DNA of 64,000 nt from Marinobacter adhaerens HP15 (GTDB lineage: Bacteria > Pseudomonadota > Gammaproteobacteria > Pseudomonadales > Oleiphilaceae): positions 3,410,001 through 3,474,000 of the forward strand of contig NC_017506.1 of assembly GCF_000166295.1 (NCBI RefSeq), written 5' to 3'. The position numbers and the translations under genes are program-made. Below the pieces are notes generated by a model. It was not told the DNA's origin, did not search any database, and worked only from the letters and a program-made list of their open reading frames with translations. This document shows positions 1 to 64,000 of this stretch, piece by piece (within the stretch, counting starts at the first letter, position 1; every line of letters begins with the position of its first letter).

Positions 1-716
1 CGTTCAACCTTCTTTACATCCGAATCCGGATCCAGAGGAAATTCTTCGTTAAACGTTTTCAGCGCGTAATTCCGGATGGTTTCATCCTGGATAGGACCAA
101 CCGAACCGCCAACCCCGAACATACGGACACGCACGCCCAGCCTGCTCAGGGCCTGGCCCAACTCCAGACCAATCACCCCCGGGCCAAAGACTGCCACCGA
201 ATCGGGAAGATCCTGCCATTCGAAGATATCGTCGTTTACAACCAGCCGATCCTTGGCATCTTTCAGAAACCCGGGAACATTGGGTCGGGAGCCTGTGGCG
301 ATGATGATACGCCCCGCCTCAACCTCGGCATTGCCGTCGACGACCAGACGATTCGGGCTGGCAAACCGGGCGTGGCCTTCAATGCGGTGCGCATCCGGAA
401 ACTTCTCGACCGAATCAATCACCGAAGCAACAAAGCGGTCCCGTTCGCTTCGCACCCTTTCCATCACCCGCTTTCCGTCGATCCTGATATCCCCGGCAGA
501 CACGCCGAAAAGCTCACCAAGCTGCATCTGATAAGCGTTGTCGGCGGCCGCGATCAACAACTTGCTCGGCATACACCCGACTCTGGCGCAGGTGGTTCCA
601 TAATGGCCGCCTTCGATCAGCACAACCTTGGCGGTTACTTTGCGCACGCGCTGGTAAGCAACCATACCGGCGGTTCCAGCTCCGATAATGGCAACGTCTA
701 CGGTTCGCTTTTCCAT
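1..716 (-). CDS. Dihydrolipoyl dehydrogenase-like flavoprotein, partial (C-terminus off the left edge)
   Basis: About 238 N-terminal residues are visible and the C-terminal half lies beyond the window. An FAD-binding GxGxxG motif (IIGAGTAG, residues 10-17) is followed by a redox-active CX4C pair (C43 and C48 in [11 protein letters not shown]). A second nucleotide-binding glycine motif ([11 protein letters not shown]) lies near residue 180. This is the class I pyridine nucleotide-disulfide oxidoreductase layout. Both redox cysteines are present, which favours a dihydrolipoyl dehydrogenase-type enzyme over soluble transhydrogenase, which lacks the pair. No E1/E2 dehydrogenase genes are adjacent, so it may be a stand-alone paralogue. 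The ATG start at 716 has an AGGAG site 8 nt upstream. It is divergent from the LysE-type exporter across a 173-bp spacer. Confidence 0.8.
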
Positions 717-889
717 ACAAGGGTCTCCTGACAGGCATTCCCGGAATCGGGAACAGGGAAGATTGGGACGGCAGTGCCCCCAGTATAGAAGCCGTGACAA
801 GTTTCACCCACACGATGAAAAACGCACCGATTCCGCCTATGCTGTCAGACTTTTCAGGCAACGGACGTCTCAACGGAGGAATTGGGAAG

Positions 890-1561
890 ATGCAGAGTTA
901 CTGGCCGGAATTTCTGACGGTAGCCTTTGTCCACCTGCTGGCCGTGGCCAGTCCCGGGCCGGACTTTGCCGTGATGCTCAGACAGGCTCTGTGCCAGACC
1001 CGGCGAAACGCGCTGCTAAGCGCCATTGGTATCGGCGGGGGCATTCTGGTGCATGTCTGTTATTCCCTACTTGGCATTGGCCTGCTGATCCAGCAATCGA
1101 TCATGCTCTTCAATGTTCTCAAGGTGCTGGGGGCACTTTACCTTGCCTGGATTGCTGTCCAGTGCCTGCGGGCAAGGGCCAACGGCATTCATGTGGAACA
1201 GGATCCGACGGGTGGACAGTCCGGTATTGCAGCCCTGCGATTGGGCTTTCTGACCAACGCGTTGAACCCCAAGGCAACGCTGTTCTTTGTGTCCCTTTTC
1301 TCTGTTGTGATCAGCCCAGGCACACCCATTGTGCTCCAGGCCGGCTATGGCATTTACATGGCCCTGGCCACGGCACTCTGGTTCGCCATGGTTGCCATTT
1401 TCTTTACCCTGCCCCGCGTCCGCCGCGGGTTTAACCGGTTCGGGCACTGGCTCGACCGGCTGATGGGCGGCGTTCTCCTGTTGCTGGCCGGACAGCTACT
1501 GCTGTCTACAGTGAGCGGATCAGAGCCTCCGTCTGCGCCCATCCAAGACACGGATCGGTGA
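890..1561 (+). CDS. LysE/RhtB-family amino-acid exporter
   Basis: A 223-residue inner-membrane protein with about six hydrophobic segments. The N-terminal block carries the family signature around ASPGPDFAVMLRQ, and the middle holds the conserved GFLTNALNPKATLFF stretch. Members export amino acids such as lysine, homoserine or threonine; the substrate cannot be told from sequence. I chose the ATG at 890 because GGAGGA lies 9 nt upstream and the protein then begins at the first membrane segment; an in-frame ATG at 794 would add a non-hydrophobic tail. The 3' end overlaps the convergent DAHP synthase gene by 56 bp. Confidence 0.85.
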   Translation: MQSYWPEFLTVAFVHLLAVASPGPDFAVMLRQALCQTRRNALLSAIGIGGGILVHVCYSLLGIGLLIQQSIMLFNVLKVLGALYLAWIAVQCLRARANGIHVEQDPTGGQSGIAALRLGFLTNALNPKATLFFVSLFSVVISPGTPIVLQAGYGIYMALATALWFAMVAIFFTLPRVRRGFNRFGHWLDRLMGGVLLLLAGQLLLSTVSGSEPPSAPIQDTDR

Positions 1562-2558
1562 TCGAACAGCCGTAGCGCAGATCTTCGCCGTCGTCCTGAC
1601 GCCCCGGCTCCAGGAAGCTTTCCAGCATCAGACCCCGGATATGGTGGTTACCGGCGCGGCGCTGCGCCATCACGTCCTGGGCAATATCCAGCTGTCGTTC
1701 TGACTGCTTGCAGGCGTTGTCGTGACTGCAGTCCACCATGACGGCTGTGGACAATCCCGCCTCTGCCAGGGCGCCCACGGCCTGCTCAATGCTGGCCGCA
1801 TCGTAATTGGTGATACCGCGGCCACCGCGCAACACCAGATGGGTGTCGGGGTTGCCCCGGGTGGTAATCATCACCGGCGCGCCTGTTGCCGAAACCCCAA
1901 GATGATGATGGGGATGGGACGCCGACTTCATGGCATTGGTAGCGACAGCGATACCACCATCGGTGCCATTCTTGAAGCCGGTCGGCATGGGTAGCCCACT
2001 GACTATCTCCCGATGCACCTGCGACTCGGTAGTTCGGGCACCAATAGCCGTCCAGCTCACCAGATCCCCAAGGTAATCCATGGCGAACGGGCTCAGGGCT
2101 TCGGTGGCCAGTGGCAGCCCCATGGCAGCCAGATTCAGGAGCAGGCGGCGGGAGCGACGCAGCCCCTCATGCAGATCGCCTGCACCCGTGCGCTCGGGGT
2201 CGTACAACAGCCCTTTCCAACCCACCGTGGTCCGAGGCTTTTCCAGGTAGGCCCTCATAACGATAAGGAAGCGATCACTGACTTCATCCGCCAGGGCTTT
2301 CAGCTTTTCCCCGTATTCGAGTGCGGCCACCTCATCGTGGATGGAGCAGGGCCCCATGACGATCAGCGTTCTCGTGTCGCTGCCCTGCAGAATCCGCCGG
2401 ATTGCCTGCCGGTGTTCATCGACCTGCCGGACAATGTCGTCGCTGGCCGGCATCTGAAGTTTGAGCTCCGCCGGCGTTGGCAGAACCACTTCTTCCCGGT
2501 GGGTGGCCGGTGATCCGACTACCTGGTGTGTCAGTTCAGTGTTCAAGGACATATTCAT
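1506..2558 (-). CDS. 3-deoxy-7-phosphoheptulonate (DAHP) synthase, class I
   Basis: A 350-residue enzyme that condenses phosphoenolpyruvate and erythrose 4-phosphate, the first step of the shikimate pathway. Recognisable blocks are GPCSIHD (residues 69-75, with the metal-ligand Cys71), MRAYLEKPRTTVGWKG, the lysine-bearing GFKNGTDGG motif, and VDCSHDNACK with the metal-binding His. Length matches the AroF/AroG/AroH group, but the isozyme cannot be assigned from motifs alone. The ATG at 2558 is preceded by a GGAAG site; an in-frame codon at 2591 lies inside the terminator hairpin and is unlikely. Just upstream is an aromatic leader peptide and a U-tracted hairpin, so expression is probably attenuated by Phe/Tyr/Trp supply. 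The 3' end overlaps the convergent exporter gene. Confidence 0.93.
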   Translation of the reverse strand: MNMSLNTELTHQVVGSPATHREEVVLPTPAELKLQMPASDDIVRQVDEHRQAIRRILQGSDTRTLIVMGPCSIHDEVAALEYGEKLKALADEVSDRFLIVMRAYLEKPRTTVGWKGLLYDPERTGAGDLHEGLRRSRRLLLNLAAMGLPLATEALSPFAMDYLGDLVSWTAIGARTTESQVHREIVSGLPMPTGFKNGTDGGIAVATNAMKSASHPHHHLGVSATGAPVMITTRGNPDTHLVLRGGRGITNYDAASIEQAVGALAEAGLSTAVMVDCSHDNACKQSERQLDIAQDVMAQRRAGNHHIRGLMLESFLEPGRQDDGEDLRYGCSITDPCLGWAQTEALIRSL

Positions 2559-2589
2559 GTCAGTGCTTCCGTTTCCCTGCGTCAGAATC

Positions 2590-2628
2590 AAAAAAGCCCC
2601 GGCTGGTGGGCTACCAGTCGGGGCTTTT
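2590..2628 (-). terminator. Attenuator terminator hairpin of the DAHP synthase leader
   Basis: Read on the minus strand, GCCCCGACTGGT pairs with ACCAGCCGGGGC across a 5-nt loop (12-bp stem with one A-C mismatch) and is followed directly by six T residues. It ends about 30 nt before the DAHP synthase start and about 65 nt after the leader-peptide stop. No gene ends just upstream on this strand, so the hairpin makes sense as an attenuator rather than an end-of-gene terminator. Confidence 0.75.
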
Positions 2629-2693
2629 CGAGTCCGGTGGCAGCCTGGGTTTTCTGCCGGGCTGCCTTCCTCGTTATTCGTTCGATGAAGATC

Positions 2694-2831
2694 CTATGGG
2701 CGGCCCCGGCTCTGGCTAAAATAAAAGCCATAACCAAACCACCAGAAAAACACAGCAGCGACTGCAGCCGCCGGCTTGGCGCCGAAAGCTTGCAAAACAT
2801 TCAATTGACAGGTCGCGTGTGTCGTCTTCAT
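2694..2831 (-). CDS. Aromatic leader peptide upstream of DAHP synthase
   Basis: A 45-codon reading frame that starts at ATG 2831 and stops at TAG 2694-2696. Its C-terminal third reads VFFWWFGYGFYF: five Phe, two Trp and two Tyr codons among twelve. Such a run is the hallmark of a leader that monitors charged aromatic tRNAs. The frame ends 9 nt upstream-side of a segment that matches the 3' arm of the attenuator terminator. The exact start is uncertain: no good Shine-Dalgarno precedes the ATG, and the best promoter (-10 at 2839-2844) would place the transcript start almost at the ATG, so translation may be leaderless or begin at an in-frame TTG. The role is inferred from architecture only. Confidence 0.7.
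   Translation of the reverse strand: MKTTHATCQLNVLQAFGAKPAAAVAAVFFWWFGYGFYFSQSRGRP
2703..2711 (-). promoter_or_regulatory. Antiterminator segment (copy of the terminator 3' arm)
   Basis: On the minus strand AGCCGGGGC occurs here, over the last codons of the leader peptide, and again as the 3' arm of the terminator hairpin (2596-2604). Both copies can pair with the same GCCCCG segment at 2620-2625. This gives mutually exclusive antiterminator and terminator folds, as in ribosome-controlled attenuation. Confidence 0.6.
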
Positions 2832-2838
2832 GCTTTTC

Positions 2839-2868
2839 AATATATACCCACGGTTTTCACCTTGGCAA
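2839..2868 (-). promoter_or_regulatory. Candidate sigma-70 promoter for the DAHP synthase leader
   Basis: On the minus strand TTGCCA (2863-2868) and TATATT (2839-2844) are separated by 18 bp. The predicted start of transcription lies within a few bases of the leader-peptide ATG at 2831. The promoter region is shared back to back with the secretin-like gene that starts at 2919. Confidence 0.5.
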
Positions 2869-2918
2869 CCCGCATGCCGGAGTTTTTTCACCACCGACAT
2901 CAGGGTTGGGAGCAATCA

Positions 2919-3707
2919 ATGGTCTATTTTGTCCGACGATATCCTCTGCAGCTGGCCCTGGCGTTCTTGCTCGGGCTGATCTCCAGCCAGGTTCTGGCCC
3001 AGGCCGAGTCCCGCACCTACCAGCTCAACAACAGGCCGGGCGACGATGTGGCGGTGCAGATCCGCGAGCTCTATCAGGGCTCGCCGGTAACCGTGACTGC
3101 AAGGGGGCAACAACTGGTGGTGCGCGGCGAACCGCCCTTGCTGGAGGAAATCGGACGGCTTGTCGAAACGCTGGATGTAGCGCCAGTCCAGGTTCGGATC
3201 ACCGTTCGCTCCAGAACCGACAGCGGCGGCAAGCGCTCAGGTGCAGGCATCTCCGCGTCCAACGGTCAGGCAGGAATATCCGCAGAGCGTCGCGTTACCA
3301 GTACCGGCAGCGCTCAGGAACGATCAGTGATCATGCAGGATGGCCAGTCGGCGCACATCACCTCGGGCCAGGTCCGGACAATCCCCGTCGCTGTTCGTGG
3401 TGGCCGAAATCCTGCTGCCTTTCTACAGCAGGTCGAAACGCGCAGTGGCTTTCTGGTCAGCCCCCAGGTTATTTCTGATCAGGCGGTCGAACTGAGCATT
3501 GTTTCCTTCGAGGAAGAGCCGGCAAACCTGAACGGCTACGAAACGGAGGCGGTGGTCACCATCCGGCGTGTGGAGCCGGGACAGTGGGTAACATTGGGAA
3601 GCACCGCAACCCGATCAACCCAGGAGCGCAGTGGCATTACCTATCAGGTGAACAGCAGTCGGTCCGAGAACCGGAGTTTTGAAGTGCGGGTCGACGTTCT
3701 GCCCTGA
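2919..3707 (+). CDS. Stand-alone secretin N-domain-like periplasmic protein
   Basis: 262 residues with a signal peptide (about residues 1-28, cleavage near SSQVLAQA). The mature N-terminus (residues 30-80) alternates short strands in a pattern like the N1 domain of type II secretion/secretin proteins (YQLNN..., REL..., VVRGEPPLLEEIGRLVETLD). A Ser/Gly-rich central part and a beta-rich C-terminal part follow, containing paired phrases on 'inhibitory' strands. It lacks the outer-membrane secretin barrel, being far shorter than a GspD/PilQ protein, and no secretion genes are nearby. The start at 2919 has GGTTGGGAG upstream. Function is unknown; a periplasmic scaffold or pseudo-secretin is an inference. 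Confidence 0.6.
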   Translation: MVYFVRRYPLQLALAFLLGLISSQVLAQAESRTYQLNNRPGDDVAVQIRELYQGSPVTVTARGQQLVVRGEPPLLEEIGRLVETLDVAPVQVRITVRSRTDSGGKRSGAGISASNGQAGISAERRVTSTGSAQERSVIMQDGQSAHITSGQVRTIPVAVRGGRNPAAFLQQVETRSGFLVSPQVISDQAVELSIVSFEEEPANLNGYETEAVVTIRRVEPGQWVTLGSTATRSTQERSGITYQVNSSRSENRSFEVRVDVLP

Positions 3708-3709
3708 TA

Positions 3710-4216
3710 TCAGGCGTGGCGCTTGCCCAGCAGGACCTGCTTGGCTTCGTTCAGCTTGGCCGCCAGGTAGTCGTTCCCGCCGCGATCCGGGTGCAGTTTC
3801 TGCATGAGCCGGCGGTGGGCCATCACGATGTCCTCCTCGGCACAACCGGCTTTCACGCCGAGGATATCGCAGGCTTCGCGCTCTGACATCTGGCCGACCA
3901 GATCAGCGCCCGGACCAACGTGATCGTTCCCCTGCGCATGCCCGTCTTCCCGCTGTTTCGACCCCATGAACCGGTTGATTTCAGGGGCAAACTTCAACAA
4001 GGCGGGGAGTTTGCGCAACAGCGGAATAACGGCCGCCACCGCCGCTGTCAGCACATGGATCCGGCCCGTTAGCACCATAAACACCAGCAGTGCGCCGCCC
4101 ACGACCAGGATAACTTTCCAGGTGGCCGCCTTCTTCTTTTCGGCGGACAACGCACCCCATTGTTTCAGAATCACAAACACGGCGGCTGCCAACGCGATTC
4201 CCAGAATCCACTGCAT
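3710..4216 (-). CDS. Membrane-anchored J-domain protein
   Basis: 168 residues. Two hydrophobic segments (about 3-18 and 33-50) anchor the protein, a short amphipathic linker follows, and a compact C-terminal J domain spans residues 111-168 with the HPD tripeptide at 142-144. J domains stimulate the ATPase of Hsp70 (DnaK); a tail-located J domain on a membrane anchor resembles the Tim14/Pam18 layout. It lacks the Gly/Phe and zinc-finger regions of DnaJ, so it is a specialised co-chaperone with an unknown client. GAGGA lies 7 nt before the ATG. The gene ends 2 bp from the convergent secretin-like gene and is divergent from the RND operon. Confidence 0.8.
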
Positions 4217-4442
4217 TGTTGATCCTCACCCTGAATACCGTCGTAATTCTGTCACTGTCGCCTGTTACATTACCAGTGCCCTGCGCGGAAAAGCTCCCGC
4301 CAAGAAAACGACCATGATATCTGTCAAATCTGACCAACCCGAAGTCTAGATAGAAATACTTACAACCCGGTGACATTAGCGACCCTGTTTTGTAGGATGC
4401 TATGCTTCCCAAAATCTGACACAGATCCTCAGGACCCGAATC

Positions 4443-5543
4443 ATGCGCACTGCTTCCCGCTTTCTGATCGTCATTATATTTCTCGGCGTAGTGCTCGGAG
4501 GCATCTTCGGCTACAAATTCTACCAGTTTGGCCAGATGCAAGAGCAGATGTCCCAGCCCCAACCGCCGGCGCAGATTTCCGCCGTTGAGGCTCAGAACGA
4601 AGCCTGGACACCCGCCATAAAGGCCGTGGGCAGTGTTGAAGCCATTAACGGCATCCGGGTGGCCAATGAGGTACCCGGTGTGATTGAGGCCATCAATTTC
4701 GAATCCGGCGACGTGGTCAAACAGGGCGATGTATTGATCCGCATCGACGCCGCCATTGATGAGGCTGCCCTTCGCACTCGCCGTGCCGAGGCGCAACTGG
4801 CCGAGCAGGAATTCAAACGGGTATCCGACCTGTTACCCAAGCGCGCAGTGTCGCAGTCCCAATACGATGAAGCCAAGGCCAATTTCGACGCCGCCCGTGC
4901 GCGGGTCAATGAAGCCGAGGCCCAGTTGAGCAAGAAAATCATCCGCGCGCCCTTCGATGGCACGCTCGGCATCCGGATGGTCGACCAGGGCGAATACATT
5001 GCCACCGGCACCCCAATTGTCGAGATCAACATGCTGGATCCGATTTATGTCGACTATACCCTCTCCGAGAAAAACCTGCCGAACGTAGCAACAGGCTACC
5101 CGGTGGTCGCCACCGTCGCAGCTGTTCCGGAGCAGGATTTCGAGGGTTCCGTCAGCGCAATCAACACCTCGGTTAACCCGGAGACCCGGACTGTCCGAGT
5201 CCGCGCCACGCTGTCTAACCCGGACAACCTCCTGCGCCCGGGCATGTTTGCCACCGTGTTGACGCAGCAACCGGAAGACAACGAGGTAGTCACGGTGCCG
5301 CGCACCGCCATCTCCTACAACACTTACGGCGACTTTGTGTTTGTCGTTGAAGAGAATGACGACGGGAATCTGGTGGTTAATCGTCGCACGGTAACCACCG
5401 GCGAAACCCGCAACACCCGCGTAGCCGTTCTGTCCGGGCTGGAAGCCGGTGAAACCGTTGTAGAGAAGGGGTTGCTGCGCCTGCGCGCAGGTCAGAAAGT
5501 TGCCATTCAGGACGAAGAGCAGAAGCAGGGGGCGTCTGAGTAA
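4443..5543 (+). CDS. RND efflux system periplasmic adaptor (membrane fusion protein)
   Basis: 366 residues. An N-terminal anchor (about 7-24) precedes a split lipoyl/barrel-sandwich domain flanking an alpha-hairpin of roughly residues 95-160 (ALRTRRAEAQLAEQEF... DAARARVNEAEAQL). The beta-barrel and membrane-proximal domains follow, with the conserved LRPGMFATV. It would bridge the inner-membrane pump with an outer-membrane channel such as TolC. It overlaps the pump gene by one base (TAATG), so the two are one operon. No outer-membrane factor or dedicated repressor is encoded alongside. An AGGA site lies about 9 nt before the ATG. Confidence 0.92.
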   Translation: MRTASRFLIVIIFLGVVLGGIFGYKFYQFGQMQEQMSQPQPPAQISAVEAQNEAWTPAIKAVGSVEAINGIRVANEVPGVIEAINFESGDVVKQGDVLIRIDAAIDEAALRTRRAEAQLAEQEFKRVSDLLPKRAVSQSQYDEAKANFDAARARVNEAEAQLSKKIIRAPFDGTLGIRMVDQGEYIATGTPIVEINMLDPIYVDYTLSEKNLPNVATGYPVVATVAAVPEQDFEGSVSAINTSVNPETRTVRVRATLSNPDNLLRPGMFATVLTQQPEDNEVVTVPRTAISYNTYGDFVFVVEENDDGNLVVNRRTVTTGETRNTRVAVLSGLEAGETVVEKGLLRLRAGQKVAIQDEEQKQGASE

Positions 5544-8500
5544 TGCGCTTCACCGACATTTTTATCCACCGTCCCGTGCTGGCGACGGTGGTCAGCCTGC
5601 TGATACTGCTCCTGGGCGCCCGCGCGGCCATGGAAATGGAAATTCGGCAGTACCCTGAGCTTGAAAGCACCACGGTGACCGTGACAACGGCCTACCCCGG
5701 TGCCAGCTCCGACCTGATCAAAGGCTTCATTACCACGCCGCTGCAGCAGGCCATTGCCGAGGCGAGTGGCATTGACTATCTCACATCCACAAGCTCGCAG
5801 GGCACTTCCACCATTGAAGCCAAAATGGTGCTGAACTATGACGCCAACGCAGCCCTTGCTGAAATCCAGGCGAAGGTGGCGAGCCAGCGCAACGTGCTGC
5901 CGGCGGAGGCCCAGGACCCGGTCATCACCTCCACCACCGGTGACTCAACCGCCCTGATGTATATCGCCTTCTACAGTAACGAGCTGGCGGTGCCCGAGAT
6001 CACCGACTACCTGACCCGCGTTGTCCAGCCCCGACTGCAGGCGCTTTCCGGTGTCGGCAAGGCCGAACTGCTGGGACGTAAATTTGCCCTTCGGGTTTGG
6101 CTGGATCCGGAGCGCCTGGCGGCCGTCGACATGACACCGCAGGAGGTAGTCGCAAAGCTCCGCGCCAACAACTATCAGGCTGCCGTAGGTAACACCAAGG
6201 GCACCTACACCGAAATCAGCATGACCAGCGACACCGACGTCGCTGATCCGGATGCGTTCCGCAACCTGGTCGTCAAACAGTCCGAAGGCACCCAGATCCG
6301 ACTGCAGGACATCGCCCGAGTCGAACTGGGCTCGGAGACCTACGATCAACTGGCTCTTTACAAGGGACAGCCTGCCACTTACGTGGCGATTGAACTGGCC
6401 CCCGGAGCCAACCCGCTGACCGTCGCCGGCCTGGTGAAGGGCGAGCTGCCGGACATCGAAAGCCAACTACCTTCGGGCCTGGATGTTCGCCTGGCTTACG
6501 ACGCCTCAGACTTTATCGAAGATTCCATCAACGAGGTTATCCAGACACTGCTGGAAGCCATGATCATCGTTCTGGTGGTGGTGTTCCTCTGCCTCGGCTC
6601 GGTTCGGGCTTCGATTGTTCCGTCGGTTGCGGTGCCGCTGTCACTGATTGGCGGCGCCTTCATCATGTTGATGTTCGGTTTCTCGCTGAACCTGCTTACC
6701 CTGCTGTCGATGGTTCTCGCCATCGGTCTCGTTGTGGATGACGCCATTATCATGGTAGAGAACGTTCACCGGCACATTGAGCAGGGAGAATCCCGTTTTG
6801 ACGCCGCAATCAATGGTGCGCGGGAAATGGCGGTTCCCATCATTGCCATGACCACCACCCTGGTGGCGGTGTACGCCCCGATCGGCTTCATGGGCGGGCT
6901 TGTTGGCTCCCTGTTTACGGAGTTCGCCTTCACGCTGGCCGGTACCGTGGTTATTTCCGGCATTGTTGCCCTGACGCTTTCTCCGATGCTGTCGGGCAAG
7001 GTTCTCAAACCCCACGGCAACCCGGGTAAATTCGAAAACCTGGTAGAGAAAACGTTCAACGGCCTCGCCGCCACCTACAAGTCGGCCCTGAGCTCACTGA
7101 TGCAAACCAAGTCGGTCGTGGTTTTCTTCGCCGTCGTGGTGCTGGGCTCAATCTATTTCATGGTCTCCATGAGCCAGAACGAGCTGGCTCCCACCGAGGA
7201 CCAGGGCATTCTGTTCTATCAGGGCCTTGGCCCACAGACGTCGACACTGGATTACCTGCTGGAGCACGGCGATGAAATCCAGGAGCGTATGTCGACGGTT
7301 CCGGGCTACAACGAAGACTTCATGATCATCGGGATCACCGGCCCAAATGCCGTATTCGGTGGTTTCAAGATGGCGCCCTGGAGCGAGCGGGAAATCAGCC
7401 AGTTTGAGGCCCAGCCCAAACTTGATGCCGAGCTCAAAAACGTCACCGGGCTGCAAACCGCAGTCTTCCCGCGCCCCTCACTGCCGGGCTCCGGCGGCGG
7501 TTTGCCGTTCCAGTTCGTAATCACCACCGGCAACAACTATGAACAGCTCGACCAGGTGGCTGACGAACTGCTCGGCAAAGCCATGGGCAGCGGTAACTTC
7601 ATGTTCCTGCAGAAGTCCATCAACTTTGATCGTCCGATCACGCGTATCAACGTTGATCGGGACCGGGTGGCGGACCTGGGTCTGTCCATGCAGGACGTCG
7701 GCCAGAGCCTGTCGAGCATGCTCGGAGGCGGCTACATCAACCGGTTCAGCATGGAGGGCCGTTCCTACCAGGTCATTCCGCAGGTAGATCAGCAGTTCCG
7801 GCTGGACGCCCAGGCACTCAATGAGTACTACATTCGGGCAGACAACGGCGAACTGGTGCCGCTGGGCAGCGTCGTCAGCTTCACCCAGGACGTTGAGCCG
7901 TCCAACCGGACCCAGTTCAACCAGCAGAACTCGCTGACCCTTCAGGGTGTGGTTATGCCCGGGGTAGCCGCCGGTACTGCCATGGACTTCATGGAGCAGA
8001 CCGCCGCCGAAGTGTTCCCGCAGGGTTACACCTACGACTACACCGGCCAGACACGACAGTTGGCCACCCAGGGCAGCGCATTGATGGTGACCTTCTTCCT
8101 GTCGCTGCTGGTCATCTACCTGGTTCTGGCAGCCCAGTTCGAAAGCTGGCGGGACCCGTTCATCATCCTGGTTTCGGTGCCCATGTCGGTAGCCGGGGCA
8201 ATGGCGTTCATCGTGCTCGGGTTTGCCACCATGAACATCTATACCCAGGTGGGTCTGATCACGCTGATCGGGGTGGTGTCCAAGAACGGTATCCTGATTG
8301 TCGAGTTCGCCAACCAGTTGCAGAAGGAGCGTGGGCTTAACAAAGTGGATGCGGTCATCGAGGCTGCCGCCATTCGTCTGCGGCCAATCATCATGACATC
8401 ACTGGCGCTGATCTTTGCCATGGTGCCTCTGCTGATTGCCATCGGCCCGGGTGCAGAGAGCCGCTTTGCCATCGGCCTGACCATCAGCGCAGGTCTTGGT

Positions 8501-8632
8501 ATCGGCACCCTGTTCACTATCTTTGTCTTACCGGCGTTCTATATCCTGTTGGGCCGTGATCATCACGGCTCAGCCTCCGAGGAATACGGTAACGGCTCCG
8601 GACCTGAGGAAAAGTCAGCTCCGGCCCACTGA
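5543..8632 (+). CDS. RND-family multidrug efflux permease (HAE1 type)
   Basis: 1029 residues, the usual size for AcrB/MexB-type pumps. It begins with the family FIHRPVLATVVSL first membrane helix, carries two large periplasmic porter domains, and has the twin proton-relay aspartates D399 and D400 in GLVVDDAIIMVENV (helix 4). The second half repeats the fold, with YLVLAAQFESW and GLVVSKNGILIVEFAN-type helix motifs. It is a proton-driven exporter of hydrophobic or amphiphilic compounds and forms a trimer with the adaptor encoded just upstream (1-nt overlap). The substrate range cannot be read from sequence. A clear terminator follows at 8649-8685. Confidence 0.93.
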   Translation: MRFTDIFIHRPVLATVVSLLILLLGARAAMEMEIRQYPELESTTVTVTTAYPGASSDLIKGFITTPLQQAIAEASGIDYLTSTSSQGTSTIEAKMVLNYDANAALAEIQAKVASQRNVLPAEAQDPVITSTTGDSTALMYIAFYSNELAVPEITDYLTRVVQPRLQALSGVGKAELLGRKFALRVWLDPERLAAVDMTPQEVVAKLRANNYQAAVGNTKGTYTEISMTSDTDVADPDAFRNLVVKQSEGTQIRLQDIARVELGSETYDQLALYKGQPATYVAIELAPGANPLTVAGLVKGELPDIESQLPSGLDVRLAYDASDFIEDSINEVIQTLLEAMIIVLVVVFLCLGSVRASIVPSVAVPLSLIGGAFIMLMFGFSLNLLTLLSMVLAIGLVVDDAIIMVENVHRHIEQGESRFDAAINGAREMAVPIIAMTTTLVAVYAPIGFMGGLVGSLFTEFAFTLAGTVVISGIVALTLSPMLSGKVLKPHGNPGKFENLVEKTFNGLAATYKSALSSLMQTKSVVVFFAVVVLGSIYFMVSMSQNELAPTEDQGILFYQGLGPQTSTLDYLLEHGDEIQERMSTVPGYNEDFMIIGITGPNAVFGGFKMAPWSEREISQFEAQPKLDAELKNVTGLQTAVFPRPSLPGSGGGLPFQFVITTGNNYEQLDQVADELLGKAMGSGNFMFLQKSINFDRPITRINVDRDRVADLGLSMQDVGQSLSSMLGGGYINRFSMEGRSYQVIPQVDQQFRLDAQALNEYYIRADNGELVPLGSVVSFTQDVEPSNRTQFNQQNSLTLQGVVMPGVAAGTAMDFMEQTAAEVFPQGYTYDYTGQTRQLATQGSALMVTFFLSLLVIYLVLAAQFESWRDPFIILVSVPMSVAGAMAFIVLGFATMNIYTQVGLITLIGVVSKNGILIVEFANQLQKERGLNKVDAVIEAAAIRLRPIIMTSLALIFAMVPLLIAIGPGAESRFAIGLTISAGLGIGTLFTIFVLPAFYILLGRDHHGSASEEYGNGSGPEEKSAPAH

Positions 8633-8648
8633 TAGGAAGCAAGGTATC

Positions 8649-8685
8649 AGGCCCGGCCACGGCAACGTGCGCCGGGCCTTTTTTT
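8649..8685 (+). terminator. Rho-independent terminator of the RND operon
   Basis: AGGCCCGGC (8649-8657) pairs perfectly with GCCGGGCCT (8671-8679) and is followed by a run of T residues to 8685. It closes the efflux operon and lies 12 bp before the end of the convergent AraC-type gene. Confidence 0.9.
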
Positions 8686-8696
8686 GCGTGAGACAA

Positions 8697-9662
8697 TCAC
8701 GTCTCTACAAGTTCCTCCGCGGACGCAACGCTGCGTCGCAGCAGGTTACGGCGCCATTGGACGGTTTCGCTGGGCAGCTCCCCAAAATGCTCACGGTACA
8801 TGGCGGCAAATCGGCCAAGGTGGGAAAACCCCTCATCCGCGGCGTACCAGGAGATGTGTGGCACCTCACACTGACAGTCAACCAACCGCTCCCGAACCCG
8901 GGTCAAACGAGCCCTCTGATAGAACCGATAAGGCGTAATACCCGTTTCCCGCTTCATCAGGTAGTAGAGATTCCGCTCGCTGACCCCGGCGTAACTTGCC
9001 AGTTCCTTGAGGTCGAACTCCCAGGCAGGATCCTGCATGATTTTTTCGACCACTCGCTGCAAACGGCGGTCAAGGTTGCGTTCCGAACACACAGCTGCCT
9101 TCCGGGGTGTCCAGGGCGTCGCCAACGTATCGAAAAAGCGGTTCGTCAACTGCCTGGCCTGTTCATCTCCCCGAACAAATGGCAAACGTTCCAGGTAACA
9201 GTCAATTATTGCTTCAAGAACGGTAAGACATTGATCAGATGATTGCGCGATCCAGTCACCCAGAGCACCAACATCTGGCCTCAGGATCATAACCTTTGTT
9301 CCAGGTGCCAGACGAAGTTCGAACCTGTCTTGTGGAACAAGTACAAGCAGTCGGTCCAGAGGCCGCCAGAGGCCTCCCCGAATGGCGATTTCCGGCACCC
9401 CTTCCCGGGGTAACAACAGGACAGATTCGGTTGAACGAAAACCCGACACGTCTATCCCTTTGCTGGCTTTGAGCGAAATAACCCGACCGCGCGCACTATC
9501 AAGAGCAGAGAGAGAACCAATACTGCCGCCGCCCGAATGCGGGCGGCATTTTATATCGTCGCAGCCAGACAGCACGCGGAGAGCGGTGATCCACTCCTCA
9601 AATGAGGCGTTATTCAGCCTCAAATACGCGTCCAGATCCGGTTTTGGAGATGTCTTTCTCAT
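8697..9662 (-). CDS. AraC-family transcriptional regulator
   Basis: 321 residues. The C-terminal ~100 residues form the double helix-turn-helix of the AraC/XylS family: DLKELASYAGVSERNLYYLM, then FYQRARLTRVRERL, then a second helix pair with the family-like GFSHLGRFAAMYREHFGELPS. The N-terminal ~200 residues look like an AraC_binding_2-type sensory domain with no readable ligand motif. It is convergent with the efflux operon and its start is 90 bp from the end of the GGDEF-EAL gene on the same strand. Control of either neighbour is possible but unsupported. Confidence 0.88.
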   Translation of the reverse strand: MRKTSPKPDLDAYLRLNNASFEEWITALRVLSGCDDIKCRPHSGGGSIGSLSALDSARGRVISLKASKGIDVSGFRSTESVLLLPREGVPEIAIRGGLWRPLDRLLVLVPQDRFELRLAPGTKVMILRPDVGALGDWIAQSSDQCLTVLEAIIDCYLERLPFVRGDEQARQLTNRFFDTLATPWTPRKAAVCSERNLDRRLQRVVEKIMQDPAWEFDLKELASYAGVSERNLYYLMKRETGITPYRFYQRARLTRVRERLVDCQCEVPHISWYAADEGFSHLGRFAAMYREHFGELPSETVQWRRNLLRRSVASAEELVET

Positions 9663-9752
9663 TTGAGCCCTGAAACAAAATATTGGGCTACTTCTATAGG
9701 AGGCAACACTTTCCCACTAGCCATATCTTGCAAAACCCTGTGAATTTTAGGG

Positions 9753-11441
9753 TTATTTGCTCTTCTCTTGACTGTGGTCAATCAGATTGGCGCTCCATAC
9801 TCTCCAGGGAGCCGGCCGCGCCATCAAATATCCCTGTCCTCTCTGGCATTTCAATTCTCTCAGTTTTGCGTGCTGCTCGGCGTTCTCGATTCCCTCAGCA
9901 ACCACCTCCAGTTCAAGGGCATCGGCAATTGCCAAAATCGCGGAGACGATGCGTGAATCTCGCGATTCCCCACCCAATCTTTGAGTAAACTGACGATCAA
10001 TTTTCAGCACCTGAACTGGCAACGTGTGAAGGTAGGCAAGCGAAGAGTATCCTGTGCCAAAATCATCAATTGCGACGACAACCCCCTGCTCACAGAATTC
10101 CGCCAGTCTGTCGAGACATTGACGTGAAAGATTCATCAAATGGGTTTCGGTAATCTCGATTTCAGGGCGCCACCCCACTGCTCGAATTCTCTCGAACAGT
10201 GGGTTCAAGAGGGCTTCAAGACGGGAATCCGTGATCTGCCGGGCCGAAATATTGAGAGCAAGCCGCAGACCACGGAGAAATGAGGCGGGGAATTCGGAGA
10301 GATCCGACTCAATGCAACGGACCAAATGCTCTGTGAGCTCGTGGATATGGCCTCGTTGTTCGGCGATCGGCACAAAATCAGCGGGTGACACGGCACCGAA
10401 TTCGGGGTGGGTCCAGCGTAGAAGTGCCTCCAGCCCGGCCATCTTGCCGGTATCGAGGTGGTACTGTGGCTGGTAAACAACCGTGAACTCCTCCGGTGCC
10501 GTTTTCAGTGAAACAATTAACGCCTCGGATAGCAGCTCGGCCTGCCGACCCTGTTCGGTGTCGATCGCATCGTAAATCCGGAAACAGGCCCGCCCCGCAA
10601 GCTTTGCTGCGTACATGGCCCGATCCGCGTTCTGCAGAAGCTCGGATGCCTGACTGCCATGGTCCGGATAGACGGCGGCGCCAACAGATGACGACAAAAA
10701 ATACTCGCGATGATCGACAATCACTGGCGCCCTGAAGCTCTGAACCATCCGCTGACACACGCTCTCAAGGTCATCATCATTCCGCAGCTCGATAATAGCG
10801 GCGAATTCGTCACCCGACAGGCGGGCCACGACATCCCCGCGGCGCAGCACACTCTGGATACATAGAGCTGCCTGCTGCAAAACCCGGTCACCACAATCAT
10901 GTCCATGCAAATCGTTTACGGACTTGAAGAAATCCAGGTCGATATAGAGCACCGCAAACGCCTGACCGTCCTTTACCCTCTGTGAGACACGCGCCTTGAG
11001 GAACTCCTGAAACAGCGCGCGATTGGGCAGCTCGGTCAACGGGTCGTAATAGGCCAGCGAGGCGAGGCGCTCATCGTCAGCCGTCATATCACCGACATCC
11101 ATGAAAACGCCGGCGTAAAACCGATGGTTTTCATGCTCAACCGGATAGATCATCAACCACTGTGGATAGGTCTCGCCGTTCTTGCGCCGATTCCAGACCA
11201 GTCCCTCCCAGCGCCCCTTATGACCAATGGCCCTCCACATGGATTGATAGAACTCGCGGGAGTGAAATCCCGAGCTGAGCACAGAAGGGGGTTGGCCAAG
11301 CACCTCGTCCGACCGGTAGCCGGTGACTGAACGGAATTTCTCGTTCACGTAAAGAATCCTTGGCTCCCTGGTTGCCAGCATGATGGCTTTTGGGTGGTTG
11401 TCGACGAGAGCCCTGAAATCTTGTTGTTGTAATGCCTGCAT
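9753..11441 (-). CDS. PAS-GGDEF-EAL cyclic-di-GMP turnover protein
   Basis: 562 residues from the chosen start. A PAS domain (about 10-115) has a conserved GYRSDEVLGQ and NRRKNGETYPQWLMI core. The GGDEF domain follows with the signature SGDEF in place of GGDEF, a variant compatible with activity. An RxxD inhibitory I-site (RRGD) sits five residues upstream of it. The EAL domain is intact by motif: EALLRW, a catalytic-loop DDFGTG, and ALNISARQ, EITET and KIDRQF blocks. Both synthesis and hydrolysis of c-di-GMP are therefore possible. The ATG at 11441 has AAGGAG 10 nt upstream; an in-frame ATG at 11477 lacks such a site. It is divergent from the Aer-like receptor gene, and linkage to that signalling is plausible. 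Confidence 0.88.
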   Translation of the reverse strand: MQALQQQDFRALVDNHPKAIMLATREPRILYVNEKFRSVTGYRSDEVLGQPPSVLSSGFHSREFYQSMWRAIGHKGRWEGLVWNRRKNGETYPQWLMIYPVEHENHRFYAGVFMDVGDMTADDERLASLAYYDPLTELPNRALFQEFLKARVSQRVKDGQAFAVLYIDLDFFKSVNDLHGHDCGDRVLQQAALCIQSVLRRGDVVARLSGDEFAAIIELRNDDDLESVCQRMVQSFRAPVIVDHREYFLSSSVGAAVYPDHGSQASELLQNADRAMYAAKLAGRACFRIYDAIDTEQGRQAELLSEALIVSLKTAPEEFTVVYQPQYHLDTGKMAGLEALLRWTHPEFGAVSPADFVPIAEQRGHIHELTEHLVRCIESDLSEFPASFLRGLRLALNISARQITDSRLEALLNPLFERIRAVGWRPEIEITETHLMNLSRQCLDRLAEFCEQGVVVAIDDFGTGYSSLAYLHTLPVQVLKIDRQFTQRLGGESRDSRIVSAILAIADALELEVVAEGIENAEQHAKLRELKCQRGQGYLMARPAPWRVWSANLIDHSQEKSK

Positions 11442-11679
11442 GCACTGCTCACTCCTTTTTAGCAGCCCCTGAATCATGTCCGATCAGTTCCACCCACCAG
11501 CATAAGCAGTATCTGTCGCCAACCTAGCCACATATTGCAAAAGACGAGAAACCACCAGGGGAAACAGCAAATAGATGAACATATTTTCATTTATTGCAAT
11601 AACCGGATATTCAGGACAAAAGAACGGGTTGATAGTAGGCCAACAACGAGAAAAACACTGACCCGTGCAAGGAAACGCC

Positions 11680-13311
11680 ATGCGAGTCAACGAACCGGTC
11701 ACTCAGAAAGAACAGGTTTACCCGGACCACTACCACCTGATCACCACCACCGACCTTCGCGGCAAGATCACCGCCGCAAACGAAGAGTTTGCCGAAGTCG
11801 CTGGCTATACAATTGACGAACTGGTCGGCCAGCCCCACAACCTGATACGGCATCCGGACATGCCGCCGGGGGCATTCGAAAATCTCTGGCAAACCATTAA
11901 ATCCGGCGAATCCTGGCGGGGTATGGTGAAGAACCGCTGCAAGAACGGCGATCATTACTGGGTGGACGCTTTTGTTACGCCAATTCGCAAAGACGGCGAG
12001 ATTGTTGAGTTCCAGTCTGTTCGCACACGCCCCCGACCAGATCAGGTTGCCCGGGCGGAGAAACTTTATTCGGCCTGGAAACAAGGCAAAGTCCCCCGCA
12101 GATACCTTGCAGTCAGTCCGCCCCTGGCATTGAAACTGGGCTGCCTGTATGGACTGCTGGCGGTTGCCCTGCTCTGGTTCGGACTTTCAGAGCTCGCCCT
12201 GTCCCATCTAGTGACATTGCAAGGGCTGCTGCTGGCAGTATTCGCGGTACTGGTCTGGCTTACCCTTCCTGTGATGCGCAGCGCCAGATCGGCTTGTACC
12301 GAGACCCACCCGGCCATGCCCTGGATCTATACCGGACGCAGGGATGAAGGTGCCTGGATCGAATTTGATCGCCAGAAACGGGATGCCGTTCTTCGGGCCG
12401 TTTCCGCCCGCATGCACGCCAATGTGGGCAAGCTCCACGGCCGGAAACAGCGGACCGTCGAGTGGGTCGCCAACTCTGTAGCCAGCATCCGCAGCCAGCA
12501 GGGCGATATCCAGGACATAACCCGTGCTTTTGAGGAGCTGGCGGAAAGCGTGCGGCGGGTCAGCGAACTGACCGCACGGACCCACGACGCAACGGACGAC
12601 GCGCGCCAGTCAGCCAACCAGTGTCGCGGACAGATGACATCCATGAATCAGTCGCTGTCCGAGCTCGGCGGCCAGCTTTCTGTGGCCAATGACCGCATGC
12701 AGGCGCTGTCCGAAAAAAGCGATGCCATTGGCATGGTTCTGGATGTGATCTCCGACATCGCCGAGCAGACCAATCTGCTGGCTCTCAATGCCGCCATCGA
12801 AGCGGCGCGAGCCGGCGAATCAGGTCGCGGCTTCGCCGTGGTTGCCGATGAGGTTCGGGGACTGGCCCAGCGAACTCACGAATCCACCCGCAAGATCGAT
12901 GAGATGATTGCTGCCCTGCAAAGCGAAACCCGTGAGGTGGTCGAGGTGATCAACAACGGCACCCACTGCTGTCAGCAAACGGCAGGCATCGCCAATGAGG
13001 CCAGCGAGACGCTGGAAGCGACCCTCAGAGATGTGGATCTCATTACGTCCTGCACCCATGAGGTAGCCGGCGCTACCGAACAACAGGCGGCCTTGAGCGT
13101 TCAGGTGGAACGTCAGGCAGCACGACTCCTGGAACTCGGTAACCGCTCCGTCGAGAGCAGCGAAAACGCCCGGGAAGAGTCGGAACACCTCGGCAATAAC
13201 GTGGATCAGGCCCAGTTGCTGACCAGCCATTTCCTGCAGATGCTGTGTGACCGACTGTTGCCGGCGTCGGAATCCGGTAAGCGTCAGCGATTCCCCGAGC
13301 CGACGCAATAG
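11680..13311 (+). CDS. aer: Aer-like PAS methyl-accepting chemotaxis protein
   Basis: 543 residues. An N-terminal PAS domain (about 20-115) contains Aer-like phrases ([39 protein letters not shown]) that in Aer bind FAD and sense redox state. Two hydrophobic segments follow near residues 150-195. The cytoplasmic signalling domain has the chemoreceptor tip [19 protein letters not shown] and [14 protein letters not shown]. There is no large periplasmic sensor domain, and I see no C-terminal CheR-tethering pentapeptide. It probably mediates energy or oxygen taxis through CheA/CheW. The start at 11680 has AAGGA about 6 nt upstream. It is divergent from the PAS-GGDEF-EAL gene across a 238-bp spacer. 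Confidence 0.88.
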
Positions 13312-13361
13312 GGTAGGCTGGCGATCATCCCTCTGAGCAACCGTGGAAGATCGCTGAGACC

Positions 13362-13676
13362 GTGACTCTTGGAACCCTGTTCTGGCTATTCGTGGCCGGA
13401 TTCGCTGTCTGGTACTGGTGGCGCGCCAAAGCCATCAAGGATTTCGTGCTCCAGGCAGCGCGTCGCTATTGCAAAAGCATGGACGTGATGCTGCTGGATG
13501 ATGCGGTATTCCTCCGTGGCCTATGGTTCAAACGCGACGATCAGGGGCGGATCCGAGTCTGGCGCCGCTTCCTGTTCGATTTCACATCCACCGGTGAGGA
13601 GCGCTACACCGGCCGTATCATCATGCTGGGCCAGCGCATCCAGCATATGGAGCTGGAACCCCACCGGTTTTCCTGA
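13362..13676 (+). CDS. DUF3301 membrane protein
   Basis: 104 residues with a GTG start. One N-terminal membrane helix (FWLFVAGFAVWYWWRAKAI) is followed by a compact domain with FTSTGEERYTGRIIMLG and a C-terminal HMELEPHRF, matching the small DUF3301 family of gammaproteobacteria. Function is unknown. The gene is free-standing between the Aer-like gene (50 bp upstream) and the lipase gene (131 bp downstream). Confidence 0.75.
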   Translation: MTLGTLFWLFVAGFAVWYWWRAKAIKDFVLQAARRYCKSMDVMLLDDAVFLRGLWFKRDDQGRIRVWRRFLFDFTSTGEERYTGRIIMLGQRIQHMELEPHRFS

Positions 13677-13807
13677 ATACGCAGCCTTCCTGTCCTCACC
13701 CATTTTGGGGCGATTCCTGATCGCTCCTGACATACCAATAATCGACAACGCATCGACGACCGTCGGCTGCCTGATGCAGCCGTCAACAAAAACAACAGGA
13801 GTCACAC

Positions 13808-14734
13808 ATGCGTATTCGATTTACCACAGCAGTTGTGCTGGGGCTGGCCTTGCTGTCCGCCTCATTTTCAAGCCACGCCGGCTACACCCAGACCCGCCAC
13901 CCGATTGTCCTGGTTCACGGCGTCACCGGGTTCAACACCATCGGCGGCCTGGTGAACTACTTCCATACCATTCCCTGGAATCTTGAGCGCAGTGGCGCAC
14001 AGGTCTATTCCGCCAGCGTGTCCTTCGTCAACAGCAGTGAGCAGCGGGGCCAGCAACTGGCGAACTACGTCAACAGCCTCGGCCATTCCAAAGTCAACCT
14101 GATGGCCCACAGCCAGGGCGCGCCTACCTCCCGGGTGACGGCAGCCCTGATTCCTCACCGTATTGCCTCAATCACCTCCATCGACGGCGTTAACAAGGGC
14201 TCCAAAGTGGCCGATGTGGTCCGGGGAATCCTTCCGCCGGGTAGCTATGTCGAAGGCGGCGCCAACGCCATCGCCAACGCCCTGGGCGATCTGATCAATG
14301 CCTTGTCCGGAGCAGACAACCCTCAGAACGGGCTGGCGGCGCTGGAGACCCTCACCACACCTGGCACAACCAGCCTGAACGATGCCCTTGGCTGGAAAGG
14401 CGTGAACCGGAATAGCTGCGCCGGAACCAGCGAGGATGTCTGGATAGACGGCAATCGCATCAAGTTCTTTTCCTGGACCGGCCGGGGCGTGTGGACCAAT
14501 GCGTTCGACATTACCGACCCGTTCCTGGGTATCACTTCACTGGCCTTTGGCAGCGAGCCCAACGACGGGCTGGTAGGCGTCTGCTCAACCATGATGGGCC
14601 GGGTGATCGGCACCCACTACGACATGAACCACGTGGACGCCATAAACCACCTTCTCGGAGCCCGTTCTCTGTGGACCAACCCTGTCACCCTTTACCGCAC
14701 CCAGGCCAACCGGCTTAAAAACCGCGGTCTGTGA
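13808..14734 (+). CDS. Secreted triacylglycerol lipase (family I)
   Basis: 308 residues with a Sec signal peptide (cleavage after SSHA, about residue 24). The oxyanion-hole region is VLVHGVTGF (residues 34-42). The likely catalytic triad is Ser102, Asp253 (EPNDGLVG) and His275 (MNHVD), in the same order and context as Pseudomonas LipA, with a likely disulfide Cys204-Cys259. The nucleophile elbow reads AHSQGA rather than the usual GHSxGG, a departure from the family consensus. It would be folded in the periplasm by the chaperone encoded 7 bp downstream and exported, probably by type II secretion. AGGAG precedes the ATG. Confidence 0.88.
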   Translation: MRIRFTTAVVLGLALLSASFSSHAGYTQTRHPIVLVHGVTGFNTIGGLVNYFHTIPWNLERSGAQVYSASVSFVNSSEQRGQQLANYVNSLGHSKVNLMAHSQGAPTSRVTAALIPHRIASITSIDGVNKGSKVADVVRGILPPGSYVEGGANAIANALGDLINALSGADNPQNGLAALETLTTPGTTSLNDALGWKGVNRNSCAGTSEDVWIDGNRIKFFSWTGRGVWTNAFDITDPFLGITSLAFGSEPNDGLVGVCSTMMGRVIGTHYDMNHVDAINHLLGARSLWTNPVTLYRTQANRLKNRGL

Positions 14735-14741
14735 GGTGACC

Positions 14742-15845
14742 ATGAAGCGGACATCCATCGAAGCGCGTCGGTGGCTGTTCCCGGGTGCACTGGCGGCCGT
14801 CCTGGTCGCCGGTGCTCTCTGGTATGGCCTTGCCGGAACAGCCCAGACAAACGCCGAAATTTCGGCTTCAATGCCACCATCATCCGCGGCCCCGGCGAAG
14901 TCGCCAACGCCAGCATCCGAGCACAGCGCCAAAGCGGTCCCGGAAGAGCCTTCTTCTGGACAGGAGCAATCCCGAACTCCTGATTCCCTCGGGCCGACCC
15001 CGTTTGCGGCGTCGCTATCAGGGACACAAATTGACGGCGCCCTGACAGCCGATGACAACGGCGAGCTGGTTATCAATCTCCGGGTGCGTGACTTTTTCGA
15101 TTACTTCCTCAGCACGGTCGGCGAGGTGACTCCGGAAACAGCCATTCAACAGATCGAAACCATGGCCAGGAACCACTTGCCTGAACCCGCTTCCACCCAG
15201 GCGCTGGCGCTCCTCGATGAGTATCTCGCCTATAAACAGGCGTCACTGCAAGTCCTGCAAACCCGACTCGACCCAGCCCGAACAGAGGATCCGGGCTATC
15301 AGCTGACGGCGCTGGGCGATGCCCTGGCACAGCTGAAAGAACTGCGCGCCAGCACCTTCAGCCCTGATGCCCACCGGGCTTTCTTCGGGCTTGAGGAGGC
15401 TTACAGCGAATACACACTGGCGACACTGGCCATTCAGCAGCGCACAGACCTGAGCGAACAGGGCAAACAGGCACTCGTACAGTGGCACCGCAATCAGTTG
15501 CCCGAGGAATTGAGGACAACCGAAAAACACCTTCACGCGAGCAGCCGACAACAACAGGCCCGGACAGCAGCCATTGAATCTGCCTCGTCTCCGGAAGCCG
15601 CCGGCAGGCAACTGGAAGAGCTTGGCGTGGGTCCGGACGGTGTCGAGAGCGTCGTAAAGTATCTCAAGCAGCGTAAGCGCTTCGACCAGCGCTTCGATGC
15701 GTTCCGGGACGCGATGGAACGGGAGGAATCCTCGGGTCTGACCGAGGCCGACATCCAGGAACAGCAGGAAGCTCTGCTGGAACAGCATTTCCCGGATGAG
15801 CAGGACAGAACCTGGGCACGGCTGAAGATGCTCGGTAACGGCTGA
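14742..15845 (+). CDS. lifO: Lipase-specific foldase (lipase chaperone)
   Basis: 367 residues. An N-terminal inner-membrane anchor (about 12-30) is followed by a Pro/Ala/Ser-rich linker (35-75) and an extended, highly charged alpha-helical body rich in Gln, Glu and Arg, the architecture of the steric chaperones that wrap around family I lipases. The conserved entry segment reads SLSGTQIDGAL, followed by LRVRDFFDYFLSTVGE, the family hallmark (RXXFDYFLS). It starts 7 bp after the lipase stop codon; the ATG at 14742 has GAGG 5 nt upstream and is preferred over the GTG at 14736. It is clearly co-transcribed with its client. Confidence 0.92.
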   Translation: MKRTSIEARRWLFPGALAAVLVAGALWYGLAGTAQTNAEISASMPPSSAAPAKSPTPASEHSAKAVPEEPSSGQEQSRTPDSLGPTPFAASLSGTQIDGALTADDNGELVINLRVRDFFDYFLSTVGEVTPETAIQQIETMARNHLPEPASTQALALLDEYLAYKQASLQVLQTRLDPARTEDPGYQLTALGDALAQLKELRASTFSPDAHRAFFGLEEAYSEYTLATLAIQQRTDLSEQGKQALVQWHRNQLPEELRTTEKHLHASSRQQQARTAAIESASSPEAAGRQLEELGVGPDGVESVVKYLKQRKRFDQRFDAFRDAMEREESSGLTEADIQEQQEALLEQHFPDEQDRTWARLKMLGNG

Positions 15846-15924
15846 CCGGAATGTGCTCGGGTTCGCGAAGCCAGTCGGCCGGGGCGGATACAATCCAGAA
15901 ACCTGCCCGACACTGGAAACGGCC

Positions 15925-17319
15925 ATGACAACCGAGCAGATCAGACAACAACAGGCCGCCGGATTTCGGAACCTGCGCTTTGCGCCCGATCTGGAGGAGG
16001 CTTACCGGCGAACCCGGTCCGGACTGATCCGACAGCGAGCCCGGCCCGTTTCAGTGGCCGGCCTGTTCCTTTTTTTGATCTACGCGGTTATGGATGCACT
16101 GACCCTGCCGCCAGAACTGGCTCAGGTCACGGTCTCCATCCGGCTCGCCGTCACCTGCCCGGTGATTGCATCAGTTGTCTGGCTCGCCTACCGCGCGTCT
16201 CCCTCGGACAGGCTCTTCGAGCGCATCTATACCCTGGCCTACCTCGTAGGTGGCCTGAGCGTGGTCGCAATCATTGCCGCCGCGCGACAGGTTGCCTTTC
16301 CGCTGCCCTACGAGGGCATGATCCTGATGCTCATGTTCGGATACTTTGCCATGGGGCTGCCGTTCTTCAGCGCGTCCATGGTCTCGCTTGTTCTGATCGT
16401 CGGCTACCTTCTGACCGAACTCTGGAGCGGTATGTCCGGCTCCGACATAGCGACCAACCTGTTTTTCCTGACCACGGCCAACCTTATCGGCATGGTTGGC
16501 GCGTGGACCAGTGAATACCGCCACCGAGCGCACTTTCTGGACCGCAAGCTGCTGGATCACATGCATCAGGCGGCCCGCGACGAGAGCCGGCGAAAAACGG
16601 AACTGATCACCGCAGCCAGCCACGACCTGCGCCAGCCTCTGAACGTGATCGACATAACGCTGGAAAGCCTGTCGCCAAGCAAAGACGGCCCCGCAGCGCA
16701 CCCGGCCACCCAACAGTTGAGGGACATGATTCGTCATCTCCGGCGCCTGCTGGGCACCGTATTCGACAGCGCACGGCTCAACGAGGGCATGGTGCAAGCC
16801 GTTGTCCGACCAACCACACTGGCACCGGTATTCCGGGATCTCAACGATTTGCTGGCGGACTCGCTTGGCAATAACAAGATAGAGGTTCGGATTGACCACC
16901 CGGGTAGTGATCTTCAGGTTATGGCGGATCCATCACTGTTGTCGCGGATCCTCCAGAACCTAATATTCAATGCGGTGCAACACAGCAGCGGCACGGCCGT
17001 TACCCTGTCAGCAAAAGCCATGGGCTCACATGTGTTGCTGGAGGTCGCGGATGACGGCATCGGCCTGCCACCCGGGCTGGTGGATAACCTGTTCTCACCC
17101 TACGTGAGGGGCGCAGGCCCCAGTGAGTATCCGGGGCTGGGACTTGGCCTGACCATTGTTCAGGAATTTGTTGCGCTGATGCGGGGAGAGTGCGGCGCCG
17201 AGTCGAGGTCTGGCGGGGGGTCTGTGTTCTGGGTCCGGCTTCCCGCGGCCGTCACAACCACCCACGAGCCCGCGCCAGATTCACGCATTCTGTCCGATTG
17301 TGAACACCAAGCTGGGTAA
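15925..17319 (+). CDS. Sensor histidine kinase with membrane-embedded input domain
   Basis: 464 residues. The N-terminal half has about six hydrophobic segments (residues ~40-205) with little periplasmic loop, so the signal is probably sensed in or at the membrane. The kinase core has the H-box SHDLRQPLN, N-box LIFNAVQHS, G1 ADDGIGLP and G2 GLGLGLT motifs. I start at ATG 15925, which has GGAAAC upstream, rather than the GTG at 15853. The gene overlaps the 3' end of the convergent response-regulator gene by 68 bp. The two are likely cognate partners, though the tail-to-tail arrangement is unusual for such a pair. Confidence 0.85.
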   Translation: MTTEQIRQQQAAGFRNLRFAPDLEEAYRRTRSGLIRQRARPVSVAGLFLFLIYAVMDALTLPPELAQVTVSIRLAVTCPVIASVVWLAYRASPSDRLFERIYTLAYLVGGLSVVAIIAAARQVAFPLPYEGMILMLMFGYFAMGLPFFSASMVSLVLIVGYLLTELWSGMSGSDIATNLFFLTTANLIGMVGAWTSEYRHRAHFLDRKLLDHMHQAARDESRRKTELITAASHDLRQPLNVIDITLESLSPSKDGPAAHPATQQLRDMIRHLRRLLGTVFDSARLNEGMVQAVVRPTTLAPVFRDLNDLLADSLGNNKIEVRIDHPGSDLQVMADPSLLSRILQNLIFNAVQHSSGTAVTLSAKAMGSHVLLEVADDGIGLPPGLVDNLFSPYVRGAGPSEYPGLGLGLTIVQEFVALMRGECGAESRSGGGSVFWVRLPAAVTTTHEPAPDSRILSDCEHQAG

Positions 17320-17911
17320 AAATCGCCTTGAGATGGGTTTTCACCGTGTGCTCCGTCAAATTCAGGCTCTGGCAAATCCGTTTATTGGGAAAGCCCTGGG
17401 CCAACAACAGGAGCACGTCCATTTGCCTCGGGGTCAACGACAGCCCCGGTGCCACAGGATCGTTACCGCCAGGGAAATACCTCTCACCGCGGCTTACAGA
17501 GCGGACCATGCTCACCAGCGCCGACCGCCCGGCAGATTTCGCCAGAAAGCCACTGGCACCGGCTGCCTGCGCAGCTCTTACCGTAGCTTCGTCTTCACTG
17601 CTGGAAATGATCACCACCGGAGGTGGCTCCCTGTGGCTTGCCAGCCTGGGTAACAACGCCAACCCTGTTTCGCCCTGCAAAGCGATATCGAGCAGGATCA
17701 GCTGAAAATCGTCCTGACGGACCAACAAATCCGAGGCGCCCTCAACGGTGCTGGCGATCACAACGGATTCGGCCAAGCCTTCCTGACGGATCAGGCCCGC
17801 CAACCCCTGGGAAAAAAGGGCATGGTCATCAACCAGCAACACCTTCTTCATGGGAACTGGTCGTGCGCCCGCAGCAGGGGCCTGCCCGGCTTTCGATGTT
17901 ATGGCATCCAT
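17252..17911 (-). CDS. NarL/LuxR-family response regulator
   Basis: 219 residues. The receiver domain runs from about 21 to 140, with acidic residues in VDDH and the phospho-acceptor Asp75 (LILLDIAL). The C-terminal LuxR-type helix-turn-helix starts at SLTPRQMDVLLLLAQG and includes NLTEHTVKTHLKAIFTQLGV. The ATG at 17911 has GAGG 7 nt upstream; an internal ATG at 17851 (MKKVLLVDD) is the alternative. It is probably phosphorylated by the kinase whose gene overlaps its 3' end. Divergent promoters lie in the 211-bp spacer before the phosphate-binding/OmpA gene, which is a possible target. Confidence 0.88.
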   Translation of the reverse strand: MDAITSKAGQAPAAGARPVPMKKVLLVDDHALFSQGLAGLIRQEGLAESVVIASTVEGASDLLVRQDDFQLILLDIALQGETGLALLPRLASHREPPPVVIISSSEDEATVRAAQAAGASGFLAKSAGRSALVSMVRSVSRGERYFPGGNDPVAPGLSLTPRQMDVLLLLAQGFPNKRICQSLNLTEHTVKTHLKAIFTQLGVHNRTECVNLARARGWL

Positions 17912-18122
17912 GGATGTGCCTCTGCCCGCTGTGTTTATTTTTGTTACGGCGGATGCGTCACTATAGGCCAGCCGAACGCTGCGCTCCGCGCACTGCTTAA
18001 CATTTTTTTACAGGGACCTGCGGCCTTGTGTCCCAATGTCTAGGCAATGAAACACAAATGTCATATTTCTGAAGCATCCTTCCAGCTTCTCAACCAACTG
18101 TCTGGTAAGGGTTTTTCGAAAG

Positions 18123-19439
18123 ATGCCGCGATTCACACGGATGACTGCAACACTCCCGGGACTGCTACTGCCCGCTCTTATGGCCTTTCAGGCCCAGGCC
18201 TATGACCTGGAAATTCACGGTTCCAATACCGTCGGCGCTACCCTGGCGCCAATGCTGGTTACCGGCTATCTGGAAGAGCATGGCGGCGGACAGGTTGCAG
18301 CCAGGGGTACCGGCGTGGAAAACGAAAAGATCCTGCGAGCGCCTGTGAACAATCGGGCGGCCGAGGTGCTGGTTGCAGCGCACGGATCAAGCACCGGCTT
18401 CAAGGCGATGGCCGCAGGCAAGGCCGACATCTGGGCCTCTTCCCGCCCGGTAAAACCGCAGGAAGCAGAGCAATTTCGCGCCCGGGCGGATCTCACTGCG
18501 CCCGAGAGCGAGCACGTTATTGCCATTGATGGCCTGGCCATTCTGGTACACCCGTCCAACCCCGTAAGCAAAATGAGCATCGAAACCCTGGGCCGCGTAT
18601 TCTCCGGGCAGATCCGGAACTGGTCCGAGCTGGGCGGCCCGGACCGCCCGATTCATCTCTACGCCCGGGATGACCGTTCCGGAACCTGGGACACCTTCAA
18701 ATCCCTGGTTCTTGGAAAACAGTTCGAACTGGATAGCAACGCCAGGCGCTACGAATCCAACGACCAGCTGTCGGATGACGTAAGCAGGGATCCTTCGGGT
18801 ATTGGTTTCTCCGGCCTCGCCTCAGTGCGTAAGAGCAAACTCCTGGCGATCTCGGAAGGCAATGCCCCGGCGCTTCACCCCAACCAGCTCACCGTTGCCA
18901 GCGAGGATTATCCGCTATCACGACGCCTGTTCATGTACACGCCCGGGAGTGACGTCCCGCCACTTTCCGCAGGTCTGATTGGCTTTGCCCTCGGCCAGCA
19001 AGGCCAGGCACTGGTTGCCGAGTCCGGATTCATCTCCCAGAATCCCATCGCGGTCAAGCCGGAATTCGACGAATCGACGCCCGAGAGTTTTCGCCGCCTG
19101 ACCAGCAACTACCATCGCCTGACGGTCAATTTCCGTTTCTCCGAAGGCCGGACCAAGCTCGACAACAAGGCCCGCCGCGACCTGCAGCGAGTTCAGCAGT
19201 ATCTGAACCAGAACGGCCGGTCCGCTGACGACCTGTTACTCATCGGATTCGCCGACACCCAGAGCCATGAATTACGTGCCCAGATGATTTCCGAGCTCCG
19301 GGCCCTGTCGGTCCGCAAGGCCCTGCAGGAAGTGAACGTGCCGGATGTTGCCTACACGGGTTATGGCCAGTACATGCCGGTGGGCGGCAGCGGCAGCCCG
19401 CGCAATGGTCGGGTGGAAGTCTGGATCAAATCCCGCTAG
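18123..19439 (+). CDS. PstS-like substrate-binding domain fused to a C-terminal OmpA domain
   Basis: 438 residues. After a signal peptide (about 1-26), residues 27-320 match the phosphate-binding (PstS/PBP-like) fold: DLEIHGSNTVGATLAP at the start, DGLAILVHPSNPVSKM, VFSGQIRNWSELGG and a DDRSGTWDTFK ligand loop. Residues ~335-438 are an OmpA-like peptidoglycan-binding domain (VNFRFSEGRTKLDNKARRDLQ ... ARRVEVWIK-type ending). The combination suggests a phosphate or anion binder tethered to the cell wall rather than handed to an ABC importer, since no permease or ATPase genes adjoin. PstS-OmpA-type fusions are known in Pseudomonas relatives. Phosphate specificity is inferred, not shown. Confidence 0.82.
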   Translation: MPRFTRMTATLPGLLLPALMAFQAQAYDLEIHGSNTVGATLAPMLVTGYLEEHGGGQVAARGTGVENEKILRAPVNNRAAEVLVAAHGSSTGFKAMAAGKADIWASSRPVKPQEAEQFRARADLTAPESEHVIAIDGLAILVHPSNPVSKMSIETLGRVFSGQIRNWSELGGPDRPIHLYARDDRSGTWDTFKSLVLGKQFELDSNARRYESNDQLSDDVSRDPSGIGFSGLASVRKSKLLAISEGNAPALHPNQLTVASEDYPLSRRLFMYTPGSDVPPLSAGLIGFALGQQGQALVAESGFISQNPIAVKPEFDESTPESFRRLTSNYHRLTVNFRFSEGRTKLDNKARRDLQRVQQYLNQNGRSADDLLLIGFADTQSHELRAQMISELRALSVRKALQEVNVPDVAYTGYGQYMPVGGSGSPRNGRVEVWIKSR

Positions 19440-19552
19440 CCGAGACCAAAGTCTGAGGAAAAACTGCGGCAATCACCTATCCGCCACGACATCACAGATA
19501 TGTTGGGGTTTCCTATACTGACGGGGTCATTTCCAACCAACAGACAGGGACA

Positions 19553-20848
19553 ATGGACATCCAAAACGACCACCGTTACGCGATCAACCTGAACGTCCGG
19601 GGTATTCAGCCCTCGGCCACCCTTCGAATCAATGAGCTGAGCAATCACCTCAAATCCGAGGGCAAGGACATTATCAAACTCGGGCTGGGGCAGTCCCCCT
19701 TCCCGGTTCCTGATCGCGTGGTGGAGGCGCTCAAGGAGCACGCCCACGAAAAGGACTATTTGCCGGTAAAAGGGCTCAAGGGCTTACGCGAGGCAATCGC
19801 CGGCTACATTCGCCGGAGTGAGCGCATGCACTGCACCTGGGAAGACGTGCTGATTGGCCCGGGCTCCAAGGAACTGCTGTTCATGCTGCAGCTGGCCTAC
19901 TATGGTGATCTGCTGATCCCGCGTCCGAGCTGGGTTTCCTATGCCCCGCAAGCCCGGATCATCGGCCGCTCGGTTCACTGGTTGCCGACCCATGCCGAGA
20001 ACAACTGGCAGCTTACCGCCGAAGAGCTGGATATCATCTGTCGGGATGATCCCTCGCGGCCCCGGATTTTGATCCTGAACTACCCGTCCAACCCCACCGG
20101 CTGCACCTACACCGACGACCAGCTACTGGCCATTGCCAATGTGGCCCGAAAATACCGGCTGATCCTGCTCTCCGATGAGATCTACGGTGAGGTGCATTTC
20201 GAGGGCAGGCACAAATCCATTGCCCGGTATTACCCGGAAGGCACCATCATCAGTACCGGCCTTAGTAAATGGGCAGGTGCCGGCGGCTGGCGCCTTGGTA
20301 CATTCATTTTCCCCCGGGAACTGAGGCCGCTGCAGGACGCCATGGCCATCATCGCCAGTGAAACCTACACAGCGACGAGCGCACCGATCCAGCACGCGGC
20401 CATTGCAGCGTTCAATGGCGGTGACGACATCGACGAATACCTCAAACAGTCCCGTCGGGTGCTGAAGGTTGTTGGCGAGTACATGCACCGTCGACTGAGC
20501 GACATGGGCGCGGTAGTCCAGAAACCGGAAGGCGCGTTCTACCTGTTCCCGGACTTCTCCGGCTTCCGCGAACAACTGGCCAGTAAAGACATCAAGACCA
20601 GCCAGGCCTTCTGCCAGGCCCTGCTGGAAAACACTGGCGTTGCCATCCTGCCGGCCAGCGATTTTGGCTTCGTGCCGGATCATCTGGCGGCGCGCCTGGC
20701 CTTCGTCGACTTCGACGGCGCCGAATCGTTAGAGCTCGCCGGCGGCGACTATGCCGAACAGGAATTGGGCGACGACTTCGTGAAACAGGCTTGCCCGCGG
20801 CTGGTCACCGCCATGGACAAGATGGAGCAGTGGCTGAACAGCCTCTGA
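19553..20848 (+). CDS. PLP-dependent aminotransferase, class I/II
   Basis: 431 residues. The fold-type I core has the NYPSNPTG loop (176-183), the YGE after DEI at 208-213, and the Schiff-base lysine K239 in STGLSKWAGAGGWRLG. The C-terminal small domain has PEGAFYLFPDFSGF. It resembles aspartate/aromatic aminotransferases in length and motifs; the substrate is not determined. It sits alone, 113 bp after the PstS-OmpA gene and 56 bp before the inositol-phosphatase gene. Confidence 0.85.
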   Translation: MDIQNDHRYAINLNVRGIQPSATLRINELSNHLKSEGKDIIKLGLGQSPFPVPDRVVEALKEHAHEKDYLPVKGLKGLREAIAGYIRRSERMHCTWEDVLIGPGSKELLFMLQLAYYGDLLIPRPSWVSYAPQARIIGRSVHWLPTHAENNWQLTAEELDIICRDDPSRPRILILNYPSNPTGCTYTDDQLLAIANVARKYRLILLSDEIYGEVHFEGRHKSIARYYPEGTIISTGLSKWAGAGGWRLGTFIFPRELRPLQDAMAIIASETYTATSAPIQHAAIAAFNGGDDIDEYLKQSRRVLKVVGEYMHRRLSDMGAVVQKPEGAFYLFPDFSGFREQLASKDIKTSQAFCQALLENTGVAILPASDFGFVPDHLAARLAFVDFDGAESLELAGGDYAEQELGDDFVKQACPRLVTAMDKMEQWLNSL

Positions 20849-20904
20849 TCCCGCCGTGTTAGACTGGCGCCCTCATTCTCTAACGGGATATCAACGGGGG
20901 CGCC

Positions 20905-21729
20905 ATGTCTGATTCAGTTTCTCTGCTCGAGATTACCGACTTTGCCGAAAACCTGGCCCGCGAGGCGGGCGAACTGATTCGCCGCGAGCGGGACAGCAAC
21001 GCCCTGCGCACCGATTACAAGCATCAAACCGAGCTGGTAACCCACGCCGACGTGATGGCGGACGAATTCATCACAGGCGCCATCCGAAAACGCTTCCCCG
21101 GCCACCGGATTCTCTCGGAAGAGACCATGCCCGACCTTAGCCAGGCCGAGGAGCTGGATACACCCCTCTGGATCGTCGACCCCATCGATGGCACCGTGAA
21201 CTATGCCTATGGCCATCCCCAGGTAGCCGTCTCCATCGCCTATGCCGAAAAAGGTCGGGTTCAGGCCGGTGTGGTGCATGCGCCCTTCCCCGGCGAAACC
21301 TTCCGGGCGACCCGCTCAGAAGGCGCCACCCTGAACAACCATCCGATCCGCCACAGCGGCGCCACCGTGCCCCGTGATGCCCTGTTTGCAACCGGCTTCC
21401 CCTACACCAAAGACGCCCTGGAACCACTGGTCAAACGCCTGGATGCGATGATTCACCAATGCCGCGACCTGCGCCGCATCGGTTCCGCGGCACTGGATAT
21501 CTGCTGGGTGGCCTGTGGCCGATTAGATATCTACTATGAAAACGTCAGCCCATGGGACTTCGCCGCCGCCCGCCTGATCGCCCTGGAAGCAGGCGCCACC
21601 GCTGGCCATTTCAGTGAAGTGCCCGACGGCTATCCTGCCGACCTCTGGGGCCGCGACATCCTGATTTCGGCGCCGGCTCTCTGGGAGCCTGTTCGGTCTA
21701 TCCTGCGGTCGGCCTCGGGGTATGACTGA
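20905..21729 (+). CDS. Inositol monophosphatase family protein
   Basis: 274 residues. The metal-binding motifs of this family are present: SEET (71-74), DPIDGTVN (D92, D95) and the C-terminal SPWDFAAARLIALEAGA. These Mg2+-dependent phosphatases act on inositol monophosphate, histidinol phosphate or PAP; the motifs do not separate these. Length is in the family range. The gene is followed by the palindromic elements. Confidence 0.86.
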   Translation: MSDSVSLLEITDFAENLAREAGELIRRERDSNALRTDYKHQTELVTHADVMADEFITGAIRKRFPGHRILSEETMPDLSQAEELDTPLWIVDPIDGTVNYAYGHPQVAVSIAYAEKGRVQAGVVHAPFPGETFRATRSEGATLNNHPIRHSGATVPRDALFATGFPYTKDALEPLVKRLDAMIHQCRDLRRIGSAALDICWVACGRLDIYYENVSPWDFAAARLIALEAGATAGHFSEVPDGYPADLWGRDILISAPALWEPVRSILRSASGYD

Positions 21730-21791
21730 TTAGACCTGTGCTCGCCGGTAGATTTTTGGCCGTAGCCTTCCAGCTTTGGGGCTGGCACGGA

Positions 21792-21887
21792 ATGGGAACC
21801 TTCTTCCCGGAACCGCTACGAGCACATCCATGTGCGCTTGGCGCCGGCCATCCTTGGCCGTCGACATTCCGGGAAGAAGGTTCCCAT
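21792..21887 (+). repeat. Palindromic element, copy A
   Basis: A perfect 21-bp stem pairs 21792-21812 with 21867-21887. Inside lies a 54-nt core (21813-21866) with two small hairpins: GCACAT-CC-ATGTGC at 21822-21835, and CGGCCA-TCCT-TGGCCG at 21845-21860. The outer arms extend imperfectly (ggca/tgcc blocks). The reverse complement of copy B's core matches this core at 51 of 54 positions, but the stems share only the inner five base pairs. Confidence 0.9.
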
Positions 21888-21983
21888 CCCCTGCCGGCAT
21901 TGCAGTGAGATATCGCAGAAATTTGGAAGAAAGATCGGATAGGGGGTAATCGAAAGATATATCTCTAGAGCTGGAGAGTCGCT

Positions 21984-22081
21984 GTTGGGTGGGGCTTTTA
22001 CGGAATGTCGGCGGCCATGGATGGCCGACGCCAAGCGCACATGGATGTGCTCGTAGCGGTTCCGTAAAAGCCCCACCCAAC
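21984..22081 (-). repeat. Palindromic element, copy B (inverted relative to A)
   Basis: A perfect 22-bp stem pairs 21984-22005 with 22060-22081. The core (22006-22059) carries CGGCCAT-GG-ATGGCCG at 22012-22027 and GCACAT-GG-ATGTGC at 22037-22050. Orientation is opposite to copy A, so the two cores form a large imperfect inverted repeat with each other as well. The stem is a different sequence from copy A's apart from the innermost CGGAA/TTCCG. Confidence 0.9.
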
Positions 22082-22136
22082 GGCGCCAGACTCCCAAGCC
22101 TTCAGGCTACAGAATTTAAAGCAGCCGACTCCAGAC

Positions 22137-22724
22137 TCAACCCCAAACACCCTCGGCAACCAACCCCCAACTCTCGTCGAAGTCAGTAGAAGGCAACCGC
22201 GAGAACGACGAACGGATAAACCGCTGAATCCGGCCCTCAACAAACACCAGGACAAAGTCCGCGCCGCGAGCAGACGTCGTCCGGGGCCGCAGACCCTGGC
22301 GGATTTCGCCTTCTTTGAGGGTTTGCCGTACCTGGGTTTCCAGGCGCTCGAAGAACTGGGAGGCACGCTTGCGCAGGGTGTCGTTCTCGCCCATCAGGGC
22401 ATCGCCGGTCAGCACACAGCACAGGCCAGGGTTGCGCTCAGCGAACACCAGCACCAAATGCACCAGCTGTTGAAGGCGAATCCGCACGTCCTCCTGCTCC
22501 TGCAGGATCACCTGGCAGCGAGAGAACACGGCCTCTTCAGCAAACTCTATAAGCGCCTCGAACATTTTCCGCTTGCTGGGAAAATGCCGATACAAAGCGG
22601 CCTCGGTAACGCCCACGGATTTGGCGAGACCGGCGGTGGTGATACGGGCGCCCGGATCGGTCTCCAGGAGTTCCACAAGAGCATGGAGAATCGCCTCGCG
22701 GCGACTGGGTTTCTGGTCAGTCAT
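22137..22724 (-). CDS. slmA: Nucleoid occlusion factor SlmA
   Basis: 195 residues, TetR-family. The N-terminal helix-turn-helix reads ITTAGLAKSVGVTEAALYRHFPSKRKMFEALIEF, followed by an all-helical dimer domain with CCVLTGDALMGEN and a C-terminal FVEGRIQRFIRS. Length and internal phrasing match SlmA, which binds DNA sites and blocks FtsZ ring assembly over the nucleoid. Downstream are copies A and B of the palindromic element. The gene starts 90 bp past the end of thiG and is probably separately expressed. Confidence 0.88.
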   Translation of the reverse strand: MTDQKPSRREAILHALVELLETDPGARITTAGLAKSVGVTEAALYRHFPSKRKMFEALIEFAEEAVFSRCQVILQEQEDVRIRLQQLVHLVLVFAERNPGLCCVLTGDALMGENDTLRKRASQFFERLETQVRQTLKEGEIRQGLRPRTTSARGADFVLVFVEGRIQRFIRSSFSRLPSTDFDESWGLVAEGVWG

Positions 22725-22814
22725 GGCAGGACAGCAGCGCTCTGATTTATCGTTGTCGGGGCCGGTCGTTCAGCGCCGGCCCTCGGTTATCGTTAGTCAG
22801 GATTGTGCCCGAGA

Positions 22815-23624
22815 TCAGAAGAAGGTGCCATCAATGGGCGAGGATGCGCTGGCATAGAGCTTCTTGGGCATCCGGCCCGCCAGATAGGCTTCACGACCAG
22901 ACTCAATGGCCAGGCGCATGGCGTTGGCCATTCGGATCGGGTCTTTGGCCTGGGCAATGGCGGTATTCATCAGTACGCCGTCGCAGCCCAGCTCCATGGC
23001 GATGGTGGCATCCGACGCGGTGCCAACACCGGCATCCACGAGCACCGGAACATTCGCATTCTCTACGATCAGACGGATGTTATACCGGTTCTGGATACCC
23101 AGGCCGGAACCGATCGGGGCACCAAGGGGCATGATGGCCACACAGCCCATCTCTTCCAGACGCTTGGCCAGCAGCGGGTCGTCCGAGCAGTAGACCATGA
23201 CCTTGAAGCCGTCCTTGATGAGCTCTTCGGCGGCAACCAGGGTCTCAGTCATGTTCGGGTAAAGGGTTTTCTCCTCGCCAAGGACTTCCAGCTTCACCAG
23301 GTCGTGGCCATCCAGAAGCTCGCGGGCCAGCTTGCAGGTGCGGACCGCGTCTTTCGCGGTATAGCAGCCCGCCGTGTTGGGCAAAATGGTATAGCTGCTT
23401 GGGGAAATCACATCCAGCAAATTCGGCTCATCCGGGTTCTGGCCGAGGTTCGTGCGGCGCACCGCAACGGTAACAATCTCGGCACCGCTGGATTCGATAG
23501 CATGGCCGGTTTCCATCATGTCACGATATTTGCCGGTCCCGACGAGCAAACGGGACTGGTAGACCCGCCCGGCAATTTCGAGCGGTTTGTCTTCTGGAAG
23601 CTGGAGTTCGGATGTCTCTGTCAT
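22815..23624 (-). CDS. thiG: Thiazole synthase ThiG
   Basis: 269 residues. TIM-barrel thiazole synthase of thiamine biosynthesis, which builds the thiazole phosphate from DXP, dehydroglycine and ThiS-thiocarboxylate. Recognisable blocks are [35 protein letters not shown], a VKLEVLGEE strand with the Schiff-base lysine, and [10 protein letters not shown] and [11 protein letters not shown] phosphate-binding loops. The AGGAA site sits 6 nt before the ATG at 23624. It lies 66 bp downstream of thiS on the same strand and is likely co-transcribed. Confidence 0.95.
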
Positions 23625-23690
23625 AGTGTTCCTGAATCGTTTGTTACGGGAGGATGGGAACCGCCGTCATGGGTGGGCTGGGCAGACTGT

Positions 23691-23891
23691 TCAGCCGCCG
23701 CCAATGGCGTGAACGACTTCTACACGGTCGCCATCGCTCAGAGTAAATTCCGGGTGCCGGCTTCGTGGCACTATGTCCTCGTTAACCTCAACCGCAAGCC
23801 GCTTGCCGGCCAGCGCCATCTTTTCAATCAGCGTGGCAATGGTGGCGCCACTCGGCAGCTCCATTTGATCGCCATTTACCTGAACCTGCAT
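23691..23891 (-). CDS. thiS: Sulfur carrier protein ThiS
   Basis: 66 residues, beta-grasp fold, ending in the required C-terminal Gly-Gly (HAIGGG) that becomes the thiocarboxylate. The N-terminal MQVQVNGDQMELPSGATI is typical for the family. Partner of ThiG, encoded next. It starts 25 bp after the DUF423 gene. The sulfur-loading genes (thiF, thiI) are not in this window. Confidence 0.92.
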   Translation of the reverse strand: MQVQVNGDQMELPSGATIATLIEKMALAGKRLAVEVNEDIVPRSRHPEFTLSDGDRVEVVHAIGGG

Positions 23892-23916
23892 CGTGACTCT
23901 TGAACCTCTGTATTCT

Positions 23917-24330
23917 TCACTTGTTCCGGCGGAGACCGGAGGTTATTAACAGCGCCCAGCCCACCATGAAACACAACCCACCAAGGGGCGTGATCGGACC
24001 GATCCAGCGGATGTCTGTCAGCACCAGAAGGTAAAGACTGCCACTGAATAACAGAATGCCGGCCAGAAAAAACCCGGCCGACCAGGCCAGAAGCTTTCTG
24101 GACAGGCCCTGTGCAGCCAGCAATGCCAGCAGAACCAGCGCAATGGAATGATACATTTGATATGTGACGGCGGTCTCGAAAACTTCAAGGCCCCGCTCAC
24201 TGACCAGATTGCGTAGCCCGTGTGCACCGAAAGCGCCGGCCATCACTGCCACCAGGGCCAGAAAAGCACCCGCCACCAGCGGTAACCGAAGAATGCCGCT
24301 TCTGGCCGGTTGTACGGATTCAGCAGTCAC
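23917..24330 (-). CDS. DUF423 membrane protein
   Basis: 137 residues with about four hydrophobic segments. The family signature is visible as MAGAFGAHGLRN near residue 35 and VTYQMYHSIALVLLALLA near 55, with a C-terminal PLGGLCFMVGWALL. DUF423 proteins are small inner-membrane proteins of unknown role. The 5' end overlaps apaH by 11 bp, so it is translationally coupled to the apaH-ksgA-pdxA-surA set. Confidence 0.86.
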   Translation of the reverse strand: MTAESVQPARSGILRLPLVAGAFLALVAVMAGAFGAHGLRNLVSERGLEVFETAVTYQMYHSIALVLLALLAAQGLSRKLLAWSAGFFLAGILLFSGSLYLLVLTDIRWIGPITPLGGLCFMVGWALLITSGLRRNK

Positions 24331-25123
24331 AGTGGATCTTTTCTCCCGAATCCAGGTTCATCATGGTCAGTGCGCCACCCCAGACACACCCGGTGTCCAG
24401 GCCGACAAAACGGTCACTGCCGGTTTTTCCTTCCAGGGCTGCCCAGTGGCCAAACACCACCCGTACATCGTCATTGCGGGGAAAATGAAACCACGGCTGG
24501 TAACCTTCCGGCGCGCTGTCGACGCTTTCCTTGGCCGCCAGTTCCAGAGAGCCATCCTCGGCAATAAAGCGCATGCGGGTGAAATAGTTGGTAATGACCC
24601 GCCAGCGGTCCATTCCCTGCAGGGACTCGTCCCAGCGCTCGGGCTGATTGCCGTACATATGGGTAAAGTATTCCTCGGCGGTTTCGCCCCGGATCACGGC
24701 TTCAACTTCCCTGGCACACTCCATTGCCTGGCTGACCGTCCAGATATGGGGCAAACCGGCGTGGGTCATCACCAGATTCCGGGCCGGGTCGTGAACACAG
24801 AGATTCTGCTGCCGGAGCCAGTTAACCAGCCGCTCGTGATCCGGAGCGTCAAGGATATCGGACAGGGTGTCTTTGCGACGCGTCTGATGACCGCCCAGGG
24901 ACACCGCCAGCAGATGCAGGTCGTGATTGCCAAGCACGACGACCGCCGAATCCCCGAGGCTCTCGATATATCTCAGGGTTTCCAGCGAAGACGGGCCGCG
25001 GTTGATCAGATCGCCGGCCACCCACAGACGGTCACGGGAGGGAGAGAAATCCACTTTCTCCAGGACATCCCTGAGACGCTCGTAACAGCCCTGAATATCG
25101 CCGATCGCGTAGTCAGTCATCAC
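24320..25123 (-). CDS. apaH: Symmetrical diadenosine tetraphosphatase ApaH
   Basis: 267 residues. Metallophosphoesterase hydrolysing Ap4A to two ADP. Metal-binding blocks [15 protein letters not shown] and [12 protein letters not shown] are all present, with a later THAGLPHIW. Length is standard. It overlaps ksgA by 11 bp and DUF423 by 11 bp. The apaG gene that sits between ksgA and apaH in many gammaproteobacteria is absent here. Confidence 0.95.
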
Positions 25124-25943
25124 TTACCTCGTTTGCCGGATTGGCTGCACCCTTCTCGGTAAAAAGCAGGTCGGCAATCGCCACGAAATCGGCCAGCGCG
25201 AGGTTCTCCGGTCGCAGACCGTCATTGATGCCAAGGCTCCGGAGCTGTTCGGCCGACACCATGCCGCCCAGTGCCTTGCGGAGAGTTTTCCGCCGGGCGT
25301 TAAAGGCTGTGCGGACCACAGCCTGGAGTGTCGTCAAATCCTTCGCCGGGTGTGGCAGGGTCTTGTGAGGCACCAATCGGACAATCGCCGAATCCACCTT
25401 GGGCGCCGGTCGGAAAGCGCCGGGCCCCACTTCAAACAGCGGCTGAACCCGGCAGAAATACTGGGTCATGATGCCTAGACGCCCGTAATTGTTGTCACCC
25501 GGCACCGCTGCCATTCGCTGAACCACCTCTTTCTGCAGCATGAAGTGCATATCCTGCACAACACCGGCCTGGGACAGCAGGTGGAAAATCAGCGGTGTGG
25601 AAATGTTGTACGGCAAATTACCGATGATCCGCAGGGGGCGATCCACCATGAGCTGGCTGAAATCAAACTTGAGTGCGTCCGCCTCGTGAATCCGGAATTC
25701 GGGATAGTTGAAGAACTTGGTGCGCAGCACGGGAATCAGATCCCGATCCAGTTCTACCACCTGGAGCTTCGGGTTCACCGCCAGTATTTCCTCGGTCAGT
25801 GCGCCCAGGCCAGGGCCAATTTCCACGATGGCGTCATCGGGTTTCGGGTTAATGGCGCGGATGATCTGCTCTATGACCCCCGGATCATGGAGGAAATTCT
25901 GGCCAAACCGTTTTCTGGCCTGGTGGCCGGCTTTGTTGCTCAC
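25113..25943 (-). CDS. rsmA: 16S rRNA dimethyladenosine transferase RsmA (KsgA)
   Basis: 276 residues. It dimethylates two adjacent adenines in the 3' helix of 16S rRNA late in 30S assembly. Motifs are RFGQNFLHD at the start, the SAM-binding [22 protein letters not shown], and the catalytic [11 protein letters not shown]. It overlaps the upstream pdxA by 4 bp (ATGA) and the downstream apaH by 11 bp. Confidence 0.96.
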
Positions 25944-26950
25944 GAACGGGTCTCTTCAATTGCAGATTTTCGACAACGAGCCATTTGCTCGCCTACCTTC
26001 AGGGCCGTATGCAGACTGCCGGCATCGGCTCGACCGGTTCCCGCCAGATCCAGGGCCGTGCCATGATCCACGGACGTGCGCACAATCGGCAACCCCAGGG
26101 TAATGTTCACCGCGCGCCCAAAGCCCTGAAACTTCAGCACCGGCAGCCCCTGATCATGATACATGGCCAGAACCGCATCGGCCTGGTCGAGCCAGTGCGG
26201 AGTAAACAGGGTATCCGCAGGTAAAGGTCCGGTCAGAGAAATGCCTTCGGCACGCAGAGCCTCCAGGGTTGGCTCGATGGTGTCGATTTCCTCCCGACCA
26301 AGGTGACCACCTTCGCCGGCATGAGGATTCAGGCCGGCCACCAGTATCCTGGGCCGGGCAACACCGAAGAACTTTTTTAGATCAGCATCGAGAATTCGCG
26401 TTACCTGAGTCAGGCGCTCCGGGGTAATGGCGGCGGATACGTCCTTGAGCGGTAAGTGGGTGGTAACAAGCGCAACCCGCAACTCTTCGGTCGCCAGCAT
26501 CATGACCACACGATCCACACCGCAGAGCTCCTGCAGGAACTCGGTATGGCCGCTGAACGCGATGCCGGCATCGTTGATAACGCCCTTATGGACAGGCGCC
26601 GTCACCATGCCGTCAAAATCGCCGCTGAGGCAGCCGTTCGCGGCGACTTCCAGCGTTCTGAGCACATAAGCACCGCTGCCGGTATCCAGTGTGCCCGGTT
26701 CATGATTGGCACAACCGTCCACATGCAGAACCGACAGCAGGCCTGCCTCCATTTCCGGCGACTCTCCGGGCTGCCAGGCACGCAGTTCAACCGCCAGGTT
26801 CATTTGCTTCGCCCGGGCCTCCAGCAATGGCCGGCTGGCAACCACCACCACACCTGCGCTCCGGGCTTCAAGAGCCAGTTGCAGGCACAACTCCGGACCA
26901 ATGCCGGCAGGTTCGCCGGCCGTCAGTGCCAGCACCACGGGATTACTCAT
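25940..26950 (-). CDS. pdxA: 4-hydroxythreonine-4-phosphate dehydrogenase PdxA
   Basis: 336 residues. NAD-dependent enzyme of the DXP-dependent vitamin B6 route. The N-terminal [14 protein letters not shown] block is diagnostic; [46 protein letters not shown] (metal-binding His) and [11 protein letters not shown] follow in order. It shares one base with the surA stop codon and overlaps ksgA by 4 bp. Confidence 0.96.
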
Positions 26951-28290
26951 CAGGAGACTGGCTCTTCTTCGGCCGGTTCGTCCTTGGCGTACTCGCCCTT
27001 GAACTCGACAAAGGCCTCATCGCGGATCTCCTGAAGCCAGTTCTGAAGTTCGGTCTCAAACTTGCGGCGATAGATCGCCTGGCGGGCCTCGGCGTCGCGC
27101 ACATCACCGCTGATGTCTTTCTGGCGGCGCTCCTGAACCTGCAGAATGTGCCAGCCAAACTGGGAACGGAACGGCCCGCGCAACTCGCCAATATCAGCAT
27201 CGAGCATGGCCTGCTCAAACGCCGGCACCATCTGGCCCGGGCTTACCCAGCCCAGATTACCGCCATCGGAGCCAGACACCGGATCATCGGAGTACTCTCT
27301 GGCCAGCGCACTGAAGCTGGCTCCATTCTGAAGCTGCTGGTACAGATCCCGGATCACGGTTTCAGCCTGGCTGTCCGTCGTAGCTTCGGAAGGCCGAACC
27401 AGAATGTGACGGACACGGTGCTGCTGGATCATCTGCTGCTGCTCGCCGCCTCGCTTGTCCATCACCATTACCAGGTGGAAGCCACTGTTGTTTTCCAGGA
27501 CGTCTGAGGGCTCACCCACCGGCAGCTCCGGCACGACCGGAGCAACCAGAGACGGCAGCTGACCCTCGGCACGCCAGCCCATATCGCCACCTTCCAGGGC
27601 ATTACTGGCATCAGACTCGGCAACAGCCACTTCGCGGAAATCACGGCCATTGGCGATCTCACTGCGCAGCCGCTCGGCTTTCTCCCTGGCGGCATCCACC
27701 TCCGCCTCATCAGAGGGGTCGTCTACGCTCACAAAGATGTACGCCAGCCGGTACTGAGCGTTATTCCCTCCACGGGCCTCCAGACTTTCCAGATAGTTTT
27801 CAACTTCCCGATCGGTCACCCGGACCCGGTTGCCGACCTGGCGCTGCTGAACCCGGCTGGTCAGCATTTCCTTGCGGATCTGTTCGCGGGCCTGGTTGTA
27901 AGTCACGCCTTCGGCTTCGAGCTGGTTTTCAAACTGCGGCAGGCTCATGCCATTGCGTTCGGCAATGTTGGCCATGGTTTCGTTCAACTCGTTATCGCTG
28001 ATGCGCATACCGGCCCGATCTGCCATCTGCATCTGGATCGATTCGGTGATCAGCTGGTCAAGCACACGCTCTTCGAGGACCTGCCTTGGCGGCAGCGCCG
28101 TGCCCTGTGCACCAAGGCGACTGGTGATGGTGTTGATTCGGGCCTCCAACTCGGTCTGAAGGATGACATCCTCATCGACGATGGCCACTACCTGGTCCAG
28201 CAACTTACGCTCGGCCTGAACAGACAACGGGGCCAGGACGGCTAGAAGAACCAGTAACGCTTGTACACCATGGCGAAGGGTCGCCTTCAT
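26950..28290 (-). CDS. surA: Periplasmic chaperone / peptidyl-prolyl isomerase SurA
   Basis: 446 residues with a signal peptide (cleavage near LSVQA). A SurA N-terminal domain ([23 protein letters not shown]) precedes two parvulin repeats: the first around [15 protein letters not shown]... [15 protein letters not shown], the second around [17 protein letters not shown]... [17 protein letters not shown]. SurA escorts outer-membrane proteins, including LptD, across the periplasm. I use the ATG at 28290, with AGAGG 5 nt upstream; the GTG two codons earlier is less likely. The C-terminal acidic tail ([10 protein letters not shown]) is slightly longer than in E. coli. Confidence 0.95.
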
Positions 28291-28354
28291 AATCACCTCT
28301 ACAAATAGAATTTGAGCTTTTCTGGCGTTTTGGGGGCCTTAGTCCGGGATCCAG

Positions 28355-30739
28355 TCAGGGAGTTCCAAAACGACGACGCTCCCTTTCATCAAAACCATAA
28401 ATGGCCTCGGAAATACTCGATGAGGCACCATCGCTGCCGCCCAGGCCCTTTAGCTGGATCTGGAACAGTATGCGGCTATCGAGCTCCCGGTCATCAGTCA
28501 GATAGTTCTGGTGAACCACCTGAACACTCCAGCAGCAGTTATTGTATTCCAGCCCGGCCAGGGATCCGACGGTTCGATCAAGGTCGGAGTCGTAGACCCA
28601 GCGGCCGATCAGACTAACACGGTCCGAGACCGGGAAAACCGCCGCGATATCCGACTGTTCCAGTTCGCCCCGGCTGTAAGTGTGCCCCACACTGGCCAGG
28701 TACCGGTAGTCAGTAGAGTGAAAGGTTAACTGGCTGCGGCCTTCCTCGGTATCCCCGGTATCAGGATCCCACAATCCGGAGGAGCGGATTTCCAGGGTAT
28801 CGAGTGGGTTCAGCACGACTTCGCCCGCCAGCGGTGAACGGCTCCGGGTACCGGCACCCTCGCCGAACAACGTCACTTCGCGATCCTCGAAATACTGTAC
28901 CTGTCCAATACTGAATCGGGCACGCTCCGCACCGGTGAGGAGGTCATTGAAACGGCTGGTCAGGGCAACGGTCAACTGGTTGGCATCGCCTACCCGGTCA
29001 CCGCCGGTGAACCGGTCCGGTCGAAACAGCTGTTCAAAACGGAAGGTCTGGAGGTCGGTGTCAAAATCCGGGATGTCGTTCTGATCCGGATCGGCATCGG
29101 CCCAGGCGTAATAGAGCCGGGGCTCCAGAGTCTGGTTGTAGGGCACATCAAACAGGCGGCTCTGTCGGTCGAAATACAACCCGTTATCCCACTCGACAAC
29201 CGGCACGGTGCGATCGAAACTGCCATCCCCCAGCACGTAGTCGTCCAGGTTGTAGCGGGTGTAATCCACGCTTACCGACGGCCGACTGAACCCCCACAAC
29301 GCCCGCATGGGCAACGCCAGTTCCGGCCGCGCCCGGAAACGCTGCCCGTTGGCCCGATCCAGACCGGTCAGTGCTTCGTTGTCCCGGTAAAACACCGTGT
29401 ACTGGCTTTCCAGGTTCGCCTCCACGATCCCTGCGCCGGTCTGGCCTGCGTAGATCACTTCCGGCAACTGGGCATAGGGCTTGTCCACATCGGCAATGCG
29501 ATCACTGATGGTCTGGTAATCGTTGAGGTAGGCATCGAAATACTGCTTGTCGCTTCGGTAGGTAACCCCGCCCTTTCTTTGCAAGTGAGTGGCCTGGTTA
29601 ATCTCCAGGCTGCGGTTCAGATCACTGAGATAGTCCTCATCGCTCACCACAGAAAAATCTCCGTAGCCCCGCCAGCCACGGCCAAAGGCAGCCCGGGTTG
29701 TGGCATCCAGGGCCCAGCGCTCACCGGATTCACCGGGGTTTTCCTCCTGAAACGCCGAATCGTTGCCGATGTACCCGAGCTGCAGAGTAGTTTCCCCGAG
29801 AGAGCTGAGATACCGGCCCTCGACTTCGTTGAACAGGCCCCGGCCATGAATGTACTGGGGCGTCAGCGTCGCGTCGTAATGGGGTGCCAGATTGAAGTAG
29901 TAGGGCACGGCAAGAAAGCCACCGCTGCCGGCACTGGAAGAGCCGAACTGCGGGTAAAGGAAACCGGACTTGCGGCGGTCATCAATAGGAAAGCTTGCCC
30001 ACGGCCAATAGAACACCGGCACATCCAGGACTTCCAATCGAACGTGTTTGGCGGTACCGAATCCTTGCGCCCGATCCAGCCTGATATCCGAGGCAACGAT
30101 GGCCCAGTCATTCTGGCTGGGGCCACAGGTGGTCAGCAAACCATCTGCAATGACGACCTGTTCCTCGCTGATGCGCGACAGGCTGCCTGCACGACCGCGC
30201 ATTTCCGGACCATGCAGCAGGAATGTCGCAGTGTTGATGTCCAGGCGTCCGCTATCGACGTCGTAGTTCGCGTTCTCACCGGTGAGAAGGAAACCCTCGC
30301 CGCGACTGACCAGCGGCCCCTGCACCGATACTGCACCCTCCTGCTGGCTGTAGCGGGCCTCTGAACCGGTTACCTGAAAGCCGCCCTGGCGAATGCGGAC
30401 ATCACCCTCAAGAAACAGTGTCCGGTCTATCTCATAGCGGGCGTTCAAGCCGCTGGCTTCCAGCGGTTGCTCGGAATCGCTGCCAACGGCAAACGCATTG
30501 CCAACACCATTGGCGCGACCGGAAGGCAGATACCCCCCTTCGCAGAAAAGGGGCAACGAGGCCCGGGCCTCGGCTGGCAACTCTGCTCTGGGCCGCCAAT
30601 CTATTTCCGCCGCAGACGGCGGTGTCTGGGCTTGCCCATCCGTAACGCCCAACCCAAAAACCGCGGCCAGCAACACACGGCCATACCGGCTCTGCCACCG
30701 GGTTTCCGGCGATTGCAGTGGGCGTTCGGGACATGGCAC
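28355..30739 (-). CDS. lptD: LPS-assembly outer-membrane protein LptD
   Basis: 794 residues. After a signal sequence (ending near GQAQ), an OstA-type beta-jellyroll (about 100-220, repeats such as LEGDVRIRQGGFQVTGSEARY) leads into a long outer-membrane beta-barrel. Cysteines fit the LptD disulfide scheme: one early (LFCEGGYL), one in the jellyroll (LLTTCGPSQNDW) and a C-terminal pair (NNCCWSVQV). It inserts LPS into the outer leaflet with LptE. The start is a GTG at 30739; other starts are possible because no strong ribosome site is visible. It is followed after 64 bp by surA, whose product helps fold this barrel. Confidence 0.93.
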   Translation of the reverse strand: MPCPERPLQSPETRWQSRYGRVLLAAVFGLGVTDGQAQTPPSAAEIDWRPRAELPAEARASLPLFCEGGYLPSGRANGVGNAFAVGSDSEQPLEASGLNARYEIDRTLFLEGDVRIRQGGFQVTGSEARYSQQEGAVSVQGPLVSRGEGFLLTGENANYDVDSGRLDINTATFLLHGPEMRGRAGSLSRISEEQVVIADGLLTTCGPSQNDWAIVASDIRLDRAQGFGTAKHVRLEVLDVPVFYWPWASFPIDDRRKSGFLYPQFGSSSAGSGGFLAVPYYFNLAPHYDATLTPQYIHGRGLFNEVEGRYLSSLGETTLQLGYIGNDSAFQEENPGESGERWALDATTRAAFGRGWRGYGDFSVVSDEDYLSDLNRSLEINQATHLQRKGGVTYRSDKQYFDAYLNDYQTISDRIADVDKPYAQLPEVIYAGQTGAGIVEANLESQYTVFYRDNEALTGLDRANGQRFRARPELALPMRALWGFSRPSVSVDYTRYNLDDYVLGDGSFDRTVPVVEWDNGLYFDRQSRLFDVPYNQTLEPRLYYAWADADPDQNDIPDFDTDLQTFRFEQLFRPDRFTGGDRVGDANQLTVALTSRFNDLLTGAERARFSIGQVQYFEDREVTLFGEGAGTRSRSPLAGEVVLNPLDTLEIRSSGLWDPDTGDTEEGRSQLTFHSTDYRYLASVGHTYSRGELEQSDIAAVFPVSDRVSLIGRWVYDSDLDRTVGSLAGLEYNNCCWSVQVVHQNYLTDDRELDSRILFQIQLKGLGGSDGASSSISEAIYGFDERERRRFGTP

Positions 30740-30919
30740 GGTGGCTGGATCCTGTTCCGGGTGAATTGGAGGACGGGCAATAATAAACGCCGCCTAGTTT
30801 ACACGTGCCCTGAAGGGTTGTTAACGGAAACTCCGCTGCAAAACCGATTTACCCTCTTTATACTCGTCTGCTAACTTTCGCTGTCAGCGACAACTTTTTT
30901 CAGGATCGCAACCCGAACT

Positions 30920-31978
30920 ATGGATACCCGCCTGCAGTTGCTGACCAACTGGGTCAGACAATTTCCCGGCTTCGAACAGTGCGAAGCCGAACCGGTTTCC
31001 GGCGATGCCAGTTTTCGCCGTTATTTCCGGGTCTGGCAGCACGCAAATCCGACGACCGCTCCCGGGGACGGTGCACCGTTTATCGTGATGGATGCGCCCC
31101 CGGAACATGAGGACTGCGAGCCCTTCGTGGCCATCGCCCGGCACTGGCACCGCCAAGGTATTGCGGTGCCGGACATTGTGCAGGCTGATCTGAAGCAGGG
31201 CTTCCTGCTACTGGAGGATTTTGGCGACCAGCTGATGCTTGGCCGACTGAACACCGAGTCCGCAGACCAGCTCTACAGGAACGCCCTGCAAGAGCTGACC
31301 CTGATCGCGAGCCAGACCTCCCCCAGTGATTACCCGCTACCGCCTTACGATGCCACCCTGCTTGAGCGGGAAATGGCGCTGTTCCCGGACTGGCTTCTGG
31401 AGAGGCATCTGGGCATGAACCTGGAAAACAGCGAGCGGGCCCTGCTGGACACGACCTGTTCCATGCTGCGGGAAAGCGCCCTGGCGCAACCGGAAGTGAC
31501 GGTCCATCGGGACTACCATTCCCGAAACCTGCTGGTTCGCCAAGACCAACCTCGCCCGGGTGTCATCGATTTCCAGGACGCGGTTACCGGGCCGGTCACT
31601 TACGATGTGGTCTCGCTGCTGAAAGACTGCTACATCCAATGGCCAGAGAAGCGCATCTGCGAATGGCTGGAAGACTACCGCCAGAGCAGCCTCGAGGCTG
31701 GCCTGCACCGTGCGGACCCGGAGACCTTCCGCCAGTGGTTTGAACTGATGGGCATGCAGCGGCACCTCAAAGCTGCCGGCATTTTTGCCCGGCTATCGAT
31801 CCGCGATGGCAAGCACGGCTATCTCAAGGACATTCCCCGAACCGTTCAGTACCTGATCGTCGCCAGCGGTCGACAGCCAGCCCTGCGACACTTCCACGAA
31901 TGGCTGAGCGATACGGTTATGCCCCGGATCGAGACGAGCATCGGCCCGGCCCCGGGTCAGGAGCACTTGCCCCAGTGA
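30920..31978 (+). CDS. amgK: Anomeric MurNAc/GlcNAc kinase AmgK
   Basis: 352 residues, APH/choline-kinase fold. The Brenner motif HRDYHSRNLLV and the DFQDAVTGPVTYDV metal-binding loop are intact. Position beside murU and divergent from lptD is the same as for AmgK in Pseudomonas. AmgK phosphorylates the anomeric carbon of MurNAc or GlcNAc in a peptidoglycan recycling route that bypasses de novo synthesis. The stop codon overlaps the GTG start of murU (GTGA). Confidence 0.9.
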   Translation: MDTRLQLLTNWVRQFPGFEQCEAEPVSGDASFRRYFRVWQHANPTTAPGDGAPFIVMDAPPEHEDCEPFVAIARHWHRQGIAVPDIVQADLKQGFLLLEDFGDQLMLGRLNTESADQLYRNALQELTLIASQTSPSDYPLPPYDATLLEREMALFPDWLLERHLGMNLENSERALLDTTCSMLRESALAQPEVTVHRDYHSRNLLVRQDQPRPGVIDFQDAVTGPVTYDVVSLLKDCYIQWPEKRICEWLEDYRQSSLEAGLHRADPETFRQWFELMGMQRHLKAAGIFARLSIRDGKHGYLKDIPRTVQYLIVASGRQPALRHFHEWLSDTVMPRIETSIGPAPGQEHLPQ

Positions 31979-32673
31979 AGGCCATGATTCTCGCAGCCGG
32001 CAAAGGTGAACGCATGCGGCCACTGACGCTGGCCACACCAAAGCCCCTGTTAAGGGCCGCTGGCAAGCCTCTGATCACCTATCATCTGGAGCACCTGCGG
32101 CGGGCGGGAATCCGTGAGGTGGTGATCAATCATGCCTGGCTGGGCGACCAGATTGAGGAAACCCTGGGAAACGGCGAAGGGTTCGGGCTATCCATTCAAT
32201 ATTCCCGGGAAGGCGAGCCGCTGGAAACCGCCGGTGGCATCGTGCGCGCTCTGCCTCTGCTTGCCGGTGACAAATCTGACTGGTTTCTGGCGATCAACGG
32301 CGATATCTGGAGCGATTTCGACCTTTCTGGACTGACACCGCCGCCTGACGCAGACGCCCTGCTGGTGGTCACCAGCAATCCGCCACACCATCCCGAAGGT
32401 GACTTTCACCTCACTGACCAGGGAGTACTCCATAGTGATGGCCCGGACAAGCTGACCTTCACCGGCATTAGCCTGTTACACCGGCGCCTGTTCGAGGGGC
32501 TGAGCGATCAGGCGGGGAAACTGGGGCCGGTGCTTCGCGATGCCATGAGCAGAGGCCGGGTAAAGGGTCTTTTCCATCCCGGACAGTGGGTGGACGTCGG
32601 CACCCCGGAACGCCTGCAGGCGCTCGACCGGCAACTGGGCTCCAAGGAACCTGAAAGTCATGGCAGGCGATAA
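31975..32673 (+). CDS. murU: MurNAc-1-phosphate uridylyltransferase MurU
   Basis: 232 residues, nucleotidyltransferase fold. It opens with the KAMILAAGKGERMRPLTLATPKPL signature of sugar-nucleotide pyrophosphorylases (pyrophosphorylase motif G-G-x(n)-R-P), and has the metal-binding INGDIWSDF. GTG at 31975 overlaps the amgK stop codon, giving tight translational coupling. MurU makes UDP-MurNAc from the AmgK product. Confidence 0.92.
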   Translation: MKAMILAAGKGERMRPLTLATPKPLLRAAGKPLITYHLEHLRRAGIREVVINHAWLGDQIEETLGNGEGFGLSIQYSREGEPLETAGGIVRALPLLAGDKSDWFLAINGDIWSDFDLSGLTPPPDADALLVVTSNPPHHPEGDFHLTDQGVLHSDGPDKLTFTGISLLHRRLFEGLSDQAGKLGPVLRDAMSRGRVKGLFHPGQWVDVGTPERLQALDRQLGSKEPESHGRR

Positions 32674-33421
32674 CAGACAACCGGCACTGCCGCCCAGAAT
32701 GGAAGCCGAATTTTCCAGCTTGATGCGGGAACTCTCGGCCTGTGGTCACCAGGCCCCCGCTCTGATTGAGCGCGCCCGCCTTCCCCGCTGGTGCCGACAT
32801 TCCCTGTTTTTCTTCCTCGGCTATATCGCCAAGGCAGACGGACGCGTCACCGAAGCCGACATCGGTTATGCCGAGTCGCTGATCAAGGCCATGAGGCTGT
32901 CCAGACGCCAGCGCAGGCGAGCCATTGGCTGGTTCCAGCAGGGCAAGTCGGCCGGGCAGCTGCCGTTCATCCGCGGGCTGGCCATGCGACTTTCCCGCCG
33001 TCTCTGGCCCGCTCCCGCGTTGAAAACCGCCATCTGTCTCTGCCACGCCACCCAGCTTAACGGCCGCCCCGGCAAACCCAGACGTTATCGCTGCGAGGAC
33101 GCCATTGACCAGATTGGTCTGCCGGTAAGCATCAGCGAGGATATTTTCGACAGTTATGCCAGCAAGGTCTGGACCCGGCACAGCGAGAACCTTTCCAGAC
33201 CCACCAGCTATCAGCAGGCCTGTGAACTTCTAGGCGTTACCCGCCGGGATTCCCTGGAAGTGATCAAACGGGCCTACCGCAAGAAGATATCCGAGTGCCA
33301 CCCGGACAAGCTTGCCCAACAGCAGGTCAGTGACCGCGACCGAAGCCTGGCCAAGGAACGCCTGCTCCACTACCAACAGGCCTGGGAACTGATAAAGCGC
33401 CACAACACGCTCCGTCCCTAA
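32660..33421 (+). CDS. TerB- and J-domain protein (DjlA-like, no membrane anchor)
   Basis: 253 residues. An N-terminal TerB-like helical domain (about 50-110: LGYIAKADGRVTEADIGYAE) is followed by a C-terminal J domain (about 185-250) with the HPD motif in ISECHPDKLAQ. This domain order is that of DjlA, a co-chaperone often beside lptD, but the DjlA N-terminal membrane segment is absent, so the protein looks cytoplasmic. It overlaps murU by 14 bp and ends 4 bp inside the convergent DUF3530 gene. Confidence 0.78.
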   Translation: MAGDNRQPALPPRMEAEFSSLMRELSACGHQAPALIERARLPRWCRHSLFFFLGYIAKADGRVTEADIGYAESLIKAMRLSRRQRRRAIGWFQQGKSAGQLPFIRGLAMRLSRRLWPAPALKTAICLCHATQLNGRPGKPRRYRCEDAIDQIGLPVSISEDIFDSYASKVWTRHSENLSRPTSYQQACELLGVTRRDSLEVIKRAYRKKISECHPDKLAQQQVSDRDRSLAKERLLHYQQAWELIKRHNTLRP

Positions 33422-34374
33422 CGCTCGCGGGATTCCAGCCAGGCGGCAACACGACTGGCCACCCCATCGCCCAGAGTCTCAGGCGCAGGGCTGATCCAGG
33501 CAATCGGTTGTCGCTCAAAGCCGCTCATTCCGGCGCGCCGCAACTGCATGCCAATACTCCAGCCCGATTGATCATCAGCCGTCCCTTGTGGATACAGCTC
33601 CAACAAATCAGTGCCGAGCGACTCCAGACGGTCCGGCAGACCTGACCGGTCAACGGGATAAAACTGTGGCACCACCCAGATCAGGGCAGAGGCATCGGCG
33701 CCATCCAGTACCCGGTTGGTCACATGGATACTGGCTCGCCCGACACCAAGAACTGCCGGAGCTTCATAGCCCCGCTCAACCAGCAGGGCCAGCCCTGCCT
33801 GCAGCATCTGGTTGATGCGGCTTCTGTAGCGCGCCTCTAGATCATCGGCGCTCTCGGATGAGGCCATGACATCGATCATGACTGAATCTGATGCCCCCTC
33901 CTCGCCCGCGCCTGCTTCAGCCGCCGGCGGCTCCATCACGGGGCGCATCAGGAACTCACTCAGAACCGGAGAGGGCGACTCCAGACCAAGCGTCAGCACG
34001 GCCCAGCCCCGGGAAGCCAGCCCCGCTGCCAGTGAGCCGGTTACCCCGGAAGCGGCAGTTTCACCTTCGTCCGACAGAACCAGCACCGCACCGCGAGCCG
34101 GCAACCTGGCTTCCGGGTAGAACAGGCCCAGCGCCCTATCACCCTCCTCAAGCTCCAGCCATACCGCTGATTCGGGAAAACGCTGGATCAGGGAGCGTTC
34201 GCCGGTGCCTGTCCAGATCAGGGCCCGACTCGCAGACTCTGACGCCTCGACGCCTTCGGCCTCACCGGCCGTCCCGCTCTCCTCCTGCCCGAGGGTGATG
34301 GACGGTGCGACACACATCAGCGCCAGGATAAAAAGCCAGAACACGCCGGGCCGGTAAATCTCGAATCTCTGCAC
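33418..34374 (-). CDS. DUF3530 family exported alpha/beta-hydrolase-like protein
   Basis: 318 residues with a GTG start (AAGGA 9 nt upstream). A signal peptide (about 1-30) is followed by Glu/Ala/Ser-rich sequence, then a domain matching DUF3530, an alpha/beta-hydrolase-like family: ARLPARGAVLVLSDEGETAAS, RGWAVLTLGL, and a C-terminal LIWVVPQFYP. The expected GxSxG nucleophile is replaced by VLGVGRASIHV, so catalysis is doubtful. Function unknown. It is divergent from rpe. Confidence 0.72.
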   Translation of the reverse strand: MQRFEIYRPGVFWLFILALMCVAPSITLGQEESGTAGEAEGVEASESASRALIWTGTGERSLIQRFPESAVWLELEEGDRALGLFYPEARLPARGAVLVLSDEGETAASGVTGSLAAGLASRGWAVLTLGLESPSPVLSEFLMRPVMEPPAAEAGAGEEGASDSVMIDVMASSESADDLEARYRSRINQMLQAGLALLVERGYEAPAVLGVGRASIHVTNRVLDGADASALIWVVPQFYPVDRSGLPDRLESLGTDLLELYPQGTADDQSGWSIGMQLRRAGMSGFERQPIAWISPAPETLGDGVASRVAAWLESRER

Positions 34375-34491
34375 AGATACTGATCCTTTGACTGCGAAAA
34401 AACGCCACTGAGCTGTTAGACTAGCAGCCATCCTGAACGTGCGGCAGGGACCGCTGACCAAGCCATTATCCATTGTTGTGAGAGAGCCGTC

Positions 34492-35178
34492 ATGAACCCT
34501 TACCTGATTGCCCCATCCATCCTGTCCGCCGATTTTGCCCGTCTTGGCGAGGAAGTCGATAACGTGCTGGCCGCCGGCGCCGACGTGGTGCACTTCGATG
34601 TGATGGACAATCACTACGTACCCAACCTCACCATTGGCCCCATGGTCTGCGAGGCGCTGCGCAAGCACGGCGTGACCGCCCCCATCGATGTGCACCTGAT
34701 GGTGTCGCCGGTGGACGACCTCATCCGTATGTTTATCGACGCCGGGGCCAGTTACATTACCTTCCACCCGGAAGCGACCAACCACATTGATCGCTCACTG
34801 CAGCTGATCCGCGACGGTGGCTGCCAGGCGGGCCTGGTGTTCAACCCGGCCACGCCGCTGCATTACATGGATCATGTGATGGACAAACTGGACATGGTGC
34901 TGATGATGTCGGTAAACCCCGGCTTCGGTGGCCAGAAGTTCATTCCCGGCACGCTCGACAAACTCCGGGAGGCCCGCAAGCGCATCGATGCCAGTAACTA
35001 CAATATCCGCCTGGAAATCGACGGTGGCGTGAAGACCGAGAACATCCGGGAAATCGCCGAGGCCGGTGCCGACACCTTCGTGGCGGGATCTGCCATCTTT
35101 AACACCGACGACTATAAGACCACCATTGATGCCATGCGCGAAGAACTGGAGCAGGCCCGCAGGGTGATCAGCCAATGA
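34492..35178 (+). CDS. rpe: Ribulose-phosphate 3-epimerase Rpe
   Basis: 228 residues, TIM barrel of the pentose phosphate pathway. Family signatures are [59 protein letters not shown] and EIDGGVK. It shares a 4-bp overlap with gph. In Pseudomonas the order rpe-gph-trpE is also found, so this is conserved context. Confidence 0.96.
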
Positions 35179-35864
35179 GCCTGGCAGGGCTGTTCAATCC
35201 ACGCTGGCCGGGGGTTGCCCTGTTTGATCTCGACGGCACCCTGGTGGACAGTGCACCGGATCTGGCGGCCGCCGTGGACCAGATGCTGGCGCATCTTGGG
35301 CGCTCACCGGCAGGCATTGACCGGGTACGGAACTGGGTAGGCAATGGCGCCAGCGTTCTGGTGCGCCGGGCCCTGGCCGGCCAGGTGGACTGGGAACCGG
35401 CGCGACCAAAAGACGAGGCCCTGTTCAAGGATGCCCTGGCGATTTTCTATCACGCCTACGGCACGCTCAACGGACAGCATTCGGTAGTCTACGCCGGCGT
35501 CGAGGCCTGTCTCACGCACCTGAAGAACCAGGGCTGCCGGCTGGGCATCGTCACCAACAAGCCGGAACAGTTTGTGGCACCGCTGCTTGAGCAAATGGGA
35601 CTGGATCACTGGTTCGACCTGACCGTGGGTGGTGACACCCTGCCGGTCAAGAAACCGGACCCCGCTCCCCTGCTTCATGCCATGGAAACCCTGGGGGGCA
35701 CCCGCGGAACCACAGTCATGGTAGGCGACTCCGCAGCGGATATTAACGCGGCGCTGGCCGCGGGCATTCCCTGTGTGGCGGTGCGGTACGGGTATAACTA
35801 CGGGCCTGCGGTGGATACTCTGGGCGCCGACGCGGTTGTTGATTCGCTGGCCGAGCTTTTGTAA
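35175..35864 (+). CDS. gph: Phosphoglycolate phosphatase Gph
   Basis: 229 residues, HAD superfamily. The nucleophile motif [10 protein letters not shown] (residues ~17-26), threonine motif IVTNKPE, and acidic motif [16 protein letters not shown] are intact. It clears 2-phosphoglycolate formed during DNA repair. It overlaps rpe by 4 bp and is followed 18 bp later by the trp leader, so read-through into the trp genes is likely. Confidence 0.95.
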
Positions 35865-35882
35865 TCTCACAAGGAACTTACA

Positions 35883-35993
35883 TTGAGCACTTCTTTACGG
35901 GAGATTCCTGCCGTGCAGGGACTGAATCTGACTGCAGCGCGAGGCATCCTGACAACCCGCGCAACACGATGGTGGCGATGGCGCACCGGCTGA
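35883..35993 (+). CDS. trpL: trp leader peptide (three Trp codons)
   Basis: A 36-codon frame from TTG 35883 to TGA 35991-35993, with AAGGA 7 nt before the TTG. The end reads RWWRWRTG, i.e. TGG TGG CGA TGG near the stop, as in trp attenuation leaders. It sits 18 bp after gph and 103 bp before trpE. I do not see a strong U-tracted hairpin after it, so the mechanism may be translational control of trpE or a Rho-type effect. Confidence 0.7.
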
Positions 35994-36096
35994 GCAAGCC
36001 CGGAGGCTGACTGGCGTCTGCTGGTCGAGCCCGCAGCACCTGATGGAAGCACAGGCTTTCATCCACAATGCAGATCAGATTTCAGGAAACCGTACC

Positions 36097-37584
36097 ATGA
36101 CACCCGAGCAATTCATCGAGCTCGCCGACGCCGGCTTTAACCGCATCCCTGTGTATCGTGAGGTACTGGCCGACCTCGACACGCCCCTGAGCACCTACCT
36201 CAAACTCGCCAGCGGACCCTATTCCTACCTGTTCGAATCCGTTCAGGGCGGAGAGAAATGGGGCCGGTATTCGATCATCGGCCTGCCCAGTCACGAAGTA
36301 CTGAAGGTCTTCGACCACCGGGTGGAGATCAGCCGCGGCGGCGAGGTTGTTGAAACCGAGGAAGTGGACGATCCGCTCGCCTTTGTCGAGGCCTACCAGA
36401 AGCGCTTCCATGCACCGGATCTGGATGAGCTGCCCCGCTTTAATGGCGGCCTGGTGGGCTACTTCGGCTACGACACCGTGCGCTACATCGAAAAACGGCT
36501 GCGCAAGAGCTGTCCGCCGGACAAAATCGGCACGCCGGACATCCTGCTGATGGTGTCCAACGAGATCGTGGTATTCGACAACCTGCGGGGCAAGCTGCAT
36601 CTGATTGTCCATGCCGATCCGGCCATTGAGGGCGCCTTCGAAACGGCACAGAACCGCATTGATGAGCTGGAGAACCATCTGCACCGGCAGACCGCTGACG
36701 CGCCCCGCACCCCAGAACACCTGCGCGGAAAAGCCGTGGACGAGAGCGACTTCATTTCCGGGTTTACCCAGGACAAATTCGAAGCCGCGGTAGACAAGAT
36801 CAAGGGCTACGTGCTCGACGGCGATGTCATGCAGACAGTGATATCACAGCGCATGTCGATTCCCTTCGAGGCACCGCCGCTGAACCTGTATCGCTCGCTT
36901 CGAGTGCTGAATCCTTCCCCCTACATGTATTTCCTGGATCTGGGTGATTTCCACATCGTCGGCTCCTCCCCAGAAATCCTGGCCCGGGTGGAAGACGAGG
37001 AAGTGACGGTTCGGCCGATCGCCGGCACCCGCAAGCGCGGCGCCACCGATGCCGAGGACAAGGCGCTGGAAGCAGAGCTGCTGGCTGATCCGAAAGAAAT
37101 TGCCGAGCATCTGATGCTGATCGACCTGGGCCGTAACGATGCCGGCCGGGTGTCGGAAACCGGCACGGTCCGGCTGACCGACAAGATGATCGTGGAGCGC
37201 TACTCCCACGTGATGCATATCGTCTCCAACGTCACCGGCCGGCTGAAAGACAACACCAGCTGCCTGGACGTGCTGCGCGCCACCCTGCCTGCTGGCACCC
37301 TCAGCGGTGCGCCCAAGATCCGGGCCATGGAGATTATCGACGAACTGGAGCCGGTTAAGCGTGGGGTCTACGGCGGCGCCGTGGGCTATCTGTCGTTCAA
37401 CGGCAACATGGATACCGCCATTGCCATCCGCACCGCGGTGATCAAGGACAACACCTTGCATATCCAGGCCGGCGCCGGCGTGGTGGCCGATTCGGTGCCC
37501 CGCCTCGAGTGGAAGGAAACCATGAACAAGGGCCGCGCCATTTTCCGGGCGGTGGCCATGACCTACAACGATTTCGACCACTGA
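36097..37584 (+). CDS. trpE: Anthranilate synthase component I TrpE
   Basis: 495 residues from the ATG at 36097 (AGGAAA 7 nt upstream; the ATG at 36043 lacks a site). Chorismate-utilising enzyme that makes anthranilate with the TrpG glutamine amidotransferase. The catalytic C-terminal block carries [67 protein letters not shown] and [12 protein letters not shown]. An N-terminal [17 protein letters not shown] segment is the Trp feedback site region. It is 16 bp before trpG. Confidence 0.96.
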
Positions 37585-37600
37585 GGCGGAGGAACAGATT

Positions 37601-38182
37601 ATGTTGCTGATGATCGATAACTACGATTCCTTCACCTACAACGTGGTGCAGTATCTGGCCGAACTGGGTGCCGACGTGCAGGTGCACCGCAACGATGAAA
37701 TTACCATCGAACAGATTGAAGCCCTGAACCCGGAGCGGCTGGTGATTTCCCCCGGCCCCTGCACCCCGAACGAGGCTGGCATCTCCATGGCGGCCATCCG
37801 GCATTTCGCCGGCAAGGTTCCGATCCTGGGCATTTGCCTGGGTCACCAGGCCATCGGCCAGGTCTACGGCGGCGACGTCATCCGCGCCGGCCGGGTCATG
37901 CATGGCAAGGTGTCTCCGGTATTCCACAAGGACACTGGCGTGTTCCGGGGCCTGAGCAACCCGCTGCAGGCGACCCGCTACCACAGCCTGGTGATCGACA
38001 AGGCCACCCTGCCCGACTGCCTGGAAGTGACCGCCTGGACCCGCAACGACGACGGTTCCATCGAGGAAATCATGGGGGTTCGCCACAAGACCCTGCCCAT
38101 CGAAGGCGTGCAGTTCCATCCGGAGTCTATTATGACGGAACAGGGCCACGAGCTGCTGCGCAACTTTCTGAGAACACAATAA
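37601..38182 (+). CDS. trpG: Anthranilate synthase component II TrpG
   Basis: 193 residues. Class I glutamine amidotransferase with catalytic Cys in [15 protein letters not shown] and the HPES triad motif ([11 protein letters not shown]). It supplies ammonia to TrpE; in many organisms a very similar gene is shared with p-aminobenzoate synthesis. The start is 16 bp after trpE and the stop is 11 bp before trpD. Confidence 0.95.
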
Positions 38183-38193
38183 GAGGCCGACAC

Positions 38194-39222
38194 ATGGACA
38201 TGAAAGAAGCTCTCAACCGCATTGCCTCCAACCTGGACCTGTCCCGGGAGGAAATGAAGGACGTGATGCGTATCGTCATGAACGGCGAGGCCACAGACGC
38301 CCAGATTGGCGCGTTTCTCATGGGGTTGCGCCTCAAGAGCGAAACCATCGATGAAATCACCGGCGCCACCGAGGTTATGCGTGAGCTGGCCACGAAGGTT
38401 TCGGTCAAGGCCGAACCTCTGGTGGACATCGTCGGCACTGGCGGCGATGGCGCCAACCTGTTCAACGTGTCTTCCGCCGCCTCCTTCGTGGTGGCAGCAG
38501 CCGGCGGCTTTGTGGCCAAGCACGGCAACCGGGCAGTTTCCTCAAAGAGCGGCAGTGCCGACCTGTTGGAAAAGCTGGGCATCAATCTGAGCATGAAACC
38601 GGAAGAGGTGGCCCGCTGCGTCGAGGAAATTGGTGTCGGCTTCATGTTCGCTCCGGCCCACCACGGTGCCATGAAACATGCCATCGGCCCCCGCAAGGAG
38701 CTGGGCTGCCGGACCATTTTCAACATCCTGGGCCCGATGACCAACCCGGCGGGCGTTAAACGCCAATTGGTGGGCGTGTTCAACCGGGAGCTGTGCCGCC
38801 CGATGACGGAGGTGCTGCATCGCCTTGGGGCCGAGCACATCATGGTCGTTTGCTCCAAAGACGGCCTGGATGAGATCAGTCTGGCAAGCGCCACCCACGT
38901 GGCGGAACTGAAAGACGGCAAGGTCACCGAATACGACATCACCCCGGAGGATCTCGGGATCAAGAGCCAGGCTCTGGTGGGCCTGACCGTGGACACCGCC
39001 GACGATTCCTTAAAGCTGATCAAGGCAGCCTTCGGTCGTGGCCACGATGAAATGGCCGAGAAAGCCCGGGACCTGATTGCCCTCAATGCCGGCGCAGCGA
39101 TCTATGTCGCTGGTTTGGCCAAGACGCCGAAAGAAGGTGTGGATATGGCCCTCGACGCCATGGGCTCTGGCCTCGCTGCCGGCAAGATGTCGGAGCTGGC
39201 TGATTTTTCCCAGTGCTTTTGA
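38194..39222 (+). CDS. trpD: Anthranilate phosphoribosyltransferase TrpD
   Basis: 342 residues. Transfers the phosphoribosyl group to anthranilate. Motifs include [49 protein letters not shown] and the ILGPMTNP loop. The ATG at 38194 has AAGAGG about 8 nt upstream. Copy C of the palindromic element lies in the 164-bp gap to trpC. Confidence 0.95.
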
Positions 39223-39250
39223 TCCCGGCCTGCTGATTTTGCAGCCGGAC

Positions 39251-39362
39251 GAGCCGGAGGGGAGGGAGCTTCCAAAACACGCCCGTGAATACGTCCATGT
39301 AGGGCTTGGCTGCAGCCATCCGTGGCTGCAGACAGTTTTGGAAGCTCCCTCTCCTCCGGCTC
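39251..39362 (+). repeat. Palindromic element, copy C (inside the trp operon)
   Basis: The 28-bp arms 39251-39278 and 39335-39362 are inverted repeats with one mismatch. The core 39279-39334 shows GCCC...GGGC around a TACGTCCATGTA-type loop and a second hairpin CTGCAGCC-ATCCGT-GGCTGCAG-like. It lies between trpD and trpC on the same strand. Core layout matches A, B and D, but stem sequence differs. Confidence 0.9.
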
Positions 39363-39386
39363 TCGCTAACTTTTTACGAGCCTGAT

Positions 39387-40208
39387 ATGACTGACAGACA
39401 TCTGGATAAAACACCGACGATCCTTCGGAGAATTGTTGATCGTAAGTGGGAAGAAATTGACGAGCGCAAGCGCCAAGTCTCGATTGCAGATCTGAAGGCC
39501 AAAGCTCGTGATCAACCGGCAGCCCGAGGTTTTGCTAATGCTCTGCGCAGCCGAATTGAACAGCAGACTCCCGCTGTTATCGCAGAAATCAAAAAAGCCT
39601 CACCAAGCAAGGGCATTCTGCGGGATCCGTTCGAACCAGCGGTCATTGCCGAGAGCTACGAGAAAGGCGGCGCCGCTTGTCTTTCGGTACTGACCGACCG
39701 CGACTTCTTCCAGGGCGACGAGGACTATCTGGTCGCCGCCCGCAATGCCTGCAGTCTGCCCGTGATCCGCAAGGACTTCATGGTCGCGCCCTATCAGGTC
39801 TACGAGAGCCGGGCCATTGGCGCCGACTGCATCCTTCTGATCGCCGCCTGCCTGACCAAAGACCAGATGCAAGAGCTGGAAGGTATTGCCCATGAAATCG
39901 GTCTGGATGTGTTGGTCGAAGTGCACGATGGTGAGGAACTGGATGATGCGTTGACGCTGACGACGCCTCTGGTCGGCATCAACAACCGGAACCTGCATAC
40001 CTTCGATGTTTCGCTGGACACCACGTTTGATCTGCATGAACGCATCTCACAGGACAGGCTGACGATTACCGAGAGCGGCATCATGACCCGCAGCGACGTA
40101 GAAGCGATGACTGCTCGCGGGATTTACGGTTTCCTTGTGGGGGAATCGTTTATGCGGGCGGAAGAGCCTGGTCAGAAACTTCAAGAACTGTTCTTTCCAA
40201 AAGGCTAA
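39387..40208 (+). CDS. trpC: Indole-3-glycerol phosphate synthase TrpC
   Basis: 273 residues, TIM barrel; makes indole-3-glycerol phosphate. Characteristic runs are [68 protein letters not shown] and [15 protein letters not shown] start at ATG 39387 because the upstream ORF extension only reads into the palindromic element. No trpA, trpB or trpF is visible in the window. Confidence 0.95.
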
Positions 40209-40223
40209 CTCACAAGTTTAAAC

Positions 40224-40330
40224 AGTTCGGCGGGTACGACCTGCCAAAATCGTGCGGAGCCATGGATGGCGGAGCCGAGCGTACAGGGAGGTATTCACAG
40301 CGTATTTTGGCAGGTCGTACCCGCTGGACT
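40224..40330 (-). repeat. Palindromic element, copy D (after trpC)
   Basis: The arms 40224-40250 and 40304-40330 are inverted repeats of 27 bp with two mismatches (perfect over 20 bp). The core 40251-40303 contains GGAGCC-ATGGAT-GGC...-type hairpin and GTACAGGGAGGTATTCAC. It lies between the converging 3' ends of trpC and the DUF4202 gene, at the border of the region that is inserted relative to Pseudomonas order. Confidence 0.9.
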
Positions 40331-40361
40331 GTGCACAAAAGTTCGCAACAGGCATTTGATG

Positions 40362-40973
40362 CTAGGCGTCGGCCAAAGCCTCCTGCAAAAGTTCCAGAAG
40401 GTGCGCCGGCATCCCCTCTGCCAGCTTGAGTGCCGCCTCGTGCCCACGGGGCGACATCTTGCCCCAGGTCCGGCGCACTATGCGCAGCCATTTATCCCGG
40501 TCGTACTCGGCTTTCTCTTCATAGAAATCCGCAAAGTACTTCTCCAGGAAGACCATGCAGGCCACGTCCTCCAGCAGTTGAGTGTCGGCATCCTGCCTCA
40601 GTTCCCGCTTGGTCAGGATGGTCTCCACCCGCTCGCACTCCTCCTTCGGGTAGCCACAATCCGCCATGATTTCCCCAGCACGCTGGCCATGCATACGGCC
40701 ACAGGCCTGGCGCCACTGGTAATAGGCTTTACGACCTTCCGGATAGTCCTTCCGCGGCATGGTCCAACGCTCGATGTGCTGGGCGCGGCAGGCGATCTGC
40801 ATGCGTTCGGAAGGATCGGATTCAAGCTCGAACAGCCAGCGGGTCATGTGCAGGCTGTAGGCGTATTCCTTCGGGAGGCGTTCGTTGTCGAAAGACTCCT
40901 GATTGGGATCGGCCTTATTGGCTGCGTCAATAGACGCCAGCGCGCACTGGAGTCTTGAATCCGTTGTGGTCAT
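40362..40973 (-). CDS. DUF4202 domain protein
   Basis: 203 residues. His- and Asp-rich helical protein with AQHIERWTMPRKDYPEGR, YQWRQACGRMHG and LEDVACMVFLEKYFADF, matching DUF4202, which I recall as an uncharacterised family with an HD-like arrangement of metal ligands. Function unknown. It is the last gene of a minus-strand run M14 peptidase, hydrolase, GST, DUF4202; AGAGAG lies before its ATG. Confidence 0.78.
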   Translation of the reverse strand: MTTTDSRLQCALASIDAANKADPNQESFDNERLPKEYAYSLHMTRWLFELESDPSERMQIACRAQHIERWTMPRKDYPEGRKAYYQWRQACGRMHGQRAGEIMADCGYPKEECERVETILTKRELRQDADTQLLEDVACMVFLEKYFADFYEEKAEYDRDKWLRIVRRTWGKMSPRGHEAALKLAEGMPAHLLELLQEALADA

Positions 40974-41009
40974 TAAGATCTCTCTTCTGGTTTCTGACTG
41001 GCCTGTGGC

Positions 41010-41627
41010 TCAGACCTGGGCAGAGGGTCGTTCCTTGATGCGGTCGTACCAGGCCTGCAGATTGGCCTGCTCAGGTTTGATCCGGATGCCCACCACCCGC
41101 GCGAATGCCACTGTTGTGAAGGCGTTGATATCGGCGGCCGTAAAGCGGTCGCAGCAGATGTATTCCTTGCCTTCGAGCTGCTTGTCGAGGAAGTGCATGA
41201 ACTTCTCAACGCTCTTGCCGCATTCCTCACCCCACTCCTTGATCGGGTTCATCCGGTCCTTGAAGTAGCCGGTGGTGTGTTGGAAACACATGCCAGTGGG
41301 CATGAAGAAGAACAGCTCGATCCACCGGAGCCACTGCTCAAGCTGGGCTTTTTCAAGCGGGGTGTCGCCCATCAGGGTTGGCGTGTCCGGGTAGCTCTCT
41401 TCGAAATAGCGGCAGATTGCCATGGTCTCGGCAATACAGGTGCCGTCATCCAGTTCCATCACAGGCACTTTCTTCATCGGATTTCGGGCCACAAATTCAG
41501 GTGTCAGGTTTTCACCCTTCTGCAGGTCAATCTCGATGAATTCGGCCTTTTCCAACAGGCCTTTCTCGGCCATGAACATGCGCACGCGGCGGGGGTTGGG
41601 GGCGGTTTTGGTTTCGAAGATTTTCAT
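41010..41627 (-). CDS. Glutathione S-transferase family protein
   Basis: 205 residues. Thioredoxin-fold N-terminal domain (KIFETKTAPNPRRVRMFMAEKGL, PEFVARNPMKKVPVMELDDGTCIAET with the cis-Pro and Ser/Glu glutathione contacts) followed by an all-helical C-terminal domain with FTAADINAFTTVAFARVVGI. A likely cytosolic conjugating or reducing enzyme with unknown substrate. It is 36 bp upstream of DUF4202. Confidence 0.88.
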   Translation of the reverse strand: MKIFETKTAPNPRRVRMFMAEKGLLEKAEFIEIDLQKGENLTPEFVARNPMKKVPVMELDDGTCIAETMAICRYFEESYPDTPTLMGDTPLEKAQLEQWLRWIELFFFMPTGMCFQHTTGYFKDRMNPIKEWGEECGKSVEKFMHFLDKQLEGKEYICCDRFTAADINAFTTVAFARVVGIRIKPEQANLQAWYDRIKERPSAQV

Positions 41628-41718
41628 TTTTATCGGCTCCGTTCCTGATCAATGGCGGCTTTGACGGTTCAAAACGAGAAGACTGACCGGAAAGAAGAGT
41701 TGCGTCAAGCAACCGGCG

Positions 41719-42453
41719 TTACCGGGGCAGCCAGTTGCGGATCTGCTGGATAATCCACTCCGGGTCGTCCAGTGGAAGGTCATGGCCAGCATCCGGGTGC
41801 AGTTTCATGGTCCATTGCCAGCGTTCCTCCAGCGTGGAACTGCAGCGCCAGTGAACGATGCGATCGCCGCGGCTGGCGAGAATCAGGGCATCTGGCACAG
41901 GACGCTTTTCACCGGGTTTGTAGCGGGCGGCAGCCGCCAACTGGTTGATCGCATTGCGGGTACTGACGGGGCGTTGTCGTTGTATGCTGTACCACTGTTT
42001 TGCCAGTGACAGAGGCACCTCACGGTTAGACGTGAGCCGGAGAATATCCCGCTCACGGTCAAACAACTCCTGACGGGCCAGCAGCCGCAGAATTCGCGGC
42101 CAGACCCCAGGCCGCATGCGTTGCCAGGGCGGGCTGAAGCCGGAACTGGTATTGATCAGGACCAGGTTCTGGATCTGACCATCCGCAGCCTGCTGGGCCC
42201 AGTCCAGGGCCACCATACCGCCCATGGAAAGTGCCAGGATGCTGAAAGGACCGGGGATATGGCTGACGTGCCTGGAGACGGCTTCCCGAATCGCCGCTAC
42301 CGTTGCCGGACTGTCTTCTCGATAACGCACGCCCGTCCCGGGCAGGTCGACCAGATGGAACTGGTGCTCGGGAAATGCCTCCCCAAGGCGAGCCGGGAAG
42401 CTGCCCCAGTGGGCGTGCTCCCGAGTCAGACCCCGCAACAGAATCCAGTGCAT
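41719..42453 (-). CDS. Alpha/beta-hydrolase fold protein
   Basis: 244 residues. Nucleophile elbow ALSMGGMVAL (Ser is the catalytic residue), with LVDLPGTGV upstream and the late HPDAGHDLPLDD carrying the His. It is short and resembles BioH-like or esterase-type hydrolases, but no substrate is indicated. It lies 41 bp after the M14 peptidase gene on the same strand. Confidence 0.82.
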   Translation of the reverse strand: MHWILLRGLTREHAHWGSFPARLGEAFPEHQFHLVDLPGTGVRYREDSPATVAAIREAVSRHVSHIPGPFSILALSMGGMVALDWAQQAADGQIQNLVLINTSSGFSPPWQRMRPGVWPRILRLLARQELFDRERDILRLTSNREVPLSLAKQWYSIQRQRPVSTRNAINQLAAAARYKPGEKRPVPDALILASRGDRIVHWRCSSTLEERWQWTMKLHPDAGHDLPLDDPEWIIQQIRNWLPR

Positions 42454-42494
42454 ACGATAGTTCCGATTGATGGATGCCAGGGCCGGCTGGATCG

Positions 42495-43595
42495 CTAGAG
42501 AGTATCGCGATACCAGTGCATGATCGCGGCTTCTTTCAGCATGGACTCCTCATCCCGAGCCGGCAACCAGTTTTCGTGGCTGGCGGCGGCGTTAATCAGG
42601 AAGTCCATCCAGGTCAGGTGACTGCGCAGGACCCGCTTGTGCCGGTGCGGAACCAGGGGATTGAAAAAGCCGTCGAGTCTCAGCAACTGACGGGGCCGCT
42701 TGCGAATCCAGCGCCAGGAGCCCATTTCCAGGGTCAGGGGTAGGAAAACACCGGCATTTTCGCGATTGACCTGTTTGTAGAAGTAATCCCACAAGTCGCC
42801 ATGGGTGAGATAGTGGCGGGACTGGGGCTCGAAGCGGTAGTCGTGATTTGGGTATGACTGCTCCCAGATAAGCTTCAGCGCCATAATCGATGCGACTCGA
42901 CGCATGGGTCGACGCCGGTAGGCGTAGGGAAACCAGATCTGGTCCTGCATCCCGAATCCGGAATGGCAGTCCAGTGCCACACTGAACGGCCGCCCCGGCA
43001 GCAGCTGTTTTATGACCGCCTCAAGAGCCAGGTTTTCGGGCTCCATGCCCTGTTCAGGGTCGCCGGTGTACCACGGCAATCGGGGTGAAATTCTCTGGCC
43101 GCCGAGCAGGAATGCGCTACGTTCCTGGGCCTGGATCGGCGCATTGCGCATCAGGTCCACGCCGTTGGGATTACTGCGCTGATTCAGGTACATACCGCCC
43201 GGGTTAAGGATTGGCAAAAGGGTAATTCGAACCTTCTGCAACAACCCCAGCAAATGTTCGTCCCAGGTCACTCTGGCGAGTAGCGACTTCAGCCAGGCCA
43301 TCACTACCTGGCTTCCAATGCGTTCAAGCCCGTGCACGCCGCCAACAAGCAATACCGCTGGCACATCGGGCCGGGAAGAGCCGATATCGACACGGTAGAT
43401 GGGCAAGGAGAGGTCCTTGAGGGCGACCCGCTCCACCACTTCGGTTGTGATGAAATCCGGCGCTTCCGCCAGGATGCGCTCCAGGCCAACGAGCTCCGGC
43501 AGGAAGGTTCTCAGCAACCTTCGCTGACGCCCATCCCGGGAGGCCTGCTCGTGGCTGATTGATGTGTGAGGTGTCAGGTCGCGCAGCTCTGTCAT
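42495..43595 (-). CDS. M14-family zinc carboxypeptidase-like protein
   Basis: 366 residues, apparently cytoplasmic since no signal peptide is evident. Zinc ligands are recognisable as the HxxE of GGVHGLERIGSQ and the His of ALDCHSGFG. An ILNPGG with NPNGVDLMRN provides the substrate-binding Asn-Arg pair, and LTLEMGSWRW carries the catalytic Glu. The family includes peptidases and succinylglutamate desuccinylase-like amidohydrolases. GGAG lies before the ATG. First gene of the minus-strand run. Confidence 0.85.
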   Translation of the reverse strand: MTELRDLTPHTSISHEQASRDGRQRRLLRTFLPELVGLERILAEAPDFITTEVVERVALKDLSLPIYRVDIGSSRPDVPAVLLVGGVHGLERIGSQVVMAWLKSLLARVTWDEHLLGLLQKVRITLLPILNPGGMYLNQRSNPNGVDLMRNAPIQAQERSAFLLGGQRISPRLPWYTGDPEQGMEPENLALEAVIKQLLPGRPFSVALDCHSGFGMQDQIWFPYAYRRRPMRRVASIMALKLIWEQSYPNHDYRFEPQSRHYLTHGDLWDYFYKQVNRENAGVFLPLTLEMGSWRWIRKRPRQLLRLDGFFNPLVPHRHKRVLRSHLTWMDFLINAAASHENWLPARDEESMLKEAAIMHWYRDTL

Positions 43596-43894
43596 GCTGT
43601 TCTCCGGGTTCAGGTACCCGGAGTGTATCCATCGATTACTACACCTTCTTGACAGTTCTCCCGGGGCATAATGTGTCTCTTTTAAAGACGCATTTGGAAT
43701 ACGCCCTTGTAACTGAGCTGAGGTTCGTTATCCTTACAGTTAAGTATTAACCGAGACCTCCTGATTTGTTCGACCTTAACAGCGACCATGAAAGAGCTGT
43801 TTTCCCGATCCTTATGGATCGCGGTCCCCTCGTATCGGCACTAACACCGACAACACCCTCCAAAAATCACAAACCCTGAAAAGGAGAAGTGACT
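43596..43894 (+). promoter_or_regulatory. Upstream region of the betaine transporter operon
   Basis: A 299-bp non-coding stretch divergent between the M14 gene and the betaine-binding protein gene. I see a small perfect hairpin (CGATCC-TTAT-GGATCG, 43806-43821) without a U-run, and an AAGGAG site (43881-43886) for the downstream gene. A TTGTAA/TATCCT pair 16 bp apart near 43710-43737 is a possible promoter. No osmotic or BetI-type operator is identifiable by eye. Confidence 0.35.
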
Positions 43895-44860
43895 ATGCGA
43901 AAGCTTAAGTCTGCTGCACTGCTTTGCGCGCTATCCGTACCCGTCGCGGCCCAGGCCAATTGCGGCGAGGTATCCATTACCGAAATGAACTGGGCGTCCA
44001 ACACGGTCGTCACCAACGTGGCCACCTTCATCATGGAGCAGGGTTACGGCTGCGACGTCACCATCGTTCCTTCCGATACCGTTCCGGCGGTAACCTCCGT
44101 TGCCGAAAACGGTGAGCCTGACATCGTCACCGAGCTGTGGCTGAACTCCGCGGGCGAGGCCTACCTGCGCCTGGAAGAACAGGGCAAAGTGGAGCGCCTT
44201 GGCAAGGTTCTGGATCCGGGCGGTGTTGAAGGCTGGTGGATTCCCACCTACCTCGCGGAAGAGCATCCGGAGCTGAAGACCATCGAGGGCATCATGGCCA
44301 ATCCTGAGCTCGTTGGCGGCACCTTCAACAACTGCCCGGACGGCTGGGGCTGCCGAGTTGTGAGTGACAACCTGGTTCGTGCCCTGGATCTGGAAGAGTC
44401 CGGCATTGACGTATTCAACCATGGTTCCGGTGAGACCCTGGCGTCCTCCATGGCGTCCGCTGTCCAGAACAAAGAGCCCTGGTTCGGCTACTACTGGGGT
44501 CCGACCGTCCCGCTCGGCAAGTACGACATGACCCGGGTTGATCTCGGCGACATCAAGCCGGACGTGCACCAGAAAAACCAGACGCCGGATGTCGACAATC
44601 CGGGCGTATCCGACTTCCCGGCGGCAACGGTTCTGACCTCGATCACTACCAGCTTCAAAGAGCGCGAGCCGGAAGTGGCCGAGATGCTCAGCAAGCTGAC
44701 GTTCAAGACCGAGACCATGAGCAGCATCCTGGCCTGGATGGACTCCAACAATGCCTCGGGCGAAGAAGCTGCGGTTTACTACCTCAGCAACAACAGCGAC
44801 GAGTGGTCAACCTGGCTGAACGACTCCGCGCGTGAGCGTCTGGCCAACGTTCTTAACTGA
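43895..44860 (+). CDS. Glycine betaine/choline-type ABC transporter binding protein
   Basis: 321 residues with a signal peptide (cleavage near VAAQA). The OpuAC-type fold is indicated by ITEMNWASNTVVTNVATFIMEQGYGCDV, PDIVTELWLNSA, and the aromatic-rich GVEGWWIPTYLAEEHP and EPWFGYYWGP that line a quaternary-amine aromatic box. The ATG at 43895 has AAGGAG 8 nt upstream. It is followed after a stable 12-bp hairpin by the permease and ATPase genes. Confidence 0.92.
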   Translation: MRKLKSAALLCALSVPVAAQANCGEVSITEMNWASNTVVTNVATFIMEQGYGCDVTIVPSDTVPAVTSVAENGEPDIVTELWLNSAGEAYLRLEEQGKVERLGKVLDPGGVEGWWIPTYLAEEHPELKTIEGIMANPELVGGTFNNCPDGWGCRVVSDNLVRALDLEESGIDVFNHGSGETLASSMASAVQNKEPWFGYYWGPTVPLGKYDMTRVDLGDIKPDVHQKNQTPDVDNPGVSDFPAATVLTSITTSFKEREPEVAEMLSKLTFKTETMSSILAWMDSNNASGEEAAVYYLSNNSDEWSTWLNDSARERLANVLN

Positions 44861-44873
44861 TTGACCTGCCCCT

Positions 44874-44901
44874 CCCGGGGCATCCTTCGGGATGCCCCGG
44901 G
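44874..44901 (+). terminator. Stable intercistronic hairpin after the betaine-binding gene
   Basis: CCCGGGGCATCC pairs perfectly with GGATGCCCCGGG across a TTCG tetraloop. No T-run follows (TCGTTTCCC). It lies between the binding protein gene and the permease gene of the same operon. Such hairpins often stabilise the upstream mRNA so that the binding protein is made in excess; partial termination is an alternative. Confidence 0.7.
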
Positions 44902-44956
44902 TCGTTTCCCGAAAACCGTTCTGATTCCAGACGTGCGCAGGAGAGACTGACCGCCC

Positions 44957-45991
44957 ATGGCAACCTACGATTCCCTTTTTTCATCGCTCGGCCTTGAGCA
45001 ATGGTGCTCGGAAGGCAAAAGCAGCGGCCCCATGTCGATGGCCGACCTGCTGAATAAAACCAAGGGAGAGAGCGCCGAACCGGCCTCTATATGGGAACTC
45101 CCGTTTCCGTCCATGGACGCCCTGAACGAATCCTGCTCCGCCTTCCCCCAGTCCCGGGAACTTACCAAGGGCCTGGAACAGGGATTTCTGGCAATAAAGG
45201 ACAGCCTGAGTCTGGTTCTCGATCCATTAACCCAGCCTCTTAGCTGGTTCCTGGATGGAGCACTTTACGCCATGCTGAACACGCCCTGGTGGATCGTGAT
45301 TCCACTGTTACTGGCGGTTGTTTACGTGGTCACCAAATCCTGGAAACTGATGCTCTTTGTAGGCGGCAGTATCGTGCTACTGGCCTTCATCGACCATTAC
45401 GATTACGCCATGCAAACACTGGCGATCATTTTTGTATGTGCCTTCCTCTGTGTCTTGCTGGGGGTACCCATAGGCATCGCCATGGCACGCAGCAATTCTC
45501 TGCAACGGATGATCATACCGGTGCTGGACATGCTGCAGACGCTGCCACCTTTTGTGTATCTGATCCCGCTTATCTTCCTGTTCAGTGTTACCGAATCAAA
45601 GCTGTACGGCATCGCCATCATCCTCTACGCGATTGTTCCTGTGATCCGGCTGACGAACCTGGGCATCCGGCTGGTAGACAAGGACGTGATTGAGGCCGCA
45701 GACGCCTTTGGCATGACGCCCCGACAGAAACTCTACAAGGTGCAGATCCCGTTGGCGCTGCCCAACATCATGGCAGGGGTTAACCAGACCATCATGATGA
45801 GTCTTGCCATGGTTGTTATCGCATCCCTGGTTTCCGCGCCCGGGCTTGGCGTTCTGGTCCTGCGGGGCATCCGTAATCTGGAACTGGGTGTTGGCCTGGT
45901 ATCCGGCCTTGGCATCGTGATCCTGGCGGTTATTCTCGACCGGGTAACCAAGGCGTCCCTGGCACGAATTAACGTCTCCCAGAAGCAGTGA
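44957..45991 (+). CDS. Betaine ABC transporter permease (ProW/OpuAB-like)
   Basis: 344 residues. About 95 N-terminal residues are hydrophilic, then the membrane domain begins (WWIVIPLLLAVVYVVTKSW) and carries a later ABC permease EAA-type loop (EAADAFGMTPRQKLYKVQIPLALPNIMAGV). It forms the channel of the betaine importer with the neighbouring binding protein and ATPase. The long N-terminal extension is seen in other ProW proteins. It ends 11 bp before the ATPase start. Confidence 0.92.
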   Translation: MATYDSLFSSLGLEQWCSEGKSSGPMSMADLLNKTKGESAEPASIWELPFPSMDALNESCSAFPQSRELTKGLEQGFLAIKDSLSLVLDPLTQPLSWFLDGALYAMLNTPWWIVIPLLLAVVYVVTKSWKLMLFVGGSIVLLAFIDHYDYAMQTLAIIFVCAFLCVLLGVPIGIAMARSNSLQRMIIPVLDMLQTLPPFVYLIPLIFLFSVTESKLYGIAIILYAIVPVIRLTNLGIRLVDKDVIEAADAFGMTPRQKLYKVQIPLALPNIMAGVNQTIMMSLAMVVIASLVSAPGLGVLVLRGIRNLELGVGLVSGLGIVILAVILDRVTKASLARINVSQKQ

Positions 45992-46002
45992 GGAAAGCCC
46001 CC

Positions 46003-47061
46003 ATGGCAAAAGACATCAAGATTTCGATCCGGAACCTTTACAAGATCTTCGGCCCGACCCCGGATGTTGCCCTGGAGTATGTTCGCAAGGGCATGGGCAA
46101 AGCCGATCTGCTGGAGCAGCAGCGACACGTCCTCGGTCTGCGTGATATCAACGTGGACATCCACGATGGCGAGATCACGGTCATCATGGGCCTTTCCGGC
46201 TCCGGAAAGTCCACACTCATCCGGCACCTGAACCGACTGATCGACCCCACGGCCGGCGAAATCCGTGTCGATGGCGAAGACATCATGAGCTACAGCGAAG
46301 AGCAGCTGCGAAAGCTTCGCCGCGAGCGGATGTCGATGGTGTTCCAGAAGTTTGCCCTGCTGCCCCACAAAACCGTGCTCGAGAACGCCGGCATGGCCAA
46401 GGACATTCGCGGCTATACGACATCGGACTTTGAGGCCGACGCCCGAAAATGGCTCGCGCGGGTTGGTCTGGAGGGTAACGAATACCAGTATCCACACCAG
46501 CTGTCCGGTGGCATGCAGCAGCGGGTGGGCATCGCCCGAGCCCTGGTGTCCGACGCCCCGATCATGTTGATGGACGAAGCTTTCTCGGCACTGGATCCGC
46601 TGATTCGGTCCGATATGCAGGACCTGTTGCTGGAGCTCCAGGAAGAACTGCAGAAAACCATCGTGTTCATCACCCATGATCTTGATGAGGCCCTGAAACT
46701 GGCCGACCACCTGGTCATCCTGAAAGATGGCGAAGTAGTGCAGCAGGGAGATCCCCAGGAAATCCTGCTCAATCCCGGCGATCCCTACATCGTCGACTTC
46801 ATCAGCGATATCAATCGGGCACGGGTGCTGAGGGTACGATCGGTCATGAGCCCCCCTGATGACGGTGAGGCCACGTTCGCCGGTGACATCTCGGAAAAGG
46901 ACAACCTTGAAACGGTACTGCTGAAATCCGACGGGGATATGTCTCTGAATTTCCGGGTAGTCCGGGACGATCAGCACGTGGGCACACTGCACATGAAAGA
47001 CCTCGCCCGGGCGCTGGTGCCGACCGCCGCCTCGGCTGACAGGAACAAAACCGCAGCCTAG
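46003..47061 (+). CDS. Betaine ABC transporter ATPase (ProV-like)
   Basis: 352 residues. Walker A GLSGSGKST, signature LSGGMQQRVGIARAL, Walker B PIMLMDEAFSALDP and the H-loop ITHDLDEAL are intact. The domain after the ATPase core (about 270-352) is in the place of the regulatory CBS pair of ProV but is shorter. The N-terminal YKIFGPTPDVALEYVRKGMGKADLL region is typical of ProV. The ATG at 46003 is preceded by GAGGAAAG; the in-frame GTG at 45988 is less likely. Confidence 0.92.
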   Translation: MAKDIKISIRNLYKIFGPTPDVALEYVRKGMGKADLLEQQRHVLGLRDINVDIHDGEITVIMGLSGSGKSTLIRHLNRLIDPTAGEIRVDGEDIMSYSEEQLRKLRRERMSMVFQKFALLPHKTVLENAGMAKDIRGYTTSDFEADARKWLARVGLEGNEYQYPHQLSGGMQQRVGIARALVSDAPIMLMDEAFSALDPLIRSDMQDLLLELQEELQKTIVFITHDLDEALKLADHLVILKDGEVVQQGDPQEILLNPGDPYIVDFISDINRARVLRVRSVMSPPDDGEATFAGDISEKDNLETVLLKSDGDMSLNFRVVRDDQHVGTLHMKDLARALVPTAASADRNKTAA

Positions 47062-47143
47062 GGGCTTTTAGCCATTACAAAACCGCGACCAGGGTCTATG
47101 CTTCAGGGAGAGCCGACGTCATCGGCATCCCGGTTTTATCACC

Positions 47144-47986
47144 ATGGCAAAAACCCTGGTTCTTTCCATCGCGCTCTTTCTTGCCGCCTGCTCGCAGCCA
47201 GAAGACCCGCCACCGCTGGTTCCTGAAACAGCGGCAAAGGCAACGAAGACCGCTCCCGCTGCGCCGGCTCCCACAGAGCCGCGCCATAGCGTCGTCATTG
47301 CCGCTGATCCCTGGTGTCCTCACAATTGTGAAGCCGGCTCCGAGCACGAAGGCTATATGATAGATATTGCCAGGGAGGCGTTCGGACTCGCCGGTATCGA
47401 TGTCGAGTACGTGAACATGAGCTGGGCACGGGCCCTGCAACAGGCCCGGGACGGGTATATTGATGCGGTTGTAGGAGCCCTTCCGGGGGATGCGCCGGAC
47501 TTCGTGTTTCCGGACGCCGCTACTGGTTACTCGACGATCGCGCTCTACACGCACCCTGACAACAACTGGCAGTACGCTGGCATCGACTCACTCAGCCAAT
47601 CCAAGCTGCTGGCGATCAACGGCTACGCTTACTCACCGGAACTGGACAGCTATATCGAGAAGTACCAGGACGATCCGGAGCGGGTCTGGGTGCTGTCCGG
47701 GCCGGCACCACTGAGCCGGGCAATCGAACTCCTGCACCAGCAGCGCTCTGACGTATTCCCGGAAGACCGCTATGTGATGCAGTGGCAACTGGAGCAGGAG
47801 AACAACACGGAAAGCCTGCGAATGGCCGCGGTGATCCACGAGTCGCCGATCTACGTTGCATTTTCACCGGTCGGCCGTGATTCCGCCCAGCTCGCAGCGC
47901 TCATGTCAGAGGGAGCGAGAGCCCTGCAAAGCAGTGGGCGGGTGGAAGAGATCCTGACGCGCTATGGACTGTCGTGGTCAGACTGA
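47144..47986 (+). CDS. Lipoprotein with SBP_bac_3-type solute-binding domain
   Basis: 280 residues. The signal sequence ends in a lipobox LAAC (Cys16), so it is a lipid-anchored protein. A Pro/Ala/Thr-rich linker (20-48) precedes a solute-binding fold: DPWCPHNCEAGSEHEGYMIDIAREAFGLAGIDVEYVNMSWARALQ, and DAVVGAL. The first part carries a Cys pair (CPHNC). No permease or ATPase genes adjoin, so it may sense or bind a small ligand for another system. It overlaps the convergent MliC/META gene by 25 bp. Confidence 0.8.
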   Translation: MAKTLVLSIALFLAACSQPEDPPPLVPETAAKATKTAPAAPAPTEPRHSVVIAADPWCPHNCEAGSEHEGYMIDIAREAFGLAGIDVEYVNMSWARALQQARDGYIDAVVGALPGDAPDFVFPDAATGYSTIALYTHPDNNWQYAGIDSLSQSKLLAINGYAYSPELDSYIEKYQDDPERVWVLSGPAPLSRAIELLHQQRSDVFPEDRYVMQWQLEQENNTESLRMAAVIHESPIYVAFSPVGRDSAQLAALMSEGARALQSSGRVEEILTRYGLSWSD

Positions 47987-48936
47987 AACGCCCGGATCGA
48001 CTCACCGCCCGGTGTCGACAACAGCAGTTGGCCCTGCTGCCCGATCCGCACTGAACTCACCTGGTCCAGCAGGTTCAGAAACCGCTCTTCCTGATTCATC
48101 AGCGCGGGCGCACAGGCCATCCGTGTTGATACCAGTGGACCTATAGCCATGCCCTCACCCCTGAGTTCATAGGTGCCAGTGTATCGGTTGCAAGACGCCC
48201 TGCCCGCGATCCGATTGCCCTCAAGAAACTCGATCGTGATCCGGGACCGATCGATGATGCCTGCGCCCGCAAGATCCTCAACAACCCAGATTGCGCCCCG
48301 TAACAGACGCTGGCGATCACCACCACATCCCCTGAACTCATCATCACCGACCTGCAGGCGCACCTGCGCGGGATATTGAGCCCCGGACATGCTGTCGTCA
48401 CAGAGCTGACGGGCGACTGTCAGGGTAATGGGGAGATCTGCCAGCGTCGCGACAAATGTCCGCCCATGCCGGTTGGCTGTTTTGACTTCAACCGGTACCC
48501 GACGGGTTCCCTGTTCCTCGAAAGGCCGTGTTATCAAGAGCTCACCGCCCTCAAGCGTCGCGTGCCAGAAAGGCTCATTCCCCCGCGCCTCAAACGGCAT
48601 TTCCAGATCGCCAGGCTGCAAACACTCCGGATAGGTTTGCCCCTTCACTGTCAGGGTCGCTTTTTCACCCTTGCTCCAGAACCGCGTCTGGTCGTCGCCG
48701 GGGGCTACGTACAATGCGCCCGAGGCACTTACCTCCGGCTTGAGCAGAATACGTCGATCCAGATAGTCGATGCTGATCAGATCGCTGTCGTCTGTGCCGG
48801 AGACGGCAATATCGAGTTGCCCGCAAGCATAGCTCGCGGAAACCGGCTGACTGGTTTTGGATAGAAAGGAGCAGGCGGAGATGGCAAGGCTCGCCGCAGT
48901 GACGACGGACAACATCAAAACTCGTCGTGAGTGCAT
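47962..48936 (-). CDS. Multi-domain lipoprotein: MliC-like, COG3650-like and META domains
   Basis: 324 residues with a lipobox (ISAC, Cys22). Three modules are recognisable: an MliC-type lysozyme-inhibitor-like part (about 35-108, YACGQLDIAV, SASGALYVAPGDDQTRFWSKGEKATL, YPEC), a middle domain of the COG3650 kind (FEARGNEPFWHATLEGG..., RQLCDDSMSGAQYPAQVRL), and a C-terminal META domain (about 220-315) with ASCNRYTGTYELRGEGMAIGPLVSTRMACA. The last two occur together in other Marinobacter-like and Pseudomonas lipoproteins; the MliC addition is less usual. Probably an outer-membrane or periplasmic stress/defence protein. The MliC call is by pattern only. Confidence 0.7.
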   Translation of the reverse strand: MHSRRVLMLSVVTAASLAISACSFLSKTSQPVSASYACGQLDIAVSGTDDSDLISIDYLDRRILLKPEVSASGALYVAPGDDQTRFWSKGEKATLTVKGQTYPECLQPGDLEMPFEARGNEPFWHATLEGGELLITRPFEEQGTRRVPVEVKTANRHGRTFVATLADLPITLTVARQLCDDSMSGAQYPAQVRLQVGDDEFRGCGGDRQRLLRGAIWVVEDLAGAGIIDRSRITIEFLEGNRIAGRASCNRYTGTYELRGEGMAIGPLVSTRMACAPALMNQEERFLNLLDQVSSVRIGQQGQLLLSTPGGESIRAFQSDHDSP

Positions 48937-49076
48937 GGTCAGTTCCCTTGTTTGAGCGTCTTTTCGGCCTACAGTTTAGAACCCAACGACCGATGAGGCC
49001 ACCATGGGCATCTGATGGGACTTCTTATACCGCTCCACCGGCAGTATGCTAGAACGCTGAACCAAGGAGACACCCC

Positions 49077-49823
49077 ATGGCACTGAAACTTTACCAATTT
49101 GCCATTTCCCACTACTGCGAAAAAATACGCTGGGCCCTGGACTACAAGGGGCTCAACTACGAAACGGTGAACCTGCTGCCGGGACAACATGTGAAAACCA
49201 TCCGGAAACTGACGGGTGAAGCCTCCTCTGTGCCGGTGCTGGACCATGACGGCCACGTGGTTCAGGGCTCAGCCGCCATTCTGGATTACCTGGACCAGAC
49301 GTTTCCCGAGCACCCGCTGACACCGGCAGACCCGGACGTTCGTGAGCAGGCGCTGGCCTGGGAACGCCGGCTTGACGAGGAAGCGGGGCCGGCTATCCGC
49401 TGCTATTCCTACCACCACTTCCTGCAGCGCCCCAAAATTGTGGTACCCATGCTGGCCGCGGGAACGCCTTTCTATAACCGGATACTGCTCAGCCTTGCTT
49501 TCAGCCGGGTTGATGAAGTCATGCGTCAGTGGATGAAGATCAACGAAAAAACCTCTGAAAAGTCCCGCCAGGTAATGGAAGAGTTGCTCACCGAGCTGGC
49601 TGCCATCTACACCGAAAGGCCTTTCCTGGCCGGCGACCAGTTTTCGCGCGCAGACCTCACCGCAGCCGCCCTGTTTGCACCCATGTTCCAGCCCGCACAG
49701 TATCCGGTGCCATGGCCGAAAACTGCGCGAATTCCCAAAGACATCAAACATTGGCTGGACCAGTGGCAGCCACAGATCCGGGCTCTGGAAAAAGTGTACG
49801 AAGACAACCGTCGACCAGGCTGA
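49077..49823 (+). CDS. Glutathione S-transferase family protein
   Basis: 248 residues. Thioredoxin-fold N-terminus (LYQFAISHYCEKIRWALDYKGL with the Cys/Ser site CEK, then GEASSVPVLDHDGHVVQGSAAILDYLDQ) and a helical C-terminal domain with FSRADLTAAALFAPMFQPAQYP. It is divergent from the multi-domain lipoprotein gene across 140 bp. A second GST, at 41010-41627, is unrelated in detail. Substrate unknown. Confidence 0.86.
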   Translation: MALKLYQFAISHYCEKIRWALDYKGLNYETVNLLPGQHVKTIRKLTGEASSVPVLDHDGHVVQGSAAILDYLDQTFPEHPLTPADPDVREQALAWERRLDEEAGPAIRCYSYHHFLQRPKIVVPMLAAGTPFYNRILLSLAFSRVDEVMRQWMKINEKTSEKSRQVMEELLTELAAIYTERPFLAGDQFSRADLTAAALFAPMFQPAQYPVPWPKTARIPKDIKHWLDQWQPQIRALEKVYEDNRRPG

Positions 49824-49931
49824 GTACCGGATTGTCGGAATCCGTTAGCCAATCTGGCGTGAACCGACATTCCGGTTTCCGGGTTACGTGCCAGAATAAA
49901 CGGACTTGATGAGGAAACCGGCAGAAACCCG

Positions 49932-50918
49932 ATGGCTTTGACCGACATGATACTGGCCGTACTGGAAGACAGCGGCCTGCTTTCTCTCTGGGCGATGGCT
50001 GCGCCTTGGCTGGCGCTGGATGAACGCCAACTGATCTTTGTGATTGCAACACCGGTTTTTGTGGGCGTTACCCTGTGGGAATACCTGAAGATTCGCCACG
50101 ATCCGCAGCTGATGGATACCCGTGAGGCGGTCAGAAACTTTGCCCTAGGCGCCGGCTATCAGGTGACCGAACTGCTCTTCGCCGGCCTCATTGCCTTCCC
50201 TGTCTATGCCCTGTGCTACCACTACCGGCTGTTTGATCTGGAATTGAACGGATTCACCGTGCTGCTGGCTTTTCTGGGCGTGGACTTCTGTTTCTACTGG
50301 ATGCACAGGGCCAGTCACAGGGTGCGCTGGTTCTGGGCGGCCCATGTGGTTCACCATTCCTCCGAGCGGATGAACTTCTCCACTGCCATGCGCCAGAATG
50401 CCACCAACATTTTCAACGGCATGTGGGTGTTCTACCTGCCCCTGGCGCTGCTGGGACTCAATCCTGTCTGGATCGGCGTAGCCTATGCCCTGTCGCTCGT
50501 CTACCAGTTCTTTATTCACACCACACTGGTCGGGAAGCTGCCCGGCTGGGTCGAACTGGTGTTCAACACGCCCAGCCATCACCGCGTCCATCATGGCCGA
50601 AATCCCGGCTACATCGACCGTAATTACGGCGGCACGCTGATAGTGTGGGATCGCCTGTTCGGCACGTTTGTCGATGAAAATGCCCAGGATCCGCCCGAAT
50701 ACGGCATCACCCGGCCTGTTCGCTCCAATAACCTGATTGTGCTCTGGACCCACGAATACGTGGACCTGTTCCGCGACATGGCACAGCCCGGCGGATTATT
50801 GTCTCGCCTTACCCATCTATGGAAACCGCCGGAGTGGCAACGCCCGGCTGCGGAGAAAAACAACAAGGAACCGGGTCGTGACAACGAACGAACACCCTCT
50901 GACGCTGAGCAGTGGTGA
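49932..50918 (+). CDS. Sterol desaturase / fatty acid hydroxylase family protein
   Basis: 328 residues. Several membrane helices plus the eight-histidine diiron motif: HRASH, HVVHHSSERMN and HRVHHGRN. Members are membrane di-iron hydroxylases or desaturases acting on lipids or ether lipids. The following alpha/beta-hydrolase gene begins inside this one (overlap of 41 bp), so the two are probably co-translated. Confidence 0.88.
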   Translation: MALTDMILAVLEDSGLLSLWAMAAPWLALDERQLIFVIATPVFVGVTLWEYLKIRHDPQLMDTREAVRNFALGAGYQVTELLFAGLIAFPVYALCYHYRLFDLELNGFTVLLAFLGVDFCFYWMHRASHRVRWFWAAHVVHHSSERMNFSTAMRQNATNIFNGMWVFYLPLALLGLNPVWIGVAYALSLVYQFFIHTTLVGKLPGWVELVFNTPSHHRVHHGRNPGYIDRNYGGTLIVWDRLFGTFVDENAQDPPEYGITRPVRSNNLIVLWTHEYVDLFRDMAQPGGLLSRLTHLWKPPEWQRPAAEKNNKEPGRDNERTPSDAEQW

Positions 50919-51846
50919 TGACCACAGCATAGCCGGAACAGTCTTTACCCCGACGGCTCCCACCGGCCTTCTGATCATCAGCCACGGCATGGCCGAGCAT
51001 GGCGACCGTTACCAGTCTCTCGCTCGCTGGCTCTGCGAACGCGGCATGGCCGTTATCACCTTTCACCACCGGGGCCATGGCCCGAATTCAGGAGTCGAGA
51101 ACCTGGGGCACTATGCGGACCAGAACGGCTGGGCCAGCGTGTTGGCCGACCTGCACCAGGTGGTCCAACACGCCCGTTCACAGTTTCCCGGGCTGCCGGT
51201 CAACCTGCTGGGCCACAGCATGGGCTCGTTCATTGCCCAGGGTTACGCCCAGAGGTACGGTGATTCCCTGGATACCCTGATCCTGAGCGCCACCAACCGG
51301 ATTGATCGGGGCCAGCTATTGGCATCCCGGGCCCTGATCGGCCTGATCCGACTGCTCCAGGGCAAGCGGCACCGCAGCCCGTTGATTACCCGCATGACCT
51401 TTGAGCAGTTCAATCGCCGGTTCCGCCCCAACCGGACCCATGCCGATTGGCTCAGCCGCGATCCGCACCAGGTTGACGCCTACGTTGCCGATCCGCTTTG
51501 CGGGTTTCAATGCTCAACCGGGCTCTGGCTGGATTTTATCGGCGGCATGCTGGCCATCAAGCCGCCGACCTGGCGAAAAGACCTGCCTGTGCACCTGTTC
51601 TCTGGAACGGCGGACGCGGTTGGTGAAATGGGCCGCGGCGTGCGCCAGCACTTTCAGGCCATTCGAGAGGCGGGTGTTGGCCATGTGACCCTGAGGTTGT
51701 TTGAGGGCGGGCGCCATGAGATGCTCAACGAAACCAACCGGGACGAGGTGTGGCAATACTTGCATTCCCTGTGCCTGCATAGGGACAATGCGTCTGCCCA
51801 ATCAACCGCCGAACAGAAAGCCCTGCTCCATGCCAGAGCCCCATGA
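50878..51846 (+). CDS. Alpha/beta-hydrolase (monoacylglycerol lipase-like)
   Basis: 322 residues from a GTG with AAGGAA 7 nt upstream; an upstream ATG in the same frame lies deep inside the desaturase gene. Motifs: ISHGMAEHGDRY (oxyanion), FHHRGHGPNSG, nucleophile LLGHSMGSFIAQ, LFSGTADAVGEMGRG (Asp) and FEGGRHEMLNE (His). This pattern is that of the YtpA/monoglyceride-lipase family. The overlap with the desaturase gene suggests a shared role in lipid turnover, an inference. Confidence 0.84.
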   Translation: MTTNEHPLTLSSGDDHSIAGTVFTPTAPTGLLIISHGMAEHGDRYQSLARWLCERGMAVITFHHRGHGPNSGVENLGHYADQNGWASVLADLHQVVQHARSQFPGLPVNLLGHSMGSFIAQGYAQRYGDSLDTLILSATNRIDRGQLLASRALIGLIRLLQGKRHRSPLITRMTFEQFNRRFRPNRTHADWLSRDPHQVDAYVADPLCGFQCSTGLWLDFIGGMLAIKPPTWRKDLPVHLFSGTADAVGEMGRGVRQHFQAIREAGVGHVTLRLFEGGRHEMLNETNRDEVWQYLHSLCLHRDNASAQSTAEQKALLHARAP

Positions 51847-52633
51847 GCGCCGCACCAGAATCTGCCACCCAATAACCCGGGCTTTCGCCTGCCTGTGCGT
51901 GTTGTTCAGTTTTGCTTCCGGAGCCATCGCCGGCGAAGTCAGTATTGGTGTGGCCGCAAACTTCACCGATACCACCCAGGAACTGACCAGGCACTTTGAA
52001 GCGGAAACCGGTCACCGGGTGTCCGCCAGCTTTGGCTCTACCGGCAAACTTTACGCCCAGATCAGGAACGGCGCGCCCTTCGACGTATTCATGGCGGCCG
52101 ACGTGCTCAGGCCAGAGCTAATCGAAGAGGCGCAGGTCGGGGTCAACGGAACCCGCTTTACCTATGCCCGGGGCAAGCTGGTGCTCTGGAGCCCGGCTCC
52201 CGATGCGTTTGAGGATGCCCCGCGCTATCTGGAGCAGCAACCCTTCGCCAGGCTGGCCATCGCCAACCCGAAAACCGCACCCTATGGCCTGGCTGCCCAG
52301 CAGGTTCTTGAGCACATCGGCCAATGGCAAACGTTGCAACCGAAACTGGTCCGCGGTGATTCCATAGCCCAGACGTTCCAGTTTGTTGTCAGTCGCAATG
52401 CCCAGGCCGGTTTCGTGGCCGCTTCCCAGGTGAAAGTCTGGGACGAGGATGCCGGCACCCTATGGCAGGTGCCTCAGGCCTATTACCAGCCCATCGACCA
52501 GCAGGCCATCCTGCTGAACCGGGGCGCCAGCAATGAAGCAGCCCGCGCCTGGATGGATTTCCTGAAATCCGATACAGCCATCGGCATCATCCGGAGCTAT
52601 GGTTACGACGAAGGACATGACGCGATCAACTGA
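51830..52633 (+). CDS. modA: Molybdate ABC transporter binding protein ModA
   Basis: 267 residues with a signal sequence (cleavage near GAIAG). The ModA core shows VSIGVAANFTDTTQELTRHFEAETGHRVSASFGSTGKLYAQI, GAPFDVFMAADVLRPE, IANPKTAPYG, and GFVAASQV. It captures molybdate or tungstate in the periplasm. The start overlaps the hydrolase stop by 17 bp, and modB follows with TGATG overlap. Confidence 0.93.
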   Translation: MPEPHERRTRICHPITRAFACLCVLFSFASGAIAGEVSIGVAANFTDTTQELTRHFEAETGHRVSASFGSTGKLYAQIRNGAPFDVFMAADVLRPELIEEAQVGVNGTRFTYARGKLVLWSPAPDAFEDAPRYLEQQPFARLAIANPKTAPYGLAAQQVLEHIGQWQTLQPKLVRGDSIAQTFQFVVSRNAQAGFVAASQVKVWDEDAGTLWQVPQAYYQPIDQQAILLNRGASNEAARAWMDFLKSDTAIGIIRSYGYDEGHDAIN

Positions 52634-53313
52634 TGTTTGAAACCTACTGGGATCCAGTCTGGCTGACTCTGAAACTGGCCACGACAACCACTCTGCTGCT
52701 GTTGCTGATAGGCACGCCCATCGCCTGGTGGCTCGCCAGAACCCGGCACTGGCTGCGCCAACCGGTAGCGGCCGTGGTCGCGCTGCCTCTGGTTTTGCCG
52801 CCCACGGTCCTTGGCTTTTACCTGCTGCTGGTGATGGGGCCAGAAGGCTGGGTTGGCCAGGTCACCCAGTCGCTCGGCATCGGGCTGTTGCCGTTTACCT
52901 TCGAGGGTCTGGTGGTGGCTTCCGTGATCTATTCCCTGCCGTTTACGGTGCAACCGCTGCAGAATGCCTTCGAGTCGGTTGGCGACCGTTTCCTCGAGGT
53001 CGCTGCCACGCTCCGCGCCGCGCCCTGGGATCGCTTCCTGTTTGTTGCCGTGCCCCTTGCCCGCAACGGTTTCCTCACTGCCGCCGTACTGACCTTCGCC
53101 CATACCATTGGCGAGTTCGGCGTGATTCTGATGATCGGGGGTAACATTCCCGGGGAAACCAAAGTTCTCTCCGTTGCTATCTATGACCACGTGGAATCCC
53201 TCGAATACACCGAGGCACACTGGCTTTCTGCCGGCATGGTGGTGTTCTCCTTCGTGGTTCTGGTCACCCTCTACGCTCTCAACGGTAAGGCCCGGTCGGG
53301 AGCACTGAGATGA
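52633..53313 (+). CDS. modB: Molybdate ABC transporter permease ModB
   Basis: 226 residues. Five or six membrane helices with the ABC permease EAA-type loop (LEVAATLRAAPWDRFLFVAVPLARNGFLTA) and TFAHTIGEFGVILMIGGNIPGETK, which is typical of ModB. It overlaps modA by one base and modC by four. Confidence 0.94.
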   Translation: MFETYWDPVWLTLKLATTTTLLLLLIGTPIAWWLARTRHWLRQPVAAVVALPLVLPPTVLGFYLLLVMGPEGWVGQVTQSLGIGLLPFTFEGLVVASVIYSLPFTVQPLQNAFESVGDRFLEVAATLRAAPWDRFLFVAVPLARNGFLTAAVLTFAHTIGEFGVILMIGGNIPGETKVLSVAIYDHVESLEYTEAHWLSAGMVVFSFVVLVTLYALNGKARSGALR

Positions 53314-54392
53314 GCGAAAAGAAAAGCATCTCTGCCCGCTTCCGTTGCGCGTTTCCCGGGTTTGGTCTGGACGTTGACCTGACCCTGCCCGGCACAGGCA
53401 TCACCGCCCTGTTCGGGCATTCCGGCTGCGGCAAGACCACTGTTTTGCGCTGTATGGCGGGCCTGCACCGCGCAGAGGGAGCCATGACCGTTCTCGACGA
53501 ACACTGGCAAAGCGCTGATACTTTCCTGCCGGTTCATAAACGTCCCCTCGCCTATGTATTCCAGGAAACCCACCTGTTTCCCCATCTGACCGTGCGCAAG
53601 AATCTTGAATTCGGATACCGGCGCATTCCGGCCACGGACCGGCAGATCGGGTTTGACGAGGCAGTGAACTGGCTGGGACTCGGCGGCCACCTGGACCGTA
53701 TGCCCGCAGGCCTGTCCGGGGGCGAGCGCCAGCGGGTAGCGATAGCCCGCGCGCTGCTGACCAGTCCCCGGCTGTTACTTATGGACGAACCGATGTCGGC
53801 CCTGGACAAAGCCAGCAAACACGACATCCTGCCCTATCTGGAGCGTCTTAGGGACGCCCTGGCCATCCCGATCGTATATGTCTCCCACTCTACCGCAGAG
53901 GTGGCCCGGCTCGCCGACCATCTGGTGGTCATGGAGGACGGCAAGGTGTTAGCCAGCGGGCCGACCCGGGAGACACTTGCACGCATGGACAACCCGTTCC
54001 GTCTCGAGGACGACGCGGGCGTGCTTGTGGAGGGGACAATAAGAGAACTGGATCAGCGCTGGCACCTGGCGCGCTTTGAGTTCGACGGTGGCTCCCTGTG
54101 GCTGCGCCGGGACAACGGCATGAAAATCGGGGATCGGGTCCGGATCCAGTTGCTGTCCCGGGACATCAGCCTGGCTCTGGAAGAGAACCCTGACCAGAGC
54201 ATCCAGAACCTGGTTCCGGCAACCATTGACCGGATTGAGCCGGACGTTACCCCCGGCGTCAGTATCGTCCGCCTGCTCGCCGGACCCACACCGGTCATGT
54301 CCCGACTGACCACCCGGGCTGTTGACCAGCTGGCCCTGGAACCCGGCCGGCAGGTGTGGATGCAGATCAAGTCAGTGGCCCTGGCCGACTGA
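53310..54392 (+). CDS. modC: Molybdate ABC transporter ATPase ModC
   Basis: 360 residues. Walker A GHSGCGKTT, signature LSGGERQRVAIARAL, Walker B LLLMDEPMSALD, and the H-loop YVSHSTAEVARLADH. The C-terminal ~70-100 residues form the TOBE/MOP-like molybdate-sensing domain (RVRIQLLSRDISLALEENPDQSIQNLVPATI). The perfect palindrome at 54411-54448 follows. No modE repressor is nearby. Confidence 0.95.
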   Translation: MSEKKSISARFRCAFPGFGLDVDLTLPGTGITALFGHSGCGKTTVLRCMAGLHRAEGAMTVLDEHWQSADTFLPVHKRPLAYVFQETHLFPHLTVRKNLEFGYRRIPATDRQIGFDEAVNWLGLGGHLDRMPAGLSGGERQRVAIARALLTSPRLLLMDEPMSALDKASKHDILPYLERLRDALAIPIVYVSHSTAEVARLADHLVVMEDGKVLASGPTRETLARMDNPFRLEDDAGVLVEGTIRELDQRWHLARFEFDGGSLWLRRDNGMKIGDRVRIQLLSRDISLALEENPDQSIQNLVPATIDRIEPDVTPGVSIVRLLAGPTPVMSRLTTRAVDQLALEPGRQVWMQIKSVALAD

Positions 54393-54410
54393 CACCGGCG
54401 CCCCTGCCCC

Positions 54411-54448
54411 AACCAGAAAGGCCGCTGATATCAGCGGCCTTTCTGGTT
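54411..54448. terminator. 38-bp perfect palindrome, bidirectional terminator
   Basis: 19 bp on each side (54411-54429 and 54430-54448) form an exact inverted repeat with a core GCTGAT|ATCAGC. It separates modC from the end of the vfr-type gene, which converge. AGAAAG and CTTTCT flanks give U/A runs on both strands, so it can act both ways. Confidence 0.85.
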
Positions 54449-54474
54449 ACATCGATGCTCTGCTGTCCGGAGAC

Positions 54475-55116
54475 TCAGCGGGTGCCGTACACCACCATCG
54501 TTTTGCCCTTGACCCGAACCAGGCCCTGATCTTCCAGGGTCTTCAGAACCCGTCCAACCATCTCCCGGGAACAACCCACGATACGGCCGATTTCCTGGCG
54601 GGTAATCTTGATCTGCATGCCGTCCGGGTGAGTCATGGCATCCGGCTCCTTGCAGAGATCCAGCAGGGTGCGGGCGACCCGGCCGGTCACATCCAGGAAC
54701 GCGAGATCACCCACCTTGCGCGTGGTCTGGCGGAGGCGGGAAGCCATCTGCTCGCCAATGAAATACAGAACCCTGGGATCCTGCTGGGCAATCTCACGGA
54801 ATTTGGTGTAGCTGATCTCCGCCACTTCGCACTCGGTCTTGGCCTTTACCCAGGCGCTGCGGGAATCCATGTTGTCGAACAGCCCCATTTCACCGAAAAA
54901 GTCACCGGCGTTCAGGTAGGCCATGATCATCTCGCGACCATCGTCGTCTTCAATGATAACCGTCACCGAGCCTTTGACGATGTAGAACAGGGAATCGCTC
55001 TTGTCCCCGGCATAGATAATCGTGCTCTTGGCTGGGTAACGGCGGCGATGGCACTGCGAAAGGAAATAGTCGAGATGCTTGGTTTTCTGCTCAACCGGCT
55101 TGACGATAGTGGCCAT
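54475..55116 (-). CDS. vfr: cAMP-receptor protein (CRP/Vfr)
   Basis: 213 residues. The N-terminal cyclic-nucleotide-binding domain has [38 protein letters not shown] and [18 protein letters not shown], close to CRP/Vfr. The C-terminal winged helix contains [30 protein letters not shown]. Global regulator of catabolic, virulence or motility genes through cAMP. In Pseudomonas vfr sits beside trpC and osmC; here osmC follows divergently but trpC is 14 kb away. Confidence 0.92.
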
Positions 55117-55381
55117 AATGCGAGTCGTGCCTCCTCAGATACTGGCGGGTCCCAATGTTTGTTATGCACCCGGCTTTCCTTGCGGGTTCGTTCTTTTTTA
55201 CTGCAAAACTCCGCAACTTATAACAAGAAGGTCTGTTGCGGGCAACCGGAAAGAGTATACAACATGTATCCGAGATCGGCCTGCCTGGCGAAGCCGGTTG
55301 TGCTAGCATCCGGCCACAGGTCATCTTTATCGGGGCCAACACACCAGTTGGTCCCGCGTCATCACAACGGAGAGTCGTCCC

Positions 55382-55804
55382 ATGAAAGCAACCGTAGACT
55401 GGACCGGCAACGCCAGTTTCAAAGCCACCAGCGGCAGTGGCCACAGCGTGCAGCTTGATGGCCCGCCAGACCACGGCGGTGAGAACCTGGGCCCGCGCCC
55501 CATGGAAATGCTGCTGATGGGGCTCGGAGGCTGTTCGGCGTTCGACGTCATGAGCATCCTGAAGAAAAGCCGCCAGGACGTGACCGCTTGCCACGCCGAG
55601 CTCGAAGCAGAGCGGGCCGACGCGGTTCCGGCGGTGTTTACACGCATTCACCTGCACTTCGTGGTAACCGGAAACAGCCTGAAAGACAATCTGGTCAAGC
55701 GGGCCGTGAGCCTGTCGGCAGAAAAGTACTGCTCCGCATCTATCATGCTTGAGAAGGCCGGCGTCGAGATCAGTCACAGCTACGAGGTTCACCAGGCGTC
55801 ATAA
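55382..55804 (+). CDS. OsmC family protein
   Basis: 140 residues. OsmC/YhfA-like peroxiredoxin fold with two conserved Cys: LLMGLGGCSAFDVMSIL and AEKYCSASIML. It probably reduces organic hydroperoxides or has a small redox role. Divergent from the vfr-type gene over a 265-bp spacer; I see no obvious palindromic CRP site there. Confidence 0.86.
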   Translation: MKATVDWTGNASFKATSGSGHSVQLDGPPDHGGENLGPRPMEMLLMGLGGCSAFDVMSILKKSRQDVTACHAELEAERADAVPAVFTRIHLHFVVTGNSLKDNLVKRAVSLSAEKYCSASIMLEKAGVEISHSYEVHQAS

Positions 55805-55884
55805 CCCGTGTGAGAAATCTCGCCAGGGCCGCTCATGGACCGATTCCCCGGGCCGGATGCAGGGGAAATCACGAATGCTAAAAT

Positions 55885-55929
55885 GTCATTGCGAATACTA
55901 TTCAACGTCACTTGCGGTGTGCATAATAC
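55885..55929 (+). promoter_or_regulatory. Candidate promoter for speD
   Basis: TTCAAC and TAATAC are about 17 bp apart just upstream of position 55935. Around the -10 is a partial inverted repeat GGTGTGC-ATAAT-ACGCACC. The spacing and location fit a sigma-70 promoter, but this is a by-eye call. Confidence 0.4.
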
Positions 55930-55992
55930 GCACCCTCTCCGCCGGTCTGCGCAAAAGGTGAACAACCCGGTCAGTAGTCGGTGGCGGCCTCG

Positions 55993-56017
55993 GCAGAGCT
56001 CAGCAATGCAGCTCTGC
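55993..56017 (+). promoter_or_regulatory. 8-bp hairpin in the speD 5' untranslated region
   Basis: GCAGAGCT (55993-56000) and AGCTCTGC (56010-56017) are perfectly complementary across 9 nt, 34 bp before the speD ATG. No U-run follows. A role in polyamine-responsive control is possible but unsupported. Confidence 0.35.
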
Positions 56018-56051
56018 AGTCATTCATCTCCACGATCCGGAGGGGCTGAGC

Positions 56052-56846
56052 ATGGAATCAAAACTCCAGCTGCATGGTTTCAACAACCTGACCAAATCCC
56101 TGAGCTTTAACATCTACGACATCTGTTATGCGCAGACCGAAGAACAACGCAAGGCCTATATCGACTACATCGACGAGATGTACAACGCCGAGCGCCTGAC
56201 CCAGATTCTGACCGACGTCGTCAAGATTATCGGCGCTAACGTTCTTAACATCGCGCGTCAGGACTACGAGCCCCATGGCGCATCTGTCACCATGCTGATC
56301 GCCGAGCACGAGCTCACCAATGGCGAAGAGCCCGACAACGAAGAGTCTCCCGGACCGCTGCCGGATACCATCGTGGCTCACCTGGACAAGAGTCACGTCA
56401 CGGTGCACACCTACCCGGAAAGCCATCCCCACGATGGCGTGAGCACCTTCCGGGCTGACATCGACGTATCCACCTGTGGCCTGATCTCACCGCTGAAAGT
56501 GCTGAACTACCTGATCCACAGCTTTGATTCTGATGTCGTTACCGTGGACTACCGGGTTCGCGGCTTTACCCGTGATGTGGACGGCACCAAGCACTACATT
56601 GATCACGACATCAATTCGATCCAGAACTACCTGACTGAAGATACCCAGAACGCGTATCAGATGATCGATGTGAACGTGTACCAGGAGAACCTGTTCCACA
56701 CCAAGATGATGCTGAAGAACTTCAACCTCGATAACTATGTGTTCGGGGTGAACGCCGGTGATCTTGATCCCGCCGAAGCGCAGTCTATCGAGGACCGTCT
56801 GCGTCGGGAAATGCTGGAAATCTTCTATTCCCGCAACGTCGAATGA
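56052..56846 (+). CDS. speD: S-adenosylmethionine decarboxylase SpeD (class 1A)
   Basis: 264 residues, same length as E. coli SpeD. It makes the aminopropyl donor for spermidine. The self-cleavage site, where Ser becomes the pyruvoyl cofactor, lies in [15 protein letters not shown], and the conserved [33 protein letters not shown] is intact. The ATG at 56052 has CGGAGGGG about 8 nt upstream. No speE follows here. Confidence 0.95.
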
Positions 56847-56981
56847 TCGCCTCCTGTGGCGCCCCGCCCGGGGCGTCACGGGTCCTTCAGTTTTTTTGAT
56901 GTCACCCCCCAGATTTCTGCGTTTTATTCTCTCCTCCCATCCCGTTTAAATAGAGCCAAGAGCTAACGAGAGGAGGACAAC

Positions 56982-57830
56982 ATGACCCTGCGCTCCCTGA
57001 AACAGATCATACCCGCCCTGGAAACGTCCGACGGCGCCGGCGTGCGCATCAAGCGTTCCATTGGGCAGCAACAGAACATTCGCCTTGACCCGTTCCTGAT
57101 GCTGGACGAGTTTGGTTCCGCCGAGGCCGCCGACTATATCGCAGGCTTCCCCTCGCACCCCCATCGGGGGTTCGAAACCGTGACCTATATGATCGAGGGG
57201 CACATGCTGCATGAAGATCATCTCGGAAACCGGGGCGACCTGCGCAACGGCGGTGTGCAATGGATGACCGCCGGTCGCGGCATCATCCATTCGGAGATGC
57301 CCCAGCAGGAAGAAGGCGTGATGCGCGGTTTTCAGCTCTGGCTGAACCTGCCAGCGGCGGAAAAAATGACGAAGGCCGGCTACCGGGACATCCAGCCGGA
57401 AGAGATTCCGGAGCTTGCCTTCGACGGTGGCAAGCTGAAGCTCATTGCCGGCACATTACAGATTGATGGCCAGGCCCATGCAGGGGCGATGCCCGATCGC
57501 ACCACCCAGCCGATCTACGCTGATATTCACCTGGCATTCGATGGGAGTCTGAGACTGCCCCTTCCGGAAGGCCACAACGCCATGCTCTATCTTTACGAGG
57601 GTAGCGCGAGCCTGGGGGAAAGCTCGCTGCAGCGAAGCGCCGCTAACGTTCTTTCCGACGACGGCGACCAGATCGAACTCCATGCGGGGAAAGCCGGAGC
57701 GCGACTGCTGCTGATTGCCGGCAAACCGATTGGCGAGCCGGTGGTCCAGTACGGTCCTTTTGTGATGAATACCCGCGAGGAGATCGAGCAGACGCTCCGG
57801 GATTACCGGGATGGACGCCTGACGGCCTGA
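56982..57830 (+). CDS. Pirin family protein
   Basis: 282 residues, two cupin domains. The first has the metal-binding phrases FPSHPHRGFETVTYMIEGHMLHED and GDLQWMTAGRGIIHSEMP-like sequence, with the ligand His residues. Pirins are iron-binding proteins, some with quercetinase activity. AGAGGAGGA sits about 8 nt before the ATG. Its stop and the stop of the convergent phosphoribulokinase gene flank a small inverted repeat (57825-57841). Confidence 0.88.
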   Translation: MTLRSLKQIIPALETSDGAGVRIKRSIGQQQNIRLDPFLMLDEFGSAEAADYIAGFPSHPHRGFETVTYMIEGHMLHEDHLGNRGDLRNGGVQWMTAGRGIIHSEMPQQEEGVMRGFQLWLNLPAAEKMTKAGYRDIQPEEIPELAFDGGKLKLIAGTLQIDGQAHAGAMPDRTTQPIYADIHLAFDGSLRLPLPEGHNAMLYLYEGSASLGESSLQRSAANVLSDDGDQIELHAGKAGARLLLIAGKPIGEPVVQYGPFVMNTREEIEQTLRDYRDGRLTA

Positions 57831-57835
57831 AGGCC

Positions 57836-58702
57836 TCAGGCAAATGGCTTTCTTGCCATCAGCCGCTGCACCATCGGCCTGACAATCAGGTCCATGGCCA
57901 GCGGCATTTTTGTGCCCGGAACCACCAGGGTGTCGTGTCGCGACAGGCTGCTGCCTGCAATCACCTGCAGCAGATACGGGAAGTCCACCTCTGACTGGTC
58001 CCGGAACCGGATCACCAGCATGCTTTCGTCCTCAGTGGGGACTTCCCGGACGACAAAGGGGTTGGAAGTATCGACCAGGGGAATGCGCTGGAAATTGATG
58101 TGGGTGTGGGAGAACTGGGGCACGATGTCGTGCACGTAGTCATCCATGCGGTTGATGATGGTTTCCACCACCGCCTCCTGGCTGTAGCCCCGCTTGTGCG
58201 TGTCCCGGTGGATCTTCTGGATCCATTCAAGATTCACAATCGGAACCACACCGATCAGCAGGTCGACATACTGGGCAATATTGCAGGTTTCGCTGACCAC
58301 ACCCCCATGAAGCCCCTCGTAAAACAGCAGATCGGTATCGGCGGGCAAAGGCCCCCAGGGCGTGAAGGTGCCGGGCTTGTGCCCGGCTTCAACCAGCCTG
58401 CGATCCTCATCGTGAACGTATTGACGATACCGACCGTTGCCGGTGTGGCCGTAGTCGTAGAACAGTGCTTCCAACTTGTCGATGTGATTGGCGGCCAGCG
58501 CAAAGTGGTTGCGCTCACCGAACTGGCCCTTGGCCGCAAGCCGGGCCATCTGTTCACGGTTGTAGCGATGGAAACTGTCACCGCTGACCATTGCGGCGTT
58601 CAGCCCCTCACTGGCAAACATCCGGCTGAAAATCTGGCCGGTGGTCGTGGTGCCCGCTCCGGACGAACCGGTAACCGCGATGATGGGATGACGTTTTGAC
58701 AT
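57836..58702 (-). CDS. Phosphoribulokinase (PrkB-like)
   Basis: 288 residues. P-loop GSSGAGTTTTGQIF, YNREQMARLAAKGQFGERNHFALAANH, and TLVVPGTKMPLAMDLIVRPM near the C-terminus match E. coli PrkB-type enzymes. It phosphorylates ribulose 5-phosphate or a related sugar. No RuBisCO or other Calvin-cycle gene is in view, so its role is not carbon fixation on present evidence. It lies 18 bp after the end of the PilZ-DUF1631 gene on the same strand. Confidence 0.86.
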   Translation of the reverse strand: MSKRHPIIAVTGSSGAGTTTTGQIFSRMFASEGLNAAMVSGDSFHRYNREQMARLAAKGQFGERNHFALAANHIDKLEALFYDYGHTGNGRYRQYVHDEDRRLVEAGHKPGTFTPWGPLPADTDLLFYEGLHGGVVSETCNIAQYVDLLIGVVPIVNLEWIQKIHRDTHKRGYSQEAVVETIINRMDDYVHDIVPQFSHTHINFQRIPLVDTSNPFVVREVPTEDESMLVIRFRDQSEVDFPYLLQVIAGSSLSRHDTLVVPGTKMPLAMDLIVRPMVQRLMARKPFA

Positions 58703-58720
58703 AGAGGCAGGTTGCCGGAA

Positions 58721-61700
58721 TCAGGTTAGGCTGTCGAGCAGACGGGGTTTTTCAACCACGAAGCCCTGAGCGTAGTCCACACCCAGCTGTCGGAGCATGT
58801 CCAGAACGTCCCGGGATTCAACCTGGGAGGCAATCACTTCCCGGTTCATGTAGTGGGCCATATCCACCATTGAGCGCACCATTGCCCGGTCAGTCTCGCT
58901 GGTCGACAGCTGGCCGGTAAAGGCGCTGTCGATCTTGATCAGGTCTACCGGTAACGAACGCATGAACTCGAACGAACTGGGGCCACTGCCAAAGTTGCCG
59001 AGACAGAACCGGCAGCCAAGTTCTTTCATCTCAATGATGAAGTCTGCCACTGACTGGACGTCGTTGATCGCCGAGGCCTCGGTAATCTCGAACCACAGCC
59101 GCTCGATAGGCGCATCTTTTTCACTCAGCTTTTCGTAGATGAACTCCAGCAGCGACTGGTCGTTCATGGAATAGCCGGACAGGTTGATGCAGACGCCGCC
59201 GAAATGCCTCGGGTCCGGCGCCTGCTCCCTGAGCCAGTCCAACATGTGACCAACAACCCAGCGATCCACGGCCTGCATTCGGTCATAACGCTCGGCCATG
59301 CGCACGAAGTCCCGACCGGTAATGAGGTTGCCTTCGTCATCGTACATGCTGATCAGCACCTCATACTGCGCGGCCATGGAGGACTTGGCATGCAGAGGGA
59401 TGATCTTCTGGCAACGCAGCAGCATGCGCTCCTCGTTCAGGTCGCTGAGGCTGGCGACCTTGGCGGCAATCTGCTCCTGACGGGCCTGATCATCGGCGTC
59501 CAGGGCATACTCCGAAACCTTGCCGTGGCCCTGCTGGCGGGACGCGGCAAGCGCCTGCTCCGACGCCCGTAACCAGCGTTCAGCACTGACCAGGGCCGGC
59601 AACGTGGGGACCACACCGGCGCTGGCAGAGAGCCGGTAGTCGCGACCACCAAAACTGAACTCGGCGGCCTCCACTGCCCGGATGAGATCTCTTGCTGCTT
59701 CGCTGGCACTCTCGGACGGCACCAGCATGGCAAACTCATTGCCCGCAAGTCTGGCCACGGGCATACCGTCACCGACGTGGCTGCGCAGGATATCGGCAAC
59801 CCGTTTCAGGGTCTCATCACCGGCCTGGTAGCCGGCGGTGTCGTTCAGCAGGCGGAACCTGCGGAGATCCAGGCGCACCAGGGAGCGCTCGTCCTCCCGA
59901 CGGGCCAACTGCTGATCGAGCATGCGTTCGAATTCGCGACGCCCGAGAAGGCCGGTCAATTCATCATGGGTGGAGGCCCAGGACAACTGGTCATAGACCT
60001 TGCGGACCATGCGATCGATACTCTCGTCCACCAGCGGCCGCTCATACTGGCTATCGGGCACGATGATGCCTTTTCGCATCTGCCGGGCCAGGGCCTCCAG
60101 CTCCAATTCCACCACTCGCATGCCCTGGTGATTCACAAAGACAAAGCGGCTGAAACCGCGGGCCACCCAGACCAGACGAATGTACTGGGGTTCGTCCGGT
60201 TTTTCCTGGTCGCGAAGCCAGTCGCCGGTTCTCAATTTCTGCGCCCGGTTTATCCAGCGCTGAAGACTTCGTTGCTCCCGGTCGGACAGTTTTCTGGCAT
60301 CCGGTTGCTCCGGCTTTGCCACTGGCACTTCAACCAGTTCAGGGCTTTTTTGCGGACTGCGAACCAGGAACTGCTTGAGCTCGTCCCGGATTTGCGAAGA
60401 AGGCATGTGGTTGCTGGAAATAGAGGCAAGACCATCCTGGATTACCCGCAGCAGCTCGGGCAGATTAATCGAGCTGTTCGGATCATCAGCGAAGGATAGG
60501 AGCGAATCGATAACGGCCAGGTAATCATGCCACAGCTGGCTGTCAGGCCCCTGCCGGATCCAGGTCAGCGAAAGCAGATCCCGCCAGCCACCATCCAACA
60601 GGCTGATTACCGCCTTTGGTACCTTGCGCCCACCCAGTTTGTTGTCCAGCACATCGGCCACAGCCTTTTTTGACTCGGCTACCTTCTGGGCCCCCTCTGC
60701 GGCCGCTGTCACTCGCTCGACATTCCGGCGATAGACAAGATTCTGGCGATCAATCAGGGTGTCCAGTTCCTGGACCGTTTGCTCGAATACCCCGGTGTCC
60801 TGCTCGAAGTCCGTTGTAATGCGCTCTACCAGCTCATCCACGCGACGCTGAACCACCGGATTGATGCGCCCGCCCTTTACCCCTAGCTGGGCCAGACGGT
60901 TCATCACCCCGCGTACCGGGCTATCCTGATCGTCAAAGAACGCAGGGTCCCTCATGACAACTTTGAGAACGGGCACTTCCAGCTGCCGCATGCGCTGCTG
61001 GGCATACTCGCTGAGCTTCGGGCTTTCCACCACCGATTTGAAAAACCGGTCGACCACATCGACCGTTTCCTGCTGTTCTTCATCCAGCCGGTTATCACCG
61101 CTTGCCTTTACTTTCTCTACCACCCGCTCCTTCAGGGGAGCCAGCTCCTCGCCAGTATCCACGGGCTGAGATTGCAGCTGCTGGAGTTCTCGCTGGAATT
61201 CTCCGGACGACAAAGGCCTGGCGTTGGGCTGGAACGGCAAAGGCTCCGGATCGCCCCGGGCCACACGGCTCGCGCTCAGGGTATTCAGCAGGTTACGCAC
61301 CGTGGCGAACGCAGTCTGGGCCGCCTGGGCATAACCCCGAAACTCGCCCCCCAGCATGCCAGCTCTGCGACGAGACTGGGGCTGTCCGGCGTCTTCGGCA
61401 CCCGCCTTCGGCTTTGACTCTGCAGCAGCACTCTCCGCGGCAACCGGCTCGGGCTCCGCGGGCTGTTGTTGAGTCTCCGGCTTTGCCCCGGCCTGCTCGC
61501 TCAGATACTTGCTGAGATCCAGGTCCGGCAGAACACCGTGACGAATCAGAATATCGTTGAGTTCTTTGTACAGAGGTCCCAGCTGCTGCAACACGGTCTG
61601 CTCAAAGACCCGCAGACAGACTTTCTCCACCTCCCGGGTCGCCTTGAGCTGGCTGAGGCCATTATGGAAGGCTTCGCAGACCAGGGAGGGCCCGAGGGGA

Positions 61701-62482
61701 TTGTGGTGTCCCGTGGCGTTCGCGATGCCAAGTTTGTCCAGGCGAAGCTTGAGCTGCAGCAGATCGCCCCGATACTGGGTATCCGCCTTGGTTACCATCA
61801 CCCGGATCGTCAACCAGTCCTCGAATTCGCCCTTGTCGACCACGGACAGCTCGGACCCCGGAAACCCCTTGGGGGCGGGCTTCAGTGGTGATTCCAGGCT
61901 GCGAGCCATCTGATGCCAGATGACCCGTTGCCGGGCCTGAATCTGGCCCGAAGCATCCATGTATTCATTGGCCTGCTGATCATTTACGGCTCTCTGGGCC
62001 GCCAGTTTGAGACCCTCCACCATTTGCACGAAACAGGCGTCCATCAACGGCTCGATAAACTGGGTCACCGCCTTGGCGGACTGGTGCAGGACAAACTGTA
62101 CGCGATCACTGGGTGCGCGGAGCGAGGAGCGATCCTGACTTCGGGAGCCCCCGCATTGCTGCAGCATGGCATCCACGGCTACCGGGTTGGGCCTGCTGAA
62201 ATTGACCCCCATGGCGCCATCGATGCGACGGACAATACTGACATGAAGCTCGTGGCGGCGCGCGCCATCCAGCCCCCGAAAACGTATCACCAGTTCTGGG
62301 GGTATGCCGGAAGCAAACGCCCGATCCAGCTTCTTCGAGGTTTCACCCGAATAGCGGACGAACAGACCCTCCGCACAGAAATCGGCGATCTGACACGGCC
62401 AGGCTTCACCGGTTCCCAGATCAATCTGGGCGGCAAGCTTGATTGGTTGGCGGGGGCTGCTACGACGTTCTCTCGGATCCAT
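58721..62482 (-). CDS. PilZ-DUF1631-degenerate GGDEF-degenerate EAL protein
   Basis: 1253 residues. The N-terminal PilZ-like domain (about 1-105) has RRSSPR, which supplies RxxxR (Arg7, Arg11), and DFCAEG (34-39) in place of DxSxxG. A large DUF1631 helical region (about 110-760) follows. The GGDEF domain reads RLAGNEFAML, so the GGDEF signature is AGNEF. The EAL domain reads YEVLISM, with the catalytic DDFG loop replaced by LGNFGSG. These changes argue against cyclase or phosphodiesterase activity, so it is probably a c-di-GMP receptor or scaffold. It overlaps nothing and is divergent from the peptidase gene at 62654. Confidence 0.86.
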   Translation of the reverse strand: MDPRERRSSPRQPIKLAAQIDLGTGEAWPCQIADFCAEGLFVRYSGETSKKLDRAFASGIPPELVIRFRGLDGARRHELHVSIVRRIDGAMGVNFSRPNPVAVDAMLQQCGGSRSQDRSSLRAPSDRVQFVLHQSAKAVTQFIEPLMDACFVQMVEGLKLAAQRAVNDQQANEYMDASGQIQARQRVIWHQMARSLESPLKPAPKGFPGSELSVVDKGEFEDWLTIRVMVTKADTQYRGDLLQLKLRLDKLGIANATGHHNPLGPSLVCEAFHNGLSQLKATREVEKVCLRVFEQTVLQQLGPLYKELNDILIRHGVLPDLDLSKYLSEQAGAKPETQQQPAEPEPVAAESAAAESKPKAGAEDAGQPQSRRRAGMLGGEFRGYAQAAQTAFATVRNLLNTLSASRVARGDPEPLPFQPNARPLSSGEFQRELQQLQSQPVDTGEELAPLKERVVEKVKASGDNRLDEEQQETVDVVDRFFKSVVESPKLSEYAQQRMRQLEVPVLKVVMRDPAFFDDQDSPVRGVMNRLAQLGVKGGRINPVVQRRVDELVERITTDFEQDTGVFEQTVQELDTLIDRQNLVYRRNVERVTAAAEGAQKVAESKKAVADVLDNKLGGRKVPKAVISLLDGGWRDLLSLTWIRQGPDSQLWHDYLAVIDSLLSFADDPNSSINLPELLRVIQDGLASISSNHMPSSQIRDELKQFLVRSPQKSPELVEVPVAKPEQPDARKLSDREQRSLQRWINRAQKLRTGDWLRDQEKPDEPQYIRLVWVARGFSRFVFVNHQGMRVVELELEALARQMRKGIIVPDSQYERPLVDESIDRMVRKVYDQLSWASTHDELTGLLGRREFERMLDQQLARREDERSLVRLDLRRFRLLNDTAGYQAGDETLKRVADILRSHVGDGMPVARLAGNEFAMLVPSESASEAARDLIRAVEAAEFSFGGRDYRLSASAGVVPTLPALVSAERWLRASEQALAASRQQGHGKVSEYALDADDQARQEQIAAKVASLSDLNEERMLLRCQKIIPLHAKSSMAAQYEVLISMYDDEGNLITGRDFVRMAERYDRMQAVDRWVVGHMLDWLREQAPDPRHFGGVCINLSGYSMNDQSLLEFIYEKLSEKDAPIERLWFEITEASAINDVQSVADFIIEMKELGCRFCLGNFGSGPSSFEFMRSLPVDLIKIDSAFTGQLSTSETDRAMVRSMVDMAHYMNREVIASQVESRDVLDMLRQLGVDYAQGFVVEKPRLLDSLT

Positions 62483-62653
62483 GAACTACCTGATATCTCG
62501 CAAAGCCGGAACGATCACCGAACACAGCGCCCGGTACCGGCTCACGTCCCTGAAACGATGGCGGATGCCACCGGCTGCTACTATAGAGACCATGATTGTA
62601 CTATAGCGGCCTGGCCCCCACAGGCAAACCAATCCACTATAACATCCTGACCC

Positions 62654-63724
62654 ATGAAACAGCTTAGTCAGATCTATCTACTTTTGCTACTGGTAACAAT
62701 GCTTAACGGCTGTTCGACCATTGGCTACTATTCGCAGGCTGTCAGTGGCCATCTCTCCCTGATGATGTCGGCGGAACCGGTCGACGACATTCTCTCCGAC
62801 ACCTCAACGCCGGTGGACCTGCGGGGCAAACTCACGGTAGCGCAACAGGCCCGGGAATTCGCCGGTCAACGACTGGCCCTGCCGGTGGGAGAAGCCTTCA
62901 GCGACTACGTGGATCTCGACAGACCCTGGGTAGTGGTGAACCTGGTGGCTGTGCCGGAGTTCTCCCTGGAACCGCACCGCTGGTGCTATCCGGTGCTCGG
63001 CTGTCAGGCCTACCGGGGATACTACAGCCTGGCGGATGCGCGTGCCGAGGAGTCGCAGTTTCGCAACAAGGGCTTCGACACGTTTATTGGCGGCGTGACG
63101 GCCTATTCCACCCTCGGCTGGTTCGATGATCCCCTGCACACCGGCTTTACCCGACTGGCGGAGGATCGCATGGTCGCCCTGATGTTCCATGAGCTGGCAC
63201 ACCGGGTGGTCTACATCGCCGATGACACGGCATTTAACGAAAGCTTTGCCACCGCGGTGGAGCTGGAAGGGCTCAGGCTCTGGCTATCGGACCAGGGCAA
63301 ACCCGGCCAGTTCGAGGAGGCACTGGACCGCCTGGCTCGCCGAAACCAGACGCTCTCCCTGGTCGAAGACTTCAGTGCCCGGCTGGACGTTCTTTATGCT
63401 CAGCAGGACGTCTTGCAAGACCAGCAACTGCGGAATCGCAAGGCGGCCATTTACCAAGAGCTGGCTCTTGCCTATCAGGAACTTTCCGCAGAGTGGTCCG
63501 AACCCGGCCCGTTCGGACCGGTACCAGTCAGCCTGAACAATGCCAACCTGGCGCTGTTTCGTCAGTACAACCAGCACGTACCGGCGTTCCGTCAGATGCT
63601 TCGGAATGCAGGCTACGACTTTGCGGACTTTTACAAGGCCGTCGAGACGCTGTCAGAGCAACCGGAACCCCAGAGGACTGAACATCTGGCCGCCCTGTCA
63701 GAGCGGTTTGAAGAACACCTTTGA
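62654..63724 (+). CDS. Putative lipoprotein aminopeptidase (COG4324-like)
   Basis: 356 residues with a lipobox LNGC (Cys20). The zinc-protease motif HELAHR (FHELAHRVVYIADDTAFNESFATAVELEG, gluzincin-like HExxH with downstream Glu) is intact. The N-terminus has GYYSQAVSGHLSLMMSAEPV, and the family is uncharacterised aminopeptidase-like. The upstream divergent 171-bp spacer has three short ACTATA-type repeats. It overlaps the 3' end of argA by 27 bp. Confidence 0.8.
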   Translation: MKQLSQIYLLLLLVTMLNGCSTIGYYSQAVSGHLSLMMSAEPVDDILSDTSTPVDLRGKLTVAQQAREFAGQRLALPVGEAFSDYVDLDRPWVVVNLVAVPEFSLEPHRWCYPVLGCQAYRGYYSLADARAEESQFRNKGFDTFIGGVTAYSTLGWFDDPLHTGFTRLAEDRMVALMFHELAHRVVYIADDTAFNESFATAVELEGLRLWLSDQGKPGQFEEALDRLARRNQTLSLVEDFSARLDVLYAQQDVLQDQQLRNRKAAIYQELALAYQELSAEWSEPGPFGPVPVSLNNANLALFRQYNQHVPAFRQMLRNAGYDFADFYKAVETLSEQPEPQRTEHLAALSERFEEHL

Positions 63725-64000
63725 GTTCCGCTGGGTGTTATAGGCAGCCAGCTTCGGCCCGGGCAGGGCCTGCACTGTCGAAGGCTGGAAGCCCCGCTCC
63801 CGGAACCAGTGCTCCGTCTGGGTGGTGAGCACGAACAGCTTCTGGATACCCTGCCCCCTGGCCAGCTTCTCCACCATTGCCAGAATCTCATCACCCCGTC
63901 CGGCCCGGCGATAGGTCGGGTCTACCGCGAAGCAGGACAACTCGCCGGCGCCTTCTTCAGGGTAGCTGTACAGAGCGGCACAGCCCACGATAGTGCCGTC
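63698..64000 (-). CDS. argA: N-acetylglutamate synthase ArgA, C-terminal part (truncated by window)
   Basis: About 100 C-terminal residues of a GNAT acetyltransferase. The acetyl-CoA loop reads CFAVDPTYRRAGRGDEIL and the end PGPKLAAYNTQRNSKVFFK matches ArgA. The amino-acid-kinase-like N-terminal domain is beyond the window. First step of arginine synthesis. Confidence 0.85.
   Translation of the reverse strand, partial: DGTIVGCAALYSYPEEGAGELSCFAVDPTYRRAGRGDEILAMVEKLARGQGIQKLFVLTTQTEHWFRERGFQPSTVQALPGPKLAAYNTQRNSKVFFKPL

Follow-up and report, generated by a model that had tools for sequence, protein, structure and literature searches.

The 64,000-nucleotide stretch of DNA analysed here (the window) contains a 45-residue reading frame rich in Phe, Tyr and Trp codons upstream of a DAHP synthase gene. 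The arrangement of the sequence and the modelled folds make it highly likely that this frame is part of a ribosome-mediated transcription attenuator, which would tie one DAHP synthase to charged tRNA-Phe, tRNA-Tyr and tRNA-Trp together. The shikimate pathway begins with DAHP synthase, and in E. coli the genes for this enzyme are known for repressor control. The clade described below has members in Pseudomonas, Stutzerimonas, Halomonas and Marinobacter, and throughout it a single leader seems to read the three end products together. The observation of the leader is sound and its interpretation as an attenuator is very probably right.

The leader frame and its promoter

The leader ORF is found at 2694-2831 on the minus strand, with an ATG at 2831 and a TAG ending at 2694, and encodes the 45 amino acid peptide MKTTHATCQLNVLQAFGAKPAAAVAAVFFWWFGYGFYFSQSRGRP. 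An aromatic short frame just upstream of the DAHP synthase gene, as put forward in the original prediction, is thus present, and it is codirectional with that gene; 135 nt separate the leader stop from the probable ATG of DAHP synthase at 2558. The run FFWWFGYGFYF consists of 11 codons, nine of which are aromatic (5 Phe, 2 Trp and 2 Tyr). The earlier count of nine aromatic codons in twelve agrees with this, as the eleven-codon run and the next codon, for Ser, make twelve. The putative sensing run, FFWWFGYGFYFS (2715-2750, minus strand), is encoded by TTT TTC TGG TGG TTT GGT TAT GGC TTT TAT TTT AGC. Across the six frames of the 64 kb window, at least 7 aromatic residues per 10 occur in only four overlapping stretches, all of which are in this run. 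Start codons and stops were picked by rule. The open stretch extends 5′ of the leader ATG, up to a TTG at 2915; the ATG at 2831 was taken as the start because its position behind the promoter is conserved. A sub-threshold Pfam match of the leader to DUF2752 (16.1 bits, cut-off 27) was rejected as low-complexity hydrophobic similarity, and a search with the leader peptide against NCBIfam gave no match.

A −35-like hexamer (TTGCCA, 2863-2868, minus strand) and a −10-like hexamer (TATATT, 2839-2844, minus strand), separated by a spacer of 18, make up a sigma-70-like promoter (10/12 matches) that ends 7 nt 5′ of the leader ATG. The arrangement TTGCNN-16..19-TATANN-5..9-ATG is kept in all 30 of the distinct Marinobacter leader sequences and the leader is therefore probably translated from a leaderless transcript, which would start at or adjoining the ATG. 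Leaderless leader peptides are described for Streptomyces in an excerpt of PMC8079986.

The probable target gene and its clade

The probable target gene encodes a type I-alpha DAHP synthase (aroFGH family) at 1506-2558 on the minus strand, the ATG at 2558 having been picked by reading. The ORF, 1506-2591(-), matches TIGR00034 with 424.8 bits and the nearest solved relatives of its product are Tyr-sensitive and other DAHP synthases. Gene-first searches gave a DAHP synthase match in 167 of 232 genomes class-wide and in 142 of 145 order-wide. The most aromatic upstream ORF was scored in 58 search loci and in 60 stretches fetched by place, one of which repeats L118.

A tree was constructed from 133 DAHP synthases, including loci first found through leader or P15 searches (P15 is the Rfam family discussed below) and leaving out identical proteins, those of fewer than 250 residues and, except for two, Marinobacter proteins more than 80% identical to that of the window. 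In one clade (40 proteins, support 99) at least 5 aromatic residues of 10 are present upstream in 40/40 and at least 6 in 39/40. Among the remaining 93 proteins nine reach a score of at least 5 and three (L172, L175 and L177) a score of at least 6; a score of 5 is therefore unspecific when taken by itself. Those clade members that were found by gene first have the leader in 24/24 cases. The second DAHP synthase of the window genome (L119), which belongs to another clade, has no aromatic leader upstream, and neither do the relatives of the L177 gene on a Cupriavidus plasmid (79.6% identity) and in Vibrio, in the 550 bases scanned. From named genomes 80 loci were obtained by a scan, of which 16 have a leader of the window type; this type was found in Stutzerimonas, Halopseudomonas, Salinicola, Chromohalobacter, Halomonas, Marinobacter oulmenensis and, within Pseudomonas, in P. 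putida, P. fuscovaginae, P. umsongensis and others.

Conservation and selection

Of 100 same-genus genomes, that of the window counted, 96 gave a match to the leader over at least 43 of its 45 residues in a peptide search. In two genomes (G015 and G061) there is no leader, and the only DAHP synthase is the other one. G027 lacks a full leader match, and there a contig end interrupts the DAHP synthase gene; G091 is 58% complete, has a match to residues 1-21 only and gave only the other DAHP synthase. The proposed check, namely a search for the same frame in other Marinobacter and related genomes, hence came out in favour of conservation, in the genus and in Pseudomonas-type relatives too. That the frame is a chance one without function is practically inconceivable: no support for this was found, and the conservation in the genus, which already refutes it, and the linkage to one DAHP synthase clade both contradict it.

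Among 26 distinct 45-codon leaders pN/pS is 0.37 in the leader frame compared with 0.87 and 0.76 in the shifted frames. The ratio is lowest in the aromatic run (0.12) and is 0.30 for residues 2-17, while codons 28 and 30-37 are invariant. The last five leader codons go in the opposite direction to the rest (pN/pS 3.5), which is read as RNA constraint. Residues 2-17 (KTTHATCQLNVLQAFG, 2779-2826, minus strand) are conserved in the genus though far from the sensing run, and attenuation alone does not require conservation of the N-terminal part. The earlier expectation of conserved aromatic codons and a variable rest holds across families, where the aromatic end only is kept, and fails within the genus, where the N-terminal part is kept too.

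Amino acids probably read by the leader

Phe, Tyr and Trp are all present in 52 of 52 distinct 24-residue leader tails, which were selected by a shared motif. The tails vary by family, with FFWWFGYGFYFS, GYFFYGYWFS, FYFGYWFS and FFFGYYFS as well as WFGYGYFS and FFGYYFS. TTT makes up 145 of the 181 Phe codons in the tails, compared with 25/82 in four genes of the window, and TAT makes up 109 of the 127 Tyr codons, compared with 13/51, although these tail counts come from related sequences and are hence not independent.

Attenuation could also be real and yet depend on a nascent-peptide stall, with a free amino acid or another ligand sensed in the exit tunnel instead of hungry codons; TnaC and SecM are examples of such stalls. 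The conservation of the peptide beyond the run in the genus, with the low pN/pS of residues 2-17, would agree with this, as would the order Gly-Tyr-Trp-Phe-Ser, which is fixed in the Pseudomonas group. Across families, however, it is composition that is kept while order and length vary (compare FFWWFGYGFYFS and FYFGYWFS with WFGYGYFS and FFGYYFS), and RNA pairing accounts for part of the fixed order, for example GGGTAT with ATACCC. We consider a nascent-peptide stall very unlikely and prefer the reading of codons by the ribosome.

Terminator, proposed pairing segments and folding

The window leader has two features of an attenuator, in that an upstream codirectional ORF rich in end-product codons is separated from the gene by an intrinsic terminator. 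The terminator (2590-2630, minus strand; −23.8 kcal/mol) consists of the helix E:F, with E at about 2608-2628 and F at about 2590-2607, and a U tract. A terminator is present 3′ of the leader in 58 of the 63 clade leaders analysed, as a strong hairpin with a U tract about 40-70 nt past the leader stop. By the set rule none was found in the clade loci L038, L040, L041, L118 and L189 (5/63), which were omitted from the fold comparison below; a looser rule found one in L118.

The transcript was folded as far as the loop of the terminator, either with a ribosome placed on each of the aromatic codons or with one on the stop codon, and the upstream pairing of the terminator 5′ arm was measured. Sequestration of this arm is higher with the ribosome stalled than at the stop in 56 of 58 clade leaders and not higher in the other 2. 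Because less RNA is always left upstream when the ribosome is at the stop, a control with shuffled spacers was added, for 39 chosen loci out of the 63 clade leaders. In the Marinobacter-type loci (n = 13, namely 12 Marinobacter and L102) arm sequestration is 0.78 stalled and 0.36 at the stop, compared with 0.61 and 0.57 for the shuffled spacers. The corresponding values for the Pseudomonas-like and Halomonas-like loci (n = 19) are 0.56 and 0.31 (shuffled 0.54 and 0.50), and for the f7 loci (n = 2) 0.22 and 0.03 (shuffled 0.39 and 0.35). The contrast is due mainly to lower capture of the arm at the stop codon, and at the single loci L032, L180, L185, L036, L097 and L039 the difference falls in the range of the shuffles. 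With no ribosome on the transcript the terminator arm is still captured (means 0.62 and 0.46), and strong termination in the absence of translation is therefore not predicted by the model, unlike for trp.

The folds and the reading of the alignments suggest a six-segment chain, in which A:B, C:D and E:F would form for termination, and B:C and D:E for read-through. Segment A (2734-2744), over the Trp-Trp-Phe codons, is the putative partner of B; B (GGGCCGCC, 2699-2706), in the last leader codons, would pair with A or C; C (GGCAGCCCGGC, 2656-2666) with B or D; and D (GGCTGCCACCGG, 2634-2645), for which the fold of L018 was also used, with C or, as antiterminator, with E. All four are on the minus strand. 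A trp-like 1:2/2:3/3:4 pairing was considered; the alignments point to a longer, his-like chain, unproven by covariation. In the alignment of the Pseudomonas group the termination-state pairing is possible in 93.5% of cells, with compensatory changes in 3 of 13 pairs of the terminator helix and one in the C:D-type helix. For the antitermination helices of the same group the figure is 89.3%, with no covariation above that of shuffles. L187 was omitted from alignment A2 as a duplicate.

In the proposed mechanism RNA polymerase would begin near the leader ATG and the leader would be translated during synthesis. With all three aminoacyl-tRNAs ample, the ribosome would reach the stop codon and cover segment B, and C would pair with D; E would then be free for F and the terminator would end transcription about 35 nt short of the gene. 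A shortage of any one aminoacyl-tRNA would instead stall the ribosome in the aromatic run and B would pair with C, so that D would be free to capture E, with read-through into the DAHP synthase gene. We infer the translation of the leader, its leaderless start, the exact pairing of the segments and the response to each amino acid. The original prediction had the leader, through its translation, sense all three aromatic amino acids on behalf of DAHP synthase, and this agrees with the gene-linked conservation, the composition of the 52 tails, the terminator and the predicted ribosome-dependent pairing.

A second leader behind the terminator in relatives

A second aromatic ORF is present between the terminator and the gene in 24 of 32 clade loci examined outside Marinobacter; in L105, for example, it begins some 192 bases and ends some 39 bases ahead of the aligned DAHP synthase start, and L032, L179, L193 and others also have it. 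It contains an invariant DNA core, TGGCGATTT, which encodes Trp, Arg (the rare codon CGA) and Phe, and is Tyr-rich upstream of this core. An ATG with a Shine-Dalgarno-like sequence is found in 24/24, and the aromatic fraction is 0.36 in frame compared with 0.04 in the other frames. Among 244 regions upstream of DAHP synthase, 34, all of the clade (genome repeats counted), have the 9-mer TGGCGATTT on the coding strand, and one has it on the other strand. A strict pattern search of 145 genomes placed the second leader at 3 DAHP synthases and at 3 other, apparently chance places. Three examples of it matched no family in Pfam or NCBIfam.

It is plausible, though we propose it only tentatively, that the clade DAHP synthase is under two aromatic leaders in series and that Marinobacter kept the first only and made it leaderless. 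The first would be the trivalent, terminator-coupled leader (P15 in Pseudomonas) and the second the Tyr-rich one with the core TGGCGATTTA. The Marinobacter terminator is about 35 nt before the gene, which leaves no room for a second leader. A terminator-like hairpin is found behind the second leader in 1 of 32 loci only, where it overlaps the ORF; a second leader without an intrinsic terminator would therefore act by another step, for example translation or Rho.

Control through translation or Rho could be extended to the first leader, in place of the intrinsic terminator. The second leader of the relatives, with its missing intrinsic terminator, and some Halomonas-like loci, in which a clear U tract is missing, are in line with this, but the terminator in the window is strong and has a U tract, and we regard such control as extremely unlikely compared with termination at the hairpin.

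Separate aromatic leaders before DAHP synthase

Family f137 of the class (L259-L288) has a different aromatic leader, for example FYFYFWFSVPGGREA, which is closely followed by a compact terminator in 30/30 loci. In many cases an extended −10-like sequence, TGTGCTACATT, precedes this leader by a few bases. Phe, Tyr and Trp are all present in 27/30 of these leaders. In the folds arm sequestration is 0.87 stalled and 0.21 at the stop (shuffled 0.56 and 0.41), and the stalled value is higher in 30/30. Eleven f137 loci, of 14 loci scanned in all, had no Rfam match at E 0.01. The distinct f137 leaders suggest that aromatic leaders ahead of DAHP synthase have more than one origin, or that they have moved.

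Further aromatic leaders with terminators are seen before DAHP synthase in L223 (an Armatimonadetes MAG), L254 (a Proteobacteria MAG) and L175; L254 matches the Rfam Phe_leader with 39.9 bits, below the cut-off of 55. Short frames with YWRF or WYAYF, similar to that of Corynebacterium glutamicum aroF, precede DAHP synthase in L194 and L258 (mycobacteria) and L218 (Arthrobacter). For the Acinetobacter leader L257, the DAHP synthase was matched in 0 of 39 genomes of g26 (presumed Acinetobacter) at E 1e-120.

Relationship to P15 and other known systems

The original prediction knew of no named Rfam family for the leader; one does exist, RF00627 (P15), which is its Pseudomonas version. The window itself matches no Rfam family at gathering thresholds, and scores 15.4 bits against P15, below the gathering cut-off of 70; the weak matches of the window (E up to 10) number 14, namely P15 and 13 others, and include none to RF00513 (Trp_leader), RF01859 (Phe_leader), T-box or riboswitches. 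In 145 genomes of the order, all 6 of the P15 matches above the cut-off, and 11 of 11 with E of at most 0.0035, are ahead of the DAHP synthase of the clade. P15 is taken to be the Pseudomonas form of the leader because its matches precede the same-clade DAHP synthase, a place that the window leader shares. Matches weaker than E 0.01 and away from DAHP synthase (e.g. L043, L045 and L047) were treated as chance. Of 20 loci scanned, most of them from named Pseudomonas and relatives, 12 have P15 above the cut-off and a further 3 have it with E of at most 0.01; no P15 is present in the control L235, whose DAHP synthase belongs to the other clade. Downstream of the DAHP synthase in L235 (Pseudomonas viridiflava) is a match to a different Rfam family, P14 (RF01669, 90.8 bits, 2973-3118, plus strand).

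RF00627 resembles the window leader in its downstream gene, and in Pseudomonas leaders the model spans the leader codons to the terminator. It differs from our reading of the window in being filed as an sRNA, with an Rfam description that has neither leader peptide nor attenuation. On the basis of synteny, an excerpt of PMC2527527 suggests a possible riboswitch function for P15. The place of P15 on the P. aeruginosa map was sought in the literature via PA1750 and PA2843 and was not found. If the short RNA were primarily a trans-acting small RNA, the frame would be incidental; P15 is named as a Pseudomonas sRNA in Rfam and, in an excerpt of PMC2375449, is counted among the sRNAs detected by Livny et al. 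Such a detection is also in keeping with a leader transcript that ends at the terminator. Purifying selection acts on the frame in Marinobacter, all three aromatic residues are always present and the 11 matches with E of at most 0.0035 sit ahead of DAHP synthase, all of which argue against a primary role in trans, to which we attach very little credence.

If P15 is an attenuator leader, it gains a function and shifts from an sRNA to a cis-regulatory leader, and its reading changes in the transcriptome studies affected; an excerpt of PMC10215021, for example, has P15 among the changed genes. Engineering of Pseudomonas putida for aromatics would also be affected, since the first enzyme would remain limited as long as the leader is in place.

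Attenuation of DAHP synthase has precedent, proposed in C. glutamicum and predicted in Vibrio and Shewanella. For C. glutamicum aroF a putative leader peptide and attenuator were proposed (excerpt of PMC4046766), before a DAHP synthase as in the window, with the codons Phe-Tyr-Phe. This system is actinobacterial, its excerpted description names only Phe and Tyr, and it is likened to the window by description. In excerpts, attenuators were predicted before aroA-I-alpha-Y > tyrA of Vibrio (PMC1173090) and cis elements for aroH/aroF of Shewanella (PMC2659441). Like the window reading, these are computed predictions of termination control of gammaproteobacterial DAHP synthase genes; unlike it, they describe no aromatic leader in the text excerpted. 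The Vibrio loci scanned here have at most 5 aromatic residues of 10 upstream. In open full text we recognised no description of a DAHP synthase leader peptide from Pseudomonas, Halomonas or Marinobacter, subscription papers being outside this search, so that earlier reports may exist; the same search, within the same scope, recognised no description of P15 as a leader peptide.

The principle of the window leader is shared with Trp_leader (RF00513) and Phe_leader (RF01859). The ilvGMEDA and ilvB leaders are multivalent, one leader reading several branched-chain amino acids of one pathway; the window leader would be multivalent in the same way and differs in the amino acids read. The attenuator of the enteric his operon has a six-segment chain, A:B, C:D and E:F against B:C and D:E. 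A chain of exclusive helices of this kind is predicted for the window, whereas the his attenuator reads one amino acid and is unrelated in sequence. The type of switch is thus a known one, and what appears to set this case apart is that three amino acids are read, that P15 is explained and that relatives have a second leader.
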